Shown here one piece after another: positions 1 through 64,000 of a stretch of DNA of 64,000 nucleotides. The stretch covers positions 1-64,000 of the forward strand of contig JALCBJ010000003.1 in NCBI GenBank assembly GCA_028066595.1. Direction: 5' to 3'. Source of the stretch: Thermoanaerobaculia bacterium. GTDB taxonomy: Bacteria > Acidobacteriota > Thermoanaerobaculia > Multivoradales > J023. Below the pieces are notes generated by a model. That model ran no database searches. It worked only from the letters and a program-made list of their open reading frames with translations, and was not told the origin of the DNA. Each line of letters starts with the position of its first letter. Position 1 is the stretch's first letter. The position numbers were made by a program, and so were the translations under genes.

Positions 1-1
1 G

Positions 2-505
2 GTGATTCGAGGCGACGTGGCGCTCCTCTCCGGGTACCCGAAGCTGGCGCACCAACACTACGAGGCGGCGATCCAGCTCGGCAAGCGATACGGCCGAAAC
101 GACACCACCGCCAAAGCTCGGAAATTGGCTTTGACCCTGAGTGAAGCCGCCCGGCCCGAACCACTCACCTCCGCCCGGAAGCTGGCAGACGACCTGCGGG
201 CGGAACGCCGGGCCGGAAATGAATGGCCGACACACACCCTCGACGAGGTGGTTCTTCGCGTCTCTCTCGGCGAGCCGGACCTGGCGTTCGAAGCCTTGGA
301 CGAAGGCGTCGCGCTGGGCTTGCGCGACGCCGACTGGCTCCTGCTCGACCCGCTGCTCGCTTCCCTTCGGCAGGAACCGGGTCTGACGCTGTGCGTGGAG
401 CAGATTCGAGAGCTCGTGGAACAGCAGCGTCAGCGCGTCTTGGCCGACCCATCCGTGGCGCATTTGCTGGCTCCGCCGACGGCGGTCAAGGACGCCAAGA
501 TGTAG
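2..505 (+). CDS. C-terminal part of a TPR-containing protein (5' end outside window)
   Basis: Open to window edge; TPR-like repeats (AHQHYEAAIQLGKRYG, DLAFEALDEGVALG) and a terminal cap (DPLLASLRQEPG) resembling the ends of the TPR proteins at 30088 and 58790. Confidence 0.6.
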   Translation: MIRGDVALLSGYPKLAHQHYEAAIQLGKRYGRNDTTAKARKLALTLSEAARPEPLTSARKLADDLRAERRAGNEWPTHTLDEVVLRVSLGEPDLAFEALDEGVALGLRDADWLLLDPLLASLRQEPGLTLCVEQIRELVEQQRQRVLADPSVAHLLAPPTAVKDAKM

Positions 506-1680
506 TCTTCGATCAGACGTTCGGTGAGTCGGGCCGATCCTTGCTGGTTGTAGTTGCGAGCCGTCAACACCAAGGTCATATGCAACGACGGCACCACCAC
601 GACCTTGTTGCCACCATTGCCAGCCATGAAGACGCTGGGGTACGAGCAGTCGGCGACCGTGAACTCCTCACGCCACCAGAGATAGCCGTAGGTGTTGCGT
701 TCCCTGATCTGAGCGTGAGCCCGGGTCGATTCCTCCACCCACGAGTTTGGCAGCACCTGTTCCCCATGCCACCTGCCGCCGTCCAGGTAAAGCTGGGCCA
801 ACTTCAGCAAATCCCTCGACCGAAGCCCGGTGCCGCCCCCCAGCTGCGCCATACCCAGCGGGGAGAACTGCCATTCCACCTCTTCGATGCCGAGCGGAGA
901 GAAGAGCCGCTCGCTGGCATATTCGGGCACTGACCGACCCGTTGCCTGTTCGAGGACCGCCGCGAGAATCGAGACTCCAGCCGTACAGTACGAGAACGCC
1001 CGACCGAAGGGTGCGTCGGCAGGCTTGTCGACCCACGCGGGGAACCCCTTGATCGGCAGGTCGAGAAGGAACTGCACCCAGTCCTCGATCAAGTACATCC
1101 GCTCCTCGTTGCCGCGAGAGAACCGGTTCCAGTCGTCGCATTCGAGGAGCGAGCTCATCGTCAACAGGTCCTCTATCGTGATCTCGGCCTTGCGTGGGTC
1201 CAGATGGCGCATCGGGCGTCGATCGCCCAGAGCCGACAACAGCCGCACCTCCACTCCAGCGAGGGCGCCGTCGGTAATGGCTCCTCCAATCAACATCGAC
1301 GCCAGGGTCTTGGTCGCGGAGCGGGTGTTGTGGAGGGTGTCCCGATCGGAATGCCAATACCGCTCGAAGACCAACTGGCCGTCTACCGCAACGAGAACGC
1401 TCGTCACCAGATCGAACTCGCCGGCACCGACGTCTTTGGCCATGGTTGCCAGCCGAGACGGGTCCAGACCAACGTCCGCCGGGGTACCGACGGCCCAACC
1501 GTCTTCCAGTGCCTCGGGGGGAACCGATGGATTCGAGGAGGACGCCGCAACGACCGGAAACGCCGTGCCGCAACAGAGAGTCGCGAACACCCCGATCGCG
1601 AGAACGAACCGATGGGCCAGCCCAGGTCGACGATCTTCCCGTCGAAACGGCGTCTGGAGTTGCGTAGGAAACAGTGTCAT
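430..1680 (-). CDS. Serine hydrolase, beta-lactamase/class C family, secreted
   Basis: Signal peptide after internal ATG (MTLFPTQ...); SATKTLASMLIG (SxxK), YCTAGVS (YxN-like region), GYLWWRE, AGNGGNKVVVVPSLHMTLVLTARNY typical of the beta-lactamase family. Confidence 0.85.
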   Translation of the reverse strand: MTLFPTQLQTPFRREDRRPGLAHRFVLAIGVFATLCCGTAFPVVAASSSNPSVPPEALEDGWAVGTPADVGLDPSRLATMAKDVGAGEFDLVTSVLVAVDGQLVFERYWHSDRDTLHNTRSATKTLASMLIGGAITDGALAGVEVRLLSALGDRRPMRHLDPRKAEITIEDLLTMSSLLECDDWNRFSRGNEERMYLIEDWVQFLLDLPIKGFPAWVDKPADAPFGRAFSYCTAGVSILAAVLEQATGRSVPEYASERLFSPLGIEEVEWQFSPLGMAQLGGGTGLRSRDLLKLAQLYLDGGRWHGEQVLPNSWVEESTRAHAQIRERNTYGYLWWREEFTVADCSYPSVFMAGNGGNKVVVVPSLHMTLVLTARNYNQQGSARLTERLIEDYILASLTAVGGASKCATDGSAKTR

Positions 1681-1775
1681 GCGGATCTCCTGGAATGCGT
1701 CGGATAGGTCTTTGGACGAGCCGGAATAGTCCGGCACGATTCATTTCCCCATCCGGCCATCCGCAGCTGCCAGAT

Positions 1776-1791
1776 CACCTGAAAACAGGTG
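1776..1791. promoter_or_regulatory. Perfect inverted repeat CACCTG-AAAA-CAGGTG between two minus-strand genes (operator or hairpin)
   Basis: Read directly: cacctgaaaacaggtg; a second weaker dyad (gacct...aggtc) follows at about 1798-1820. Confidence 0.4.
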
Positions 1792-1844
1792 GAAATTGAC
1801 CTGAAGATCAGCTGAAGGTCGCTATGAGGTCTGCGGATTGCGGC

Positions 1845-3275
1845 CTACGGCGACCCCCAGGCGCCTGTGTCGCCGGACTCGAATCCATCGCGGAAGATCT
1901 CGCAACCCGACAGCATGACGCGCTGACCGTAGATCTCGAACTCCTCGTCGACTGCACCCTGGTCGTCGTCGTCGGCCGACCATACGACCAGGAGCTGCCC
2001 GTTGTCCGAGGGTGGCGCCACCGCAGGCCGGTTGGCATCGCGGCTCGGGCCGCCGGTCCCGACGACATCGCTGATGCGGAAGTCGTTCGGCGCCAGCTCG
2101 AGCCCGTCACGGTCGAGATACTGACCGAAGATCTCCCGCTCCCCCACGGCCAGGCCATCGACATCGTCTTCACCGTGCCAGACGACCAAGAAGGCCTCGG
2201 CAGCTGAATCGTAGGTGGCCGCCGGGAAACCGGCGTCGTACAGCGACTCGCGCATCCCGCCCATGTCGCTGACGAGGAAGTCGTCGGCACCGAGGGAGCC
2301 GCCCGCCCCATCGAGCAGCTGGCCGAAGATCTCGAACTCGTCATCGATCGTAGGAAAGTCGGTGTCGGCCTGCCAGACCACCAGATAGCGACCCTCGGGG
2401 CTCACGGCGATCGACGGATTCAAGGCATCGTATGCGCTGTCACCATCCGGACCCATGGCACTGATGCGGAAATCGTCGACTCCCACTTCGAGACCAAACC
2501 TGCCGTTGAGACGCTGGCCCACGATTTCGAGCTCGAGCTCGAAAAGGGCAGGCAGGATATCGGCGACCCACACGACCAGGTACTCCTGGGTCATAGGGTT
2601 ATAGGTCACACTCGGCCTCGACATCTGCGCACCCGGGCCACTGATCCTGAACTCCGGATCGCCGATTCGAGCACCGGTGGCGGCGTCGAGACGTTGACCG
2701 ACGACCTCGTCACCGATCAGCCATGTCACCAGATACTCGTCGTCCGTAGGGTTGTAGGCCACGGCCGGTCCGAGCGAATCGGGTGCATCGCTGATCGGAA
2801 AACTGCCGCCGATCGGTATCGTCGCGCCGGTGAGTAGCTGGCCGTAGATCCGCAGCTCGTCGACAGCGTCGTCGTTGCCCTCCCACACGACCAAGTACTG
2901 CTCATTCGTCGAGTCGTAGGCCACGTCCGGAGTGAAGGCGCCGTAGTCGGTATCGTGTTCGGGGCCCATGTCGCTGATCTGGAGAAAGGTCCCGAAGCCG
3001 CCGCCACCTTGGTGAACCTGGCCGTAGATCTCGAAGATCTCGTTGGCCTGGTTCGGTCCACCATCACCCCAAAAGACCACCAGGTACTCGTCGCGGTCTG
3101 GATTGTAGGCTGCCCTGGGCTCCCGGGCGTCAAACTCCGCGGATCCCGAGCCACCTAGAACGCTCAGGCGAAAGTCGTTGACGCCCACTTCCGGACAGGC
3201 AGATGCGCCGAGTGGGCTAGCACCGATGGTCCCCACGACGGCGAGCAAGAGCGTGCACAACCGAGTCCTTCGCAT
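1845..3275 (-). CDS. Secreted repeat protein (probable beta-propeller) with C-terminal DGFESGDTGAW motif
   Basis: Signal peptide; about 6 repeats of the type YDSxxxxYLVVWxxDDD...EFEIFGQxLDxxG...DFRISDMG; C-terminus CEIFRDGFESGDTGAWGSP. Confidence 0.75.
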   Translation of the reverse strand: MRRTRLCTLLLAVVGTIGASPLGASACPEVGVNDFRLSVLGGSGSAEFDAREPRAAYNPDRDEYLVVFWGDGGPNQANEIFEIYGQVHQGGGGFGTFLQISDMGPEHDTDYGAFTPDVAYDSTNEQYLVVWEGNDDAVDELRIYGQLLTGATIPIGGSFPISDAPDSLGPAVAYNPTDDEYLVTWLIGDEVVGQRLDAATGARIGDPEFRISGPGAQMSRPSVTYNPMTQEYLVVWVADILPALFELELEIVGQRLNGRFGLEVGVDDFRISAMGPDGDSAYDALNPSIAVSPEGRYLVVWQADTDFPTIDDEFEIFGQLLDGAGGSLGADDFLVSDMGGMRESLYDAGFPAATYDSAAEAFLVVWHGEDDVDGLAVGEREIFGQYLDRDGLELAPNDFRISDVVGTGGPSRDANRPAVAPPSDNGQLLVVWSADDDDQGAVDEEFEIYGQRVMLSGCEIFRDGFESGDTGAWGSP

Positions 3276-3480
3276 CTCGACGATCTCCCTTCATCTGCCG
3301 GCCCGAGCGGTTGCCCGATCTTCGTTCCATCGAGGGGAGAAACGCATCGCCAAGCCAAAGCGCACGGCGCGGCGGATATCTCTGGCCTGGATCAGAGGGA
3401 CCGAGGGGCCCGGACGACGCGACCAGTCGGTGTCGTCGGAGCATCTGGAGAGACCGCGCTGTGAACCAGAGAGCGTTCGG

Positions 3481-6174
3481 CTACTCTGTGCGCAGAGCTT
3501 CGAGCGGGTCGATCCGCGCCACCTTGCGCGCGGGCACGGCGCTCGACAGGAGGCTCAGGATCAGGAGCGACATGCCGGCGGCAGCAACAACCGCCAGATC
3601 CATCGGCTCGATGCCGTAGAGCTGGCTGCGCACGAGGTTCCCGAGACTCCATGAGATGGGAACCGCCACCACCAGGCCCAGCACCGCCAACACCAGCGCC
3701 TCGCGTACGATCAGGCCCGCAGCCGACCAGCCCCGGGCACCAAGTGCCATGCGAATACCGATCTCGTGGAACCGCTGCTCCGCAGAGAATGCCAGGAGGC
3801 CGTAGAGCCCGATCACGGCCAGCATCGTCGCCACCGCGGCGAATGCCGTGGCGAGATTGGCCAGGACGCGCTCGTTGGCGAGTAGCAAGTCGAGCTGGTC
3901 GTCGAGAGTCCGAATACTGACCAACGTCAATCCAGGGTCGATCTCACGTAGTGTTCGCCGCACCGCATGTTCCGCGATGGACGATTCGGTCGTGGTACGG
4001 ACGTAGAACGTCGCGGTGCTGACCGTCCGCTCCCAAAGCGCGAAGAAAACGTGGGGCTCGGGCTCACGGATTCCGAAATCACGGAAGCTTTCGACGACGC
4101 CGACGACCTCGATGGATGGCTTGGCGTCGGGCGAGATGCCGAATGCCAGCCTCTCGCCGATCGGCAAGGCGCCGTGGAGGTAACGGTCGACAAACTCCCG
4201 ATTGACGATCACGGAGCTCAGGTCCCATCCCTCTTCGGTTCGATCCTGCTCGTCGAACGCCCTGCCGGCCAAAATGGGTGTGCCCAACGCCTCGAAGAAT
4301 CCTGGAGTCACCGCGTTCATGGGGATGCTGTGATCGGTCGGTACGTGCCTGCCCTCATGGGTGACCGTCACCGGGTTGTTCCACCCTCCGCCAATGAGCA
4401 TCTCGAATGCTGCGACTCCCGCGCCCGCCACTTCGGGCTGGGTCTGCAGGCGTTCCAGGATACGCGCCGTCACCTTCTTGGCGTCCTGTGTGGAGAACCC
4501 GTCGAGGCGTGGATCGATCTGAAAACTCAGCAGATTCTCCGTCTCGTACCCGGGGCCCTGGAGCCGTAGGGAGCGCAGGCTCTGAGTGAAGAGACCGGCG
4601 CCGAGGAGCAGCACCAGGGCCAGGGCAAACTGACATGTCACGAGCAGCTTGCGCAGCCGCAGTCCGCTACCGGCTCCGTCGGATCGTTGCTGGAGCGCAT
4701 CGATAGGTCGTACCGACGAGGCGAAGATTGCGGGTGCCGTGCCCGCCACGATCGTGACGCAGACGGCCACCGCAAAGGCAAAGATCAGAACACGCAGATC
4801 GAGCGCCGGATCGATGGGGGGCAGGGCCGCGCCGCCCTGCGCAGGTGCCACCAGGGTGACGACCCAGCGAGCGAATGCCGGTGCCAGCGCCAGACCCACA
4901 GCGCTGCCCATCAGCGCGAACAAGCCACTCTCGATCAACGACTCGCCGATCAGTCGCCGACGGCTGGCACCAAGGGCCGTACGGAGCGCCGTGGCCCGCC
5001 TCGAAGAGAAGACTCGCGCCAGCGAAAGGTTCGCGACGTTCAAACAGGCCAAGAGGAAGACCAACGCGGTGGCTCCGCTGAGAATACGTACCGGCTCCTG
5101 TAGCCGCTCACCCAGCTGAGCCTGGCCTCGGCTGCCATCGAGCACCCGCAGTTTCGAACCCTGGAAGCCCTGCATCTGCTCGTGCGTCAAAGACGGCCAG
5201 TCGTCCCGCTGCATGTCGGCGCGCTTGTAGGCTTCGAAGAAAGGCTCCAGCTCCGCCGCCGCTTCCTCCGCCGAGTTGCCGGGGACGAGACGGGCGAAGA
5301 CGTGGGTGAATCGAGACCGGTGCTCGTCGAGCCCACCATGGCCGGCGATGGCCTTGACCATCTGGATCGAAGCCCACAATGCCGGCGGCTGGCTCCAGTC
5401 GGTGCCGCGAAATCCGCGCTCCGCCACACCGACCACACGAAACGGCGTGCCATTGAGATGCACCTCACGTCCTATGACGTCGCGATCGCTCGCGAAATGC
5501 CGTTGCCAGAACCAGTGTGAGAGAACGATCACCGGATGGGCATCGGGCTCTCGGTCGGCCTCGTCGTCGAGTAGACGCCCCACCACGGACCGTACTCCCA
5601 ATGCGTTGAAGTAGGAACCGGTCACCAGCTCCACACGGGTCGGGATCGACTGATCACCCAGGCCCAGGTGTGCATCGGCAGGAGCACGCGCGAAGACCTC
5701 CGAGAAGCTGTCGATTTCAGACCGGACCCGCTCGTAGAGAGGGAACGGAACCAGGTGCCCGGAGCCCTTGCTTCCCAGACCCTGGACCGGAAAGAAGCCG
5801 TCCCATTGGAGCTGGGCCAACGACTCCGGAGCCTCTACAGGGAGGGTCCGCACCATCACTTGGTCGGCGATCGAGAAGATGGAGACGTTGAGTCCGACGC
5901 CCAGTGCCAACGACAGCAGGATGGCCGCGGTCGAGATCGGCGAGCTCTTCATCTGGCGCAGCGCATAGCGCGTGTTGCGCACCAGATGATCGACGAACAT
6001 CCAACGGGAGCTCTCGTAGAAACGCTCCTGGGTCCGCATCACGTTGCCGAATCGGCGCCGCGCCATACCCTCGGCTTCTGTCGGATCTACACCCTCTTCG
6101 ATCAGCTGGTCGATTTCGAGCTGGAGGTGGGACTCGATCTCCGCGTAGAAGTCTTCATCACGACGTCGCGTCAT
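3481..6174 (-). CDS. ABC transporter permease of the ADOP type (MacB-like periplasmic and FtsX domains)
   Basis: N-terminal prefix domain FYAEIESHLQLEIDQLIEEGVDPTEAEGMARRRFGN, then LALGVGLNVSIFSIADQVMVRTLPV, duplicated permease halves, C-term FHEIGIRMALGA...VPARKVARIDPLEALRTE. Confidence 0.92.
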   Translation of the reverse strand: MTRRRDEDFYAEIESHLQLEIDQLIEEGVDPTEAEGMARRRFGNVMRTQERFYESSRWMFVDHLVRNTRYALRQMKSSPISTAAILLSLALGVGLNVSIFSIADQVMVRTLPVEAPESLAQLQWDGFFPVQGLGSKGSGHLVPFPLYERVRSEIDSFSEVFARAPADAHLGLGDQSIPTRVELVTGSYFNALGVRSVVGRLLDDEADREPDAHPVIVLSHWFWQRHFASDRDVIGREVHLNGTPFRVVGVAERGFRGTDWSQPPALWASIQMVKAIAGHGGLDEHRSRFTHVFARLVPGNSAEEAAAELEPFFEAYKRADMQRDDWPSLTHEQMQGFQGSKLRVLDGSRGQAQLGERLQEPVRILSGATALVFLLACLNVANLSLARVFSSRRATALRTALGASRRRLIGESLIESGLFALMGSAVGLALAPAFARWVVTLVAPAQGGAALPPIDPALDLRVLIFAFAVAVCVTIVAGTAPAIFASSVRPIDALQQRSDGAGSGLRLRKLLVTCQFALALVLLLGAGLFTQSLRSLRLQGPGYETENLLSFQIDPRLDGFSTQDAKKVTARILERLQTQPEVAGAGVAAFEMLIGGGWNNPVTVTHEGRHVPTDHSIPMNAVTPGFFEALGTPILAGRAFDEQDRTEEGWDLSSVIVNREFVDRYLHGALPIGERLAFGISPDAKPSIEVVGVVESFRDFGIREPEPHVFFALWERTVSTATFYVRTTTESSIAEHAVRRTLREIDPGLTLVSIRTLDDQLDLLLANERVLANLATAFAAVATMLAVIGLYGLLAFSAEQRFHEIGIRMALGARGWSAAGLIVREALVLAVLGLVVAVPISWSLGNLVRSQLYGIEPMDLAVVAAAGMSLLILSLLSSAVPARKVARIDPLEALRTE

Positions 6175-6209
6175 CGTCGTCTCCCTGAATTTCGGTTTGT
6201 CGGCCTGCA

Positions 6210-6596
6210 TCACGATCGCGCGAGACCCAGAACTCGGCCCATGGCCTCGACCGTGCGTGTCCACAAGTCGGTCTCGGCCACCAACTGGCGGCGCCCGGCC
6301 GCGGTCAGCTCATAGAAACGGGCGCGACGGTTGTTCTCGCTGATGCCCCACTCCCCCTGGATCAGGCGGCGCTTCTCCAACCGCTGAAGCGCCGGGTAGA
6401 GTGAACCGTGGTCCACGAGCAAGACATCGTCCGACTCTCGCTGGATGGCACGGGCGATGCCCTGTCCGTGCTCTTTGCCGAAGAAAAGAACTCGCAGAAT
6501 CAGTAGGTCGAGGGTTCCCTGCAGGAGTGCGATGCGCTGTTCGCGCTGTGCCGGTTCTTCATCTGGAGTTGCTCCGGTCTTGTGTCTGGGTGACAT
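6210..6596 (-). CDS. PadR family transcriptional regulator
   Basis: [14 protein letters not shown]...[39 protein letters not shown]...[15 protein letters not shown]; directly upstream of the ADOP permease. Confidence 0.93.
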
Positions 6597-6620
6597 CTCA
6601 ACACCTCACTCGATCGTTCT

Positions 6621-6698
6621 TTGGGTAGAATGTCTACTCAAGTGGAGACTATACCGCCTTTGGGTAGAATGTCTACTCAAGTGGAGACTATACCGCCT
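6621..6698. repeat. Exact tandem duplication of a 39-bp unit (ttgggtagaatgtctactcaagtggagactataccgcct x2), probable operator/promoter of padR-ADOP
   Basis: Copies 6621-6659 and 6660-6698 identical; each contains the inverted repeat GTAGA-ATG-TCTAC; lies 25-102 bp upstream of the padR start. Confidence 0.9.
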
Positions 6699-6739
6699 CG
6701 GTGGGCGAAAGGTTTCACATCGACATCGATCGAGTGGAG

Positions 6740-7015
6740 TCAGCCGCCGCTGACCGCGGGCAAGATCGTCATCTCGTCTTCGGCCCGGACCGGCGTGTCG
6801 AAGCCTCCGGTGTAGCGGATACTCTCGCTCCCGACGAACAGAGCCACGTGGGGACGGAGGCGACCCTGCTCCGTGAGGAGGCGATCACGAACGCCCGGAT
6901 GGATCTCGAACAGGGCTTCCAGAGCACTCGCCACTGTGGCGCCCGGGCGGTCGATTCGGGCGATCGGATGGCCACCGGTATGCCGGCGCAGGGCCGAGGG
7001 GATGTGGATCTTCAT
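6740..7015 (-). CDS. MoaD/ThiS-like ubiquitin-fold protein ending in Gly-Gly
   Basis: 91 aa MKIHIPSALRRHTGGHP...GATVASALEALFEIHPGVRDRLLTEQGRLRPHVALFVG...EDEMTILPAVSGG; start 7 nt after the upstream gene's stop. Confidence 0.85.
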   Translation of the reverse strand: MKIHIPSALRRHTGGHPIARIDRPGATVASALEALFEIHPGVRDRLLTEQGRLRPHVALFVGSESIRYTGGFDTPVRAEDEMTILPAVSGG

Positions 7016-7022
7016 CCTACGT

Positions 7023-8150
7023 TCAGCCGATCCGAGCAGCGCGCACACAGAGAACGGGTGGCAGCCCCTCCGCCAACGCCTGCCACGAGTCTCCATCGTC
7101 GTTGGAGGCAAAGACCTTGCCGCTGCGGGTACCGAAATAGATGCCGGCGCGATCGCACGAGTCTGTGTCCATGGCGTCGCGTAGTACGGTCTCGTACGCG
7201 TTCGCCTGCGGCAGTCCAGCGGACAGGGCATGCCAGGAGCCGCCGGCGTCTCGGGTGCGGTAAACCCGCAGTTTCGCTTCCGGCGTGCACCGGAATTCGT
7301 CGGACTCCAGCGGGACGACATAGACCGTATCGGCGTCGTGAGGATGAACCACCATGGCAAAACCGAAGTCCGAAGGCACGTCTCCGGCGATATCGCTCCA
7401 CGACGTACCGTAGTCGTCGGAGCGGTACAGTCCCCAGTGGTTCTGAAGGAACAGCCGGTCGGGCCGGGAGGGATGAGCCACCACCTTGTGCACACACTGC
7501 CCAAACTCAGGGTACCGATTCTCTTCGGGCAGGAACTGCGCACGCACACCTTGATTACTCGGTGCCCAGGTGGCTTCCCCGTCGACGGTGCGGTACACGC
7601 CGCCGGTGGAGATGGCCACCAGCATACGCTCGGGATCATCGGCATGGGGAACGATGGTGTGCAAGCACAGACCACCGCCGCCCGGCTCCCAACGTTCGCG
7701 ATGGGGGTGGTTGAACAACCCTTCCACCAACGACCACGTGACACCTGCATCTTCGGACCGGAAGAGCGCCGCCGGCTCGACGCCGCAGTAGAGAACATCT
7801 GGCTCTGTATCTCGACCGATGGCGATCTGCCAGATCTGCTTGAGGTCGTCGGTACCTTCGGGGAAACGGACGGGGGTCGTCTCCGGGCTCGTCCAGCTCT
7901 CACCGAAGTCGTCCGAGGCCCGCAGGTTCGGTCCCCAATGCCAGCTCGAAGTGGCCGCGAAGATGCGCTGCCGTCCTGCCCGGCCGTCGTAGGCCAGAGC
8001 ATAGACCGGCTCGCCTTGGAACCAGGGCCCCGCCACCTCGAAGGTACGGCGATCGTCCCCTGTGGAACGAAAGAGAAACGCGCCTTTCGCGGTGCCAACC
8101 AGAACCACCACGTCGCCGCGGGTGACCGACGCCGTCCGGACATGTGCCAT
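7023..8150 (-). CDS. BNR/sialidase-like (WD40/YVTN/BNR-type) beta-propeller protein
   Basis: Asp-box-like repeats: SDDFGESWT, SEDAGVTWS, SDDYGTSWSD, TRDAGGSWHA, SNDDGDSWQA. Confidence 0.85.
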   Translation of the reverse strand: MAHVRTASVTRGDVVVLVGTAKGAFLFRSTGDDRRTFEVAGPWFQGEPVYALAYDGRAGRQRIFAATSSWHWGPNLRASDDFGESWTSPETTPVRFPEGTDDLKQIWQIAIGRDTEPDVLYCGVEPAALFRSEDAGVTWSLVEGLFNHPHRERWEPGGGGLCLHTIVPHADDPERMLVAISTGGVYRTVDGEATWAPSNQGVRAQFLPEENRYPEFGQCVHKVVAHPSRPDRLFLQNHWGLYRSDDYGTSWSDIAGDVPSDFGFAMVVHPHDADTVYVVPLESDEFRCTPEAKLRVYRTRDAGGSWHALSAGLPQANAYETVLRDAMDTDSCDRAGIYFGTRSGKVFASNDDGDSWQALAEGLPPVLCVRAARIG

Positions 8151-8195
8151 TGCACAAGTGTACGGCGTCGGGAAGTCCCGAGTTTCCTCCCCCGC

Positions 8196-8798
8196 TCAGC
8201 GAGCGAAGATCAGGAGCAAGACGATCACGAGGGCTACGAGACCGCCGAAGACCATCGGCATGGGCAGGAGGTCCTTGGCCACGTCTTTGGCGACGTTGCG
8301 CGCGAACTCGGACTGACTCGGTCCTTCGATCTCGGCCGGCTCGCTGTCTGCGGTCGCGTCCTGCACCTCGACGACCCGGCCCAGACCTTCCAAGCTCTGT
8401 TTCGTGATGGCCTTGGCAGAGCTCTCGAGCAGCCGTTGGCCAACGGTGGCGACCCGGCCGCCCACATGTGCCTCGCCGTCGTATCGCAGTGTGGTTTGCT
8501 CGTCGTCTTCCGATAGTTGCACGCCGGCATTTGCCTTGACGAAACCCGACGCACCACGCCCGTCGATCTGCATGCGATAGCTGTCGGGTCGCTCGATGTC
8601 GTGCAGCTCGATCTTGCCCTGAAACTTTCCCTGCACCGGCCCGACCTTGATGTCTAGCTGACCCTCGTACTGGTTTTCTCCCACCTGCTCCAGTTTCTCG
8701 CAACCCGGCATGACGGACGCCAGGATTTGCGGATCGAAGAGCGCGTCCCAAACCCGGTCGCGAGAGGCGTGGAAGACGAACTCACCCGTCAACTTCAT
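8196..8798 (-). CDS. CoxG-like SRPBCC-family protein with C-terminal transmembrane helix
   Basis: MKLTGEFVFHASRDRVWDALFDPQILASVMPGCEKLEQVGENQYEGQLDIKVGPVQGKFQGKIEL...; hydrophobic C-term VFGGLVALVIVLLLIFAR. Confidence 0.85.
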   Translation of the reverse strand: MKLTGEFVFHASRDRVWDALFDPQILASVMPGCEKLEQVGENQYEGQLDIKVGPVQGKFQGKIELHDIERPDSYRMQIDGRGASGFVKANAGVQLSEDDEQTTLRYDGEAHVGGRVATVGQRLLESSAKAITKQSLEGLGRVVEVQDATADSEPAEIEGPSQSEFARNVAKDVAKDLLPMPMVFGGLVALVIVLLLIFAR

Positions 8799-8988
8799 GG
8801 AGCGGCATTGCCTCGAGGTCGGTGGATACGAAGACACTAGACATGATCGAGCACAGATCTAGCACGGTAGCACGGGTCTCGACACCTCTCCGCGCCACGG
8901 GTCTCGAACCGGACTTGTGCCCAGAATCTCGAGGGCTCCGAAGCAGGCTCCCGATGGGTCTCGTCTGGCCGAGTCCGGGGTGCCCCGC

Positions 8989-11900
8989 CTAGTCGCTGTC
9001 GACGGCCAGCCGCGCTCCGGTGGAGTAGGCCACGAACTCTGGTGCGTACATGGACTGGAGCTGGGCCGGGCCGACGCGGAATCGTCCTGCCGTCGCGGCA
9101 CGGACCCTGTACTTGAGCACGTACTGGCCTGCGGGTAGCCACTCGAAGAAGAAGTTCGTGGCACTGTCACGGATCTCGCGGTAGTGCCCCAAACCATCCC
9201 AGCGGTAGCCGGACGTGAGGTCTTCGGGCTCGAAGCCCGCGCCCCGGGGATCGCGCAGATGCACGTACTCCGCAGCATGGCCGGCCCGAATGTCCAGCTG
9301 CACCTCCAGCTGATCGCCGACCGCGAGGGATGCGCCCTCGGCCAACGGTTCGAGGGTCCACTCGTCGCCCCGCAGCACCCGCCGGAAGTACCGGCGTTCG
9401 ACCCGGAAGAGATCGCCCTCGGCCTTCTCGGGAAGCTGATCCGTGGCGAAATGCCACGTGGCCGAGGCGAGCAAGAATCCCTGCGTCTCCTTCGAGATCT
9501 CGATCTCCCCCATCGCAGGCTCGACCTCGTCCCCCTCGATCACCCACTGCTGCCGGCGATCCGAGGCCTCGGCCTCCGCGCCCGCGAAGACGAAGCTGCG
9601 CTCCTCCCTCCCGACACGCACCGTCGCGGCCTCGCGGATACCCAGTAGATCCCGACTCTTCAGGTAGTGGACCAGGGAGTAGATCACCTCGGCCGTGGCT
9701 CTCGTCGACTTCCAGTGGTTCAACTTCTTCTGCACCAGCAGCCACTGCGCCAGACCCGAGAGACGCTCGTCGTCCGGATCCAGCTCGGCCACCACCCGGA
9801 GAGCGAAGGCGTGCGTCTCGATCGTGTCGTGGTACCAGAGCCAGGCCATCTTCTCCGGCGCCCAGTAGGTGCCGAGATCCTCGTCGGTCCGTGCCGAATC
9901 CATCACGCTGTCCCACACCAGCTGGGCGTCCTCGCCACGGCCCGCCCGCTGCAGCGTCAGTGCCAGGTAGCCCTTGATGCGCGGCGCCAGGACGCGCCAG
10001 TCCCGGAAGCCGTAGTCCAGGAGCCGTTGCCGGTCCTCGGCGGTGAAGTACCCACCGGTCCAGCTCTCGTCCGGGTAGTTCGACAGCATCCAGTTCAGGT
10101 AGACCGCCAGCTGGAGGCAGCAGCTGGCCTGCTCCGCCATCCGGGGTGCCAGCTCCTGGCGGAAGTGATCCTCCAGGTATCGCCACGCGCGGACCACAGG
10201 CTCCTGCGGTACCTCGACACCGAACTCCAGGGCCCGCGAGAACGAGTCCAGAACGTACAGGGTCATGTACGGTGACGGGGGGCCGCCCGGCCACCACGGG
10301 AAGGCGCCCGACGCGGTCTGCGACTTCAGAACCCGGTCCAGGGATTCGTCGCGCACCTGGCCTGCGATCTCCGGGTCCAGGACCTTGCGCAGGTCCGCCC
10401 CGGAGTCACCACCCCGTGCGGTGCGCAGCCATGGCGTCTCTTCGAGCAGGAGTCTGCGGTTCGGATCGTCCGTGGACCAGGTTTCGTATTGGGTGTCCCG
10501 TTCGTCGGCCAAGCCCTGGGCCAGCTCCGCCACCATGGGATGGTCGTCGAAGACCTGGCGCACGATGCCGGTGGAGACGAAGCGATTCAGGCTCTGCTCC
10601 GTGCACGAGTACGGGTACTCGACCAGGTACGGCAGCGCGTTCAGCACCGTGGTGAGCAGCTGACCGTCCAGGGTCATCACCAGCGACTCGCTCTCCCGCG
10701 TGGGATCGTCGTCGGCCAGCAGGTCCTCGAAGCGCAGATGCCTCGTTTCCGCGCGGTCGAGCACGGCAAAGCGCGACTGCGACAGGTACAGCCGCGACGG
10801 CAGCACGGGGAGGGGCCGCAGCTCGCCATCGGACCAGTCGCCGGCCCGGCCGACCACGCGCACCGCGATCTCCCCCGGATCCTTGGGTGCGGTGACGTCG
10901 AAGCGCAACGTCGTCTGCCCTCCCGCGACCACCTCAAAGGGGACCTTCACATCGGCCGGAGACAGGCCGAAGTCATGCAATCTCGACACCTCGGTGTCGG
11001 GGTCGACGAGGTCGAAGTCGAGCTCTCCCGAGAGCCGCTCCTCTCCTTGATTCGATACCACCACCCGCAGCTGTGCTTCGTCCCCTTCACGGAAGAACCG
11101 AGGCAGGTACGGACGTACCAGCAGATCCTTCGACGTGCGGACCGTGGTCTCGAAGCTGCCGGCACGGAAGTCCTGCGTCAACGCACGCAGCCACACACGC
11201 CACTCCGTGACCGCATCGGGTACCTCGAACTCGAAGCGCACCGAACCATCCTCGGTCAACAGCAGATGAGGCTCCCAGAACGAGGTCTCCGAGAAGTCCG
11301 TACGCAGCTCCTCACCCACAGGTGCGTCTCCACTGCCCGGCGCCTCGTCGCCTACGGTCGTTGCGACCACCACTTCGTTCTGCGCGTTCTCTTCTCTGAG
11401 CGCTCCACCGTCGAGTGCGGCCGCTCTACTCTGGAGTGCTACCGACTCGGGTGCCGGCGATGCGGGCAGAGGCATGGCCTTGGCCACTGACCGCCGCATC
11501 ATGTCGCCCCGCCGGCGACCCGGGCCACCCACCGGATAGCTGTCGAAAAAGATCAGGCGATCGTCTCGGAGGCTGGGTACCGAATGCCGGGCCGTGGGGT
11601 GGCGCCCGAATACCCGCGCACCCACCGCCAAGCCAGCCGTCGCAGACCAGCCCGGCGCATGGGTCCAGCTCCTCCAGCTGCGCTCCGGGCTGGGCGGCCG
11701 GTGAGGTGCGAAGAGGTCGAGGCTTCGATCGTACATGGACGCCAGGACCTCGGCCGCGCGGGCACCCAGGGCCTCGCCATCTGCATCGCGGACGGTCACC
11801 GTCCAGGTCTCTTCTGAACCCGGACGCAGGAGATCCCTGAAGCTCGAGAGCTCCACCCGTAGATTCTTGTCGGTCCATGGGACCTGTACATACGCTTGTT

Positions 11901-14900
11901 GGCGCAATAACTGGTGGTCGCGTACCAGGGTCACGTCGAAGAGCAGGCTGCCGCGATGCTCTCTGGAAACAGGAATCTCGATCCGATGCGGTGTACCTCC
12001 TGCGAGCACCTCCCGTCGCAGGCGGTCGTCAGCGCTCCAGACCTCCACCAAGACATCCTGACCGAGCCAGCCTGTATGTACCGTCGCCACGGCGTTGTCG
12101 CCGACCTCGACGGACGGCGATTCGGCCACGACGAGAAGGGGCAACGGCGGCAAGTCGTCGCGCCCCATCACCACGAAGCGCGATTCCGCATCGACGGCGA
12201 TCGGATCGCGCCCGGCGGACGCGCCCGCGTCCCGCGTCTCATAGCGCAGCGCGTAGGCTCCTACCGGAAGTCCCTCCGGCCACTCGATCTCCTCCGAGAC
12301 TTGCTCGTCGTGCCGTAGAGTGCCCGAGGCCACCGCCTCACCGTCGCTCCACCGCCGCAAAACCGACTGAACGTCTATCGACGCTCCGGCCCACCGTGGC
12401 CGTTGGAGATCGCCGGTCGTACGGTAGGGCGCTGGCTGCCCGTCACCCGAAGACGACTCCGGTAGGTTCGCCGGCACCTCCGACGGCAAGGTCGGCTCGT
12501 CCGGCGGCACCAGACGCCGGAGAGTCCAGCTGCCCTCGCCGGGGTTCGCTGCACCCTCCAGGTTGGTACGCGTCACCTCGACCGCGAAAGCCTCATCCTC
12601 GTCCAGCTGGGGGGAAATCACGACCGTGGCCTGGACCGTGATGAAGCCGGCACGCAGAGTGGTCTGCCCCTCACGCGTCTCGCCGCCCGGATCGGTGACC
12701 TCGGCCTCGATGTGGAAAGAGTAGGCGACCTGCCGGCCCAGCGGGCGCTCCGACAGCGCTGGATCCGCCTCGGGAACGAAGCGGAACCGAAAGGTCCCGT
12801 CAGGTTCGACCTCGGTCTCGCCTGAGGCCAACACCTGCGCTGGTCCGGGGCGGAACCATCTCACACGCCAATACCACCAATGCGGCAGGATCGGAGACCG
12901 CGTGACCCGCCAGCTGACCCGTCCGTCGGTCACCGGAGCTCCGAAGAAGTAGCGCGCTTCGCCCGCCAGCTCGGCCACATGACCGAACCGCAGGGACTCG
13001 TCGGGGTTCTTCACCGCCACCTCGAAGGTCGGCCGTTTGTACTCCTCGACCCTCAGGCTGCTGTGACCATTCCAGGAAGTCGACAGCGTCCAATGACCGA
13101 GTGTTCGACCCGAAGGGATCCGGAAGCTGCCCGACGCGGAGCCCCAGTTGTTCGTCGTCACCTCTTCGCTCGCAACCTCTTCTCCGTTGGTATCCACCAG
13201 GCGGACCGTCACCGGCTCTTCAGCCTGGATCTCCGCCCAGGTGCCGTCGACATTGCGCTGATACGCGACGACCTTCCACTGGATCTCCTGGCCTGGGCGA
13301 TAGATGGCACGGTCCGTATAGAGCAGACTCTGCTGCTGTATCTCGGGAGGCTCGTAGTGAGAGCCCACCCAGGTCTCGTGATGCACGCTGTCGCCACCCC
13401 GGCGGGCGACGATGCGATATTGACCACCCTTCGGCAGGTGCAGCGGCATCTCGCCGCCGGCGTCTGTGACGCCGCGGGACGTTACTCGGTGTCCCGCTTG
13501 CCAGTCCAGGTGCCAGGCCTCCACCTCCACGCCGGAGAGCGGTTCGCCGTCCTCCGCCGATCGAACTTCGGTCTGCAACCTGCCACCGCCGTCCTGTCGA
13601 ACGAAGAGAAAGAGGTCGGTGATCCTGTGCTCGACGTAGTAGACGAGGTCATCGGTAATCCGGAAATCCGGATCGGTGTCTGCTGCCAGAACGTAGGAGC
13701 CGTGCTTCTCAAGCGGCGGTGTGACGAAAGTCTGGTGGTTTCGCAAATCAGGAGTCGGTGGCAACTCCACTTGCCACGACACTTCCGGTTCCCGACCGAG
13801 AAGAGCCTGCAGGTCTTGATTCCGCACGTCGAAACGATCTCGGCCGCGGCGCAGCCTCTGGTCGACGTCCCAGCTCCAAGCCCGCCAATACAGGCGTTCG
13901 ACGTTGGCGTGTTGCACCTGGATCGACCTTCGTCCGCTGCCGTCGTTCCGGGCGGCCTGGATCGACACCCGCGGCGCTTCCCAGCCCTCTACCAATGACG
14001 CACACCGCCGACCGCCCAGGCTGTTCGGATGGGTGATCCGGCATTCCTCCGCCAGGTCGCGGCCGTCACGGGTTCCCCACGACTCCTCCGACGCAGCCGT
14101 CATCTCGGCCAGGTCAGCCTGGCCCATCGCCCACCACGGGTAGTCGCGGCCGAGACGGTCGAGTGCATGCACCAAGGCTTCTCGCAGCGACCGCTTCTCG
14201 CGCGGATTCGTGAACGCAGTGGTCAGTCTGGAGACGAGGGTCCTCCGTGCGTCGAACGCCGCCTCCGGCCGATCTTCCTTCCGGTGCCAAGCCTCCAGGT
14301 CGGCCAGAATCGCCCAGATCTTGCGCAGAGGGTGGACCTCAGTGTCCACGAGCAACGACTGCACCTCGGCGTCGGGCTCCACGGGACGTAGCAGCTCCTC
14401 GACGTCGAGCTTCCAGATCTCGTTCGAATGCCTCGGCGACCATAGCGAGCGATCCGCCAGCAAGCTCACCCACAGATGGCTGACACTGTCTCGCAACGTG
14501 CCTCGGATGCGCGCCGGATAGCTATTCTGCTCCAAGAAACGGGCCATCTCGCCCAACGCGCCGTCTCCCCACCCTCGGCGCATCGTCCAAGCGTCGGAGA
14601 AGGCGGCGTGGATCTCGTCGCTGATCTGGTCCATCGTCCACTGATCGAGATCGGCGTCGGGCGACGTCGTGCGCTCGCGTTGACGGATCTGCCAGCTGTA
14701 GGCCTGCTGGTAGAGCCGGAGAGTATGGGCGTAGAAGAGCCGGTGGACCAGTACCGCATCTGGCGCTTCGGGCCAAAGGCCGGATTCCTGGGCATCGTAA
14801 AGGAACCGAACGGTGCGCTCGTAGCCGTGCAAAACCGTCTCCAGCTGAGTCTCGCGCACCAAAGCCTTGAGCAGCTCGTCGGTATCTCCCGCGCCTTGCG

Positions 14901-15159
14901 CCTGATGGCGCAGGGCGATCACCGACTCCAGAGCCGCTTGGTACTTCTGCTCGCTGATCTGGCGTTCCACCTCAGCCCACATGGCCGTTTCATTCATGCT
15001 CCGGGTCTCCGATTCGTCAGGCTCCGCCGACGTCGCGGACGGTGAGAAGCCACCCACCAGAATCAGAACCGCCGCGAAGCTTGCGAGGGCTGTCCGGATG
15101 AGTGTCCGGAAACGCGACGTCGTCTCGTGTCGATCGCGGGTCACTTCGTTTCGTTCCAT
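8989..15159 (-). CDS. Alpha-2-macroglobulin family protein (MG2 domains, thioester motif)
   Basis: Signal peptide; MG-domain motifs (SLLYTDRAIYRPGQEIQWKVVAYQR, TDFSETSFWEPHLLLTEDGSVRFEFEVPDAVTEWRVW), thioester-like YPYSCTEQSLNRF; ~2056 aa. Confidence 0.92.
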   Translation of the reverse strand: MERNEVTRDRHETTSRFRTLIRTALASFAAVLILVGGFSPSATSAEPDESETRSMNETAMWAEVERQISEQKYQAALESVIALRHQAQGAGDTDELLKALVRETQLETVLHGYERTVRFLYDAQESGLWPEAPDAVLVHRLFYAHTLRLYQQAYSWQIRQRERTTSPDADLDQWTMDQISDEIHAAFSDAWTMRRGWGDGALGEMARFLEQNSYPARIRGTLRDSVSHLWVSLLADRSLWSPRHSNEIWKLDVEELLRPVEPDAEVQSLLVDTEVHPLRKIWAILADLEAWHRKEDRPEAAFDARRTLVSRLTTAFTNPREKRSLREALVHALDRLGRDYPWWAMGQADLAEMTAASEESWGTRDGRDLAEECRITHPNSLGGRRCASLVEGWEAPRVSIQAARNDGSGRRSIQVQHANVERLYWRAWSWDVDQRLRRGRDRFDVRNQDLQALLGREPEVSWQVELPPTPDLRNHQTFVTPPLEKHGSYVLAADTDPDFRITDDLVYYVEHRITDLFLFVRQDGGGRLQTEVRSAEDGEPLSGVEVEAWHLDWQAGHRVTSRGVTDAGGEMPLHLPKGGQYRIVARRGGDSVHHETWVGSHYEPPEIQQQSLLYTDRAIYRPGQEIQWKVVAYQRNVDGTWAEIQAEEPVTVRLVDTNGEEVASEEVTTNNWGSASGSFRIPSGRTLGHWTLSTSWNGHSSLRVEEYKRPTFEVAVKNPDESLRFGHVAELAGEARYFFGAPVTDGRVSWRVTRSPILPHWWYWRVRWFRPGPAQVLASGETEVEPDGTFRFRFVPEADPALSERPLGRQVAYSFHIEAEVTDPGGETREGQTTLRAGFITVQATVVISPQLDEDEAFAVEVTRTNLEGAANPGEGSWTLRRLVPPDEPTLPSEVPANLPESSSGDGQPAPYRTTGDLQRPRWAGASIDVQSVLRRWSDGEAVASGTLRHDEQVSEEIEWPEGLPVGAYALRYETRDAGASAGRDPIAVDAESRFVVMGRDDLPPLPLLVVAESPSVEVGDNAVATVHTGWLGQDVLVEVWSADDRLRREVLAGGTPHRIEIPVSREHRGSLLFDVTLVRDHQLLRQQAYVQVPWTDKNLRVELSSFRDLLRPGSEETWTVTVRDADGEALGARAAEVLASMYDRSLDLFAPHRPPSPERSWRSWTHAPGWSATAGLAVGARVFGRHPTARHSVPSLRDDRLIFFDSYPVGGPGRRRGDMMRRSVAKAMPLPASPAPESVALQSRAAALDGGALREENAQNEVVVATTVGDEAPGSGDAPVGEELRTDFSETSFWEPHLLLTEDGSVRFEFEVPDAVTEWRVWLRALTQDFRAGSFETTVRTSKDLLVRPYLPRFFREGDEAQLRVVVSNQGEERLSGELDFDLVDPDTEVSRLHDFGLSPADVKVPFEVVAGGQTTLRFDVTAPKDPGEIAVRVVGRAGDWSDGELRPLPVLPSRLYLSQSRFAVLDRAETRHLRFEDLLADDDPTRESESLVMTLDGQLLTTVLNALPYLVEYPYSCTEQSLNRFVSTGIVRQVFDDHPMVAELAQGLADERDTQYETWSTDDPNRRLLLEETPWLRTARGGDSGADLRKVLDPEIAGQVRDESLDRVLKSQTASGAFPWWPGGPPSPYMTLYVLDSFSRALEFGVEVPQEPVVRAWRYLEDHFRQELAPRMAEQASCCLQLAVYLNWMLSNYPDESWTGGYFTAEDRQRLLDYGFRDWRVLAPRIKGYLALTLQRAGRGEDAQLVWDSVMDSARTDEDLGTYWAPEKMAWLWYHDTIETHAFALRVVAELDPDDERLSGLAQWLLVQKKLNHWKSTRATAEVIYSLVHYLKSRDLLGIREAATVRVGREERSFVFAGAEAEASDRRQQWVIEGDEVEPAMGEIEISKETQGFLLASATWHFATDQLPEKAEGDLFRVERRYFRRVLRGDEWTLEPLAEGASLAVGDQLEVQLDIRAGHAAEYVHLRDPRGAGFEPEDLTSGYRWDGLGHYREIRDSATNFFFEWLPAGQYVLKYRVRAATAGRFRVGPAQLQSMYAPEFVAYSTGARLAVDSD

Positions 15160-15278
15160 CTTTGCCTCGTGGCCGTCGTCTGAAAGGGAAGAAGGCAAGC
15201 TGTACCATGCTAGTCTGCCGCTACTCGATTGGACCCGTCACAGCTGGAAAATGCAACCGAGCGATCGCGCCCGGCCGT

Positions 15279-15299
15279 GAGGTCGCCATTTGCGACCTC
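15279..15299. promoter_or_regulatory. Perfect 8-bp inverted repeat GAGGTCGC-N5-GCGACCTC in the divergent intergenic region
   Basis: Read directly: gaggtcgc cattt gcgacctc; between divergent genes starting at 15159(-) and 15345(+). Confidence 0.45.
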
Positions 15300-15344
15300 G
15301 ACCAAGGCTGGCGGCGGTTGCGCCGATCCGCTGAGATCCTTCCA

Positions 15345-15902
15345 ATGACCGACATGGCAGGAGCTCCCGTGAACAAGGACGAACTCTCGTCATCGATCGA
15401 GGTCAGTGGGCGTGTAGTACTGGCGCTGGTCCACGTCATGGGTGCGTTCCGCCATCTGGCGCTGGACATTCTGCGAGAGAGCGGCATCGAGAATCCCGAG
15501 GAAGACCGGTGGTATCCACTGCGCAGCTTTCTCGACGCCTTCGACACGATCGTCGAGCGGATCGGACCCAACACATTGTCGGCCATCGGGCGTCAGATCG
15601 TCGCCCAAGCGCCTTTTCCGGCCGAGATCGATCATCCCAAGGCCGCCCTTTCGGGCCTCGACGAGGCGTATCGGGCCGAGCACCGCGGCGGTGAAGTAGG
15701 TCACTACCACTTCGAGGTCAAGGGTCCTCGTCAAGGTCTCATGACCTCTACGACGCCGTATCCGGACTCGTTCGATCGCGGTCTGATCCGCGCTCTGGTC
15801 GAAAAATTCGAGCCGCAGGGTGTGATCGACGTCCGGCTTCAAAAGAGCACCGAGCCGGCGAACGCACGATCCCACGGTCATACGTACTCGGTCAGCTGGT
15901 AA
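15345..15902 (+). CDS. Conserved hypothetical protein, possibly a small sensor/ligand-binding fold
   Basis: ATG-initiated ORF (MTDMAGAPVNKDEL...), 185 aa, in intergenic space on the sense strand; no family recognised with confidence. Confidence 0.6.
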   Translation: MTDMAGAPVNKDELSSSIEVSGRVVLALVHVMGAFRHLALDILRESGIENPEEDRWYPLRSFLDAFDTIVERIGPNTLSAIGRQIVAQAPFPAEIDHPKAALSGLDEAYRAEHRGGEVGHYHFEVKGPRQGLMTSTTPYPDSFDRGLIRALVEKFEPQGVIDVRLQKSTEPANARSHGHTYSVSW

Positions 15903-15965
15903 GACGACACCGGAGCGTGTCCTGCCGCAGGCGCGGAAACGGTCGCGATCGATAGAATCCGCGGC

Positions 15966-18900
15966 ATGCACGCACCTCGTTCCGTCCTTCGTCCGATCCG
16001 ACTGACTCTGATCGTCACCGCGTTTCTCATGGCGTGGGCCGGTTCGGCCGAAGAGCCGTCCTCGACCGCAGGTCAGCTGCGCGACCTGGGACTCGCGCAA
16101 TTGGAGAACGAACATCCCGATCAGGCCGAAGCGACCTATCGCGAGCTCCTGGAGCTGCGTCCGAGAGATCCATTGGGACACGGCAATCTCGCGATCGCTT
16201 TGTTGCGTCAGCAGAAGTACGACGCTGCTCTGGAAACGATCGACGAAGCGCTTGCGTTGGCACCCCGACAGGCGGATCTGTTGGCGATACGTGGCGAGGT
16301 GTTGCAATGGAGAGGTGACCTAGATGCCGCTCTAAAGGAACTCGACGCAGCTGCCCGGGCCGACACCGACGATCCGGAGATCCTCTACTCCGCGTACCAA
16401 CTCGCCTCGACCCTCGATAGCCCAGAAGCTGAAGCCGTGGCGGCACGCACCTTGGACCGGCTGGTGAAGCTGCGCCCCGAGAACGTCGTGGTCCTGCTCC
16501 AGAAGGGCCAGCACGCCATCGCCGACGATGACCGTGCATCAGCCACAGCAGTGTACCTGCGCATCGGCGAGCTGCTCTGGCAGGCACAGCCGCTAGCCGA
16601 ACGCGCCCTCGAGATGGTGACGGCCTCGCTCGAGAGCGGCGACGGTCTCTCGTCCGCACGTGTGCCAGCGCTGCGATTGGAGAACGTGCTCAAGGTCAGT
16701 CCCATGTTTCGGGAGAGCCTGCGCGAGCTCAAGACCGGTATTCAAGGGATCCCGCTGGCCCGATTCCTCGACCAGCCCGAGATCGATGAATTCGGTGCTC
16801 CCACCGAGATCCGCTTCGTCGGCCGACGCCTGGCGGAGACACCGACGGCGGGCCGCGGCCTGGTGGCGGGTTCATTCCGAGACCCTGCTGCAGAGGAGGA
16901 CCTTCAGCCCAGCATCGCCAGACTCAGACAGGACGGGAAGCTGGAGATCCTCGAGGCCGACGGCACCAAAGGCTGGAAAGTCGTCGAGGAGCTCGACGCT
17001 GCCGTGGAGCCGGGACCCGTCGCGAGTCAGATCTTGGCAGTGGACGTGGACAACGACGGCTGGCCGGATCTGGTGGCCTGCGGTCCAGGACATTGCGTGG
17101 CCTATCGCGGCTCTCAGGAAGGGTTCGTCGCAGCACCCGATCAGTTCGGCCTCGGAACGGCGGGTGCGGCGGCCCTCGAGACCGTCGATTTCGACATCGA
17201 GGGTGATTTGGATCTTGTGAGCGTCGGCGCCGCGGAAGGTCCAGCCGCCGAACTGTGGCGCAACGCGCTCTCCGGACCCCTGGAGGCGGTGGGCCACCGC
17301 TCCTTTCCCGAGACCGTGGCCCGGCTGAAGAACACGCGGGCCGTCTTCGCGTCCGATCTGGATCGCGACGGCGATCTCGATCTGGCGATCGGTCATGGCG
17401 GAGGAGTGAGCTTCCTCGCCAATCTAAGGCAGGGTGGATTCGAAGATCGAACGGACTCGACCGGACTTGCCGAGACCAAGGCCGCAGCCGACGTGGTGGC
17501 CGCCGACCTCGACGGCGACGGTCGCCCCGAGCTGATCACCGCCCTCCTGGGGCTCCGTGTATGGCACAACCGGGGAGCGTCTCCCGACGAGACACGGTTC
17601 GAGCTGACCAGCCCAGCAGGACTGCCTGCCACCGGCGTGTTTCATCGGATCGTAGCGTTCGACGCCGACAACGATGGCCGCCTCGACCTCGCCGCAGCAG
17701 GCCCCGCCGGCGTCGGCATCTGGCAGCAGCTGGCAGACGGTGGGTTCCAGGCGATCCCGACCGACGGAGCGCCCGCCGCTTCGGCCTTCGCACGGGCCAA
17801 CGCGCTGGAGGCCGCAGACGTCGATGCCGATGGTGACCTCGATCTCCTGGTGGGCTCGGACGAAGGCCTCCACTGGTTGGAGAATCAGGGTGGATCGAAA
17901 AACGGCTGGCTTCGCATCCGCCTGCGCGGCCTCGACAAGGGTTCGAGCAAGAACAATCTGTTCGGAGTCGGTTCCGTCGTCGAGGTGCGCAACGGCAATG
18001 CCTACCAGTTCCGCGAGGCCCGCGGTGACGTCGTCCACCTCGGCCTCGGCAGCTCTGCCGAGGCAGAAGTGCTCCGGGTGGTCTGGACCAACGGGGTGCC
18101 CCAGAACCGACTCGACGTGACCAAGAGCCAGCGCATCGTAGAGGAGCAGCTGCTGAAAGGCAGCTGTCCGTTCCTCTACGCCTGGGACGGCGAGGGCTTC
18201 CGCTTCGTCACCGACCTCCTCTGGGGTTCACCCCTGGGCCTGCCGGCCGGAGAAGGTACGTGGGTCCCGGCCGATCCGTCGGAGCTGGTGCGCGTGGACG
18301 GACTGGTGTCCGAAGACGGTATCTACCGGCTGCGCGTGACCGAGGAGCTGTGGGAGGCCGCATTCTTCGACAAGGCGAGACTCTGGGTCGTGGACCATCC
18401 CGCCGGCATGGAGGTGGCTTCGGCGCTGCGCATCGTCCCGGGGGCTGCCGGCACACCAGAGGAAGTGCGTGCTCTCCCACGGTTGAGGAATGTGACGTCG
18501 GCGATCGACGGCCGAGGTCGTGACGTGACGGCCCGCGTTGCACGCCGCGACGACGTCTACGCCGATGGCTACGGCCCGAGTCCCTACCAAGGCGTGGCGG
18601 AGGAGTGGACGTTCACCTTCGATCTCGGAGAGACACCCGGCGGCGCGATCCGTCTAGCGCTCGACGGTTGGATTTTTCCCGCCGATGCGAGTCTCAATCT
18701 CGCCGTCTCTCAGCGTTCCGATTACCCCTACGTTCCCCCACGTCTGGAAGTCGAGACCGAGGATGGCTGGCAGGAGCTTATGCCCAGCTTCGGGCCGACC
18801 GCCTTCGGGCATCCCGCCGGCAAGACCAAGACGATGGTGGTGGATACTCCCCCGCTCCCTCGTGACGCTCGGCGACTACGTCTGGTCACATCGCTTTGGC

Positions 18901-19442
18901 TGCACTGGGACCGCATCGCCTGGATGCCGCTTGACGAGGCTCGTGCCGCCGACGCCCTACCCTCGGTCATCGCCCAGTTGGAACCCAACCGCTCGATTCT
19001 TCACTACCGCGGATTCTCCCAGCTGGTTCGCCAGGCGCCCAACGCTCCCCATCGATTCGACTACGCCCGCGTCCGAATCGACTCACCCTGGATCGACTTC
19101 CCCGGTGGCTACACCCGCTACGGTGACGTGGGTCCGCTCCTGACGGAAGTCGACGACTTTTCCGTAGTTCTGGCACCGGGCGACGAGATGATCCTCGATT
19201 TCGACGCCGCCCATCTCGCGCCACCCGCCGACGGTCTCGTCCGCACGTTGTTCTTGGAAAGCTGGGGGTGGGACAAAGACGCCGATCGCAACACGTGGCA
19301 GGCACCGCAGGTAGGGCCCTTACCTTTCCACGCGATGGGGTCCTATCCCTATCCGGAGGGTGTGAGCTATCCGGACTCGCCGGAGCACGAGCGCTACGTC
19401 GAAGAATGGCAGACGCGCGAGCGAGGCACGCCGAATCGGTGA
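15966..19442 (+). CDS. Secreted TPR + FG-GAP/VCBS + ASPIC/UnbV domain protein
   Basis: Signal peptide, N-terminal TPRs, calcium-type DxDxDGxxDL repeats (DVDNDGWPDLV, DLDRDGDLDLAIG, DADNDGRLDLA, DVDADGDLDLLVG), then UnbV-like NGWLRIRLRGLDKGSSKNNLFGVGSVVEVRNG. Confidence 0.9.
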   Translation: MHAPRSVLRPIRLTLIVTAFLMAWAGSAEEPSSTAGQLRDLGLAQLENEHPDQAEATYRELLELRPRDPLGHGNLAIALLRQQKYDAALETIDEALALAPRQADLLAIRGEVLQWRGDLDAALKELDAAARADTDDPEILYSAYQLASTLDSPEAEAVAARTLDRLVKLRPENVVVLLQKGQHAIADDDRASATAVYLRIGELLWQAQPLAERALEMVTASLESGDGLSSARVPALRLENVLKVSPMFRESLRELKTGIQGIPLARFLDQPEIDEFGAPTEIRFVGRRLAETPTAGRGLVAGSFRDPAAEEDLQPSIARLRQDGKLEILEADGTKGWKVVEELDAAVEPGPVASQILAVDVDNDGWPDLVACGPGHCVAYRGSQEGFVAAPDQFGLGTAGAAALETVDFDIEGDLDLVSVGAAEGPAAELWRNALSGPLEAVGHRSFPETVARLKNTRAVFASDLDRDGDLDLAIGHGGGVSFLANLRQGGFEDRTDSTGLAETKAAADVVAADLDGDGRPELITALLGLRVWHNRGASPDETRFELTSPAGLPATGVFHRIVAFDADNDGRLDLAAAGPAGVGIWQQLADGGFQAIPTDGAPAASAFARANALEAADVDADGDLDLLVGSDEGLHWLENQGGSKNGWLRIRLRGLDKGSSKNNLFGVGSVVEVRNGNAYQFREARGDVVHLGLGSSAEAEVLRVVWTNGVPQNRLDVTKSQRIVEEQLLKGSCPFLYAWDGEGFRFVTDLLWGSPLGLPAGEGTWVPADPSELVRVDGLVSEDGIYRLRVTEELWEAAFFDKARLWVVDHPAGMEVASALRIVPGAAGTPEEVRALPRLRNVTSAIDGRGRDVTARVARRDDVYADGYGPSPYQGVAEEWTFTFDLGETPGGAIRLALDGWIFPADASLNLAVSQRSDYPYVPPRLEVETEDGWQELMPSFGPTAFGHPAGKTKTMVVDTPPLPRDARRLRLVTSLWLHWDRIAWMPLDEARAADALPSVIAQLEPNRSILHYRGFSQLVRQAPNAPHRFDYARVRIDSPWIDFPGGYTRYGDVGPLLTEVDDFSVVLAPGDEMILDFDAAHLAPPADGLVRTLFLESWGWDKDADRNTWQAPQVGPLPFHAMGSYPYPEGVSYPDSPEHERYVEEWQTRERGTPNR

Positions 19443-19476
19443 CCGCGCGCCCGGACCTTCCGGCGCCGTTCGGCGT

Positions 19477-19863
19477 CTATTCGCGTGAAGAGCTAGCAGC
19501 TGCTGCTTCGGCTTCCTCTTCGCCTTCTTCCAAAAACTCGTTCAGCAGCTGCTGCACCTTGGGATCGACCTGCAGGAACTCGATTCCCATGCAGCAATGC
19601 TCCTCGTCGAGGGCCTGGAGATAAACGACGACGCCTTCGACCCCGACCACCTGGTCACCGACAGCCAGGTCGAGCCTGACGGTAGACCGGAGCGGAAGCG
19701 GATGATGCAACTCGATCCGTACGCCACCGCGGGAGATGTTGAGGGTGCGGCCCGTGGCAAGGTCTGCGCGGAAACCCTCTTCATCGAACCGACTGACCTG
19801 TACCAGGTTGATCTTCTCGACTCGCGTGGCTGCGCGCTTGTTGTCGTTCGGCCTATGGACCAT
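19477..19863 (-). CDS. PilZ domain protein
   Basis: DKKRAATRVEKINL-type N-term, TGRTLNISRGGVRIELHHPLPLRSTVRLDLAVGDQVVGVEGVVVY; acidic C-tail. Confidence 0.8.
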   Translation of the reverse strand: MVHRPNDNKRAATRVEKINLVQVSRFDEEGFRADLATGRTLNISRGGVRIELHHPLPLRSTVRLDLAVGDQVVGVEGVVVYLQALDEEHCCMGIEFLQVDPKVQQLLNEFLEEGEEEAEAAAASSSRE

Positions 19864-19938
19864 GGGGGGGACTCCCTTCGGTTGCTCTCTCGAGCCCGAT
19901 TGTGCTCTCGGAATACACCAGTTTAACCCGAGACGACG

Positions 19939-21852
19939 TCACGATGCCTTGACGTATTTGATCTTCTGTACCGGCTTCGAGGAAAGACGCTTACCGCGGG
20001 CCGCGATGCCGCAGGGCTCCAGATCGGTGAGAGTGCCCGTGTCTTCGGTCTTCCGCTGCCGCTTCTTGGGTGCGAACTTGATCTCCACGTCGAACAACGC
20101 TTCACCGAGCCACAGTCGTTTCAGCTTGCCTTCACGCCCCTTGATCAGGTCGTACTCCTTGTCGTGGATGAAGCCGGTCACATGGATCTGCTTGCCCCAA
20201 AGACAGCGGTCGGGATCGAGATAGGTGTAGGTCAGGATCTGACCCTGTTCCTGGTCGAAGGCCAGGATCTCCAAAACCTTCTCCGTCAACAAGAGCTTGT
20301 CCGGAGGAGCGATGACACGGTACACGCCGTCGGCAGTCACGATCAGGATCTTGTCGTACTCACTGACCGTCAGCTCGTACTCCGACCCCCTCACTTCAGA
20401 GCCGAAGAACCCGGAGTCGGGGTCGTAGGAGAGCTTGACGTTGGAGCGCGCCACCGCGGCCTTGGTCACCACGTCGAAGCTCTCCACCAGAGTTCTTCGA
20501 GGCCACTGATCTTCGTAGGTCTCCAGCAGGGAGTCGAGGTATGCGATAGCTGTGGCCGTGAGGTTGCGCAGTTTCCTCTTGACGTCCTTGATCGCGCGGA
20601 CGATGTCGTCGATCTCACGGCGCGACTTCTCGATGTCGTATAGCGAAATCCGACGGATCGGAATCTTGAGCAGGCGCTCCACGTCGTCGTCGTCCATCGC
20701 ACGGAGGAAGAACTCCGAGTACGGTTCCATGCCGTCGTAGACTTCCTGGCGCACCGCCTCCGAGGTCTTGGCCGTCTCGATACGCTTGTAGACACGGTTC
20801 TCGATGAAGATCTGCTCCAGCGTCAGGTAGTGCTGGCGGTCCTCCAGCTCCGAGAGCTCCAACTCCAACTCTGCTTTGATCTGCGCCTTGAGACGCTTCG
20901 TCAGATCGGTGAGGACCTCGGTGACCGTCAGCTCCGCCGGCCGGTCGTCGCGAATGACGACGATGTTGGAGCTGATCGACTGCTCGCACTGGGTGTAGGC
21001 CCAGAGCTGCGGTACGACCTCGTCGGCGTAGATGCCCCGGGGCAGGGACAGAACGATCTCCACGTGCTCCGCCGTGCGGTCTTCGATGGAGGACACCTTC
21101 AGCTTGCCCTTCTGCGCCGCACCCTCGATGGAGGCGATCAGGCTCTCGGTGGTCGTCGAGTAAGGGATCTCACGGATCGTGATCGTCTTCTGGTCCTTCG
21201 CCACCTCGAGCGAAGCTCTCACTCGCACCTTGCCCTTGCCGTCCTCGTACTCGGCCGCATCCATGCGACCGCCCTGAGGAAAATCGGGCAACAGAAAAAT
21301 CTCCTCGCCTCGGAGCAACGAAATCTGCGCTCGCAGCAACTCGCCGAAGTTGTGCGGCAGGATGCGCGTGGACATACCCACCGCGATGCCCTCGGTGCCG
21401 AGCATGAGAACCACCGGCAACTTCGACGGTAGAAACACCGGTTCGTCTTTTCGCCCGTCGTAGCTCGCCTGCCACTGGGTCAGCTTCTTGTTGAACAGCG
21501 TCTCGCGGGCCAAGGGCGTCAGGCGGCATTCGATGTAGCGCGGTGCGGCCGCCGAGTGGCCGGTGAAGATGTTGCCGAAGTTTCCCTGGCGCTCGATGAA
21601 GTATTCCTTGTTCGCCAACACCACCAGCGCGTCGCCGATGGACGCGTCGCCGTGGGGATGGAGCTTCATCGTTTCCCCGATGATGTTCGCCACTTTGTGG
21701 AATCGACCGTCATCGACCTCGAAGAGCGTGTTCAAGATCCGTCGTTGCACCGGTTTGCAGCCGTCCCGGATATCCGGGATCGCCCGGTCGACGATGACGT
21801 AGGAGGCGTATTCGAGGAAATTACGCCGCATCAGCGGCTCGAGATAGCTCAT
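19939..21852 (-). CDS. parC: DNA topoisomerase IV subunit A
   Basis: MRRNFLEYASYVIVDRAIPDIRDGCKPVQRRIL, HPHGDASIGDALV, NFGNIFTGHSAAAPRYIECRLTP (active Tyr region); short C-terminal region and pairing with a ~600-aa B subunit. Confidence 0.9.
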   Translation of the reverse strand: MSYLEPLMRRNFLEYASYVIVDRAIPDIRDGCKPVQRRILNTLFEVDDGRFHKVANIIGETMKLHPHGDASIGDALVVLANKEYFIERQGNFGNIFTGHSAAAPRYIECRLTPLARETLFNKKLTQWQASYDGRKDEPVFLPSKLPVVLMLGTEGIAVGMSTRILPHNFGELLRAQISLLRGEEIFLLPDFPQGGRMDAAEYEDGKGKVRVRASLEVAKDQKTITIREIPYSTTTESLIASIEGAAQKGKLKVSSIEDRTAEHVEIVLSLPRGIYADEVVPQLWAYTQCEQSISSNIVVIRDDRPAELTVTEVLTDLTKRLKAQIKAELELELSELEDRQHYLTLEQIFIENRVYKRIETAKTSEAVRQEVYDGMEPYSEFFLRAMDDDDVERLLKIPIRRISLYDIEKSRREIDDIVRAIKDVKRKLRNLTATAIAYLDSLLETYEDQWPRRTLVESFDVVTKAAVARSNVKLSYDPDSGFFGSEVRGSEYELTVSEYDKILIVTADGVYRVIAPPDKLLLTEKVLEILAFDQEQGQILTYTYLDPDRCLWGKQIHVTGFIHDKEYDLIKGREGKLKRLWLGEALFDVEIKFAPKKRQRKTEDTGTLTDLEPCGIAARGKRLSSKPVQKIKYVKAS

Positions 21853-21982
21853 GTATAGCTGCCTGCTAGATCAGACGGGTTCCACAGCACGGCCTTGGCG
21901 ACCAAGATCGCCCACAGACTGCTGCTCAACGTGCCGAGCGGGTAGTACTCGGCGAACTCTTGCTGGAAGGGCTGCCCAGCCA

Positions 21983-23788
21983 TCAAACCACGTCGCTCAC
22001 CAGGTTGTCGACGATGAAGTTCTTGCGCTCTGGGGTGTTGCGACCCATGAAGAACTCGAGGCTCTGACTGACTTCCGACAGCGCCTTCACCTGCACCTGG
22101 ACCAGCCGAATCTCGTCACCCATGAAGCGCTTCATCTCCACCGGAGAGATCTCGCCGAGTCCTTTGAAGCGCGTGACTTCCGGCCCGCGCAATCGCTCCA
22201 AGGCTCTGTCCCGGTCCGCCTCGCTGTAGCAGTACACCGTCTCCTTCTTGTTGCGCACACGAAACAAGGGCGTCTCGAAGATGTACACGTGACCCTTGAC
22301 CACCAATTCCTCGAAATAGCGTAGGAAATAGGTCAGCAGTAGATTTCGGATGTGCATGCCGTCGACGTCGGCGTCGGTGGCGATGACGACCTTGTCGTAG
22401 CGGAGGTCGTCGAGGCTGTCCTCGATGCCCAGCGCGCGCATGATGTTGTACAGCTCTTCGTTACGGTAGATGGCGTCGCGCTTCTGACCGAAACAGTTCA
22501 ACGGCTTGCCCTTGAGCGAGAAGATGGCCTGGGTATCGACATTGCGGGCCTGTACCATGGAGCCGCCTGCGGAGTCGCCCTCGGTGAGGAAGATCGCCGA
22601 CTCGCCGCGCTCCTTCTTGTCGGTTCGATGGAACTTGCAGTCCGACAGCTTGGGGATGCGGATGGCGGTGGCCTTGGCGCGCTCTTTGGCTTTTTTCTTG
22701 ACCGCTTGAAGCTCCTTGCGCAGCTTCTCGTTGGTCTCGATCTTCTTGAACAGTCGCTCGGCCGACTCCTCGTCCTGATGAAGCCAACGATGGACGGCTT
22801 CGAGGGTCTGCTGCACCACCCAACCACGGACGTCCGTAGATCCCAACTTGTTCTTGGTCTGGCTCTCGAAGACCGGTTCTTGCACCTTCACCGCCACGGC
22901 ACCGATGAGACCATCGCGCACATCCGCACCGGCAAAGCTCTTCTTGGCGAATTCGTTGATGCCCCGCAATACGCCCTCGCGGAACGCGCTCTGGTGGGTA
23001 CCGCCGTCGGACGTGTACTGACCATTGACGAAGCTGAAGTAGTTCTCACCGTAGTTGTGGGTGTGGGTGAACGCGAACTCGAGCTTGCCCTCGCGGTAAT
23101 GAAAGATGGGATAGAGCGGCTCCTCGTCGCCCAACTCTTCGGTCAGTAGATCCTTCAACCCGTCCTTCGAGCGGAACGCCTCACCGTTGTAGTCGAGGGT
23201 CAGCCCGGCGTTGAGGTAGGAGTAGTAGCGCAGCCGCCGGTGAATGTACTCCTCGATCCACTGATACTCGCCAAAGATCTCCCGGTCGGGCCGAAAGGCG
23301 ACGAAGGTGCCGTTCTTCTTCGCCTCCTTTCCACCCTTCTCCTTGAGCAGTCGGCCGCGGGCGAACTCGGCGCGCTTGTACTTGCCGTCGCGCCAGCTGC
23401 ACACCTCGAAGCCCTCCGACAGCGCGTTCACCGCCTTGGTACCGACACCGTTGAGGCCGACGGAGAACTGGAAGACGTCGTCGTTGTACTTGCCGCCGGT
23501 GTGCATCTTCGACACGCAATCGACCACCTTGCCCAGGGGAATGCCACGGCCAAAGTCACGCACCGTCAGCAGATCGCCGTCGCGGGTGATCTCGATCTTG
23601 CGGCCCTCGCCCATGATGAACTCGTCGATCGCGTTGTCCACCACTTCCTTCAGCAAGACGTAGATGCCGTCGTTGGGATTCGACCCGTCGCCGATGCGGC
23701 CGATGTACATGCCGGTGCGCTTGCGGATGTGGGTCAGCGCATCGAGCGTCTGGATTGCCTTCTCGTCGTAGAGAACGGACTGGGGCAT
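21983..23788 (-). CDS. parE: DNA topoisomerase IV subunit B
   Basis: MPQSVLYDEKAIQTLDALTHIRKRTGMYIG, EVVDNAIDEFIMG, VGLNGVGTKAVNALSE, LTEGDSAGGSMVQARN, ATDADVDGMHIRNLLLTYF. Confidence 0.93.
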   Translation of the reverse strand: MPQSVLYDEKAIQTLDALTHIRKRTGMYIGRIGDGSNPNDGIYVLLKEVVDNAIDEFIMGEGRKIEITRDGDLLTVRDFGRGIPLGKVVDCVSKMHTGGKYNDDVFQFSVGLNGVGTKAVNALSEGFEVCSWRDGKYKRAEFARGRLLKEKGGKEAKKNGTFVAFRPDREIFGEYQWIEEYIHRRLRYYSYLNAGLTLDYNGEAFRSKDGLKDLLTEELGDEEPLYPIFHYREGKLEFAFTHTHNYGENYFSFVNGQYTSDGGTHQSAFREGVLRGINEFAKKSFAGADVRDGLIGAVAVKVQEPVFESQTKNKLGSTDVRGWVVQQTLEAVHRWLHQDEESAERLFKKIETNEKLRKELQAVKKKAKERAKATAIRIPKLSDCKFHRTDKKERGESAIFLTEGDSAGGSMVQARNVDTQAIFSLKGKPLNCFGQKRDAIYRNEELYNIMRALGIEDSLDDLRYDKVVIATDADVDGMHIRNLLLTYFLRYFEELVVKGHVYIFETPLFRVRNKKETVYCYSEADRDRALERLRGPEVTRFKGLGEISPVEMKRFMGDEIRLVQVQVKALSEVSQSLEFFMGRNTPERKNFIVDNLVSDVV

Positions 23789-24200
23789 GCAGTAAGACTC
23801 CTGGAACTCTGAATGCGTAGGGGGCGCGGGGCCCTCAACAGGCGGCAAACAGGCGTAAGCCGCCAAAGATCATAGCAAGTTGCACGCTTTGGTTCCAAGC
23901 CGTCGACAATCGACCGAACCCCTTATTTCATCGACACTTATGTCGGCAACCACAGCTCACTCGGGTGATGCCAGAACAGGAACGGGAGTCGGCAGCCACC
24001 TCTGCGCGCCATCGGATCGTCAGCCGAAAGGAAAGGCCCGCCGAGACCACGCACGACCGGCCCGAACATTGGTCCGTTCGGGTCGATCACGCTGAGGCGG
24101 AAGAAGCCGCGAGCCGCCTGTCGTAGAAGTGTGTCGACCAAACTGAAGAACTACGGCCAAGAACCGACGACGACGCGAGTCGGCCGTGCCCGAGCCAGGC

Positions 24201-25304
24201 CTACCGAGAGCGCCGGTACGCCATCGCCTCCGCCACTCGCTGCTTGGCCAGCGACAGGGCCGCTTCGGCCGGTATCTGACTGTGGCTCTTGGCCAAGTCG
24301 AGCACCGCGGCGGTGTTTTCGGTGATCTTCTCTTCGATCGTCTCGAACGCGCGCTTTTGGGTCCCGCCCTTGTACTCCACCGAGGCACAGATCACGCCGC
24401 CGGCGTTGGCCACGAAGTCGGGAACCGACAGGATGTCCATGTCGTGGAGGATGCGCTCGGCGCGCGCCGTCACCGGAATATTGGCGCCCTGGAGCACCAC
24501 CTTGCACTTGAGTCGCAGGGCGTTGTCCTCGCTGATCACGTCGGGACGGGCCGCGGGGACGAAGATGTCGCAAGGGATGTCGATCCAGTCGTCGATACCC
24601 CGCTTCTCGCCGCCATCGTACGTCGTGACACGGCCGGTCTCCGCCTTGATCTCGGTGAGCTTGTCGACGTCGATACCGTTCTCGTCGTAGACCGTGCCAT
24701 CCAGGTCGGAAGCACCGACCAAGATGGCGCCACGGTCTTGTAGATAGCGGGCCGCGTGTGAGCCCACGTTGCCGAAACCCTGGACCACGACCTTGGCGCC
24801 CTCGAGCTCCATGTCGGAGTAATCCTGAGCTACTTCGGCGCAGATCGCGAGGCCGTAGCCCGTAGCGCCTATCTGGTCCAGCGGGATGCCACCGAGCACT
24901 TTGGACAGGCCGACGGAGCGTCCGATCTCGTCGCGCACCCAGGCCATCGCAACCTCGTCGGTGCCCATGTCGGGACCGGGAATGTAGCCCTCCAGGTTCT
25001 CCATGGCGCGGGCGAACTGGCGGATCAAGGTTTCCTTGTTCGGGGTCGAGGGATCGGCCAGGATGCCCGACTTGCCGCCACCGTGGGGGATGCCGCACAA
25101 GGCGTTCTTCCAGGTCATCGCACGGGCCAGGCGAAAGACCTCGCCGGTGCTCACGTCGGGAGCCATGCGGATGCCGCCGATGGCTGGGCCGGCGGCGATG
25201 TTGTCGATGACGACGATGCCTTTCAGGCCGCAGCGTGGCTCGTAGATGTAGACGATTTTCTCGGGACCGTACTCGTCCGCGTAGCGATCGAGGATCTCGG
25301 CCAT
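24201..25304 (-). CDS. Glu/Leu/Phe/Val dehydrogenase (glutamate dehydrogenase family)
   Basis: GPAIGGIRMAPDVSTGEVFRLARAMTWKNALCGIPHGGGKSGI, KVVVQGFGNVGSHAARYL, LVGASDLDGTVYDENGID. Confidence 0.92.
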   Translation of the reverse strand: MAEILDRYADEYGPEKIVYIYEPRCGLKGIVVIDNIAAGPAIGGIRMAPDVSTGEVFRLARAMTWKNALCGIPHGGGKSGILADPSTPNKETLIRQFARAMENLEGYIPGPDMGTDEVAMAWVRDEIGRSVGLSKVLGGIPLDQIGATGYGLAICAEVAQDYSDMELEGAKVVVQGFGNVGSHAARYLQDRGAILVGASDLDGTVYDENGIDVDKLTEIKAETGRVTTYDGGEKRGIDDWIDIPCDIFVPAARPDVISEDNALRLKCKVVLQGANIPVTARAERILHDMDILSVPDFVANAGGVICASVEYKGGTQKRAFETIEEKITENTAAVLDLAKSHSQIPAEAALSLAKQRVAEAMAYRRSR

Positions 25305-25595
25305 GCTAGGTCTCCTTGCGTGATTTAAGACGGCAGGCTCGACCGATGTTCGAGCAGAGAGGGGCAATCGACGGACGGCTGCCGTGATCAGCGGCGAAGC
25401 GCCGCGAAATCTTCTGTACGTTGACGGAGAGGCGTTCTGAGCTCGCGAAGACGACGGGCCGCGAAGGTGCTCTGACGGCGCGCTCCGGCGGCGGCTCGCG
25501 ATGCGCGGGACCTCCGCGCCGGCTGCGGCCCCATCCGGGATACCGGCGACTGGCGGACGGTCTGCTTAGAGAGGATATCAGATCGGAACCGGCCC

Positions 25596-26849
25596 TCAGG
25601 CGGCCCGTTCACTGCCGACGGCGAAACGCGGCGTCTCCTCGAAGGGAATCTCCATCCGAACTTCCAACCCTCGGTCCAGGTTGGTCAGCACGAAGTCGTG
25701 ATTGTCGCCATAGATCTGTTGCAAGCGCGCCCGCGTGTTGGCGAGACCCACGCCTTCACGCTCCGGAATGCCGTCTTGCGGCAGACCGGGGCCATCGTCC
25801 AGCACCGACAGGATCAAACGATCCCCCTTACGCCGCGCCCGTACGCCGAGCTGGCCGGCAGACGACAGCATGGCTAGGCCGTGACGCACCGAGTTCTCCA
25901 CCAACGGCTGCAGGATCAGCCGCGGAACCTGGGCACTCAGACACTCGTCCTCGATATCCATCTCCACCCGGAGTCGATCGCGGAAACGGATTCTCTCGAT
26001 CCGGAGATACCGGTCGAGAAAGCTCAGCTCGTCGTTGAGCGGGACCTGATGGCGCGAATCCTGATCCAAGGACAATCGCAGGAGGTCGGAGAGCAACGCG
26101 ATCATCCGGTCGGCGGCATCGACGTCTCGATGCATCAACGCCGAAATGGCGTTCAACGTGTTGAATAGAAAGTGTGGATGCAGCTGGGTCTTCAATACCT
26201 CCAGCCGCGCCATGGTCAACTGTGCTTCGAGCCGTGAGGTCTTCACCTCTCGTTCTCGCAGCTTGTCGTAGTAGAGAAAGGCGTGGATGACCGCCAGCAA
26301 GCAGAAGTATGTGAGGACGTGGTACTCGGCGCCCCAGGAGACCACGGTGATCCAATCCTCGGTGGGCGCCAGCCGCGGGGCCTGCTTCAGAACCAAGGCG
26401 GAGAGCACCTCGCGTTTGAGGACGTCGAGGATCGAGTAGAAAAAACTGACCACCACGGCCAGCACCAGGTTGATCGCCAGATGGGTGGCGACGCGCACGC
26501 CGGGACCGCGCTCTAGAGGGAAGCGACGCGCTTGCCACCACATAATCGGTACCAGGAGCGCCCACAGATACCAACGGAGCATTTCCGACGACACCATGGA
26601 CCACGGCACGAGGGTCTTGTCGACCAGGGACGACACCAAGATCGGCATCGAGAACAGGAGGCCGACACCGGTCCAGCCCAGCAGATAGAGGCTCCATCGA
26701 TGGCTTGCGGATCGCCTGGAGGTGCCGGATGCCGTGTCCACACCGAGCTCCGCAGACAGGCGCCGAGCGCGCTCCATGGGACTCCTGTCCGCCGAGCTCT
26801 GGGCTGCGGGGCTCGCCTCCATGGGCTGGGTGGGGTCGGACGAGGTCAA
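25596..26849 (-). CDS. LytS/YehU-type sensor histidine kinase (PF06580 His_kinase)
   Basis: Multi-pass N-term; LEVLKTQLHPHFLFNTLNAISALMHRDVDAADRMIALLSDLLRLSLD; VPRLILQPLVENSVRHGLA; DDGPGLP; GVGLANTRARLQQIYG. Confidence 0.93.
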   Translation of the reverse strand: MTSSDPTQPMEASPAAQSSADRSPMERARRLSAELGVDTASGTSRRSASHRWSLYLLGWTGVGLLFSMPILVSSLVDKTLVPWSMVSSEMLRWYLWALLVPIMWWQARRFPLERGPGVRVATHLAINLVLAVVVSFFYSILDVLKREVLSALVLKQAPRLAPTEDWITVVSWGAEYHVLTYFCLLAVIHAFLYYDKLREREVKTSRLEAQLTMARLEVLKTQLHPHFLFNTLNAISALMHRDVDAADRMIALLSDLLRLSLDQDSRHQVPLNDELSFLDRYLRIERIRFRDRLRVEMDIEDECLSAQVPRLILQPLVENSVRHGLAMLSSAGQLGVRARRKGDRLILSVLDDGPGLPQDGIPEREGVGLANTRARLQQIYGDNHDFVLTNLDRGLEVRMEIPFEETPRFAVGSERAA

Positions 26850-26967
26850 GCTGAGTACTCCAAGATGAGCTGCCTATCGACCAAAGGTTGGGCCAACGAG
26901 CCGCGGCTCGTCCGGCGATGCTGCCTCTCACCGGACCACGAGCCAAGGCCACCGGGACAGGAGGGTG

Positions 26968-29928
26968 TCAAGGCAGGGCCAGCCGCAGCCCGATCTGGAA
27001 GACCCGCGGCGACAGGGTACGTCGCGGCTCGCCGGTCGTTAGCGTCCGCAGAGACAGCTCGCGCTCGAGCACCGCGCCCGAATTCAGGAGGTTGAATACA
27101 TCGAGTGCAAGGACTGCATCCGAATCACCGAATAGACCCAGACGCACCTCTTTCTGTAGCCGCAGATCGACTGTGACGAGATCGTCTACGCGCAGATGGT
27201 CCGCCGCCACCTGAACCTGGCGCAGACGATCACCTTCGGCCACTTCGAGCGCGTAGTCGAGCTGGTAGCCCTCTCGCCCGTGGAGCGAGGCACCCACGTC
27301 GAACCCCCACGATCGCCCACGGCCGATCTGGTAGAGGGCCGAGACGTCGAAGCTCCAACGCCCCGCGTCCGACGCGCCACCCGTACCCGGCGAAGTAGAA
27401 CCTGCTTCGTCGAGACGATGGATGCCCGCGCTGTCCACCCCCGTGGTTTCGTCCGTCGGGTCGTCGAAGCTGCGGAACTTCCAGCCCAAATTCCACTGCC
27501 AGTCGGTCCAGGTGACATGACCTCGAGCCTGCAGACCGCCACTCATCCTGCGATAGAACGATGCGGTCAGCTGCTTTCGTTTCAGTGTGCGATCTCCATT
27601 CGACAGCTGGCTCCCGCCGGTGTACGCCACGCCATCGACGAGACCGTAGACCGGTACGGCGTAAGGCGAGCCATCGGGCAGTAGCCCCGATTCCACGTGA
27701 TCGAGACGGTAGTCGAATCTCTGCGCGGGGCGAATGTCGCCGAACGCGTCTCGTACCAGGAGCCGACGTTCCAAGATGCCTGTCGTCAGCCGCTCGCTCC
27801 AGGTGAGGGCCAACTCAGTGGCCCGCGCTACATGGTGCTCCAGCGATACGTTCAGCTCATCGACCCGCTCTGCCGAGAATCCGGGTCCGAAGGCATTGGC
27901 CTGTCCGCTCGGGTTGGACACATCCAATCCTTCCGCCTGGACGAGGCGGTTCTTCAACAAGCGTTCCGTCAGGTCCGGACCCTCCTCGAAGGACGGATCG
28001 GGATGCCACTCGGGATGTGCCTTCCCATCCGAGCCGTCCAGTGCCAGCAGCAGCTCGCCACCGGCCACCGGGCTCACCTGTTGGATCAGGTCGTCGTGCA
28101 ACGTCGACGCAAAGGTGGCACGCGACACACGAAGAATCGTGTCGCGATCGCGACCCAAAGCCCATGCCAGTCCGAGGCGCGGTGACAGGTCATGCCACCG
28201 CACGCGGCTTCCGCTGCCATCGTACGTGAGGGCCGGAAGCAGGTCCGGAAGAAGAGGATGGGCTTGGGCTTCTCCGTTCCTGGCCCGCCCGGACTGGTGG
28301 TCGAGGCGCAAGCCGGCATCCAGCGTCAGGCGGCCGAACGTGAGGGAGTCCTGAACCCAGGCTCCTTGGATCTTCCGAGACACGACCGATGTGCCGGAGC
28401 GACGCACCCTCACCAGATCAAAAGGCGACCCGAAATTCTCTCCGGCCAGGAGCTGGAGATTGTTGGCTCCCCAACGCTCGGAATCGAAGCTCGTGGTGTC
28501 GCGATTCTCGTAGCCGAATCGCACGCGATGGCGTATCCAATCCAGATCATGGTGCGCTTCGCCGGTGACGGTGAACTGATCTCGGTTCTCCCGATGGTGC
28601 AACTCGGCAAAGCCACCTCGCCAGACACCCGAAGAATCGAGAACGATGCCGCCACTGGCGGCTGTCGGCACCAGGCTCGCAGCATCCCGAGCCTGGGCCG
28701 CTTGCGCGGCGAAAGAGAACTTGGACCCTGCCACCAGCCCCAACGACAACGACGTCCAGCGACTGGGAGCCAGCTCGAGACGAGTCGCTTCCAGGCTCCG
28801 ATCTGGAGCCGCACCCTCCCCGTCCTGGCTACGGTCGGTATCGTGATAGCCCAATTCCGCGGACAGCGCTCGCCAGGGCTGCGCATTCAGCTTCAAAGCC
28901 AGATGCCTGCTCTCCGACACCGACTCCTGCGCGGGTACCCGCGGCCCGCCGACGGCACGACGCGACACCTCCTGCGCTTGCCACGAACCCCACGACCAAA
29001 GGCGATCGGCGACCAGCTCCAGGCCTGCTTCGAGACCGGCTCCGGCGATGCCGGTGACGTGCTCGGGCTGCGCAGTTCCTGCCGGAGCGGTGTCACGCTG
29101 CCAACTTCGGTCCGAGTAGTCGAGACGAAGATCTCCACGCCTCTCCGCCGACCGCTTCGGGGTCACGATGTCGATCACGGAATCTGCGCTGCCACGCGCA
29201 GCGTCGGCCGAGGAGAGGACCTGTACCCGAACTCCGCCGGGAAGCGAGGCGTCGGGTGCGGACGACATCCGCACTCCGTCGTAGGTCCAGGTCTCGTCGG
29301 TAACACCGGTCTCTTCCTCTGGTGCCAGCGTGTGGCTCCGGACCGTTTGCACTCCAGCGCTCTGGACGGCCCGAAAGGGATCACGGTCTGCCGCCAGGAG
29401 TCCGATCTCTCCCGCGTCGACCCGCGGTTCCGAAGCCGGCTCGATAGCCGTGGCGGGTGGCTCGGATGTGACCACCAAAGTCGCTTCGGGCTCGGCTCGT
29501 ACCTGGACTCGAAGGGTGGTCGGACGGCCCATACGCACCGCGACCGGCTCGTAGCTAGCGATCAGCTCGTCGTCACGACGGATCTCCAGCGAGTAGGTGC
29601 CCGGCGCCAGACGAGCGAAACGAAACCGGCCTTGTAGATCGGTCACCTGTTCCGCGACGCCGTCCAGGCCCAGCAAGAGCACTCGAACCGAGCCCTCTCG
29701 ATCGCCATCGGCGTTCAGTACCTCCCCGACCAGGCTCCCATGATGGCCTGCCCAGGCCGCCGCGGCAGGCCCGCCGATGCCGGCGGCGCAGCAGCAAAGG
29801 AGTAGCAGCCAGAAAAGCCGAAACCGCCGGAATGCCGAGTCTCGCCCGTCCCGACGGCACGCGGCGTCCGAAGAGCCCGTGTCGGTGAAGTCTCCGCCCT
29901 CTGGTCCTCTGGGCATGCAGTCTCCCAT
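26968..29928 (-). CDS. TonB-dependent receptor-like outer-membrane protein with N-terminal carboxypeptidase-regulatory-like domain
   Basis: LVGEVLNADGDREGSVRVLLLGLDGVAEQVTDLQGRFRFARLAPGTYSLEI; plug-like region (DETWTYDGVRMSS...GSADSVIDIVTPK), long beta-strand-rich C-terminal barrel. Confidence 0.82.
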   Translation of the reverse strand: MGDCMPRGPEGGDFTDTGSSDAACRRDGRDSAFRRFRLFWLLLLCCCAAGIGGPAAAAWAGHHGSLVGEVLNADGDREGSVRVLLLGLDGVAEQVTDLQGRFRFARLAPGTYSLEIRRDDELIASYEPVAVRMGRPTTLRVQVRAEPEATLVVTSEPPATAIEPASEPRVDAGEIGLLAADRDPFRAVQSAGVQTVRSHTLAPEEETGVTDETWTYDGVRMSSAPDASLPGGVRVQVLSSADAARGSADSVIDIVTPKRSAERRGDLRLDYSDRSWQRDTAPAGTAQPEHVTGIAGAGLEAGLELVADRLWSWGSWQAQEVSRRAVGGPRVPAQESVSESRHLALKLNAQPWRALSAELGYHDTDRSQDGEGAAPDRSLEATRLELAPSRWTSLSLGLVAGSKFSFAAQAAQARDAASLVPTAASGGIVLDSSGVWRGGFAELHHRENRDQFTVTGEAHHDLDWIRHRVRFGYENRDTTSFDSERWGANNLQLLAGENFGSPFDLVRVRRSGTSVVSRKIQGAWVQDSLTFGRLTLDAGLRLDHQSGRARNGEAQAHPLLPDLLPALTYDGSGSRVRWHDLSPRLGLAWALGRDRDTILRVSRATFASTLHDDLIQQVSPVAGGELLLALDGSDGKAHPEWHPDPSFEEGPDLTERLLKNRLVQAEGLDVSNPSGQANAFGPGFSAERVDELNVSLEHHVARATELALTWSERLTTGILERRLLVRDAFGDIRPAQRFDYRLDHVESGLLPDGSPYAVPVYGLVDGVAYTGGSQLSNGDRTLKRKQLTASFYRRMSGGLQARGHVTWTDWQWNLGWKFRSFDDPTDETTGVDSAGIHRLDEAGSTSPGTGGASDAGRWSFDVSALYQIGRGRSWGFDVGASLHGREGYQLDYALEVAEGDRLRQVQVAADHLRVDDLVTVDLRLQKEVRLGLFGDSDAVLALDVFNLLNSGAVLERELSLRTLTTGEPRRTLSPRVFQIGLRLALP

Positions 29929-30087
29929 GTCGATGGATCAAACCGCGATGTTACCGAAGGCACAGCTCTCCCAGCCTTCCTGGGGGCGATTTCCCGAACG
30001 GCTCGTGTCAGATGTCGACCCATTCGTCCCAGAGATACCGGACCCGGCCTTGGGGAGCATCGGTCCACCCCTCAGCATTCCAGCCGA

Positions 30088-32112
30088 TCAAAGACCGAGC
30101 CGTGCCACCATCTCGTCGAAGCGCGGATCTTCCTGCAGCGAGCGCAGGAACGGCTCGACCTTGAGGTAGGGCACGCTGTGAGACCGCTCGTCGAGCGCCC
30201 GTTCCAAGGCCGCGAAGGCCTCGTCGTGATCTCCCAGGCCCACCTCGAGAATCGCACGGGCGAACGGATCCTCCCAAGGAAGCTCCAGCATCAACCGGCG
30301 GCACTCCTTGGCTTCCTCCGTTCTCCCTGCCTGGGCCAGCGTCCAACCGTAGATCGCCAGGGGAGCCGGCCGCCAGGGGTGGTTGTCTTTGTCCCCTGAC
30401 GGAGCCATGCGCTCGATCGCCTCTTCGTATCGACCCTCGATGGCCAGTGACCACGAAACATATCCCCGGACGTCATGGCCTTCCTCGCCCAACAAGGCCA
30501 CTGCCAGTTGGAAGATCGAATACACCCGGTCGTAGTGACCTGCATGAAAATAGACATGCGACGCTGCGCGGTAACTCGTCGGGCTGAGGGGATCCAGCTT
30601 CACAGACTCCTTCACTTGCTCCATAGCCTCGTCGAATCGACCCAAGAAGGTGAGGAAGTAGGCATAGCGCTGACGCACCCAAGCGTCGCTGGGATTGGTC
30701 TGAAGGGCGCGGCGCAGGTGGCGTTCTGCCGCCTGCCAATCCCAGCGGTAGAGAATATCGGCCGTTGCCGTGACGCCGTGGGCCTCGGCGGACTCCGGAT
30801 CTAGCTCCAGAGCCCGTTCGGTAGAAGCCAAAGCTACCTCCCACAGGTCCGCATCCCATACGTCGCCGATGGCAGTGCCGAGCTCCGCTGCTCTCGCGTA
30901 GGCCCGTGCTCTGCCTGAGTGGGCGGGCGCGTAACCGGGACTCATCTCGATGGCTCGTTCGAAGAGCACTGCGGCCTCTTCCAACGGTCCCGAACCGATC
31001 CGATTCAGCTGATAGCGCGCCTGCAAATACACCTCGTAGGCTTCGGGATCCACCAATTCTTCGGTGTGCGGCGGAGCCACGATCGTAGGTTCCAGCGTCT
31101 TGCGCACCTCGTCGGCGATGGCACGCGAAACCTCCGCCTGGAGCGCCAGAACATTGCGCAGATCGCGCTCGTAGGTCTCGACCCAGCTGTAGGTATGTCG
31201 CTCGTCCGGCGTTCGATGTAGCTCCGTGAGGCGCACGGTGATCCGGACCCGCTCGCCCGCTCGCTGGATCGTACCTTCTACCAGCGCGTCGATCCCCACT
31301 CCGCGAGCGCGTTCGAGGACCGAGTCGTCTTCCGAAAGCAACTGCGCGACGGAGTGATGGGATATGACGCCCACGGTCCCAGCTTGGGCCAGCCGAGCCT
31401 CCAGGGCCTCGGTCATTCCTGCAGCGAAGAATTCCTCGCTTTCAGAAACTCCCTCGGCTGCGGGTTCTTGAGATAGGTCCACCAGTGGCAGTACCGCCAC
31501 CAGTTTCGGATCGTCGGTCACGACCTCCGGTTTCGTCCGTGCCTTCGGCGAGGCATCGATGGTCGGACGGAAGGTCGGTACGGCGTAAAGCGACGCCAAC
31601 ACGACCAGCAGGAAGCCGGAAACGATCCAAGGACCGAAACGCACCCATCGACTCGGCTGGCCTACCTGTCCCAGGGCTTCTTCCATCGAGGCTTCGGGCG
31701 GAGGATCCGAGATTTCGCCGAGCGGCGACGGGAGAAGCTGCACATCGGCAATCAAGCGGTATCCGATCTTCGGAATCGTCTCCACATAGGAGGGGCTGCG
31801 CGCGTCGTCACCGAGCGCCCGCCGCAGCTCGGCCATCGTGCGCGTGAGAGCCGAGTCGCCCAGAAACTTCTGCTCCCAGACTCCCTCGAAAATCGCATCC
31901 TTACTCACTGGCTGCCGTGCACGGTGAACCAGAAAGAGCAACAAGTCCGACACCTTGGGCTCGAGACGGACTTGGCGCTCTCCCTGCGACAGACGATGGA
32001 GCAGCGGGCGAAACATCCACTCCCCGACCTGCCACTCTTGATCGGTAGTTGACGGTGCGACTGGATCGAACGACGGGGGGTGAGCTGGCTGCGGGATCGG
32101 GGTGTCCGTCAT
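30088..32112 (-). CDS. CadC-like winged-helix (OmpR/PhoB-type) transcriptional regulator with TolB/FlgO-like domain and TPRs
   Basis: GEWMFRPLLHRLSQGERQVRLEPKVSDLLLFLVHRARQPVSKDAIFEGVWEQKFLGDSALTRTMAELRRALGDDARSPSYVETIPKIGYRLIA; TM helix; KLVAVLPLVDLSQEP...; TPRs. Confidence 0.9.
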   Translation of the reverse strand: MTDTPIPQPAHPPSFDPVAPSTTDQEWQVGEWMFRPLLHRLSQGERQVRLEPKVSDLLLFLVHRARQPVSKDAIFEGVWEQKFLGDSALTRTMAELRRALGDDARSPSYVETIPKIGYRLIADVQLLPSPLGEISDPPPEASMEEALGQVGQPSRWVRFGPWIVSGFLLVVLASLYAVPTFRPTIDASPKARTKPEVVTDDPKLVAVLPLVDLSQEPAAEGVSESEEFFAAGMTEALEARLAQAGTVGVISHHSVAQLLSEDDSVLERARGVGIDALVEGTIQRAGERVRITVRLTELHRTPDERHTYSWVETYERDLRNVLALQAEVSRAIADEVRKTLEPTIVAPPHTEELVDPEAYEVYLQARYQLNRIGSGPLEEAAVLFERAIEMSPGYAPAHSGRARAYARAAELGTAIGDVWDADLWEVALASTERALELDPESAEAHGVTATADILYRWDWQAAERHLRRALQTNPSDAWVRQRYAYFLTFLGRFDEAMEQVKESVKLDPLSPTSYRAASHVYFHAGHYDRVYSIFQLAVALLGEEGHDVRGYVSWSLAIEGRYEEAIERMAPSGDKDNHPWRPAPLAIYGWTLAQAGRTEEAKECRRLMLELPWEDPFARAILEVGLGDHDEAFAALERALDERSHSVPYLKVEPFLRSLQEDPRFDEMVARLGL

Positions 32113-32321
32113 GGGTGCTCCTCCGTTCGGTACGACGACCATAGACACGCTGTTGCGGAGATGACAGGGGATTCCGAGATCCTAGGAAGTTCCGAGGCGT
32201 TTCCTAACCGCCAGGCGGCAACCCAGGGAGGCCTGAGGGACCCCGGTCTCAGACGAAGGGTTCCATCTCCGGTCCCGAGGCCAAAGCTCATGACCTGACC
32301 TCGGACAGCGCGCCACCCTGG

Positions 32322-32882
32322 ATGGATGAGCACCACATCCAGAACCTCACTCCGTTTCTGCATTCTCGGGCTTGTGCTCCTCGGCCTTTCGTGGCCGGGC
32401 ACGACGTCCGCTGTGGCTTTCGCATTCGACTTCGAATACTCGAGCTGCCACGTGTGACACCGTCCCGAACCACTCCCGTACCTCTAAGGACGGCAGGCGT
32501 CTTTTCGCATGGCGACGCAGCGCATCTTGCTGGAGCCTTCCGCATCGCCGTATCAAGGCTTCGCCTCCATCCGAGCTGCAGGGCACTCTTCGAGGAACTC
32601 GGAGCCGACGGGGAAGAACTGCTGGCGGGTAGTCTCTACGTGCGAGCCGGGAGCCATCACGAAACTCAGATCTGCGGACGCAGAGTAGCTGCCTTCACCG
32701 CCATCGGTAGCCCGGTAACTCGACTGTGCCGTAACTTCCGGCGGCTCGACGCCGAGCAGGCCGCTCTGATTCTACTTCACGAAGCATTGCACTTCGCCGG
32801 CTTGCCGGAAGCACCCCACGAGCCCGAAGCACCCACATCGCAGGAGATCAATCAGCTGGTTGCCGCGGGCTGCGGCCTGTAG
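32322..32882 (+). CDS. Hypothetical protein with HExxH motif (putative metallopeptidase-like)
   Basis: C-terminal AALILLHEALHFAGLPEAPHEPEAPTSQEINQLV; start uncertain. Confidence 0.6.
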   Translation: MDEHHIQNLTPFLHSRACAPRPFVAGHDVRCGFRIRLRILELPRVTPSRTTPVPLRTAGVFSHGDAAHLAGAFRIAVSRLRLHPSCRALFEELGADGEELLAGSLYVRAGSHHETQICGRRVAAFTAIGSPVTRLCRNFRRLDAEQAALILLHEALHFAGLPEAPHEPEAPTSQEINQLVAAGCGL

Positions 32883-32923
32883 AAACCGCTAGAGAGTTCG
32901 ATCCTTCGCTGTACGATGCCGGC

Positions 32924-33643
32924 ATGCAGTTTTTGCATCGAGACTCCCTCCTCTTCGAGTCTGGATCCGCCGGCGAGCCGTCTCGACGGCTGGTACAGAT
33001 CGCTTTCACTGGCAAAGGCCTGCCCGCCACGAAGCCCGAGGATTTCGGTCGTGCCGTAGGAGATCTGCTGCCCGTGGACGTAGAGCCCGCGTGGGTCCGG
33101 CAGATCCACTCGGCCGACGTCCTGGAGGCACGCAGCAGCGGTCCTTGCGGCCCGGCCGACGCACTCACCACCCGTGGCGCCGGCCTGGGTCTCTCGGTGG
33201 TGACCGCCGATTGCGTGCCGGTGCTGCTGGCCGGCTGGGGAACGGAAACCGCAGACGGGCTCAGGGAGCCGCAGATCGCCGCCGTTCATGCCGGCTGGCG
33301 AGGCATCGCGGCAGGAATTGTCGGCGAAGCCACCAGCCGCTTCGTAGAGCCGCCGAGAGCCGCATGGATCGGCCCTGCGATCGGTGGCACCGTTTACGAG
33401 GTCGGACCGGAGGTCGCTGGACAGATCGCCGCCGCAGCGGACGAGAGCGTCGTATCTATGGGACCGAACGGCCGCGAGCATGTGGATCTACGCCGGGCGG
33501 TGGAGAGTCAGTTGCGATCCCTGGGGGTGGGCGATGTCCGTCAGGTCGATCGCTGCACCTACAGCGATGAGTCCCTGTGGAGCTATCGCCGCGACGGCGA
33601 ACGAGCAGGGCGAAACTTGTCTGTCATCTGGATCGAGCCATAG
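32924..33643 (+). CDS. pgeF: Peptidoglycan editing factor PgeF (YfiH/laccase-domain family)
   Basis: VRQIHSADVL, VVTADCVPVLLAG, IAAVHAGWRGIAAGIV, WIGPAIGGTVYEVGPEV, CTYSDESLWSYRRDGERAGRNLSVIW. Confidence 0.93.
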   Translation: MQFLHRDSLLFESGSAGEPSRRLVQIAFTGKGLPATKPEDFGRAVGDLLPVDVEPAWVRQIHSADVLEARSSGPCGPADALTTRGAGLGLSVVTADCVPVLLAGWGTETADGLREPQIAAVHAGWRGIAAGIVGEATSRFVEPPRAAWIGPAIGGTVYEVGPEVAGQIAAAADESVVSMGPNGREHVDLRRAVESQLRSLGVGDVRQVDRCTYSDESLWSYRRDGERAGRNLSVIWIEP

Positions 33644-33771
33644 GCGACTGGATCGAGCAACATGCACAGCCTGCGCTGAGTCATCGCCAAGGTCGGAAGC
33701 GCGGAACCTGGTCCAGAGTCTCGGCCGAGACCTTCCCACCGACGCGCCCTGCCGAGCAGCCGGACACCTGG

Positions 33772-34890
33772 TCAGAAGCTGAAGTTGGACCGGCGAAAGC
33801 CTCTCGGATCCCGTCCAGGCACGCGGAGCTGGCCACAGGCGGCGCTGACGTCGTCACCCCGCTGCCTGCGAACGGTGACACGCGTTCCGAGCTCGGCGAG
33901 CCGTTTCCGGAAGGCCTCTACCCGCGCATCGGGCGGCCGTCGAAGCTTGGGATCCAGGACGGGATCGGGGTTGAGGGGAATCAGGTTCACCTTCGACGGA
34001 AGATTCTGAAGCAGTCGATGAAGCAGCTCCGCGTCGTCCGGCCCATCGTTCCAGCGATCGATCAGGATGTATTCGAAGGTGATGCGCTCTTTGGATCGGA
34101 GTGGGATCTGGCGGAGAGCACCGAGCAGGGCGGCGAGCGGATATTTCTTGTTGATCGGCATGAGCCGACTGCGCCGTTCGTCATCGGGCGCGTGGAGCGA
34201 GATGGCAAGGCGAGGCCGCTGTTCCCAGGCGGCTAGCTCCCGGAGCCCCGGGACGACGCCCGCGGTGGACAAGGTCACTCGTCGCCAAGAGATCTGTTCG
34301 AGGAGGATCTGCGTGGCGAGTCGCAAGTTCTCGGTGTTGAGCAACGGCTCGCCCATGCCCATGAAAACTACGTTGAGACCGTGGGTTCCCGGCCGCTCCA
34401 CGGCGCGGATCGCCAGCACCTGAGCGACGATCTCTCCCGCTGTCAAGTCGCGACCGGCACCCCAATACCCGGTGACACAGAAGCGGCAGGCCAGAGCGCA
34501 GCCTGCCTGACTCGATACACACAGGGTTCGACGGTCGCCCTCGGGTATGTCGACAGCCTCGATCGTGGCTCCGTCCGCGAGTCGAAACAGATACTTCTCG
34601 GTACCATCCGCCGATCGATGCCGTTTGACGACGTCTGGCAGCTCCAACGAGAAATGCGCGGAAAGATGTCGCCTCAGAGCCAGCGGCAGGGTGGTGACGT
34701 CGTCGAACCGCCGGATTCCCCGATCGTAGATGGCCCGGTAGATCTGGTCGACTCGAAACGAACGCTCGACATGAGGTGCGAGCACTTGCTGCAGCCGCGC
34801 CCGCGGCAACCCCAGCAAACTCATCTTTCCGGCCAGCGGCGAGCCGCCGTCTACGACCTTCGTCGTTTCCCGCGTTCCCACGTTCGTCAT
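33772..34890 (-). CDS. rlmN: 23S rRNA (adenine(2503)-C(2))-methyltransferase, radical SAM
   Basis: QIYRAIYDRGIRRFDDVTTLP, CVSSQAGCALACRFCVTG (CxxxCxxC), NVVFMGMGEPLLN, LAISLHAPDDERRSRLMPINKKYPL. Confidence 0.95.
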   Translation of the reverse strand: MTNVGTRETTKVVDGGSPLAGKMSLLGLPRARLQQVLAPHVERSFRVDQIYRAIYDRGIRRFDDVTTLPLALRRHLSAHFSLELPDVVKRHRSADGTEKYLFRLADGATIEAVDIPEGDRRTLCVSSQAGCALACRFCVTGYWGAGRDLTAGEIVAQVLAIRAVERPGTHGLNVVFMGMGEPLLNTENLRLATQILLEQISWRRVTLSTAGVVPGLRELAAWEQRPRLAISLHAPDDERRSRLMPINKKYPLAALLGALRQIPLRSKERITFEYILIDRWNDGPDDAELLHRLLQNLPSKVNLIPLNPDPVLDPKLRRPPDARVEAFRKRLAELGTRVTVRRQRGDDVSAACGQLRVPGRDPRGFRRSNFSF

Positions 34891-34909
34891 GGCCAGCTCG
34901 CCGAACAGC

Positions 34910-35311
34910 TCAGCTCTGATCGCGATTGGTTCTCTCGCGGCTTGCCTTGCTGCGTCCCGTCCGGCTCGGGTCGATTCCAAGCTCCCGTAGATACTCTACG
35001 TCCGCCTGCTCTAGGCGGTAGGTAGCTCGCTGCGGGAGCGGAATCCGATCTGGGCGCAACCCTCCAGTCGGGTCTCGCTTCGCTTCGCTGGTGCTCGAAG
35101 CCGCTCGCCGCCGAGGCTCGCTGGCTGGCACGAGGCGGATGGCACAAGAGCCATCCTTGTTTCGCCGCGGCTCCAGCCGCAAGAACAGAGAAAGTCCTGC
35201 ACGATGCACAGTCTCGACGACCTGCGCCGCATCGTCCGACTCGGAGAGTGCTTCACTCAACGTGCGGCCGAGACGCTCCAGCAGCTCCTGCAGCCTGTCG
35301 TCGACCGCCAC
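34910..35311 (-). CDS. Hypothetical protein between tatA and rlmN
   Basis: 133-aa ORF fitting precisely between tatA stop (35315) and rlmN start (34890), same strand; no family recognised. Confidence 0.6.
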   Translation of the reverse strand: MAVDDRLQELLERLGRTLSEALSESDDAAQVVETVHRAGLSLFLRLEPRRNKDGSCAIRLVPASEPRRRAASSTSEAKRDPTGGLRPDRIPLPQRATYRLEQADVEYLRELGIDPSRTGRSKASRERTNRDQS

Positions 35312-35314
35312 GGA

Positions 35315-35503
35315 TCAACCCTTGGCTTTCTCGTTCTCGGGCCGCGCGTCGCTGTTGCTCTCTCCGTCTTCGGCGCTCTTGAGCCCCTTCTTGAAGTTCG
35401 AGATCCCCTCCCCCAAACCCCGCCCGAGTTGGGGCAAGCGGGAGGCACCGAAGAGAACGACCACGATCAGGAAGATGACGATCAGTTCTTGGACGCCAGG
35501 CAT
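35315..35503 (-). CDS. tatA: Sec-independent translocase TatA/E
   Basis: [43 protein letters not shown]. Confidence 0.93.
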
Positions 35504-35598
35504 CGGGGTCTCCGTTTCAATCAAAGGGGAAAAGCCGCGGGTCCGAACGTCCGCGGGCCCGGGCGTGAATGCAGTCTAGCAGAGCAAACCGGCGAAGA

Positions 35599-35619
35599 AA
35601 CCGGCCGGATCGGCCGGTT
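35599..35619 (-). terminator. Probable terminator hairpin after the SLT gene
   Basis: Perfect 8-bp stem AACCGGCC-N5-GGCCGGTT followed on the minus strand by TTTCTT; 49 nt downstream of the 35668 stop. Confidence 0.5.
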
Positions 35620-35667
35620 GGCGGTCAGAATGGCACGTTGCCGAAGGTACGACGAGCTTCGCGCTAC

Positions 35668-36399
35668 TCAGACCGCCTGCCGTGCTCCTTCGACCCCACC
35701 GAGCAGCAGATCCGCCTCTTCGGAGGCTTGCCATACCGCGCGGTGGTGCCGCACGTAGAGCCGAAGCACCTTCTCGACGTAGGTCTGAGTTTCGGCGAAT
35801 GGAGGGACACCGCCGTAGCGACGGACATTGGTCGGTCCGGCGTTGTAAGCCGCCAGCGCTAGCTCCAAATCACCATCAAAACGCTTGAGCAGGAGTTGTA
35901 AGTACTCGGCGCCACGGTCGATATTCGCCGCAGGCTCGGTCAATACCTCGGCAGCCAGACCCGCCGTGGTGGGAAGAACCTGCATCAGACCTACCGCTCC
36001 ACGTCTTGACACCGCCTGCGGATCGAAGCTCGATTCGATCTCGATGACCGCCGCGAGCAGAAGCGAGTCGACTCCATAGCGCGACGAGGCGCGACGAATC
36101 ATGTCGCCGAAGGGCAGCGAAGATACGTACGCATGACGATCTTCGCGATCGTGGAAGCTACGAAAAACCTCGAATCCGGTGTTGCGGCGGCGGATCTCGT
36201 CACGTACCGAAGGAGCTTCCGAAAGGTCGTTTCGCTCGACCCAACGCGACACGTCTTCGATGACCCTCAGATCACCTGAATCCAGTGAGTCGAGATCGAG
36301 AGCGGGTACAGATCCGGTGGGAACGGTTGCGCTGAGAGCTGCAAGGATCAGCGCTAGCAACAAGACTCTGGCGCGATAGCGCGAGCTTCGAGTCGTCAT
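35668..36399 (-). CDS. Lytic transglycosylase (SLT domain)
   Basis: SSRYGVDSLLLAAVIEIESSFDPQAVSRRGAVGLMQVLPTTA, AEYLQLLLKRFDGDLELALAAYNAGPTNVRRYGGVPPFAETQTYVEKVL. Confidence 0.94.
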   Translation of the reverse strand: MTTRSSRYRARVLLLALILAALSATVPTGSVPALDLDSLDSGDLRVIEDVSRWVERNDLSEAPSVRDEIRRRNTGFEVFRSFHDREDRHAYVSSLPFGDMIRRASSRYGVDSLLLAAVIEIESSFDPQAVSRRGAVGLMQVLPTTAGLAAEVLTEPAANIDRGAEYLQLLLKRFDGDLELALAAYNAGPTNVRRYGGVPPFAETQTYVEKVLRLYVRHHRAVWQASEEADLLLGGVEGARQAV

Positions 36400-36659
36400 A
36401 AGGCTGGACCTCTTGATATAGACAAAACCCCAGCGAGGACGTCTGCCGACGACGACGCGGGTGGCTTGTTCAGTTACGAAGGGAAATCGAAAGGAAGGGA
36501 GGGCGAGCGCCCATCCCACGCCTTGATGGCTCATCGGGCAGCGACCAGGAGTCGCTACAGACCTCCGGGAGGGGGAAGGAGGCCTTCGAACCCTGAAGTA
36601 CGGCGACCCGCGAGGCGGGTTTCAGCCGAGAGTCTGCCAGAACCGTGCCAGGAGGCTCG

Positions 36660-36911
36660 TTATTCCCGCCGCCGGGGACGTACGACGTCTCGGGGTTCGA
36701 TGCCGAGACGTGACACCTTGTTTCGTAGGGTATTGCGATGGACGCCAAGCGCGTCAGCCGAACGGCTGAGATTTCCACGATGGGAGCGGAGGCAGCTGAC
36801 GATGAACTGACGTTCGAACTGTGCTCGAGCCTGTTCCAGGGTCAGACCGCGCTCGACCAGATCAGCCACCAGAAGCGACAGATCCTCATTGAGATTCTTG
36901 CGAGCGGACAC
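36660..36911 (-). CDS. Small Fis-type helix-turn-helix protein (GTG start)
   Basis: FERQFIVSCLRSHRGNLSRSADALGVHRNTLRNKVSRLGI; GTG start overlaps the TAG stop of the upstream lysM gene (TAGTG). Confidence 0.85.
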   Translation of the reverse strand: MSARKNLNEDLSLLVADLVERGLTLEQARAQFERQFIVSCLRSHRGNLSRSADALGVHRNTLRNKVSRLGIEPRDVVRPRRRE

Positions 36912-38140
36912 TACTTGAGCATCAATACGTCGCCGGGGAAGACCGTGTAGCGGCTCTCCAGGATGTTGGCGAGCGCAGTATCGCCGGTCACCGACAGGAT
37001 GCCGAGCTCACCGACCAATACGGGCGGGAATCCTTCCCGCCCGCGGCGATAGATCGTGAACACGTCTCCCGGGAGCACATCCTGGTTCTCACCCCGGTCG
37101 ATGAACACCAGATAGCCCTGTCCGACGGCAAGGACGCCGTCGAAGCTGCGGATCACGGCAGGTGCGTCAACCAAGGACTCAGCGGATGGCGGCGCGTTGA
37201 CCGGGCGCATCGGCGAGGGCCGGCGCAAGGGTACGGGCTCTGGCTCGAATAGACGGAGCTTCGTTCCCACGGGAATCATGTCGCAAGCACGGACGATCTC
37301 CCCGATGGAGGTGTCGTCCTGGACCGCCAGGATCCGAATCCGACCGCGATAGCGGTAGAACTGGCCTACCTCCTTCTTGGTCACGGGGTGAACTACCATG
37401 TCTTCCGGCCGGATCGCGTTCAGCAACTCACCCGCGGACAGACCGTCGGCTCGGCCGCCAGCGATGTAGACGATGTCGCCAGGTCCGAGGCCATACTTTT
37501 CGGTATCTCCCCTGCCGTAGAAGCCGGAGTAGTCCTCGTAGTCCCGATCGACCACATAGTCGAGCGTCGGCGTCAGGAAGTCGTACTCCGAAGCTGCGAT
37601 CTCGAAGGGGAACTCCTCGCCTTGCGGTGCGATGTACCCGGAGCAGTAGATCTGCGATTCAGAACCCAGAGCCACCGGTGCCTTGGTAGAACCCGCATCC
37701 TCGAACCAGCTTTCTTCCAGGGCCGCATCGGCTGCTGCCAGCTCGTCTGCCAGACCATCCGCAACGGCTTGGGCCATGGGATCGCCCACGACACCATCGG
37801 GAGAATGGATCTGGGCACCGGCCGGGATGATCAAGGGATCGCCCGGATAGATCCAGTGCGCGTCGAGAATGTACTGATTCGCCTCCCACAGCTGTGGCCA
37901 TAGGTAGGGATCGCCGAGCATGGTTCCCGAAATATCCCACAAGGTGTCGCCGGTCTGGATGACGTAGACGTTGGCGCCTTCGGGCGGCGTCGGTGGGGAC
38001 CATGCCGTCCAGTGATCGCCTTCCAAATGCAGGTTCGCCGGCGGCGACTGTGCGCCGACGAGAGTCGCCAGACTCAGTACCGAAGAAATGGCCAGCAGCG
38101 CGGCCAAATAGTGCTTGAACTCTCTTGCCCGACCCTTCAT
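36911..38140 (-). CDS. LysM-domain secreted protein
   Basis: Signal peptide; NVYVIQTGDTLWDISGTMLGDPYLWPQLWEANQYILDAHWIYPGDPLIIP. Confidence 0.9.
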   Translation of the reverse strand: MKGRAREFKHYLAALLAISSVLSLATLVGAQSPPANLHLEGDHWTAWSPPTPPEGANVYVIQTGDTLWDISGTMLGDPYLWPQLWEANQYILDAHWIYPGDPLIIPAGAQIHSPDGVVGDPMAQAVADGLADELAAADAALEESWFEDAGSTKAPVALGSESQIYCSGYIAPQGEEFPFEIAASEYDFLTPTLDYVVDRDYEDYSGFYGRGDTEKYGLGPGDIVYIAGGRADGLSAGELLNAIRPEDMVVHPVTKKEVGQFYRYRGRIRILAVQDDTSIGEIVRACDMIPVGTKLRLFEPEPVPLRRPSPMRPVNAPPSAESLVDAPAVIRSFDGVLAVGQGYLVFIDRGENQDVLPGDVFTIYRRGREGFPPVLVGELGILSVTGDTALANILESRYTVFPGDVLMLK

Positions 38141-38313
38141 CGTGACCTCCTGGTCCGGTGCGCCCGTCTCGGAAGACACCGGCTGCGGGTGGTTCCCGTG
38201 CTTCGCGATGCTCGTTCCGGTGTCGATTTCGAGGCTGCGTGCCCGAAGCCTATCCCCAGATCGCGCCGCATGTCGCCGGTGACCTATAGAGATGTGACGA
38301 TACCTCCATCAGA

Positions 38314-38338
38314 CGTCAGAACGTCAAGGTACCGTCAA
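38314..38338 (-). promoter_or_regulatory. Cluster of TGACG repeats upstream of lysM (TTGACGgtaccTTGACGttcTGACG on the minus strand)
   Basis: cgtcaa at 38322-38327 and 38333-38338 spaced 11 bp; third cgtca at 38314-38318. Confidence 0.3.
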
Positions 38339-38426
38339 CCAGGTCGCTCTGTCAAGCATCGAATCAGGGAGAAACCGCTTTTTTCATCAGCACTTAGGCG
38401 GCACCCGAAGCAGTACGCCCTCGACC

Positions 38427-39236
38427 TCAGCGTAGCTGGTCCAGCCGCTCTTGCGCCGTGATCGCCGCTGCCGAGCCCGCGAATCGAAGCACGACCTCCT
38501 CGTAGGTCCGCACCGCACGCGCGGTCTGTCCGAGAGCTTCCAGGCAGCGCCCCGCCTTCAGCAAAGCATCTGGAATCTTGTTGCCGTCGGGATATTGCTC
38601 GACCGTGGTCGTATACGACTCGAGAGCTGCCGCGAAGTCTCCTCGGGCCCAACGACTCTCACCGATCCAGAAGTATGCGTTGTCGGCCAGATCGCTGGCC
38701 GGATAGCGGCTCAGGAAAAGACGGAAAGCGCGCTCGGCCTCTGGGTATTGCTGCTGGTGGAAGAGTGCGTATCCCTGGTCGTAGAGCTTCTCACCACCCG
38801 TCGAGTCTCCGGCTTCAGTCTGTACCTCGGTGGGAGTGCTCTGGGCGGGCGGTGAAGGCGCGATCGGCGGCGGGTCGGGCTCTTCCAACTCGAATTCTTC
38901 GACACCACCGAGCCCGCGGAGCGCCACGTCATCGTTGATCGTCGTCGGCTCCTCGGCGCCACCCACGACTCCGCCCCCGTGCTCCGACGGTCCCGAGGCC
39001 AACTGGGCTCGCAGCTCTGTCAGCTCTTCCGCCAAGCGCTGAATCTCCAGATCCCGCATGACCAGCTCGCGACGGAGCTCGACCACCCGCGCACGCAGTT
39101 GCTGGACCTCGTCGTCGGCATTGTCGGCCCTAGCGGGCGCCGGTGCCAGCAAACCGGCACCGCCCCATACGACAAGCCAGGCCATCGAGGCCGGAAACCA
39201 GGACTCGCGCAAGATCCGTCGGAACGCGATTCTCAT
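38427..39236 (-). CDS. ybgF: Tol-Pal-system YbgF/CpoB-like protein (coiled coil + TPR)
   Basis: Signal peptide; coiled coil VQQLRARVVELRRELVMRDLEIQRLAEELTELRAQL; YDQGYALFHQQQYPEAERAFRLFLSRYPASDLADNAYFWIGE. Confidence 0.9.
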   Translation of the reverse strand: MRIAFRRILRESWFPASMAWLVVWGGAGLLAPAPARADNADDEVQQLRARVVELRRELVMRDLEIQRLAEELTELRAQLASGPSEHGGGVVGGAEEPTTINDDVALRGLGGVEEFELEEPDPPPIAPSPPAQSTPTEVQTEAGDSTGGEKLYDQGYALFHQQQYPEAERAFRLFLSRYPASDLADNAYFWIGESRWARGDFAAALESYTTTVEQYPDGNKIPDALLKAGRCLEALGQTARAVRTYEEVVLRFAGSAAAITAQERLDQLR

Positions 39237-40177
39237 CTGCGAGAACCTTCGTCGCTGCCTTCACCCGCATCTGCGGTGTCCTTCGTCGCAGTTCCTGTCC
39301 TCGCGGCCCGCAGTGCTTCCAGAGCCGCTCTGCGAGCCTCCTCTTCCTCCCACAAGCGGCGAAGATCGGGAATCTTGTTCTCCTCCCACGACTTGGCCTC
39401 GCCGAGGAACTCAGAATCCGGATATCTACGACGGAGGTCAGCCAGAGACTCTTCCGCTTTTTCGAAATCGCCGCAACGGGAGTATGCGACCACCAGGTTG
39501 TAGAGCGCCTGATCCATCTCCGCAAATTGCGGATAGTTGTTCTGCAGATACTCCAGTCGGGCGATGGCCGCCTTGCAGATACCGGTACCACCGTAGCGGT
39601 TGTAGAACGAGCCCACCACCAACTCGTGTGCCGCCAATTGATCGTTCATCTCCCGCATTCGCTGCCGCGCTTCGGGAAGGTACTCGGAGTCGGGATAGAG
39701 GCGCAGCAGCTCCTCGTAGGCTTCCAGGGCGTCGAGTGTGACCTCCTGGTCGCGATCCGGACGCTCCACCCGCGCGGCCAGGCATTCGGCGACCTTGAAC
39801 TGAGCGTAGTCCGAGCGATCACTGGTAGGAAAGCGGTTCAGGAAGTCACGATACTTCGCCTCGCACTTGATGTAGTTCTCGGTGGATCCCTGGAGATAGA
39901 GCGCATCGGCCGCCAGCAGCAGCGCCTCGCGGCCGGAGCGGGAATTCGGTTCCACCTCGAATGCGTGAATGAGGTGACGACGAGCTCGGGCGTACTTCTC
40001 CTGCTCTAGGAACTGCTTGCCGAGGGTCAATGACTCCTCGGCCGAAAGGCGCAGGATGGGGTCCTCGCGCTCGCCACAGCCCGTTGCGATCAGCGCCAGC
40101 GCTGCGGCACAAACGACGGCCAATGCCAGCGGCAGAGCACCGCGAAGAGAGGGGACGGCTTGGGAAGACGGGATCAT
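39233..40177 (-). CDS. bamD: Outer-membrane protein assembly factor BamD
   Basis: Lipobox LIATGC; LGKQFLEQEKYARARRHLIHAF, YRDFLNRFPTSDRSDYAQFKVAECLA, YEELLRLYPDSEYLPEARQRM. Confidence 0.88.
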   Translation of the reverse strand: MIPSSQAVPSLRGALPLALAVVCAAALALIATGCGEREDPILRLSAEESLTLGKQFLEQEKYARARRHLIHAFEVEPNSRSGREALLLAADALYLQGSTENYIKCEAKYRDFLNRFPTSDRSDYAQFKVAECLAARVERPDRDQEVTLDALEAYEELLRLYPDSEYLPEARQRMREMNDQLAAHELVVGSFYNRYGGTGICKAAIARLEYLQNNYPQFAEMDQALYNLVVAYSRCGDFEKAEESLADLRRRYPDSEFLGEAKSWEENKIPDLRRLWEEEEARRAALEALRAARTGTATKDTADAGEGSDEGSRR

Positions 40178-40233
40178 CGACAGACCTTTCGGGGGGTGCT
40201 CGAACAAGGGCTTTGACAGGAGACGAGGCCGGA

Positions 40234-40932
40234 TCAGCTGGCCGTTCCTTCGGCGAGCCTGCGCAAGTGTTCGATCTCGGCTGCCGGATTGTCGGCGCCA
40301 AAGACCGCGGAGCCCGCTACACAGACATCGACACCGGCGACGGCCGCACGGTGGATCGTGTCGCGCCCCAGGCCGCCGTCCATCTGGATCTGCACCTGGG
40401 AGAGGCCCCGCTCGTCGAGCATGCTACGCAAGCGGCGTGCCTTGTCCAATACGTAGGGTAAGAACGGCTGGCCGCCGAAGCCGGGGTTGACCGACATCAG
40501 CAGCACGAAGTCTAGACTCTGCAGAAGATCCGTCAGGGTCTCGGCGGGCGTCGCCGGATTGAGGACGACCCCGGCCCGGGCACCTGCGGAGCGGATTCTC
40601 GATAGCGTCCGATCCAGATGGACCGCTACTTCCTGATGTACTGAAACCCAGGCCGCGCCCGCCTCGAGGTAGGCGTCCAGCAACGCGTCGGGATTCGACA
40701 CCATCAGGTGGACATCGACCGGTACCTTGGTGCGTCGCACCACGTCCCGCAACACCGGAGGTCCGAAGGTCAGGTTGGGTACGAAGTGGCCGTCCATGAC
40801 GTCGAAGTGCACGAGATCTGCTCCGCCGTCCTCGCAGATCTTCAGCGCGCCCGCCAGATCCGACAGGTCGGCTGCCAGAACAGACGGTGCCAACAGAACC
40901 TTCCGCTCCGGCCCGATCCTAGGCTCGCTCAT
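40234..40932 (-). CDS. rpe: Ribulose-phosphate 3-epimerase
   Basis: LAPSVLAADLSDLAGALKICEDGGADLVHFDVMDGHFVPNLTFGPPVL, VLLMSVNPGFGGQPFLP, QMDGGLGRDTI. Confidence 0.96.
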   Translation of the reverse strand: MSEPRIGPERKVLLAPSVLAADLSDLAGALKICEDGGADLVHFDVMDGHFVPNLTFGPPVLRDVVRRTKVPVDVHLMVSNPDALLDAYLEAGAAWVSVHQEVAVHLDRTLSRIRSAGARAGVVLNPATPAETLTDLLQSLDFVLLMSVNPGFGGQPFLPYVLDKARRLRSMLDERGLSQVQIQMDGGLGRDTIHRAAVAGVDVCVAGSAVFGADNPAAEIEHLRRLAEGTAS

Positions 40933-41756
40933 GATGCGCCTCCCCTGGCCGCGCGTCGCGACCGTACGGCGGCACCGGTCTCCTGGCCGGACAGCTCGTC
41001 CGGTGCTACGACGCCCAACGAGATGACCTCGCCCCGACGGAGCGGGTGGCCTGCGAGCGGGAACTGGCGCAGGACCGTTCCAGCCGCGACACCATCATAG
41101 GTCTCGTAGCTCACGCGACCGATGCGAAAGCCGCGGCGCTCGAAAAAGCCTCGCACGTCTTCGTAGTCGCGACGTACCAGGTCAGGCATGACGAAGACCT
41201 CGGCCGTGGCGCCGACCGAAAGGAAAAGGTCCACCGGCGCGTCCCGCGCCACCCTGGCCCCCGGAGGAGGTTGTTGCTCGACGACGACACCGGAGATTCC
41301 GGTGGCGGAATATACGTCGAACGTCCGACCCACGACCAACCCTGCACCGGCCAGGGACACCTGGGCTGCCTGCAGCGCCTGGCCCGAGAGGTCCGGCACC
41401 TCGATGCGTCTCGGACCTCGCGACAGGGTCAAGGTCACCTCGGTCTCGCGCTTGACGTAGACGCCCGGGCGAGGATCCTGCACCAACACGTGCCCCTTGG
41501 GCACCTGCTCGTCGAATCGGCCGTCCTCGGACCATCGCGTCGTCAGACCCTGGTCAGCCAGGAGCGCCTGCGCATCTTCCTCCGACAGACCTCGGAGCTC
41601 GGGAAGGGGCGTTACACCACCGCGGACGAAGATGCTGAACGCCATGTAGGCGACGAGACCGAAAACCACACCCAGAGCGCCGAGATAGGCGAGAACCTGA
41701 AGGGCCCGGAGGAACTTGCGCCACATGCTGCGCAGTCTAACGGACCGGGAGGACAT
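40929..41756 (-). CDS. PASTA-domain protein with N-terminal TM helix
   Basis: Three PASTA repeats (PLPELRGLSEEDAQALLADQGLTTRW; VPDLSGQALQAAQVSLAGAGLVVG; MPDLVRRDYEDVRGFFERRGFRIG); 4-nt overlap with rpe. Confidence 0.88.
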   Translation of the reverse strand: MSSRSVRLRSMWRKFLRALQVLAYLGALGVVFGLVAYMAFSIFVRGGVTPLPELRGLSEEDAQALLADQGLTTRWSEDGRFDEQVPKGHVLVQDPRPGVYVKRETEVTLTLSRGPRRIEVPDLSGQALQAAQVSLAGAGLVVGRTFDVYSATGISGVVVEQQPPPGARVARDAPVDLFLSVGATAEVFVMPDLVRRDYEDVRGFFERRGFRIGRVSYETYDGVAAGTVLRQFPLAGHPLRRGEVISLGVVAPDELSGQETGAAVRSRRAARGGAS

Positions 41757-41857
41757 CTAGCCCTCGGGGTCTACCCGAAATCTTGCTCGTCGAGGGATCC
41801 GCTACTCCGGCCCGACGCGGGTGGGGCGATCGTCGACGAAACGGACGCGCCGATCCT

Positions 41858-43177
41858 CTAACCGCCGCCGAAAAGACCGGGAAGATTCTTCGACAGATCC
41901 CAAAAGATCACCGCAGCCATCAGCATCATCAGCAGCACGAATCCAACCTGGTTGAAGCCCTCTTTGACCCGTGCGGACAAGTCTCGACGGATGAGACTTT
42001 CCGCCAGCAGGATCGAGATGTGGCCGCCATCGAGGATCGGAATCGGCAGAAGATTCATCAGACCGATGGAGATCGACAGAAAGCCCATCAGGAAGATCAG
42101 CTGCTTCGGACCGAGAAGCGCCGCTTCGGTGGACATCACTGCGATGTCCACAGGTCCCGACAACGTACTTTTCGCCGACACCTTTCTTGTGAAGAGCTTG
42201 CCGAGGACCTGCCCGGTCTTCTTCACGATGTCGATGTTGAACTGGATACTGGCTCGGATCGCCTCGAGGGGTGGCAGTGGCGAGTAGATCCCCAGCAGGA
42301 CTCCGATCTGACCTTTGCCCTCGACCACCGCCGGCACCAGCTCGAAATCCTGCAACCGGCCGTCTCGTTCCACGGTCAGCACGATCTCGTCACCGGCCCG
42401 CGGTTGAACCTTGGCCACGAAAGCGGCTGCATCCGAGATCGATTCACCGTCCAGGGCGCGCACCGTGTCACCGGGCTTCAGTCCCGCACGATGGGCCGGT
42501 GTACCCTGCACGATGGCCGACAGACGGAGCTCGAACTTCGGAAGTGCGCCGAGAATTCCCTGCTCGCGCTCGTCCTTGGAGGGCACCAACGTCAGCTGTA
42601 TCCTCTCGCCCTCCCGTTCGACGTCGAGTCGCAAAGTCTTCTCCGGCGAAGTACCGACGATGAACACGAAGTCGCTCCAAGTCTTGACCACCTCGCCGTC
42701 TACGGTCAGCACCAGATCACCCGGCTGTAGACCGGCCAACTCCGCAGGGTAGCCCTCCGCCACGCGACCGATTTCCGGCGGCACACCCTGCATGCCCTGT
42801 GCCTCGTGGCCGACCATGAAAACACCGGCAATCACCGCCACCGCAAGGACCACGTTCATTGCGGGGCCTGCCAAGTAGACCAGGATCCGCTGCCACCGGG
42901 GTTTGCAGTGGAAGTCCCCCGGGGCCCCAGTCGACTCTTCGGGCTGGACTCCTGCCATCTGTACGTAGCCGCCCAAAGGCAGCAGCGAGACGCGATAGTC
43001 GGTGCCGCCCAAGTCGAAACCCCACAGCCGCTTGCCGAAGCCCAGCGACAGCACATGCACCCGCACTCCGAACAGCTTCGCCACGATGAAGTGGCCGAAT
43101 TCGTGAACGAAAACGATGACTCCGAGGGCGAAAATCGTCGCCGGCGCACCGATTGCGAACTTCGTGAAGATTTCCAT
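41858..43177 (-). CDS. rseP: RIP zinc metalloprotease RseP
   Basis: VIVFVHEFGHFIVAKLFGVRV (HExxH), LPLGGYVQMAG, two PDZ domains, LLPIPILDGGHI. Confidence 0.93.
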   Translation of the reverse strand: MEIFTKFAIGAPATIFALGVIVFVHEFGHFIVAKLFGVRVHVLSLGFGKRLWGFDLGGTDYRVSLLPLGGYVQMAGVQPEESTGAPGDFHCKPRWQRILVYLAGPAMNVVLAVAVIAGVFMVGHEAQGMQGVPPEIGRVAEGYPAELAGLQPGDLVLTVDGEVVKTWSDFVFIVGTSPEKTLRLDVEREGERIQLTLVPSKDEREQGILGALPKFELRLSAIVQGTPAHRAGLKPGDTVRALDGESISDAAAFVAKVQPRAGDEIVLTVERDGRLQDFELVPAVVEGKGQIGVLLGIYSPLPPLEAIRASIQFNIDIVKKTGQVLGKLFTRKVSAKSTLSGPVDIAVMSTEAALLGPKQLIFLMGFLSISIGLMNLLPIPILDGGHISILLAESLIRRDLSARVKEGFNQVGFVLLMMLMAAVIFWDLSKNLPGLFGGG

Positions 43178-43454
43178 GCAGTTTCTACGATACGGGAAGA
43201 TTTTTCATACGTCGCGACTCGAAGTCGACGTCAGTCGGTACGGTACTTGCTGGAATCGACAATGGGTGTCTCCGGACATCCGATTCCCGTGGGCCTCGAC
43301 CTGCAAGCCTCACGCCCGACCGGGCTGGCAGTCTCTCAGATCCACGCTCACGAGACGACCGGAACCCGACTCTCCACTACGCAAACGGCCCGAGAAAGAT
43401 CTTCGACGGCCGGCAGGTAGGCCACCCCGACCTGCGACGAGAAAGGAGCGAGCC

Positions 43455-44426
43455 ATCTCCGATACCAGCACGAAGGAATTCGCCCAGGAATATCAGCTCC
43501 CACGCAAGTCGGCGCGCCGCTTCCGGCTTCTCGTCTGGCTCGTCGTGATCGCCCTGGTAGGGACCGCCGGCTTTTTCCTCTGGCAACGAAACCAGGCCCT
43601 GGAGTCCCGTCTCGCGGCGATGGGCCAGGAGATGGCCGAGCTGCGGACTACGACGCAGCAGGCGGAAGCACGCGCAGAGGTCGCGGAACTTAGTGCCATC
43701 GACGCCGCGAGCCGCGCCGAGTCGGCCGCCGAGCGGGCCGACGAAGCGGAGCAGAAGACCCTAGAGGCGGAAGCCCGCGCCGAAGCCGAGCGCCAGGAAA
43801 AGCTGAAGGCGTGGAAAGAGCAGGAAGCATCGCGCGAAGCGCAGCAGAAGGCCGAGGAAGAGCGGGCCAAGGCCAACGAGGAGGCCTATCAGGCTCGCCT
43901 CGACGCCAAACTGGCACAACTACAGACGCGCGACGCCGAGATCGAGATCGAACGGCTGAAGGACGAGCGTGAGCGGGCGTTGCAGCGACTGCAGTCCACG
44001 CTCAGCAAGTTTGCCGAGACCCGCCGCTCGAAACTCGGTCTGGTGATGAACCTGGGAGACAGCATCGAGTTCGATTTCGACAAGACAGAGCTCCGCCCCC
44101 AAAATCGCGAGCTGCTGAGTCGCATCGCGGGTGTGTTGATGACCCTCGAGGACTTCAATATCCAGGTCTTCGGACACACCGACGACATCGGCGGCGGCGA
44201 CTACAACCTGATGCTCTCCCACCAACGTGCCGCTGCCGTACGTGACTACCTGGTCGAGGCTGGCATCGAAGGCGAGATCATCTCGACCCGTGGCTTCGGC
44301 AAGACCCAACCCCTGGTACAAGGTGTCAGTGCCGAGGCCCGTCAACGCAACCGACGGGTGGAGATCGCGGTCGTACACGTCAGCGGTGAGCTCGCAGGGC
44401 TTTCGAGCGACGATTCGTCGGACTAA
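43455..44426 (+). CDS. OmpA-family protein with N-terminal TM helix and coiled coil
   Basis: LLVWLVVIALVGTAGFFLW, long E/A-rich coiled coil, C-term SIEFDFDKTELRPQNRELLSRIAGVL...VFGHTDDIGGGDYNLMLSHQRAAAVRDYLVEAGI. Start placed at ATC after AAAGGAG; see findings. Confidence 0.8.
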   Translation: MSDTSTKEFAQEYQLPRKSARRFRLLVWLVVIALVGTAGFFLWQRNQALESRLAAMGQEMAELRTTTQQAEARAEVAELSAIDAASRAESAAERADEAEQKTLEAEARAEAERQEKLKAWKEQEASREAQQKAEEERAKANEEAYQARLDAKLAQLQTRDAEIEIERLKDERERALQRLQSTLSKFAETRRSKLGLVMNLGDSIEFDFDKTELRPQNRELLSRIAGVLMTLEDFNIQVFGHTDDIGGGDYNLMLSHQRAAAVRDYLVEAGIEGEIISTRGFGKTQPLVQGVSAEARQRNRRVEIAVVHVSGELAGLSSDDSSD

Positions 44427-44579
44427 GGTACGGCGACGAGGGAACGTGACGGTGGCGTTCGGGGCTCGCGCCGAGCTCTAGAGGACACCGGTCGACGGAC
44501 CTCACGCGGAGGCCCCCGCGACCGGTGAGTTCCGGTTCCATCGGGAACCTCCAACATCGCTACGTCTCGAGGTCAAGAC

Positions 44580-45947
44580 GTGACAAACCGGAACGACAAC
44601 ACGAATCAGTCTCTTGAAGGCCGCAGCTCGAAAGTCGGACTCGGGCTGAGAATCGCGGTCTTCAATCTGGCTGTGTTCTTGATCGCCACCGAGCTCCTGT
44701 GTATCGGCCTTTACTTCTTCAAGACCGGCCATCTCTTCTATTCGCACCCGCCCAGGGGGCGTTCGGTTCCGACCGACATCGCCAACGTCGATCACTACCG
44801 CCTCCATCCGTACTTTGGTTTCCAGCTGGAAGCCCATTCCGGCGAATGGAACGGTTCCTTTGCCAACAACAACCACGGCTTCGTCAGTGCGTCGGACTAC
44901 CCACGTATCCGCCGAGACGGTGAGGTCATCCTCGGAATCTTCGGCGGATCGGTCGCCTCGTTCCTGGCGCAGTACGAGCGTGATCACCAGGTGATCGCTA
45001 GCCAGGTCGCTCAGGCACTCGGCGCAGCGATCGACGACGTGGTCGTGCTCAACTTCGCCCAAGGCGGGTTCAAACAGCCCCAGCAGGTACAGATACTCAG
45101 CTACTTCCTCGCCACCGGGCAAGAGCTCGACGCCGTAATCAACGTCGACGGATTCAATGAGGTGGCGCTCGGTGCCCGCAACCAGCTCGCGGGAGTAGCC
45201 CCCTCGCAGCCCAGCGTGGAGCATATGTTCGGTCTTCAAGCGGTGACGCCACTGCAATCGTCCAAGCGACGTGCCGCGATGCAGGAGGCCCGACAGGCCT
45301 ACAATCGCTACGCCGAACTCTACAACCGAGCTTGGTCCGGGGACGCCCCGGAAACGAGGCTCGCGGTCGGGTTCCTGTGGCACTACCTGCGATACAAGAT
45401 CCAATATCGGCGGGCGATGAAGCTACGCCAGGGGCTTCTCGCCACGGCGGAAGGCGAGACCGGGTCCTGGCTCTACCTGCAGCCAACCCGCCCCGGCGCG
45501 GTACGGACGGGAAACAGCGTTCCCGATCCCGACGACGTCGACTGGCCGCCGATCCTCGACGTTTGGCAGCAAGGCGCTGTGACGTTCGCCGAACTGGCCC
45601 GGGCCGCGGGCGCAGTCTCGGTGCACGTCCTGCAACCGAATCAATACTTCCCCACAGGACGCACCTTTTCGCAATCGGAGCGCGAGGTTGCGGTGGCCGA
45701 GTGGTCTCCCTACGCGGAACTGATCCCTGCGGGCTACGAGCTCCTCGCCGAGCGGGCCATCGGAGTTTCCGCGGAGGGCATTCCCATAGCGATCCTCTAC
45801 GACCTATTCGACGATCTCGAGCCCCAGGCCTATGTCGATGATTGCTGCCACTACACCGAGGCGGGTAACGAGCTCCTGGCGCGCAGCGTCGCCGCTCTGC
45901 TCGTCCAGGCCTTGGACGACGTCCAGAAAGCTCCTTCCGATGGCTGA
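44580..45947 (+). CDS. Membrane-anchored SGNH/GDSL-hydrolase-like protein
   Basis: N-terminal TM helix; LGIFGGSVASFL (block I-like), VVVLNFAQGGFKQPQQVQ, DAVINVDGFNEVALG, C-term CCHYTEAGNELLARSVAALL. Confidence 0.65.
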   Translation: MTNRNDNTNQSLEGRSSKVGLGLRIAVFNLAVFLIATELLCIGLYFFKTGHLFYSHPPRGRSVPTDIANVDHYRLHPYFGFQLEAHSGEWNGSFANNNHGFVSASDYPRIRRDGEVILGIFGGSVASFLAQYERDHQVIASQVAQALGAAIDDVVVLNFAQGGFKQPQQVQILSYFLATGQELDAVINVDGFNEVALGARNQLAGVAPSQPSVEHMFGLQAVTPLQSSKRRAAMQEARQAYNRYAELYNRAWSGDAPETRLAVGFLWHYLRYKIQYRRAMKLRQGLLATAEGETGSWLYLQPTRPGAVRTGNSVPDPDDVDWPPILDVWQQGAVTFAELARAAGAVSVHVLQPNQYFPTGRTFSQSEREVAVAEWSPYAELIPAGYELLAERAIGVSAEGIPIAILYDLFDDLEPQAYVDDCCHYTEAGNELLARSVAALLVQALDDVQKAPSDG

Positions 45948-45977
45948 TGTCCGGTACCTGACCGAACGATTCCCAGC

Positions 45978-46005
45978 TTGACAAACCGGACGTAGATGCT
46001 ACGAT
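45978..46005 (+). promoter_or_regulatory. Probable sigma70-type promoter of the suf operon
   Basis: TTGACA (45978-45983), 16-nt spacer, TACGAT (46000-46005); upstream of Rrf2 regulator start 46142. Confidence 0.5.
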
Positions 46006-46141
46006 CGGAAATCGGACTGCTTTGGTACCGTATCTGTGCCGTCCCGCCTCCCGCCTGCTTTCCGCCCCGGCCATCACCCTCCTTCCGCGCGTCGCGGCGG
46101 AGCGCTCTGGATGCTCGCGGCAGACCCATCCGAGCCGCTCG

Positions 46142-46621
46142 ATGCTGCGAATGACCAAGCAAGCCGATTACGGCATCGTTCTTCTGACTCGAATGGCCCG
46201 CGAGGAGGGACGCCGCTTCGCGGCACCCGAGCTGGCGGAAGAGACCCATCTCCCGCTGCCGACGGTGTCGAAGATCCTGAAAATCCTGTCCCGCTCCGGC
46301 CTTCTCCACTCGACCCGTGGCGTGAAGGGCGGGTACAGCCTGGCAAGAGCTGCCGTGGGGATCAACGTCGCCGACATGATCGAGGCGCTCGAAGGACCCA
46401 TCGCTTTCACCGAATGCATCGAAGATAGTCCAGGATCGTGCAGCCAGGAGGCCAGCTGCACCATCCGCGGCAACTGGCAACGAATCAACGAAGCGGTTCG
46501 AGGGGCCTTGGAACGCATCACCCTCTCAGACCTCACCGCACCGATCTCGCCTCGCCTGGTGCAGATCGCATCGTCCCTTGCTCGTTCGAATTCGTCCGAC
46601 ACCGCTCAGACTTCCCGCTAG
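46142..46621 (+). CDS. Rrf2-family SUF-operon regulator (IscR/SufR-like)
   Basis: [68 protein letters not shown]; Cys triad [15 protein letters not shown]; first gene of suf operon. Confidence 0.93.
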
Positions 46622-46634
46622 GAGCGACACCGAT

Positions 46635-48080
46635 ATGACCACCCAGACTCAGACCGTCGAAGAGCTGGCGAAAAAAGAGTACAAGTACGGCTTCGTCACC
46701 GATGTCGAGCAGGAGATCATTCCCAAAGGGCTCGACGAAGACGTCGTGCGTCTGATCTCGGCCAAGAAAGACGAGCCCGCCTGGCTTCTCGAGTGGCGTC
46801 TCGAGGCCTTCCGCAAGTGGCAGGAGATGGAGGAGCCCACCTGGCCCAACGTCCACTACCCGCCGATCGACTATCAGGACGCTCACTACTACGCGGCGCC
46901 GAAGCAGAAGAAGAAGCTCGACAGCCTGGATGAAGTGGACCCCGAGATTCTCGCCACCTACGAGAAGCTCGGAATCCCGCTACAGGAGCAGAAGATGCTT
47001 GCCGGTGTCGCGGTGGACGCGGTCTTCGACTCGGTATCGGTGGCCACGACGTTCAAAGACAAGCTGAAGGAGATGGGTGTCATCTTCCTTTCGTTCTCCG
47101 AGGCCGTGAAGCAACATCCCGACTTGGTGCGGAAGTACCTCGGATCGGTCGTGCCCCGCGGCGACAACTTCTTCGCAGCCCTCAACTCGGCGGTATTCAG
47201 CGACGGCTCCTTCGTCTACGTTCCCAAGGGCGTGCGCTGCCCTATGGAGCTGTCCACGTATTTCCGCATCAACGCGATGAATACGGGTCAGTTCGAACGC
47301 ACATTGCTCGTCGCCGAACCCGGCAGCTACGTGTCGTACCTGGAGGGTTGCACCGCGCCGATGCGCGACGAGAACCAGCTCCATGCCGCCGTGGTGGAGA
47401 TCTACGCCCACGACGATGCGCAGGTGAAGTACTCCACGGTACAGAACTGGTATCCGGGCGACGAGAACGGCAAAGGAGGCATCTACAACTTCGTCACCAA
47501 GCGCGGACTGTGCGCCGGCCGAGCGTCGAAGATCTCCTGGACTCAGGTGGAAACGGGCTCCGCGATCACCTGGAAATACCCCAGCTGCATCTTGAAGGGC
47601 GACGACTCCATCGGCGAGTTCTACTCGGTGGCCGTCACCAACAACTATCAGCAGGCCGATACCGGCACCAAGATGATCCACGTGGGCAAGAACACCCGCT
47701 CGACGATCGTCTCCAAGGGGATCTCGGCCGGTCGGAGTCAGAACACCTACCGCGGCCTGGTCAAGATCTTGAAGGGCGCTGACGGAGCACGCAACCGTTC
47801 CGAGTGCGACTCCATGCTCATCGGTGACCGCTGCGGCGCCCATACCTTTCCGTACATCGACGTGCAGAACCCTACGGCCACGATGGAGCACGAGGCGACC
47901 ACCTCGAAAATCGGGGAAGATCAGATCTTCTACTGCCTGTCCCGTGGTCTCGACGAGGAAGACGCCGTGTCGATGATCGTCAACGGCTTCTGCAAGGAAG
48001 TCTTCCGCGAGCTTCCCATGGAGTTCGCGGTGGAGGCACAGAAGCTGTTGGAGATCAGCCTCGAGGGCAGCGTCGGCTGA
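46635..48080 (+). CDS. sufB: Fe-S cluster assembly protein SufB
   Basis: [43 protein letters not shown]..., [65 protein letters not shown]. Confidence 0.97.
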
Positions 48081-48550
48081 TGACGCGATCGGCGTGGTGC
48101 TTCTCCGGCGTCATGATCTTTGCCTTTGTCTGGATGGCGTGCGGCTCTCACGCAAAGGGCGACGAACCAGCCGCCGACGCGGAAGCTCGTCTGTCGGCAC
48201 CGGATCGGCTCCAGAGCACTCTGACCGAAAGGAGTACTTGCGGGGACTATCGGCAGCGCCTGCAGACCCTTTCCTTGCCCGTGACCCGATCCGAGTTCTG
48301 GGATCGGATGGGACTACCTGGCGCACCGGACTCCGCGCTCCGATCCCTCAACTGCTTCAGCGGCTATTGCACCGTTTCGACCTTTCTCTTCGACTTCACC
48401 GAGGACTGTTCTCTCCAGGTGGTCGAGGAAGGCTGGGAGGACGAAGTAGAACTCTCGGTGACACAAGCCAGCTTGACAGACCGCGACGCGGTCAAGACAC
48501 CGCAGGACTCGATTCCAGAATTGCAAGACAACAACACCCCAAGTCTCTAG
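48080..48550 (+). CDS. Predicted lipoprotein of unknown function inside the suf operon
   Basis: [27 protein letters not shown] (signal peptide + lipobox MAC|G); start ATG overlaps sufB TGA; four Cys in the mature part. Confidence 0.75.
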   Translation: MTRSAWCFSGVMIFAFVWMACGSHAKGDEPAADAEARLSAPDRLQSTLTERSTCGDYRQRLQTLSLPVTRSEFWDRMGLPGAPDSALRSLNCFSGYCTVSTFLFDFTEDCSLQVVEEGWEDEVELSVTQASLTDRDAVKTPQDSIPELQDNNTPSL

Positions 48551-48565
48551 ATGAGGTGATTCCAT

Positions 48566-49339
<774 letters not shown>

Positions 49340-49347
49340 GGTCCGTC

Positions 49348-50676
49348 ATGCCAGCCGTTGCAGAAGAGCACTCGCTTCTCACCGACTACGGCGACTTCGA
49401 GTCGTCGTTGCCACAACAGCCCGAAGCCGTAGCCGATCTGCGCCGCAGAGGCGTCGCCCGGTTCGAAGAGCTCGGCTTCCCCAGCACCCGGCAGGAGGAA
49501 TGGCGCTTCACCAACGTAGCTCCCGTCGCCAAGACGAGCTATGTACGTGCCGGAGGACGGCTCCATGGCCTCACCGCCGCGAAGCTCGAGCCTTTTCAGA
49601 TTCCAGGCACAGTGGATCTGGTCTTCGTCAACGGACGCTACTCCGAAGAGCTGTCCCGCCAAGAAGAATTCCCGTCCGGCGTGTTCGCGGGGAGCTTGGC
49701 CGCCGCCATGGCGTGGAATCCGGACCTGGTATCGGCGCACCTCGGTAGGTACGCCGGCCTCGACCACCCATTCGTGGCGCTCAACAGCGCCCACGTGGAA
49801 GACGGCGCCTTCGTCTACGTGCCGCGCGGGGTGAAGCTCGAACAGACGCTGCATCTGCTGTTCGTCGCCACGGCTGGCGATCAAGCTACGGTGTCGTATC
49901 CACGCAATCTGATCGTGGTCGACGAGAGCGCCGAGGCCACGGTCGTCGAAAGCTACTGTGGCTACCAGGGCGACGTGTACTTCACCTGCCCGGTCACCGA
50001 GATCGTCGGCGGTGCCAACTCCGTCGTCGATCACTATCGCCTTGGCGAGGAGAGCCTCGACGCCTTCCATCTCGGCACCCTCAAGATTCACCTGGAACGC
50101 GACGCCAACTTCTTCACCCACTCGGTGAACCACGGCGGTGCCATCGTACGCAACGATATCCAGGCCTATCTCGGTGGCGAGGGCATCCACTGCACGCTCA
50201 ACGGCCTCTATCTCGGGCGCAAAAAACAGCTCGTCGACCACCACATGTGGGTAGACCACGCCAAGCCGCACTGCCATTCCTACGAGCTGTTCAAGGGCAT
50301 CCTTGAGGATCAGTCACGGGCCGTGTTCAACGGCCGCATCAAGGTACACGAGGACGCGCAGAAGACCGACGCCAAACAATCCAGCCAGCACCTTCTACTC
50401 TCCGACAAAGCGCTGGCGCAGTCGAACCCTCAACTCGAGATCTTCGCGGACGACGTGCGATGCACCCACGGCAGCACCACCGGTCAGATCGACGAGGAAG
50501 CTCTGTTCTACCTGCGCTCGCGTGGCATTGGTGAGGAGGCCGCCAAGAGCCTGCTGACCTACGCATTCGCTGTAGAGGTTCTGCAGGAGTTTCGCCTCGA
50601 AACCGTACGCAAGGATCTCGAGGAGTTCCTGTTCACCCGCCTGCCCAAAGGCGACGTCGTCCGACAGGCAGTCTAG
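49348..50676 (+). CDS. sufD: Fe-S cluster assembly protein SufD
   Basis: FPSTRQEEWRFTNVAPVA, VDHHMWVDHAKPHCHSYELFKGILEDQSRAVFNGRIKVHEDAQKTDAKQSSQHLLLSDKA, CTHGSTTGQIDEEALFYLRSRGI. Confidence 0.96.
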   Translation: MPAVAEEHSLLTDYGDFESSLPQQPEAVADLRRRGVARFEELGFPSTRQEEWRFTNVAPVAKTSYVRAGGRLHGLTAAKLEPFQIPGTVDLVFVNGRYSEELSRQEEFPSGVFAGSLAAAMAWNPDLVSAHLGRYAGLDHPFVALNSAHVEDGAFVYVPRGVKLEQTLHLLFVATAGDQATVSYPRNLIVVDESAEATVVESYCGYQGDVYFTCPVTEIVGGANSVVDHYRLGEESLDAFHLGTLKIHLERDANFFTHSVNHGGAIVRNDIQAYLGGEGIHCTLNGLYLGRKKQLVDHHMWVDHAKPHCHSYELFKGILEDQSRAVFNGRIKVHEDAQKTDAKQSSQHLLLSDKALAQSNPQLEIFADDVRCTHGSTTGQIDEEALFYLRSRGIGEEAAKSLLTYAFAVEVLQEFRLETVRKDLEEFLFTRLPKGDVVRQAV

Positions 50677-50692
50677 AGGAGCTGGCGAGGCA

Positions 50693-51973
50693 ATGGTCGT
50701 GACAGCGACAGCCCGTAGCAGGCAGGAGACCGGTACCGCCCACTCCTTCGACGTGGAGGAGGTGCGTCGGGACTTCCCTGGGTTGCATCAGGAGGTCCAT
50801 GGCCATCCCCTCGTCTACCTCGACAACGCAGCCTCGGCGCAGAAACCACAGTCCGTTCTCGATGCCTTGCTCTCGATCTACCGGGACGACTACGCCAACG
50901 TCCACCGCGGGGTCCACACCCTGTCCCAACGCGCCACCGACCGCTACGAGGCTGCACGGGAAACTTGTCGGCGTTCTCTCGGCGCTTCGCGGCACGAAGA
51001 ATGCGTTTTCGTACGAGGGGCCACCGAAGGCATCAATCTGGTAGCCCACAGTTTCGCCAGGCCGCGCCTGCAGCCGGGCGACGAGGTGCTGGTGACCCAG
51101 ATGGAGCACCATTCCAATCTGGTGCCCTGGCAGATGGTGTGCCGGCAAGCAAAGGCCAAGCTGCGCTGGATCCCCTTGCTAGAGGACGGATCCCTCGATC
51201 TGGATCGGTACCGGAGTCTGCTGTCGGAACGGACGAAGATGATCGCCTTGGTTCACATTTCCAACGCCCTTGGAACGATCAATCCGATTCGGGAGATCTG
51301 CCGCCTCGCCCGGGAGAAGGGCGTACCGGTTCTGGTGGATGGCGCGCAGGCTGCTCCGCACTCGAAGATCGACGTCGAAGACCTGGGATGCGACTTCTAC
51401 GTCATCTCGGGTCACAAAGTCTTCGGCCCCACCGGCATCGGCGTTCTGTGGGGGCGCCACGAGTTGCTCTCCGCCATGCCGCCATACCAGGGCGGTGGCG
51501 AGATGATTACCAATGTGACGATGGAATCCAGCGACTTTCACGTCCCTCCTCATCGTTTCGAGGCAGGTACGCCTCACATCGCCGGAGCCGTGGGTTTGGC
51601 TGCAGCCCTCGAATACGTGAGCCGCGTCGGCTGGGAGGCCATCGCCCAGCATGAGCATCGGCTGCTCACCGCCGCCACCCGGCGACTCGCGGCCATCGAC
51701 GGCGTCGAGCTGGTGGGCACCGCGCCCGACAAGGCTGCGGTCGTCAGCTTCACGGTGCAAGGTGTCCATCCCCACGACATCGGCACGATCCTCGATCACG
51801 AAGGCGTCGCAGTACGCGCCGGCCACCATTGCGCCCAGCCGATCGCGGATCACTACGGGGTAGCCGCTACGACGAGGGCTTCCTTCGCTTTCTACAACAC
51901 CTTGGACGAAGTCGAGCGCCTCGGCCGCGGCATCGAAACGGTGCTCGACATGTTCGGCGATCCGAATCCCTGA
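50693..51973 (+). CDS. sufS: SufS-type cysteine desulfurase
   Basis: VRRDFPGLHQEVHGHPLVYLDNAASAQKP, RGVHTLSQRATDRYE, FVRGATEGINLVA, YVISGHKVFGPTGIGVLWGR, RAGHHCAQP. Confidence 0.97.
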   Translation: MVVTATARSRQETGTAHSFDVEEVRRDFPGLHQEVHGHPLVYLDNAASAQKPQSVLDALLSIYRDDYANVHRGVHTLSQRATDRYEAARETCRRSLGASRHEECVFVRGATEGINLVAHSFARPRLQPGDEVLVTQMEHHSNLVPWQMVCRQAKAKLRWIPLLEDGSLDLDRYRSLLSERTKMIALVHISNALGTINPIREICRLAREKGVPVLVDGAQAAPHSKIDVEDLGCDFYVISGHKVFGPTGIGVLWGRHELLSAMPPYQGGGEMITNVTMESSDFHVPPHRFEAGTPHIAGAVGLAAALEYVSRVGWEAIAQHEHRLLTAATRRLAAIDGVELVGTAPDKAAVVSFTVQGVHPHDIGTILDHEGVAVRAGHHCAQPIADHYGVAATTRASFAFYNTLDEVERLGRGIETVLDMFGDPNP

Positions 51974-51986
51974 TCCCGGAGCCGCG

Positions 51987-52433
51987 ATGTCCGACCTGAA
52001 GCAGCTGTACCAAGAAGTCATCCTCGACCACTACCGTAAGCCACGCAACTTCGGCGTCCTGGGAGCCCCACGTTGCGAGGCCGCTGGTCACAACCCGCTG
52101 TGTGGCGATCGCGTCAAGGTCTTTCTCCGCGTCGACGGTGAGCGGGTCGAGGACATCGCTTTCGAGGGTGCCGGATGCGCCATCTCGACCGCATCCGCCT
52201 CGCTCATGACCGAAGCCGTCAAGGGCAAGTCCGTCGCCGACGTGAAGACCTTGTTCAGCCGTTTTCGCGACATGGTCACGGGCAACGAGGTGGTGGGTGC
52301 CTACGATCTCGGCAAGCTCGAAGCACTCGCCGGAGTGCGTGATCTTCCCGTACGCGTGAAGTGCGCCACCCTCGCCTGGCATACGCTTCAGGCCGCTCTC
52401 GACGACCAGGACGAGCTCGTGACGACCGAATGA
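51987..52433 (+). CDS. sufU: SufU Fe-S assembly protein
   Basis: LKQLYQEVILDHYRKPRNFG, NPLCGDRVKVFLRVDGERVEDIAFEGAGCAISTASASLMTEAVKGK, RVKCATLAWHTL. Confidence 0.96.
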   Translation: MSDLKQLYQEVILDHYRKPRNFGVLGAPRCEAAGHNPLCGDRVKVFLRVDGERVEDIAFEGAGCAISTASASLMTEAVKGKSVADVKTLFSRFRDMVTGNEVVGAYDLGKLEALAGVRDLPVRVKCATLAWHTLQAALDDQDELVTTE

Positions 52434-52465
52434 TTTCGTCGTCCAGCCACTGACAAAGAGATCTC

Positions 52466-52879
52466 ATGAACTCTCGGATTCCTACTTCCGCTCTCCCGCC
52501 CGAACCCACGCAAGACGAGGGCCAGACCGGGGAAACCTCCGATCCGGGCGCCGAGCTCGAAGAGCCCGGTTCTGGACCAAGCCTCGAAGATCGGATCGTC
52601 GAAGCCATCAAGACGGTCTACGACCCGGAGATCCCGGTCAATATCTACGAGCTCGGGCTCATCTACAACATCGCGGTGCAAGACGACGGCCACGTCGACG
52701 TGATCATGACCCTCACATCCCCAGCTTGTCCGGTGGCCGGTAGCCTTCCGGGCGAGGTGGAGGCCAAAGTCGAAGGTGTTGCGGGTGTCGAGTCCGCAGC
52801 GGTGGAGATCGTCTGGGATCCGCAGTGGAACCCCAGCATGATGTCGGAGGCTGCCCGCCTGGATCTCGGAATGCTCTGA
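52466..52879 (+). CDS. sufT: SufT/MIP18 (DUF59) family Fe-S assembly protein
   Basis: EAIKTVYDPEIPVNIYELGLIYNIAVQDDGHVDVIMTLTSPACPVAGSLPGEVEAKV. Confidence 0.93.
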   Translation: MNSRIPTSALPPEPTQDEGQTGETSDPGAELEEPGSGPSLEDRIVEAIKTVYDPEIPVNIYELGLIYNIAVQDDGHVDVIMTLTSPACPVAGSLPGEVEAKVEGVAGVESAAVEIVWDPQWNPSMMSEAARLDLGML

Positions 52880-52912
52880 GCCGACGGCCGACACGCGGCA
52901 AATCGTTGGGTT

Positions 52913-55900
52913 CTATTCCACTGCCAGCTCGTCGTAGCGCACCACCGGCAGCGTGATTCCGAGGCGCAGTCCGGCCACCCCGGGTCCAGCCAGCCTGTGG
53001 TTCTGCTCGTGGAACAACGGCAATAGCAAGGCTTGGCGGTGGATGTGATCTTCGGCGCTGCGATAGAGAGCATGGCGCAACGCCGGATCGAGCTCGGTGC
53101 GAGCTTGCTCCACCAGGCGTTCCAAATCGACATCGCGATGGGCAGACCGCAGCAGACCACTCTGGGACTGCCAGAGACCGCTGAAGAAACAGTCAGCATC
53201 CGGGTAGACCGCGACCCAACGGGCGAGTAGCAGGTCGGCTTCTCCCCGTCGGGCCAGATCGTCGAACTCGCCCAATCGGAGCTCCAGGATGTTCAGCCGG
53301 ATTCCGAGACTCTCGAGCTGCTGGACCAGATGCGAGGCGAAGGAAGAATAGGTGCGGACGAAGATCGGATGTAAAGCCAGCGAGAGCTGAAGCCCTTCGA
53401 GCGTGTGGGAGGCTGGCTCCTCACCACCTCGCTGGACCCGTGGCGACTCGTAGCCCAAGAGGCCTGGTGGCAGGAGTCCTTGGGCCCGTGTGGCCAAGCG
53501 TCCCATGGACTCGGTTACTGCCTGCTTGCGGTCGATGGCACGGAACAGAGAGTGCCGAAGTGCAGTATCGGACAGGACCCCGCGGCTTGAGTTGGCCGCC
53601 AAGAAATAGGTCGCCAGGCTAGGGGATTCGACACGGCCGCTTTCCACCGCGGGATCACGACGCAGGCTCTCGAGGTCCTCCGGGCTGAGATGTCCGGCCA
53701 GGGACAGCCGGCCACCACGAAAGTCCGTCGCGATCTGCTCGCTGTCGGTCTCCCGATGAAAAACGAGGCGCTCGCAACGTGGACTCCCCTCCCGCCAATA
53801 GTCCGGGAAACGTTCCAGGTCGAGTCGCTCGCGGACATCGAAAGAGACCACCCGAAAGGGTCCCGTGCCGCAACAACCATCGCGCCAGTGACCGTCGAAA
53901 GACTCGGTATTCTCCGGCACGATCACCGTGGCGGGATGTGACAGGAGCACCGGGAAGAAGGCCAGCGGTCGATCGAGCTCGATGCGTAGCTCGTGCGGCG
54001 ACTCGATCACCAAACCTGCGAGGTCGTCGACGTCGCCGCGTGCCATTGCCGGTGCCCCTCGAATCGACTGCAGCAAGTAGCGCAGGGCGTCGCTCACTCT
54101 CAACAGACGCTCGAAGCTCCACCGCACATCGCGGGCCGTCATCCTGCGACCGTCGTGGAAGCGGACGTCCTGACGCAAACGAACGCGATAGAGCCTTCCT
54201 CCATGGAGCGACTCGAGAGATTCCGCGAGCCATGGCTGGACCTGCACCTGGTCATCGAGCCGGGTCAAGGTCTCGAACACGTTGAGCAGCACGTCGTGAT
54301 GCTCCAACAAATGCCCCTCCGCGGCGTCGAGCACATGGAGGTCCGCCGGCGTGGGGACGTGGATCTCTCCGCCACTCGGCCACGCATGGCTCCGGGTTTC
54401 TTCCGAGCCAGAGCGAGTCGCGTCGGAGTAGCTCACGAAGGGCGGCGAGCTGGACAGCTGGATGCCCTTCCATTTCGGAGCCACGACTCGATAGTCGATG
54501 TCGTGGAACAACGGAAGCAGCGCCGACTCCTTCTCCACCAGATCCTGAAACTGCCGATACTGGTTCTGCCGTACGCCGGGCCTGCGTTCGCGTCGCGCTG
54601 AATCCAGGATCCGAGTGGCCTCCGGCAGGTCGAAGAAGTTTCGGAAGATGCCCGACTCGCGATTGACCAGAGCCCAGGTGTAGTTGTCCGGATCGTCGTA
54701 GGCTGGGTTCCATCGCGCAATGAGCAGGTCGAGGGCATCGCGGTGCTCCGGATCGTCGACCGAACGCACAAAGCCCTTGACGTCCTCTACCTCGATCGAC
54801 ACTTCGAGCCCGGCTCGCGACCAGATCTCCACGAGGGACTGGAGGAAGGGGCCGAAACGATCTCGAAACAGAGGGTGGACCGATGCTGCCAGCCGCAGCG
54901 GAAGCTCGAAGCCAGCGGCCTCCAAAGAGGCCACGGCGTCTTCCGGGCGCATAGATTCTGGGCGGCGACCTGCGTCGTGTCCGAGAACACCTGGCGGGAT
55001 CAACCCGATGGCAGGCATGGCAAACCGTCCCAAACTGCGCCACACCAGGTCGAGCACCGGCACCGAACGCGCCAAGACCCTGCGTATCTCGGGCCGGCGG
55101 CTCCACGGCCCCCGAGGATTGAAGAGCGCGAAGTACGTATTCTTCTTCACCGTCTCCACCAGACCGGGGCGCAACTTCGGCCTGCGTAGGAGCTCTTCTA
55201 GATCGTCCGACCGAAGGTCGCGGCCGACGTCGATCTCACCCTTCTGCAAGCCGGCTGCGATCTCCGAGGAACGACGAAAGACCCGGAATTCGAGGCGATC
55301 GATTCTCGGACGCTGGCCGCGCCAATGAGGATTCTCCTCGAGCACGACGCGCTCAGAAGCCCTGTTGACGAAACGAAATGGCCCGGTTCCGAGGAGCTCC
55401 TGTCCGGTGTCGCGGACGACCGCGGTGCGCAAATCGGTGAGCAGAGCGGGGAAAATCGGCAGCTTCTCGCGCAGGCGAAAGACCAGTCCGCGGCTCGCAG
55501 GCGGCCCGGATCCGGAGCTCGGACCAAGACTCAGGGTGAGATCTCCTCCATCGATCTCGATACCGGAAACCGTGTCGGAGCTGCCCGCGAGAAACGCACG
55601 CACCCCTGCGATCGCCTCGAACGCAGGAGGCTGAAGATCGGCACGCAAACGGACACTGCGCTCCAGGGAAGCCTTGACCGCCGCCGCATCCACCGGCTCC
55701 CCGTCGGAGAACAGAAGGTCGGGACGCAATGTGAAATGGAAGAGCTGCCCATCATCGGAGCTACTCCACTTGTCGCACAGGCCCGCGACTACCAGACCGT
55801 CGCTGCCGGAACCGAGGAGCGTTTCGAACACATTCGCCCCGACCTCCCACTCTTCCATGAAGAGGAACTTGCCCGGGTCCACGCTGACCAGTGGTGTCGC

Positions 55901-58741
55901 CAGAGCCGTCACCAAACTCCCACCTTGTCGTGCTTCTTGTTCCTCGCCACCCTCGACGCGTCCCTCGGACAGGGATCGCAGCTCCTGTACCCAGCCCCTA
56001 GGAGGTGGCTCGCCACGAAGGTTCGAGATCGTGACACCGAGCTCCAACAGCCGTCGGAGGCATTCCATGTCACCAGCGAAGCGGGCACGAGGCACACCTC
56101 GCTCCACCCATCGCCGCACGTCCTCCATCCGCCGCGCCTGCCACGCCACCTCGGCTCCGAGGCGTGCCAGAGAGGCGATCTCGACGACAGGCGGACGCCG
56201 AATGTCGCCCGAGTCCATACGCCACTCTCCGGAGCTACCCTCTTCGGAGGCATCGTCGCCCTCCTCTTCTACGCGACCCCAAGCCTCCGTCGCGCGTTCG
56301 GCCTCTTGCAGCGACCGGCCGAGACGCCCGAGGTCGCGATAGGCGGCGGCGAGGATCCCAGTGAGCTCCGCCAGCAAGCGATCTGCCCTCTCGACTTCCT
56401 CCTCTTCCACGAACTCGAGGGCCACCCGCGCGGCACGCACCGCATCTTCCGGACTGAAGCTGTCCAGAGAACGTCGAGCCAGAGCCAGGCCGTAGCGCAC
56501 CGTGGCGTCGGCCTCATCAGCGGCCCGAAAGTGATCCACGAGTTGGGGCAGTACGCGCTCCAATCGACCGGAATAGCGCTCTTCCAAGCGCCGCGCGTAG
56601 ATGCGGTGGAGCGATCGCCTCCGGCGCCGGCTGAGCTCTTGGTAGAGGAGATCCCGCAGCACACCGCTGGCGAACGTCAGGCGATCGCCACGGCTTTTGC
56701 GATCCTCGACCAACAGGCCGTGAGACACCAGCTCGTCCACGAGCTCGTCCACCGCACAGCCACCGTCGAAAGCAGACTCGGCCAAAGCCTCCAGCTCTGT
56801 GAAGCCGAAGCTCTTACCCAGTACCGCGGCGACCGAGAGCATGCTCCTCTGCTCTGGCTCCAAGCGCTCGATGCGCCGTTCTTCGGCCTGCTGGATGGTC
56901 GCCGGCAACGTGCTCGTTCCGAGGCTCACATAGTCTGCCAAGCCATAGACACCGGTCTCGTCCCGCGCCATGGCACCCGATTCGAGTAGTCCCTGCACTA
57001 ACTCTTGGGTGAAAAGTGGGTTTCCTTCAGTCGCCTCGTAGATCCGTTCCACGAGGTCACCACGCATATTCTTCGAGCCCACCAGCGCCGAGACCTGCGC
57101 CTCGACCTCGTTGCGACTCAACGCCCGCAGCTCCAGACGCCGAAATCGCGGATCGGTGGCGAATCCCTCCATCAGGCGCTGCAACGGATGCCCCTTGACT
57201 GTCTCACTCGGACGGTAGGTGCCGACGATCAATGTCGGCGTCGAACCCAGCCGTCGCACCAGGTACTGGAGTGCTTCGATCGCCACTTCGGCGGCATGAA
57301 GGTTCTCCTGCACCAAGACGAGCGGCCATCCCCCACCGAGACGAACCAGAGTCCGGGCCAGTAGCTCGAAGACGAAGATAGGATCCGCTACTCTCTGCGC
57401 TGGTGGTCGAGTCTCCCGAAGCAACTCCCTAGCGAGAACTGGCGACGAGGTTTCCAGAGCGTGCCGCAACTCCGGCACTTCCGATAACTCGGGAAAGAGC
57501 GACACAAGGTCTGGCGCCAGGTCTCCGAGCTCAGGTTCCGCGTCTGAGGCGTCGACGAACGCTCCAGCGGAGCTGCTGGACGGCCTCCGGGTGCGAAAGT
57601 AGTCCTGGATCAGGTCGCAGAGACCCTGGAAGGGAAAGGCGGACTCGAACTCCGAGAAGCGCCCTCTCAGAACCCGAACCCGATGTGAGCGGGCGACTGC
57701 TTCCAGCTCCTGGAGCAGGCGCGTCTTGCCTGTACCGGCCTCGCCACCGAGCACTACCAGCTGGCACTCGCCCGCCAGTGCCATTTTCAGACACTCCTGG
57801 AGCTGCGCCAGCTCCTCGTCACGTCCGATCAACGGCAAGCGGCGTATCGGAATCACCCGTAGGCGTCCACGATCGAGGGTAGTGGAACGTTGCCGTGCTG
57901 CCTCGGAGAGTTGTCGGCGGTGATCCTCGAGCTCATCCGCCAGCTCGTCACCCGACGCCGGGCGCCGGTTCCGGTCCTTGGACAGGCAGCGCAGAATGAT
58001 CCCTTCGAGACGCGGGTCTATGTCGATGCCACGGCTGCGCAGGGGCTGAGGTGCCTCATGGAGAATACGGTAGAGCGTCGAGTACACGGTTCCCGTAAAC
58101 GGCGGCTCCCCGGCCATACATTCATAGAGGAGGGTACCCAGGGAGTAGATGTCGCTCCGGCCGTCGAGCGGGTCCGCGGCATCGTTCTCTTCCACCTGCT
58201 CCGGACTGAGATAGGCCAGCGTGCCCGGCAAGTTACCAGTACGGGTCAATCCGCTTTCGGAGCTGCGCCGTTGCGCCAAGCCGAAGTCCATCAGGCGCAC
58301 CCGCAGCTGTTCTCCTTCCCGTGCCACCAGGACATTCGAGGGCTTCACGTCACGATGTACGACCCCGCGACTATGACTGTAGGCCAGCGCGCGCGCAGCC
58401 TGGGCGCCGACTTCCAGAAGCTCTCCCAAAGTCAACGGAGCGGAACGGATCAGCGAGCGCAGGGTATCGCCCCGCACCAAAGGCATCACCAGAAACAACG
58501 ACCGCTCGTGCTGGCCCAAGTCGTGGATCGGCACGATACCCGGATGATCGAGGCGAGCCACCGTCCTCGCCTCACGCCGAATGCGCTGCTCGGACTCTTC
58601 GTCGAGCCGGGCCGGTGGAATCATCTTGACCGCCACATCGCGCTGCAGGAGAGGGTCCCACGCTCGATAGACCACACCCATGCCGCCCCGGCCCAGCTCG
58701 CCGGTGATCTCGTAGCGGTCCGACAGTACTTGTCCGATCAT
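52913..58741 (-). CDS. Ser/Thr protein kinase - AAA ATPase - helical repeat - tandem SBP_bac_5-like (peptide-binding) fusion, 1942 aa
   Basis: Kinase aa ~10-273 (GRGGMGVVYRAWD, VAVKM, HRDVKPSN, DFG, SPEQ); ATPase aa ~303-510 (Walker A GGEAGTGKT); SBP-like domain 1 aa ~940-1440 (GTGPFRFVNRAS, FALFNPRGPWSRRPEIRRVLARSV, GLIPPGVLG, DLLIARWNPAYDDPDNY); SBP-like domain 2 aa ~1458-1942 (GTGPFRVVSFD, DTALRHSLFRAIDRKQAV, GLLPPGLLG, LLLARWVAVYPDADCFF). No evident signal peptide or TM helix. Confidence 0.9.
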   Translation of the reverse strand: MIGQVLSDRYEITGELGRGGMGVVYRAWDPLLQRDVAVKMIPPARLDEESEQRIRREARTVARLDHPGIVPIHDLGQHERSLFLVMPLVRGDTLRSLIRSAPLTLGELLEVGAQAARALAYSHSRGVVHRDVKPSNVLVAREGEQLRVRLMDFGLAQRRSSESGLTRTGNLPGTLAYLSPEQVEENDAADPLDGRSDIYSLGTLLYECMAGEPPFTGTVYSTLYRILHEAPQPLRSRGIDIDPRLEGIILRCLSKDRNRRPASGDELADELEDHRRQLSEAARQRSTTLDRGRLRVIPIRRLPLIGRDEELAQLQECLKMALAGECQLVVLGGEAGTGKTRLLQELEAVARSHRVRVLRGRFSEFESAFPFQGLCDLIQDYFRTRRPSSSSAGAFVDASDAEPELGDLAPDLVSLFPELSEVPELRHALETSSPVLARELLRETRPPAQRVADPIFVFELLARTLVRLGGGWPLVLVQENLHAAEVAIEALQYLVRRLGSTPTLIVGTYRPSETVKGHPLQRLMEGFATDPRFRRLELRALSRNEVEAQVSALVGSKNMRGDLVERIYEATEGNPLFTQELVQGLLESGAMARDETGVYGLADYVSLGTSTLPATIQQAEERRIERLEPEQRSMLSVAAVLGKSFGFTELEALAESAFDGGCAVDELVDELVSHGLLVEDRKSRGDRLTFASGVLRDLLYQELSRRRRRSLHRIYARRLEERYSGRLERVLPQLVDHFRAADEADATVRYGLALARRSLDSFSPEDAVRAARVALEFVEEEEVERADRLLAELTGILAAAYRDLGRLGRSLQEAERATEAWGRVEEEGDDASEEGSSGEWRMDSGDIRRPPVVEIASLARLGAEVAWQARRMEDVRRWVERGVPRARFAGDMECLRRLLELGVTISNLRGEPPPRGWVQELRSLSEGRVEGGEEQEARQGGSLVTALATPLVSVDPGKFLFMEEWEVGANVFETLLGSGSDGLVVAGLCDKWSSSDDGQLFHFTLRPDLLFSDGEPVDAAAVKASLERSVRLRADLQPPAFEAIAGVRAFLAGSSDTVSGIEIDGGDLTLSLGPSSGSGPPASRGLVFRLREKLPIFPALLTDLRTAVVRDTGQELLGTGPFRFVNRASERVVLEENPHWRGQRPRIDRLEFRVFRRSSEIAAGLQKGEIDVGRDLRSDDLEELLRRPKLRPGLVETVKKNTYFALFNPRGPWSRRPEIRRVLARSVPVLDLVWRSLGRFAMPAIGLIPPGVLGHDAGRRPESMRPEDAVASLEAAGFELPLRLAASVHPLFRDRFGPFLQSLVEIWSRAGLEVSIEVEDVKGFVRSVDDPEHRDALDLLIARWNPAYDDPDNYTWALVNRESGIFRNFFDLPEATRILDSARRERRPGVRQNQYRQFQDLVEKESALLPLFHDIDYRVVAPKWKGIQLSSSPPFVSYSDATRSGSEETRSHAWPSGGEIHVPTPADLHVLDAAEGHLLEHHDVLLNVFETLTRLDDQVQVQPWLAESLESLHGGRLYRVRLRQDVRFHDGRRMTARDVRWSFERLLRVSDALRYLLQSIRGAPAMARGDVDDLAGLVIESPHELRIELDRPLAFFPVLLSHPATVIVPENTESFDGHWRDGCCGTGPFRVVSFDVRERLDLERFPDYWREGSPRCERLVFHRETDSEQIATDFRGGRLSLAGHLSPEDLESLRRDPAVESGRVESPSLATYFLAANSSRGVLSDTALRHSLFRAIDRKQAVTESMGRLATRAQGLLPPGLLGYESPRVQRGGEEPASHTLEGLQLSLALHPIFVRTYSSFASHLVQQLESLGIRLNILELRLGEFDDLARRGEADLLLARWVAVYPDADCFFSGLWQSQSGLLRSAHRDVDLERLVEQARTELDPALRHALYRSAEDHIHRQALLLPLFHEQNHRLAGPGVAGLRLGITLPVVRYDELAVE

Positions 58742-58789
58742 CGAGTCTGATCGAGGGTCACGTCCGGCCGATCGACCCGGTCTCGTGTC

Positions 58790-61075
58790 TCACGGCCTCG
58801 TCTCTAGACCTACGTCCCAGAGCACCTGACGAAAGCGCTCCAGCCTGCGTAGCGAATCGTAGAGCGGGTCGACGCCCAGCCACACGAGATCCGACGTACG
58901 TTGGCGCAGGGCTCGGTCGAGTACGGAGAGTGCCATTTCGTGCTCTCCCAGGGCAGCGTAGATCTGCACGACGAGCGTCGGAGGCACGAATTGGCCATCT
59001 CGTGGATTGAGCAGCTTGTCGGCCAAAGAGTACGCCTGCTCTTCATGACCGAGCTTCGCGTGGAGCACACCCAAGGTGGTGGTCACCTGCGGCCGATCTT
59101 CCGACAACTCCGAGGCTCGGGCAGCCACATCCAAGGCCTCCTGGCGACGACCTCCCGCACCCAGCGCATGGGCAAGGAATACCAGCGCGAGTACGAACCT
59201 CCCGTCGAGCTCCAGCACTCGGCGGTAGTGCTTGACGGCCTCGTCGTAGCGGCCTGCGTAGTAGGCCGTGAGGCCCATGCTTGTGCGGACGGGTAGAGAT
59301 GTCGGTTGCAGGCGCGCTGCCCGTTTCAGTTCCTCGAATGCCTCGTCGAAACGCCGTCGGGGCACCAGGGCGTTCATTGCGAACCACTGGTACGCGGTGG
59401 CGTAGTTGGGATCGAGCTCGATCGCGCGCCGAAAATCCGACGACGCACCCACCAGATCCCAGTTGTAACAAGAACGAACACATCCGCGGGACGTGTAGGC
59501 CTCGGCGAGTTGTCCATCGAGCTCAAGGGCCCTCTCCGCCGCCAGCTTGGCGCGCGGCATGACGTCGGACGGCGGACGGATGCCGTAGATGCCCAGAAGA
59601 GTGAAACAGTCCGCCAACCCGGCATGAGCCCGAGCGTAGCCAGGCTCTTCGTCGATGGCGGCCTCGAAGTACTCGATGGCCTTCTGCATGTCGGCCTCGG
59701 TACGTTTGTTCCAACGGTAACGACCCTTCAGGTAGAAGTCGTACGCCTCTAGATTGACATCGTCGGTGGCACCCGGACGCTTGGTATGAAGCCGGTCGCC
59801 GAGCAGCGGTGCCTCCAGAGCCGAGGCGATGCGGCCCGCGATGTCCTCTTCGATGTCGAAGACCTCGGCGACCTCGCGATCGTACTTCTCCGACCACAAG
59901 ACCTCGCCGTCTTCCAGTTGCACCATCCGAGCCGTAACGCGCACCCGTCCGGCGGCGAACCGCACGGCACCCTCCAGGGCATTGGCCACCCGAAGGCGCC
60001 GGGCTATGGTGTCGTGACCGGATCCGGCGTCGTGATCCGCGATTCTCACGACCCGCAGCCCCGGAACCGCCGACAGCAGGGTGATCAGCTCCTCTGCCAG
60101 TCCAAAGGCGAAATGAGCCTGGTCACCCTGGGGCGACATGTCGCGAAACGGCAAGACCGCCACCGACGGTCGCCCGCCGGTGGAGCTCGTGAGATCCACC
60201 GTGCCGGTGTGACTGAATGCCTCCGCGGCCAGAGAGGCGGCGTCGGGCTCCGCTCCGGGACCCTGCGGCTCACCGTCTCGCTGTAGATCGACCAGTAGCT
60301 CTTCGGCAGAACCATACCGGTCGTCCGGATCCTTCGCCAGCAGCCATCCCAGGATCTTGTTGATGCGGGCGCAGGCTTCCTCGCCATAGCCAGCGACCGG
60401 CCAGTGGCTGTTCCTGAGGATCGCACGCCGTGTCTCTTTCTGGTTCGGGCCTTTGAACGGCTTTTTCCCCGTCAGCATGTAGTGAAAGACAATGCCTAGG
60501 GACCACAGGTCGGTACGCCGGTCGAGGGGACGCTTACGCAGCTGCTCCGGCGACATATAGGGAATCGTCCCCACGACCTGGTCACCCAAGGCGTGTTCCA
60601 CATCGGCCAGTTGGGCGATCCCGAAATCCAAGACTTTGACCCGCCCATCGTCCATGACCATGATGTTGCCGGGCTTGACATCGCGATGCACGATGCCAGC
60701 GCGATGGGCTGCAGCAAGACCCTGAGCCACTTGAATGGTGATGTCGTAGGCGCGCTCTAGATTCAGGGCGCCGCGACGCACCAGACCCGACAGGGTCTGG
60801 CCCTCGTAGTACGCCATCGCGATATAGAGCTGGGCGTCATCCGTCTCGCCGATCTGGTAGATCGTACAGATATTCGGATGGTCCAGGGCGGAAGCGGCTT
60901 GGGCCTCCTGCAGGAGCTGGGCTCGCGCCGACGACTTGCGCGCCACCTTGGCCGGAAGGAACTTGAGAGCCGCCGGCCGGCCAAGGCGCAGGTCACGCCC
61001 CAGGTACAGCTCCGACATGCCGCCGCTGCCCAGCCTCTCCTCGATCTTGTACTCGCCGATCGTCCTACCGATCAC
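58790..61075 (-). CDS. Ser/Thr protein kinase with TolB/FlgO-like domain and C-terminal TPRs (GTG start)
   Basis: VIGRTIGEYKIEERLGSGGMSELYLGRDLRLGRPAALKFLP, HRDVKPGNIMV, DFG, GTIPYMSPEQ; RPSVAVLPFRDMSPQGDQAHFAFGLAEELITLL...; TPRs. Longer ORF upstream of 61075 judged non-coding. Confidence 0.92.
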   Translation of the reverse strand: MIGRTIGEYKIEERLGSGGMSELYLGRDLRLGRPAALKFLPAKVARKSSARAQLLQEAQAASALDHPNICTIYQIGETDDAQLYIAMAYYEGQTLSGLVRRGALNLERAYDITIQVAQGLAAAHRAGIVHRDVKPGNIMVMDDGRVKVLDFGIAQLADVEHALGDQVVGTIPYMSPEQLRKRPLDRRTDLWSLGIVFHYMLTGKKPFKGPNQKETRRAILRNSHWPVAGYGEEACARINKILGWLLAKDPDDRYGSAEELLVDLQRDGEPQGPGAEPDAASLAAEAFSHTGTVDLTSSTGGRPSVAVLPFRDMSPQGDQAHFAFGLAEELITLLSAVPGLRVVRIADHDAGSGHDTIARRLRVANALEGAVRFAAGRVRVTARMVQLEDGEVLWSEKYDREVAEVFDIEEDIAGRIASALEAPLLGDRLHTKRPGATDDVNLEAYDFYLKGRYRWNKRTEADMQKAIEYFEAAIDEEPGYARAHAGLADCFTLLGIYGIRPPSDVMPRAKLAAERALELDGQLAEAYTSRGCVRSCYNWDLVGASSDFRRAIELDPNYATAYQWFAMNALVPRRRFDEAFEELKRAARLQPTSLPVRTSMGLTAYYAGRYDEAVKHYRRVLELDGRFVLALVFLAHALGAGGRRQEALDVAARASELSEDRPQVTTTLGVLHAKLGHEEQAYSLADKLLNPRDGQFVPPTLVVQIYAALGEHEMALSVLDRALRQRTSDLVWLGVDPLYDSLRRLERFRQVLWDVGLETRP

Positions 61076-61228
61076 GCCGTCTCGCCGGAATAGAAACGTC
61101 CTCGGAATCCTGCGGGCCGTCGAGCATACCGTAGACCGGCACCGCAAACCGACCATGGTACTTTCTGTGCGGTCTTCCCATAGAGTTCGAGTTCGTTCAC
61201 TTCCACGTTTCCGCCGGACGACACCGCC

Positions 61229-63208
<1,980 letters not shown>

Positions 63209-63262
63209 GAGGCGAGGGCTGACGGCTCGGACTGATACCCACTCGCCGCTTCGCAAGAAGTC

Positions 63263-64000
63263 TTAGCCTGGACAGTCGACCTGCGTCTCCCGGCTCTCGC
63301 GATCGATGATCGTCCAACCCGCGACAAACGGTTGGGTTCCCATGATCCCTGCGCCTGCTTCGTCACGAATCTCCAGGCCCTGGGCGTCACGGCGAAGAGC
63401 GTCGGCGTCCACGGCCAGGGCTGCATCGTCGCCTGACGGAAACACCGTAGCGCCGAAGCCGTCGGTGTCGGTGTCGAACAAGAGGAATTCGTCCGTTTCG
63501 ATCTCGCCTCGCGAGGCCTTCTTTCCTTTGCCGACGACGAAGAAGCGCAGATCCAAATCGATCTCCCGGATCTTGTGCTCGAATGGCGACACCATCTCGC
63601 TGGCTGCGACCTGGTGGTCGCCATCAGCATCGAACCAGAGATAGAGGTGTCGCCAGTGACGGTCGCGGCCGGTCAAGGTGCCGTCGCCGTCCGTGTCGAA
63701 CGGGACAAGTGTTGTGCAACGACCGGGCGGCGAGGGGGTTCGTGGCAGCGCCTCGGTAGACGGGCGGTTTGGATCGAGCGACGCCGGGCCGGTCGGTCGC
63801 GTCTCCGCAATCGGCGGCGGAGTCGCAGAGGCCGCAGGCGTCCTTGCGTTCCCGCTTGCCTCGCTCGAGCGACTGGATGCAGCCATCTCATCGGGTGCAT
63901 CGTCCGACACGACAGCGTGTGTCGGCTCCGTCTGCCGAGAACCAGTCTCTTCCTCACCGGGTAAGGCGAAGGGAAAAGGTACCTCGGAGCCATAGGTCTC
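63263..64000 (-). CDS. EF-hand-like calcium-binding protein (5' part outside window)
   Basis: DTDGDGTLTGRDRHWRHLYLWFDADGDHQVAASEM and DTDTDGFGATVF loops; the frame is open from 63910 to the window end, so the track's start is probably internal. Confidence 0.7.
   Translation of the reverse strand, partial: ETYGSEVPFPFALPGEEETGSRQTEPTHAVVSDDAPDEMAASSRSSEASGNARTPAASATPPPIAETRPTGPASLDPNRPSTEALPRTPSPPGRCTTLVPFDTDGDGTLTGRDRHWRHLYLWFDADGDHQVAASEMVSPFEHKIREIDLDLRFFVVGKGKKASRGEIETDEFLLFDTDTDGFGATVFPSGDDAALAVDADALRRDAQGLEIRDEAGAGIMGTQPFVAGWTIIDRESRETQVDCPG

Follow-up and report, generated by a model that had tools for sequence, protein, structure and literature searches.

The input signals of bacterial Ser/Thr kinases are mostly unknown. 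SBP_bac_5 domains, a class of solute-binding protein (SBP), are normally periplasmic. Kinase-AAA-TPR proteins, SBP-controlled kinases made of separate parts, a fusion of a kinase with an SBP of another type, and cytosolic SBP_bac_5 regulators are all already known. PknK ("kinase + MalT-like", PMC1262709) and the TOMM_kin_cyc proteins have an N-terminal Hanks-type kinase followed by an AAA_16 ATPase and helical repeats. GlnH-GlnX-PknG places a Ser/Thr kinase under the control of a solute-binding protein (PMC9769921) by means of a separate periplasmic SBP of another family and a membrane protein, with no fusion. The Streptomyces protein gi|21223285, tabulated in 2005, carries a kinase and a single extracellular solute-binding domain of the Glu/Gln type in one polypeptide; it was grouped with kinases that have periplasmic domains, and an AAA/TPR part is not mentioned (PMC1262709). 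SgrR and DsvR are one-component regulators that join an HTH to a cytosolic SBP_bac_5 domain, the output being DNA binding (PMC13060122).

Here we describe a 1942-aa protein from a Thermoanaerobaculia bacterium in which, as in PknK and TOMM_kin_cyc, a Hanks-type kinase precedes an AAA_16 ATPase and a helical region. It lacks their cyclase or HTH and ends instead in two SBP_bac_5 domains. The literature searched held no description of the kinase-AAA-tandem-SBP_bac_5 combination, of its conservation in two phyla, or of a sensor branch shared with chemoreceptors. The system had originally been predicted to be undescribed, which holds for this architecture in the literature searched, although fusions of a kinase with an extracellular-type SBP have been on record since 2005 (PMC1262709). 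Routine binding screens can find the ligands of the domain class to which the putative sensor belongs, and this sensor is fused directly to the kinase, so the input of an orphan Ser/Thr kinase becomes directly testable. Members of the same sensor branch also occur on chemoreceptors.

Gene and domain architecture

The window analyzed was a stretch of 64,000 nt (contig JALCBJ010000003.1, assembly GCA_028066595.1). The gene is one intact ORF with an ATG start, and the resulting N-terminus (MIG...) is common to most homologues. Its features, and those of the adjacent kinase gene, are as follows.

52913..58741, minus strand: whole gene, kinase - AAA_16/NOD-like - winged helix - TPR-like - SBP_bac_5 - SBP_bac_5 (ORF listing, Pfam)
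57917..58741, minus strand: Ser/Thr (Hanks-type) kinase domain, residues 1-275 (Pfam, invariant columns, Foldseek)
56942..57835, minus strand: AAA_16 ATPase, nucleotide-binding and helical part, residues 303-600 (Pfam, motifs)
56666..56908, minus strand: predicted winged-helix domain, residues ~612-692 (from the helix/strand order in the AlphaFold2 secondary structure)
55958..56644, minus strand: TPR-like helical region, residues ~700-928 (AlphaFold2; TPR_12/TPR_MalT matches in homologues)
54392..55921, minus strand: SBP1 (SBP_bac_5), residues 941-1450, with Ala1347 at the amine-anchor position (Pfam, model, Foldseek, alignment)
52916..54379, minus strand: SBP2 (SBP_bac_5), residues 1455-1942, with Val1845 at the amine-anchor position (Pfam, model, Foldseek, alignment)
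58790..61075, minus strand: neighboring Ser/Thr kinase, TPRs at its C-terminus, probable GTG start near 61075 (ORF listing, Pfam)

Pfam matched every domain named in the original prediction (kinase, ATPase, and two SBP_bac_5 domains): Pkinase at residues 10-262 (2.1e-46), AAA_16 at residues 303-506 (3.5e-19), and SBP_bac_5 in two stretches, both complete (4.3e-102). The similarity of the C-terminal 1000 residues to SBP_bac_5 is overwhelming. SBP1 and SBP2 are 30% identical across ~500 residues (E 4e-57, with the C-terminal halves aligned). A predicted winged helix follows the AAA region, and TPR-like helices then extend to about residue 928. The prediction of a single-protein organization was borne out as well, since the joint between kinase and SBPs lies within one ORF here and in homologues of 39-47% identity from separate assemblies.

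Kinase and ATPase parts

The kinase is probably catalytically competent, judging by its motifs. Lys39, Glu57, the HRD motif (H129-R130-D131), Asn136, the DFG motif (D152-F153-G154), and the SPE motif are all intact, and these residues, with P180-E181 for the last motif, were invariant in all 18 aligned homologues. The closest Foldseek match of this domain was PknB (5u94). A role as an anti-phage defense kinase was rejected, as the PADLOC matches (PD-T4-6, MAD6, and PglW) span the kinase domain only, as they would for any Hanks kinase.

The Walker A motif of the ATPase (residues 333-340, GEAGTGKT) is likewise conserved, with Gly333, Gly336, Gly338, and Lys339 invariant in 18/18 homologues. Walker B is degenerate, with E479-N480 where DD or DE is usual. 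Its first Asp is replaced by Glu in 16 of the 18 homologues, and in about half of them the next residue, normally acidic, is Asn, Gln, or His. With so atypical a Walker B, the protein may hydrolyze ATP weakly or not at all.

STAND ATPases have the domain order NBD-HD-WHD-arm/TPR (PMC6468293), and the predicted order of the 1942-aa protein matches it. A GxP motif (Gly573-Asn574-Pro575) lies within the helical domain, and AlphaFold2 placed a winged-helix order of helices and strands at ~612-692 and paired helices at 700-928. The model of residues 1-940 was good locally (pLDDT 79.9), with no confidence in the arrangement of domains (pTM 0.43). AAA_16 was matched in all family members, along with weak and scattered Pfam matches to nSTAND, NB-ARC, and TPR_MalT. 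These observations partly favor the STAND-like switch of the original prediction, whereas hhalign against MalT gave a probability of just 15%, confined to the TPR part. The NOD was not significant in that comparison, nor was direct homology of the AAA part to MalT. Sequence similarity and the model thus point weakly to a middle part that is STAND-like, not a proven STAND.

Residues 280-799 align with positions 465-942 of TIGR03903 (whole-protein E 7.3e-70). The protein scored 236 bits against the TOMM_kin_cyc cut-off of 705.75 and has no cyclase domain, which places it outside that family. The genome of the window encodes three further relatives of the middle part that have AAA_16 but no SBPs; a kinase domain is present in two of these. 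This suggests that the SBPs are a sensor module added to an existing chassis.

Distribution of the family

The five-part order recurs in other genomes as single ORFs of ~1850-2300 aa (open frame). An assembly or frameshift artefact was thereby ruled out, as the order is found in one ORF in many independent genomes. The genome of the window holds a second copy of the kinase-SBP protein on another contig (C43), with 39% identity across the greater part of the SBP region. Another genome of the genus carries the full form twice and a single-SBP form once; among other genera of the same taxonomic family, one has three copies and a third has two.

In a scan of 84,980 species genomes, full-length relatives turned up among the Thermoanaerobaculia and Blastocatellia/Pyrinomonadaceae, among Acidobacteriota labelled Chloracidobacterium or "gp7", and in one Planctomycetota-labelled genome. 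In samples without overlap, the tandem-SBP kinase was detected in 14 of 396 genomes from the window's phylum, plus one partial copy, and in 5 of 294 from a second phylum. The second phylum is that of the Planctomycetota-labelled genome, its name being taken from the label of that one record; a check of that genome for a 16S gene gave none. Kinase, AAA, helical region, SBP1, and SBP2 share one frame in all five second-phylum copies; an internal TAG was reported for one second-phylum match (G505). Three family copies (L060, L061, and L063) are split over two frames within the SBP part and are either pseudogenes or sequencing errors. In other relatives, SBP_bac_5 matches were seen within open frames of ~900-1100 aa (L042:6383-9061, L043:6292-9186, and L044:6400-9732), which are perhaps further fusions, or else ordinary SBPs whose GC-rich frames happen to be long.

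Predicted topology

The hydropathy scan of the 1942-aa protein found no transmembrane or signal segment. Its highest 19-residue mean was 1.26, compared to the usual membrane-segment threshold of 1.6 and to values of 1.7-3.0 in most of the standalone SBPs checked. Of four standalone SBPs examined from this genome and a relative, three had an N-terminal hydrophobic segment. Since the 1942-aa protein has none, both of its SBPs are predicted to be cytosolic, alongside the kinase, in agreement with the placement proposed originally. In homologues, the few segments above 1.6 lay either ahead of the start or inside a folded domain (SBP or kinase).

A periplasmic or membrane receptor was rejected for the 1942-aa protein on these grounds. 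The usual location of SBP_bac_5 domains would favor a membrane-spanning or exported receptor with extracellular SBPs, resembling the PknB-PASTA kinases or the Streptomyces fusion, and a kinase with an extracellular-type SBP has been tabulated (PMC1262709). Such an arrangement is nonetheless highly improbable, as the scan found no hydrophobic segment joining the kinase to the SBPs in either the 1942-aa protein or its homologues, and the N-terminal kinase and AAA parts require cytosolic ATP.

Fold and phylogeny of the SBPs

The model of residues 941-1942 (pLDDT 86.4, pTM 0.80) showed two SBPs of the periplasmic type, and both copies match the SBP_bac_5 family over their full length and in fold. 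The closest solved structures found by Foldseek for the tandem were peptide-binding SBPs: 8upi (4.5e-40), MppA, YliB, OppA, and DppA. Each SBP has the same fold as OppA, MppA, DppA, and NikA (Foldseek 1e-32 to 1e-40). Those proteins are periplasmic transport receptors, whereas the SBPs described here are predicted to be cytosolic, occur in tandem, and are fused to signaling domains. Neither a hydrophobic segment nor a recurrent permease among the neighbors marks them as SBPs of an ABC transporter.

On an IQ-TREE phylogeny of 72 domains, SBP1 and SBP2 formed separate, fully supported clades that were mutual sisters (100/100). FastTree on 134 domains agreed with this topology. As the two clades are separate sisters, SBP1 and SBP2 derive from a single ancient tandem duplication, older than the spread of the family.

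Sister to the SBP1 and SBP2 pair, with a joint split at 93.4/97, was a group of SBP_bac_5 domains on chemoreceptor (MCP) proteins (L102-L123 and L149-L161, e.g., L118:7120-10464), which occur in many Acidobacteriota. These domains are C-terminal on proteins of mostly ~1000-1250 aa. An MCP signaling domain was present in all seven long proteins of this group that were scanned, and the MCP hairpin-tip motif was seen in most of its further members across the phylum. A hydrophobic hairpin or segment lies close to the N-terminus of the seven, with no other from the MCP domain to the SBP. Their SBP is C-terminal and apparently cytosolic, as in the 1942-aa protein; they differ in having a chemoreceptor output, one SBP, and the N-terminal hairpin. 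These MCP-borne SBPs may be of no less interest than the kinase.

The SBP of E. coli SgrR lay outside the kinase/MCP clade and was therefore recruited independently; it has Asn at the amine-anchor position. The 1942-aa protein lacks the HTH of the SgrR family and scored 46 bits against the NF010149 cut-off of 476. SBP1, SBP2, and the MCP-borne SBPs form one branch, which in the sampled set is found only on cytosolic signaling proteins. The fusion of the sister clade to chemoreceptor signaling domains also lends weight to the sensor role first proposed for the SBPs. We give even chances to a broader reading, that this branch of the peptide/nickel-type SBPs quit transport to serve as a general-purpose receptor within the cell, carried C-terminally by two unrelated outputs, STAND-like Ser/Thr kinases in Acidobacteriota and a second phylum and chemoreceptors in Acidobacteriota. 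Dedicated receptor kinases would then let these bacteria read solutes in the cytosol after uptake.

Ligand pocket

OppA Asp419 and DppA Asp408, which contact the amino terminus of the bound peptide, fall in one shared alignment column. DppA Arg383 (precursor numbering) falls within a DppA-specific insertion of the alignment. In the amine-anchor column, Asp was found in 29 of 36 SBP1 domains (Glu in a further four), 33 of 38 SBP2 domains, and 30 of 30 MCP-borne SBPs, that is, in 92/104 signaling SBPs compared to 10/30 of the other SBPs sampled. With the anchor retained so far above the standalone background, the family overall looks selected for amine-bearing ligands.

The 1942-aa protein has lost this residue twice (Ala1347 in SBP1, Val1845 in SBP2) and in this differs from the OppA/DppA-type peptide receptors. 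Its same-genus orthologue also lacks the Asp, with Thr and Val. A peptide, the ligand first suggested for this protein, therefore lost its support, and the pockets may be re-specialized or dead, with altered specificity or lost binding.

The same loss, shared by the closest orthologue, keeps alive the main rival to a sensor role: that the SBPs are ligand-dead and act as a scaffold, a protein-protein docking or dimerization module that positions kinase substrates. The conservation of the motifs R-W, PLFH, and YR in SBP1 and SBP2 alike would fit this as well, as would the fairly defined predicted arrangement of the two SBPs (pTM 0.80). We consider a scaffold unlikely, however, given how strongly the pocket Asp is kept across the rest of the family. 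In addition, single-SBP kinases consisting of kinase, AAA, helical region, and SBP2 only exist (L041:6347-10525 and L131:2874-6920), so a scaffold with a fixed pair of SBPs is not a requirement.

Proposed mechanism and genomic surroundings

What we read from the sequence is the architecture, an intact kinase and P-loop, the lack of membrane and signal segments, conservation in two phyla, the tandem duplication, and the sister relation to MCP-borne SBPs. We lean towards a soluble, cytosolic, one-component Ser/Thr receptor kinase controlled by a ligand through a STAND-like ATPase switch. The course that we infer, ligand and target included, leads from ligand binding over lobe closure and ATPase switching to oligomer-driven kinase activation. 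The C-terminal SBP pair would bind a small cytosolic solute. In most family members the ligand would carry a free amino group, for instance a peptide or a derivative of an amino acid, supplied by importers or turnover; the 1942-aa protein, having lost its amine anchor, would bind a different one. When the SBP lobes close, their contact with the TPR-like region would change, and the altered contact would free the ATP-bound, STAND-like AAA switch. The switch would then gather the N-terminal kinase domains, or unblock them, and these would phosphorylate one another before acting on target proteins, of which the neighboring kinase may be one. Importers able to deliver peptides to the cytosol do exist in this bacterium, as an Opp/Dpp-like SBP gene followed by two permease genes is found elsewhere in its genome. 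If the proposal is true, cytosolic solute-binding proteins are a receptor type that extends beyond the SgrR and DsvR examples.

The neighboring kinase gene lies upstream of the 1942-aa gene, 48 bp away on the same strand, and is a possible operon partner. An orthologue (48% identity) occupies the same place in the same-genus genome, and the pair is kept within the genus only. The proximity of a second kinase would suit an assembly platform, in which the ligand regulates the AAA/TPR part, the kinase is constitutive, and the output is oligomerization or recruitment, for example of the neighboring kinase, instead of catalysis. STAND proteins are described as working by inducer-dependent multimerization (PMC6468293, PMC4381067). 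That the pairing is confined to the genus speaks against such a platform, as does the conservation of all catalytic residues of the kinase, though the latter alone does not discriminate; we regard it as quite unlikely.

Downstream of the 1942-aa gene, the opposite-strand genes are presumably SUF genes, and the divergent gene beyond the neighboring kinase is presumably an OPT-like transporter, both named from translations. Neighbor clustering over 25 loci found no recurrent gene naming a ligand or target, which ruled out a conserved operon of that kind. The only recurrence was the same-genus kinase neighbor; elsewhere, the neighbors were unrelated and included generic kinases and TPR regulators. 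Two other large genes were observed in the window: 8989-15198 (minus strand) encodes a 2069-aa bacterial alpha-2-macroglobulin-like protein with MG2, A2M, and bMG10 domains, and 15966-19442 (plus strand) encodes a protein of 1158 aa that starts with TPRs and also has FG-GAP repeats and a weak match to UnbV_ASPIC.
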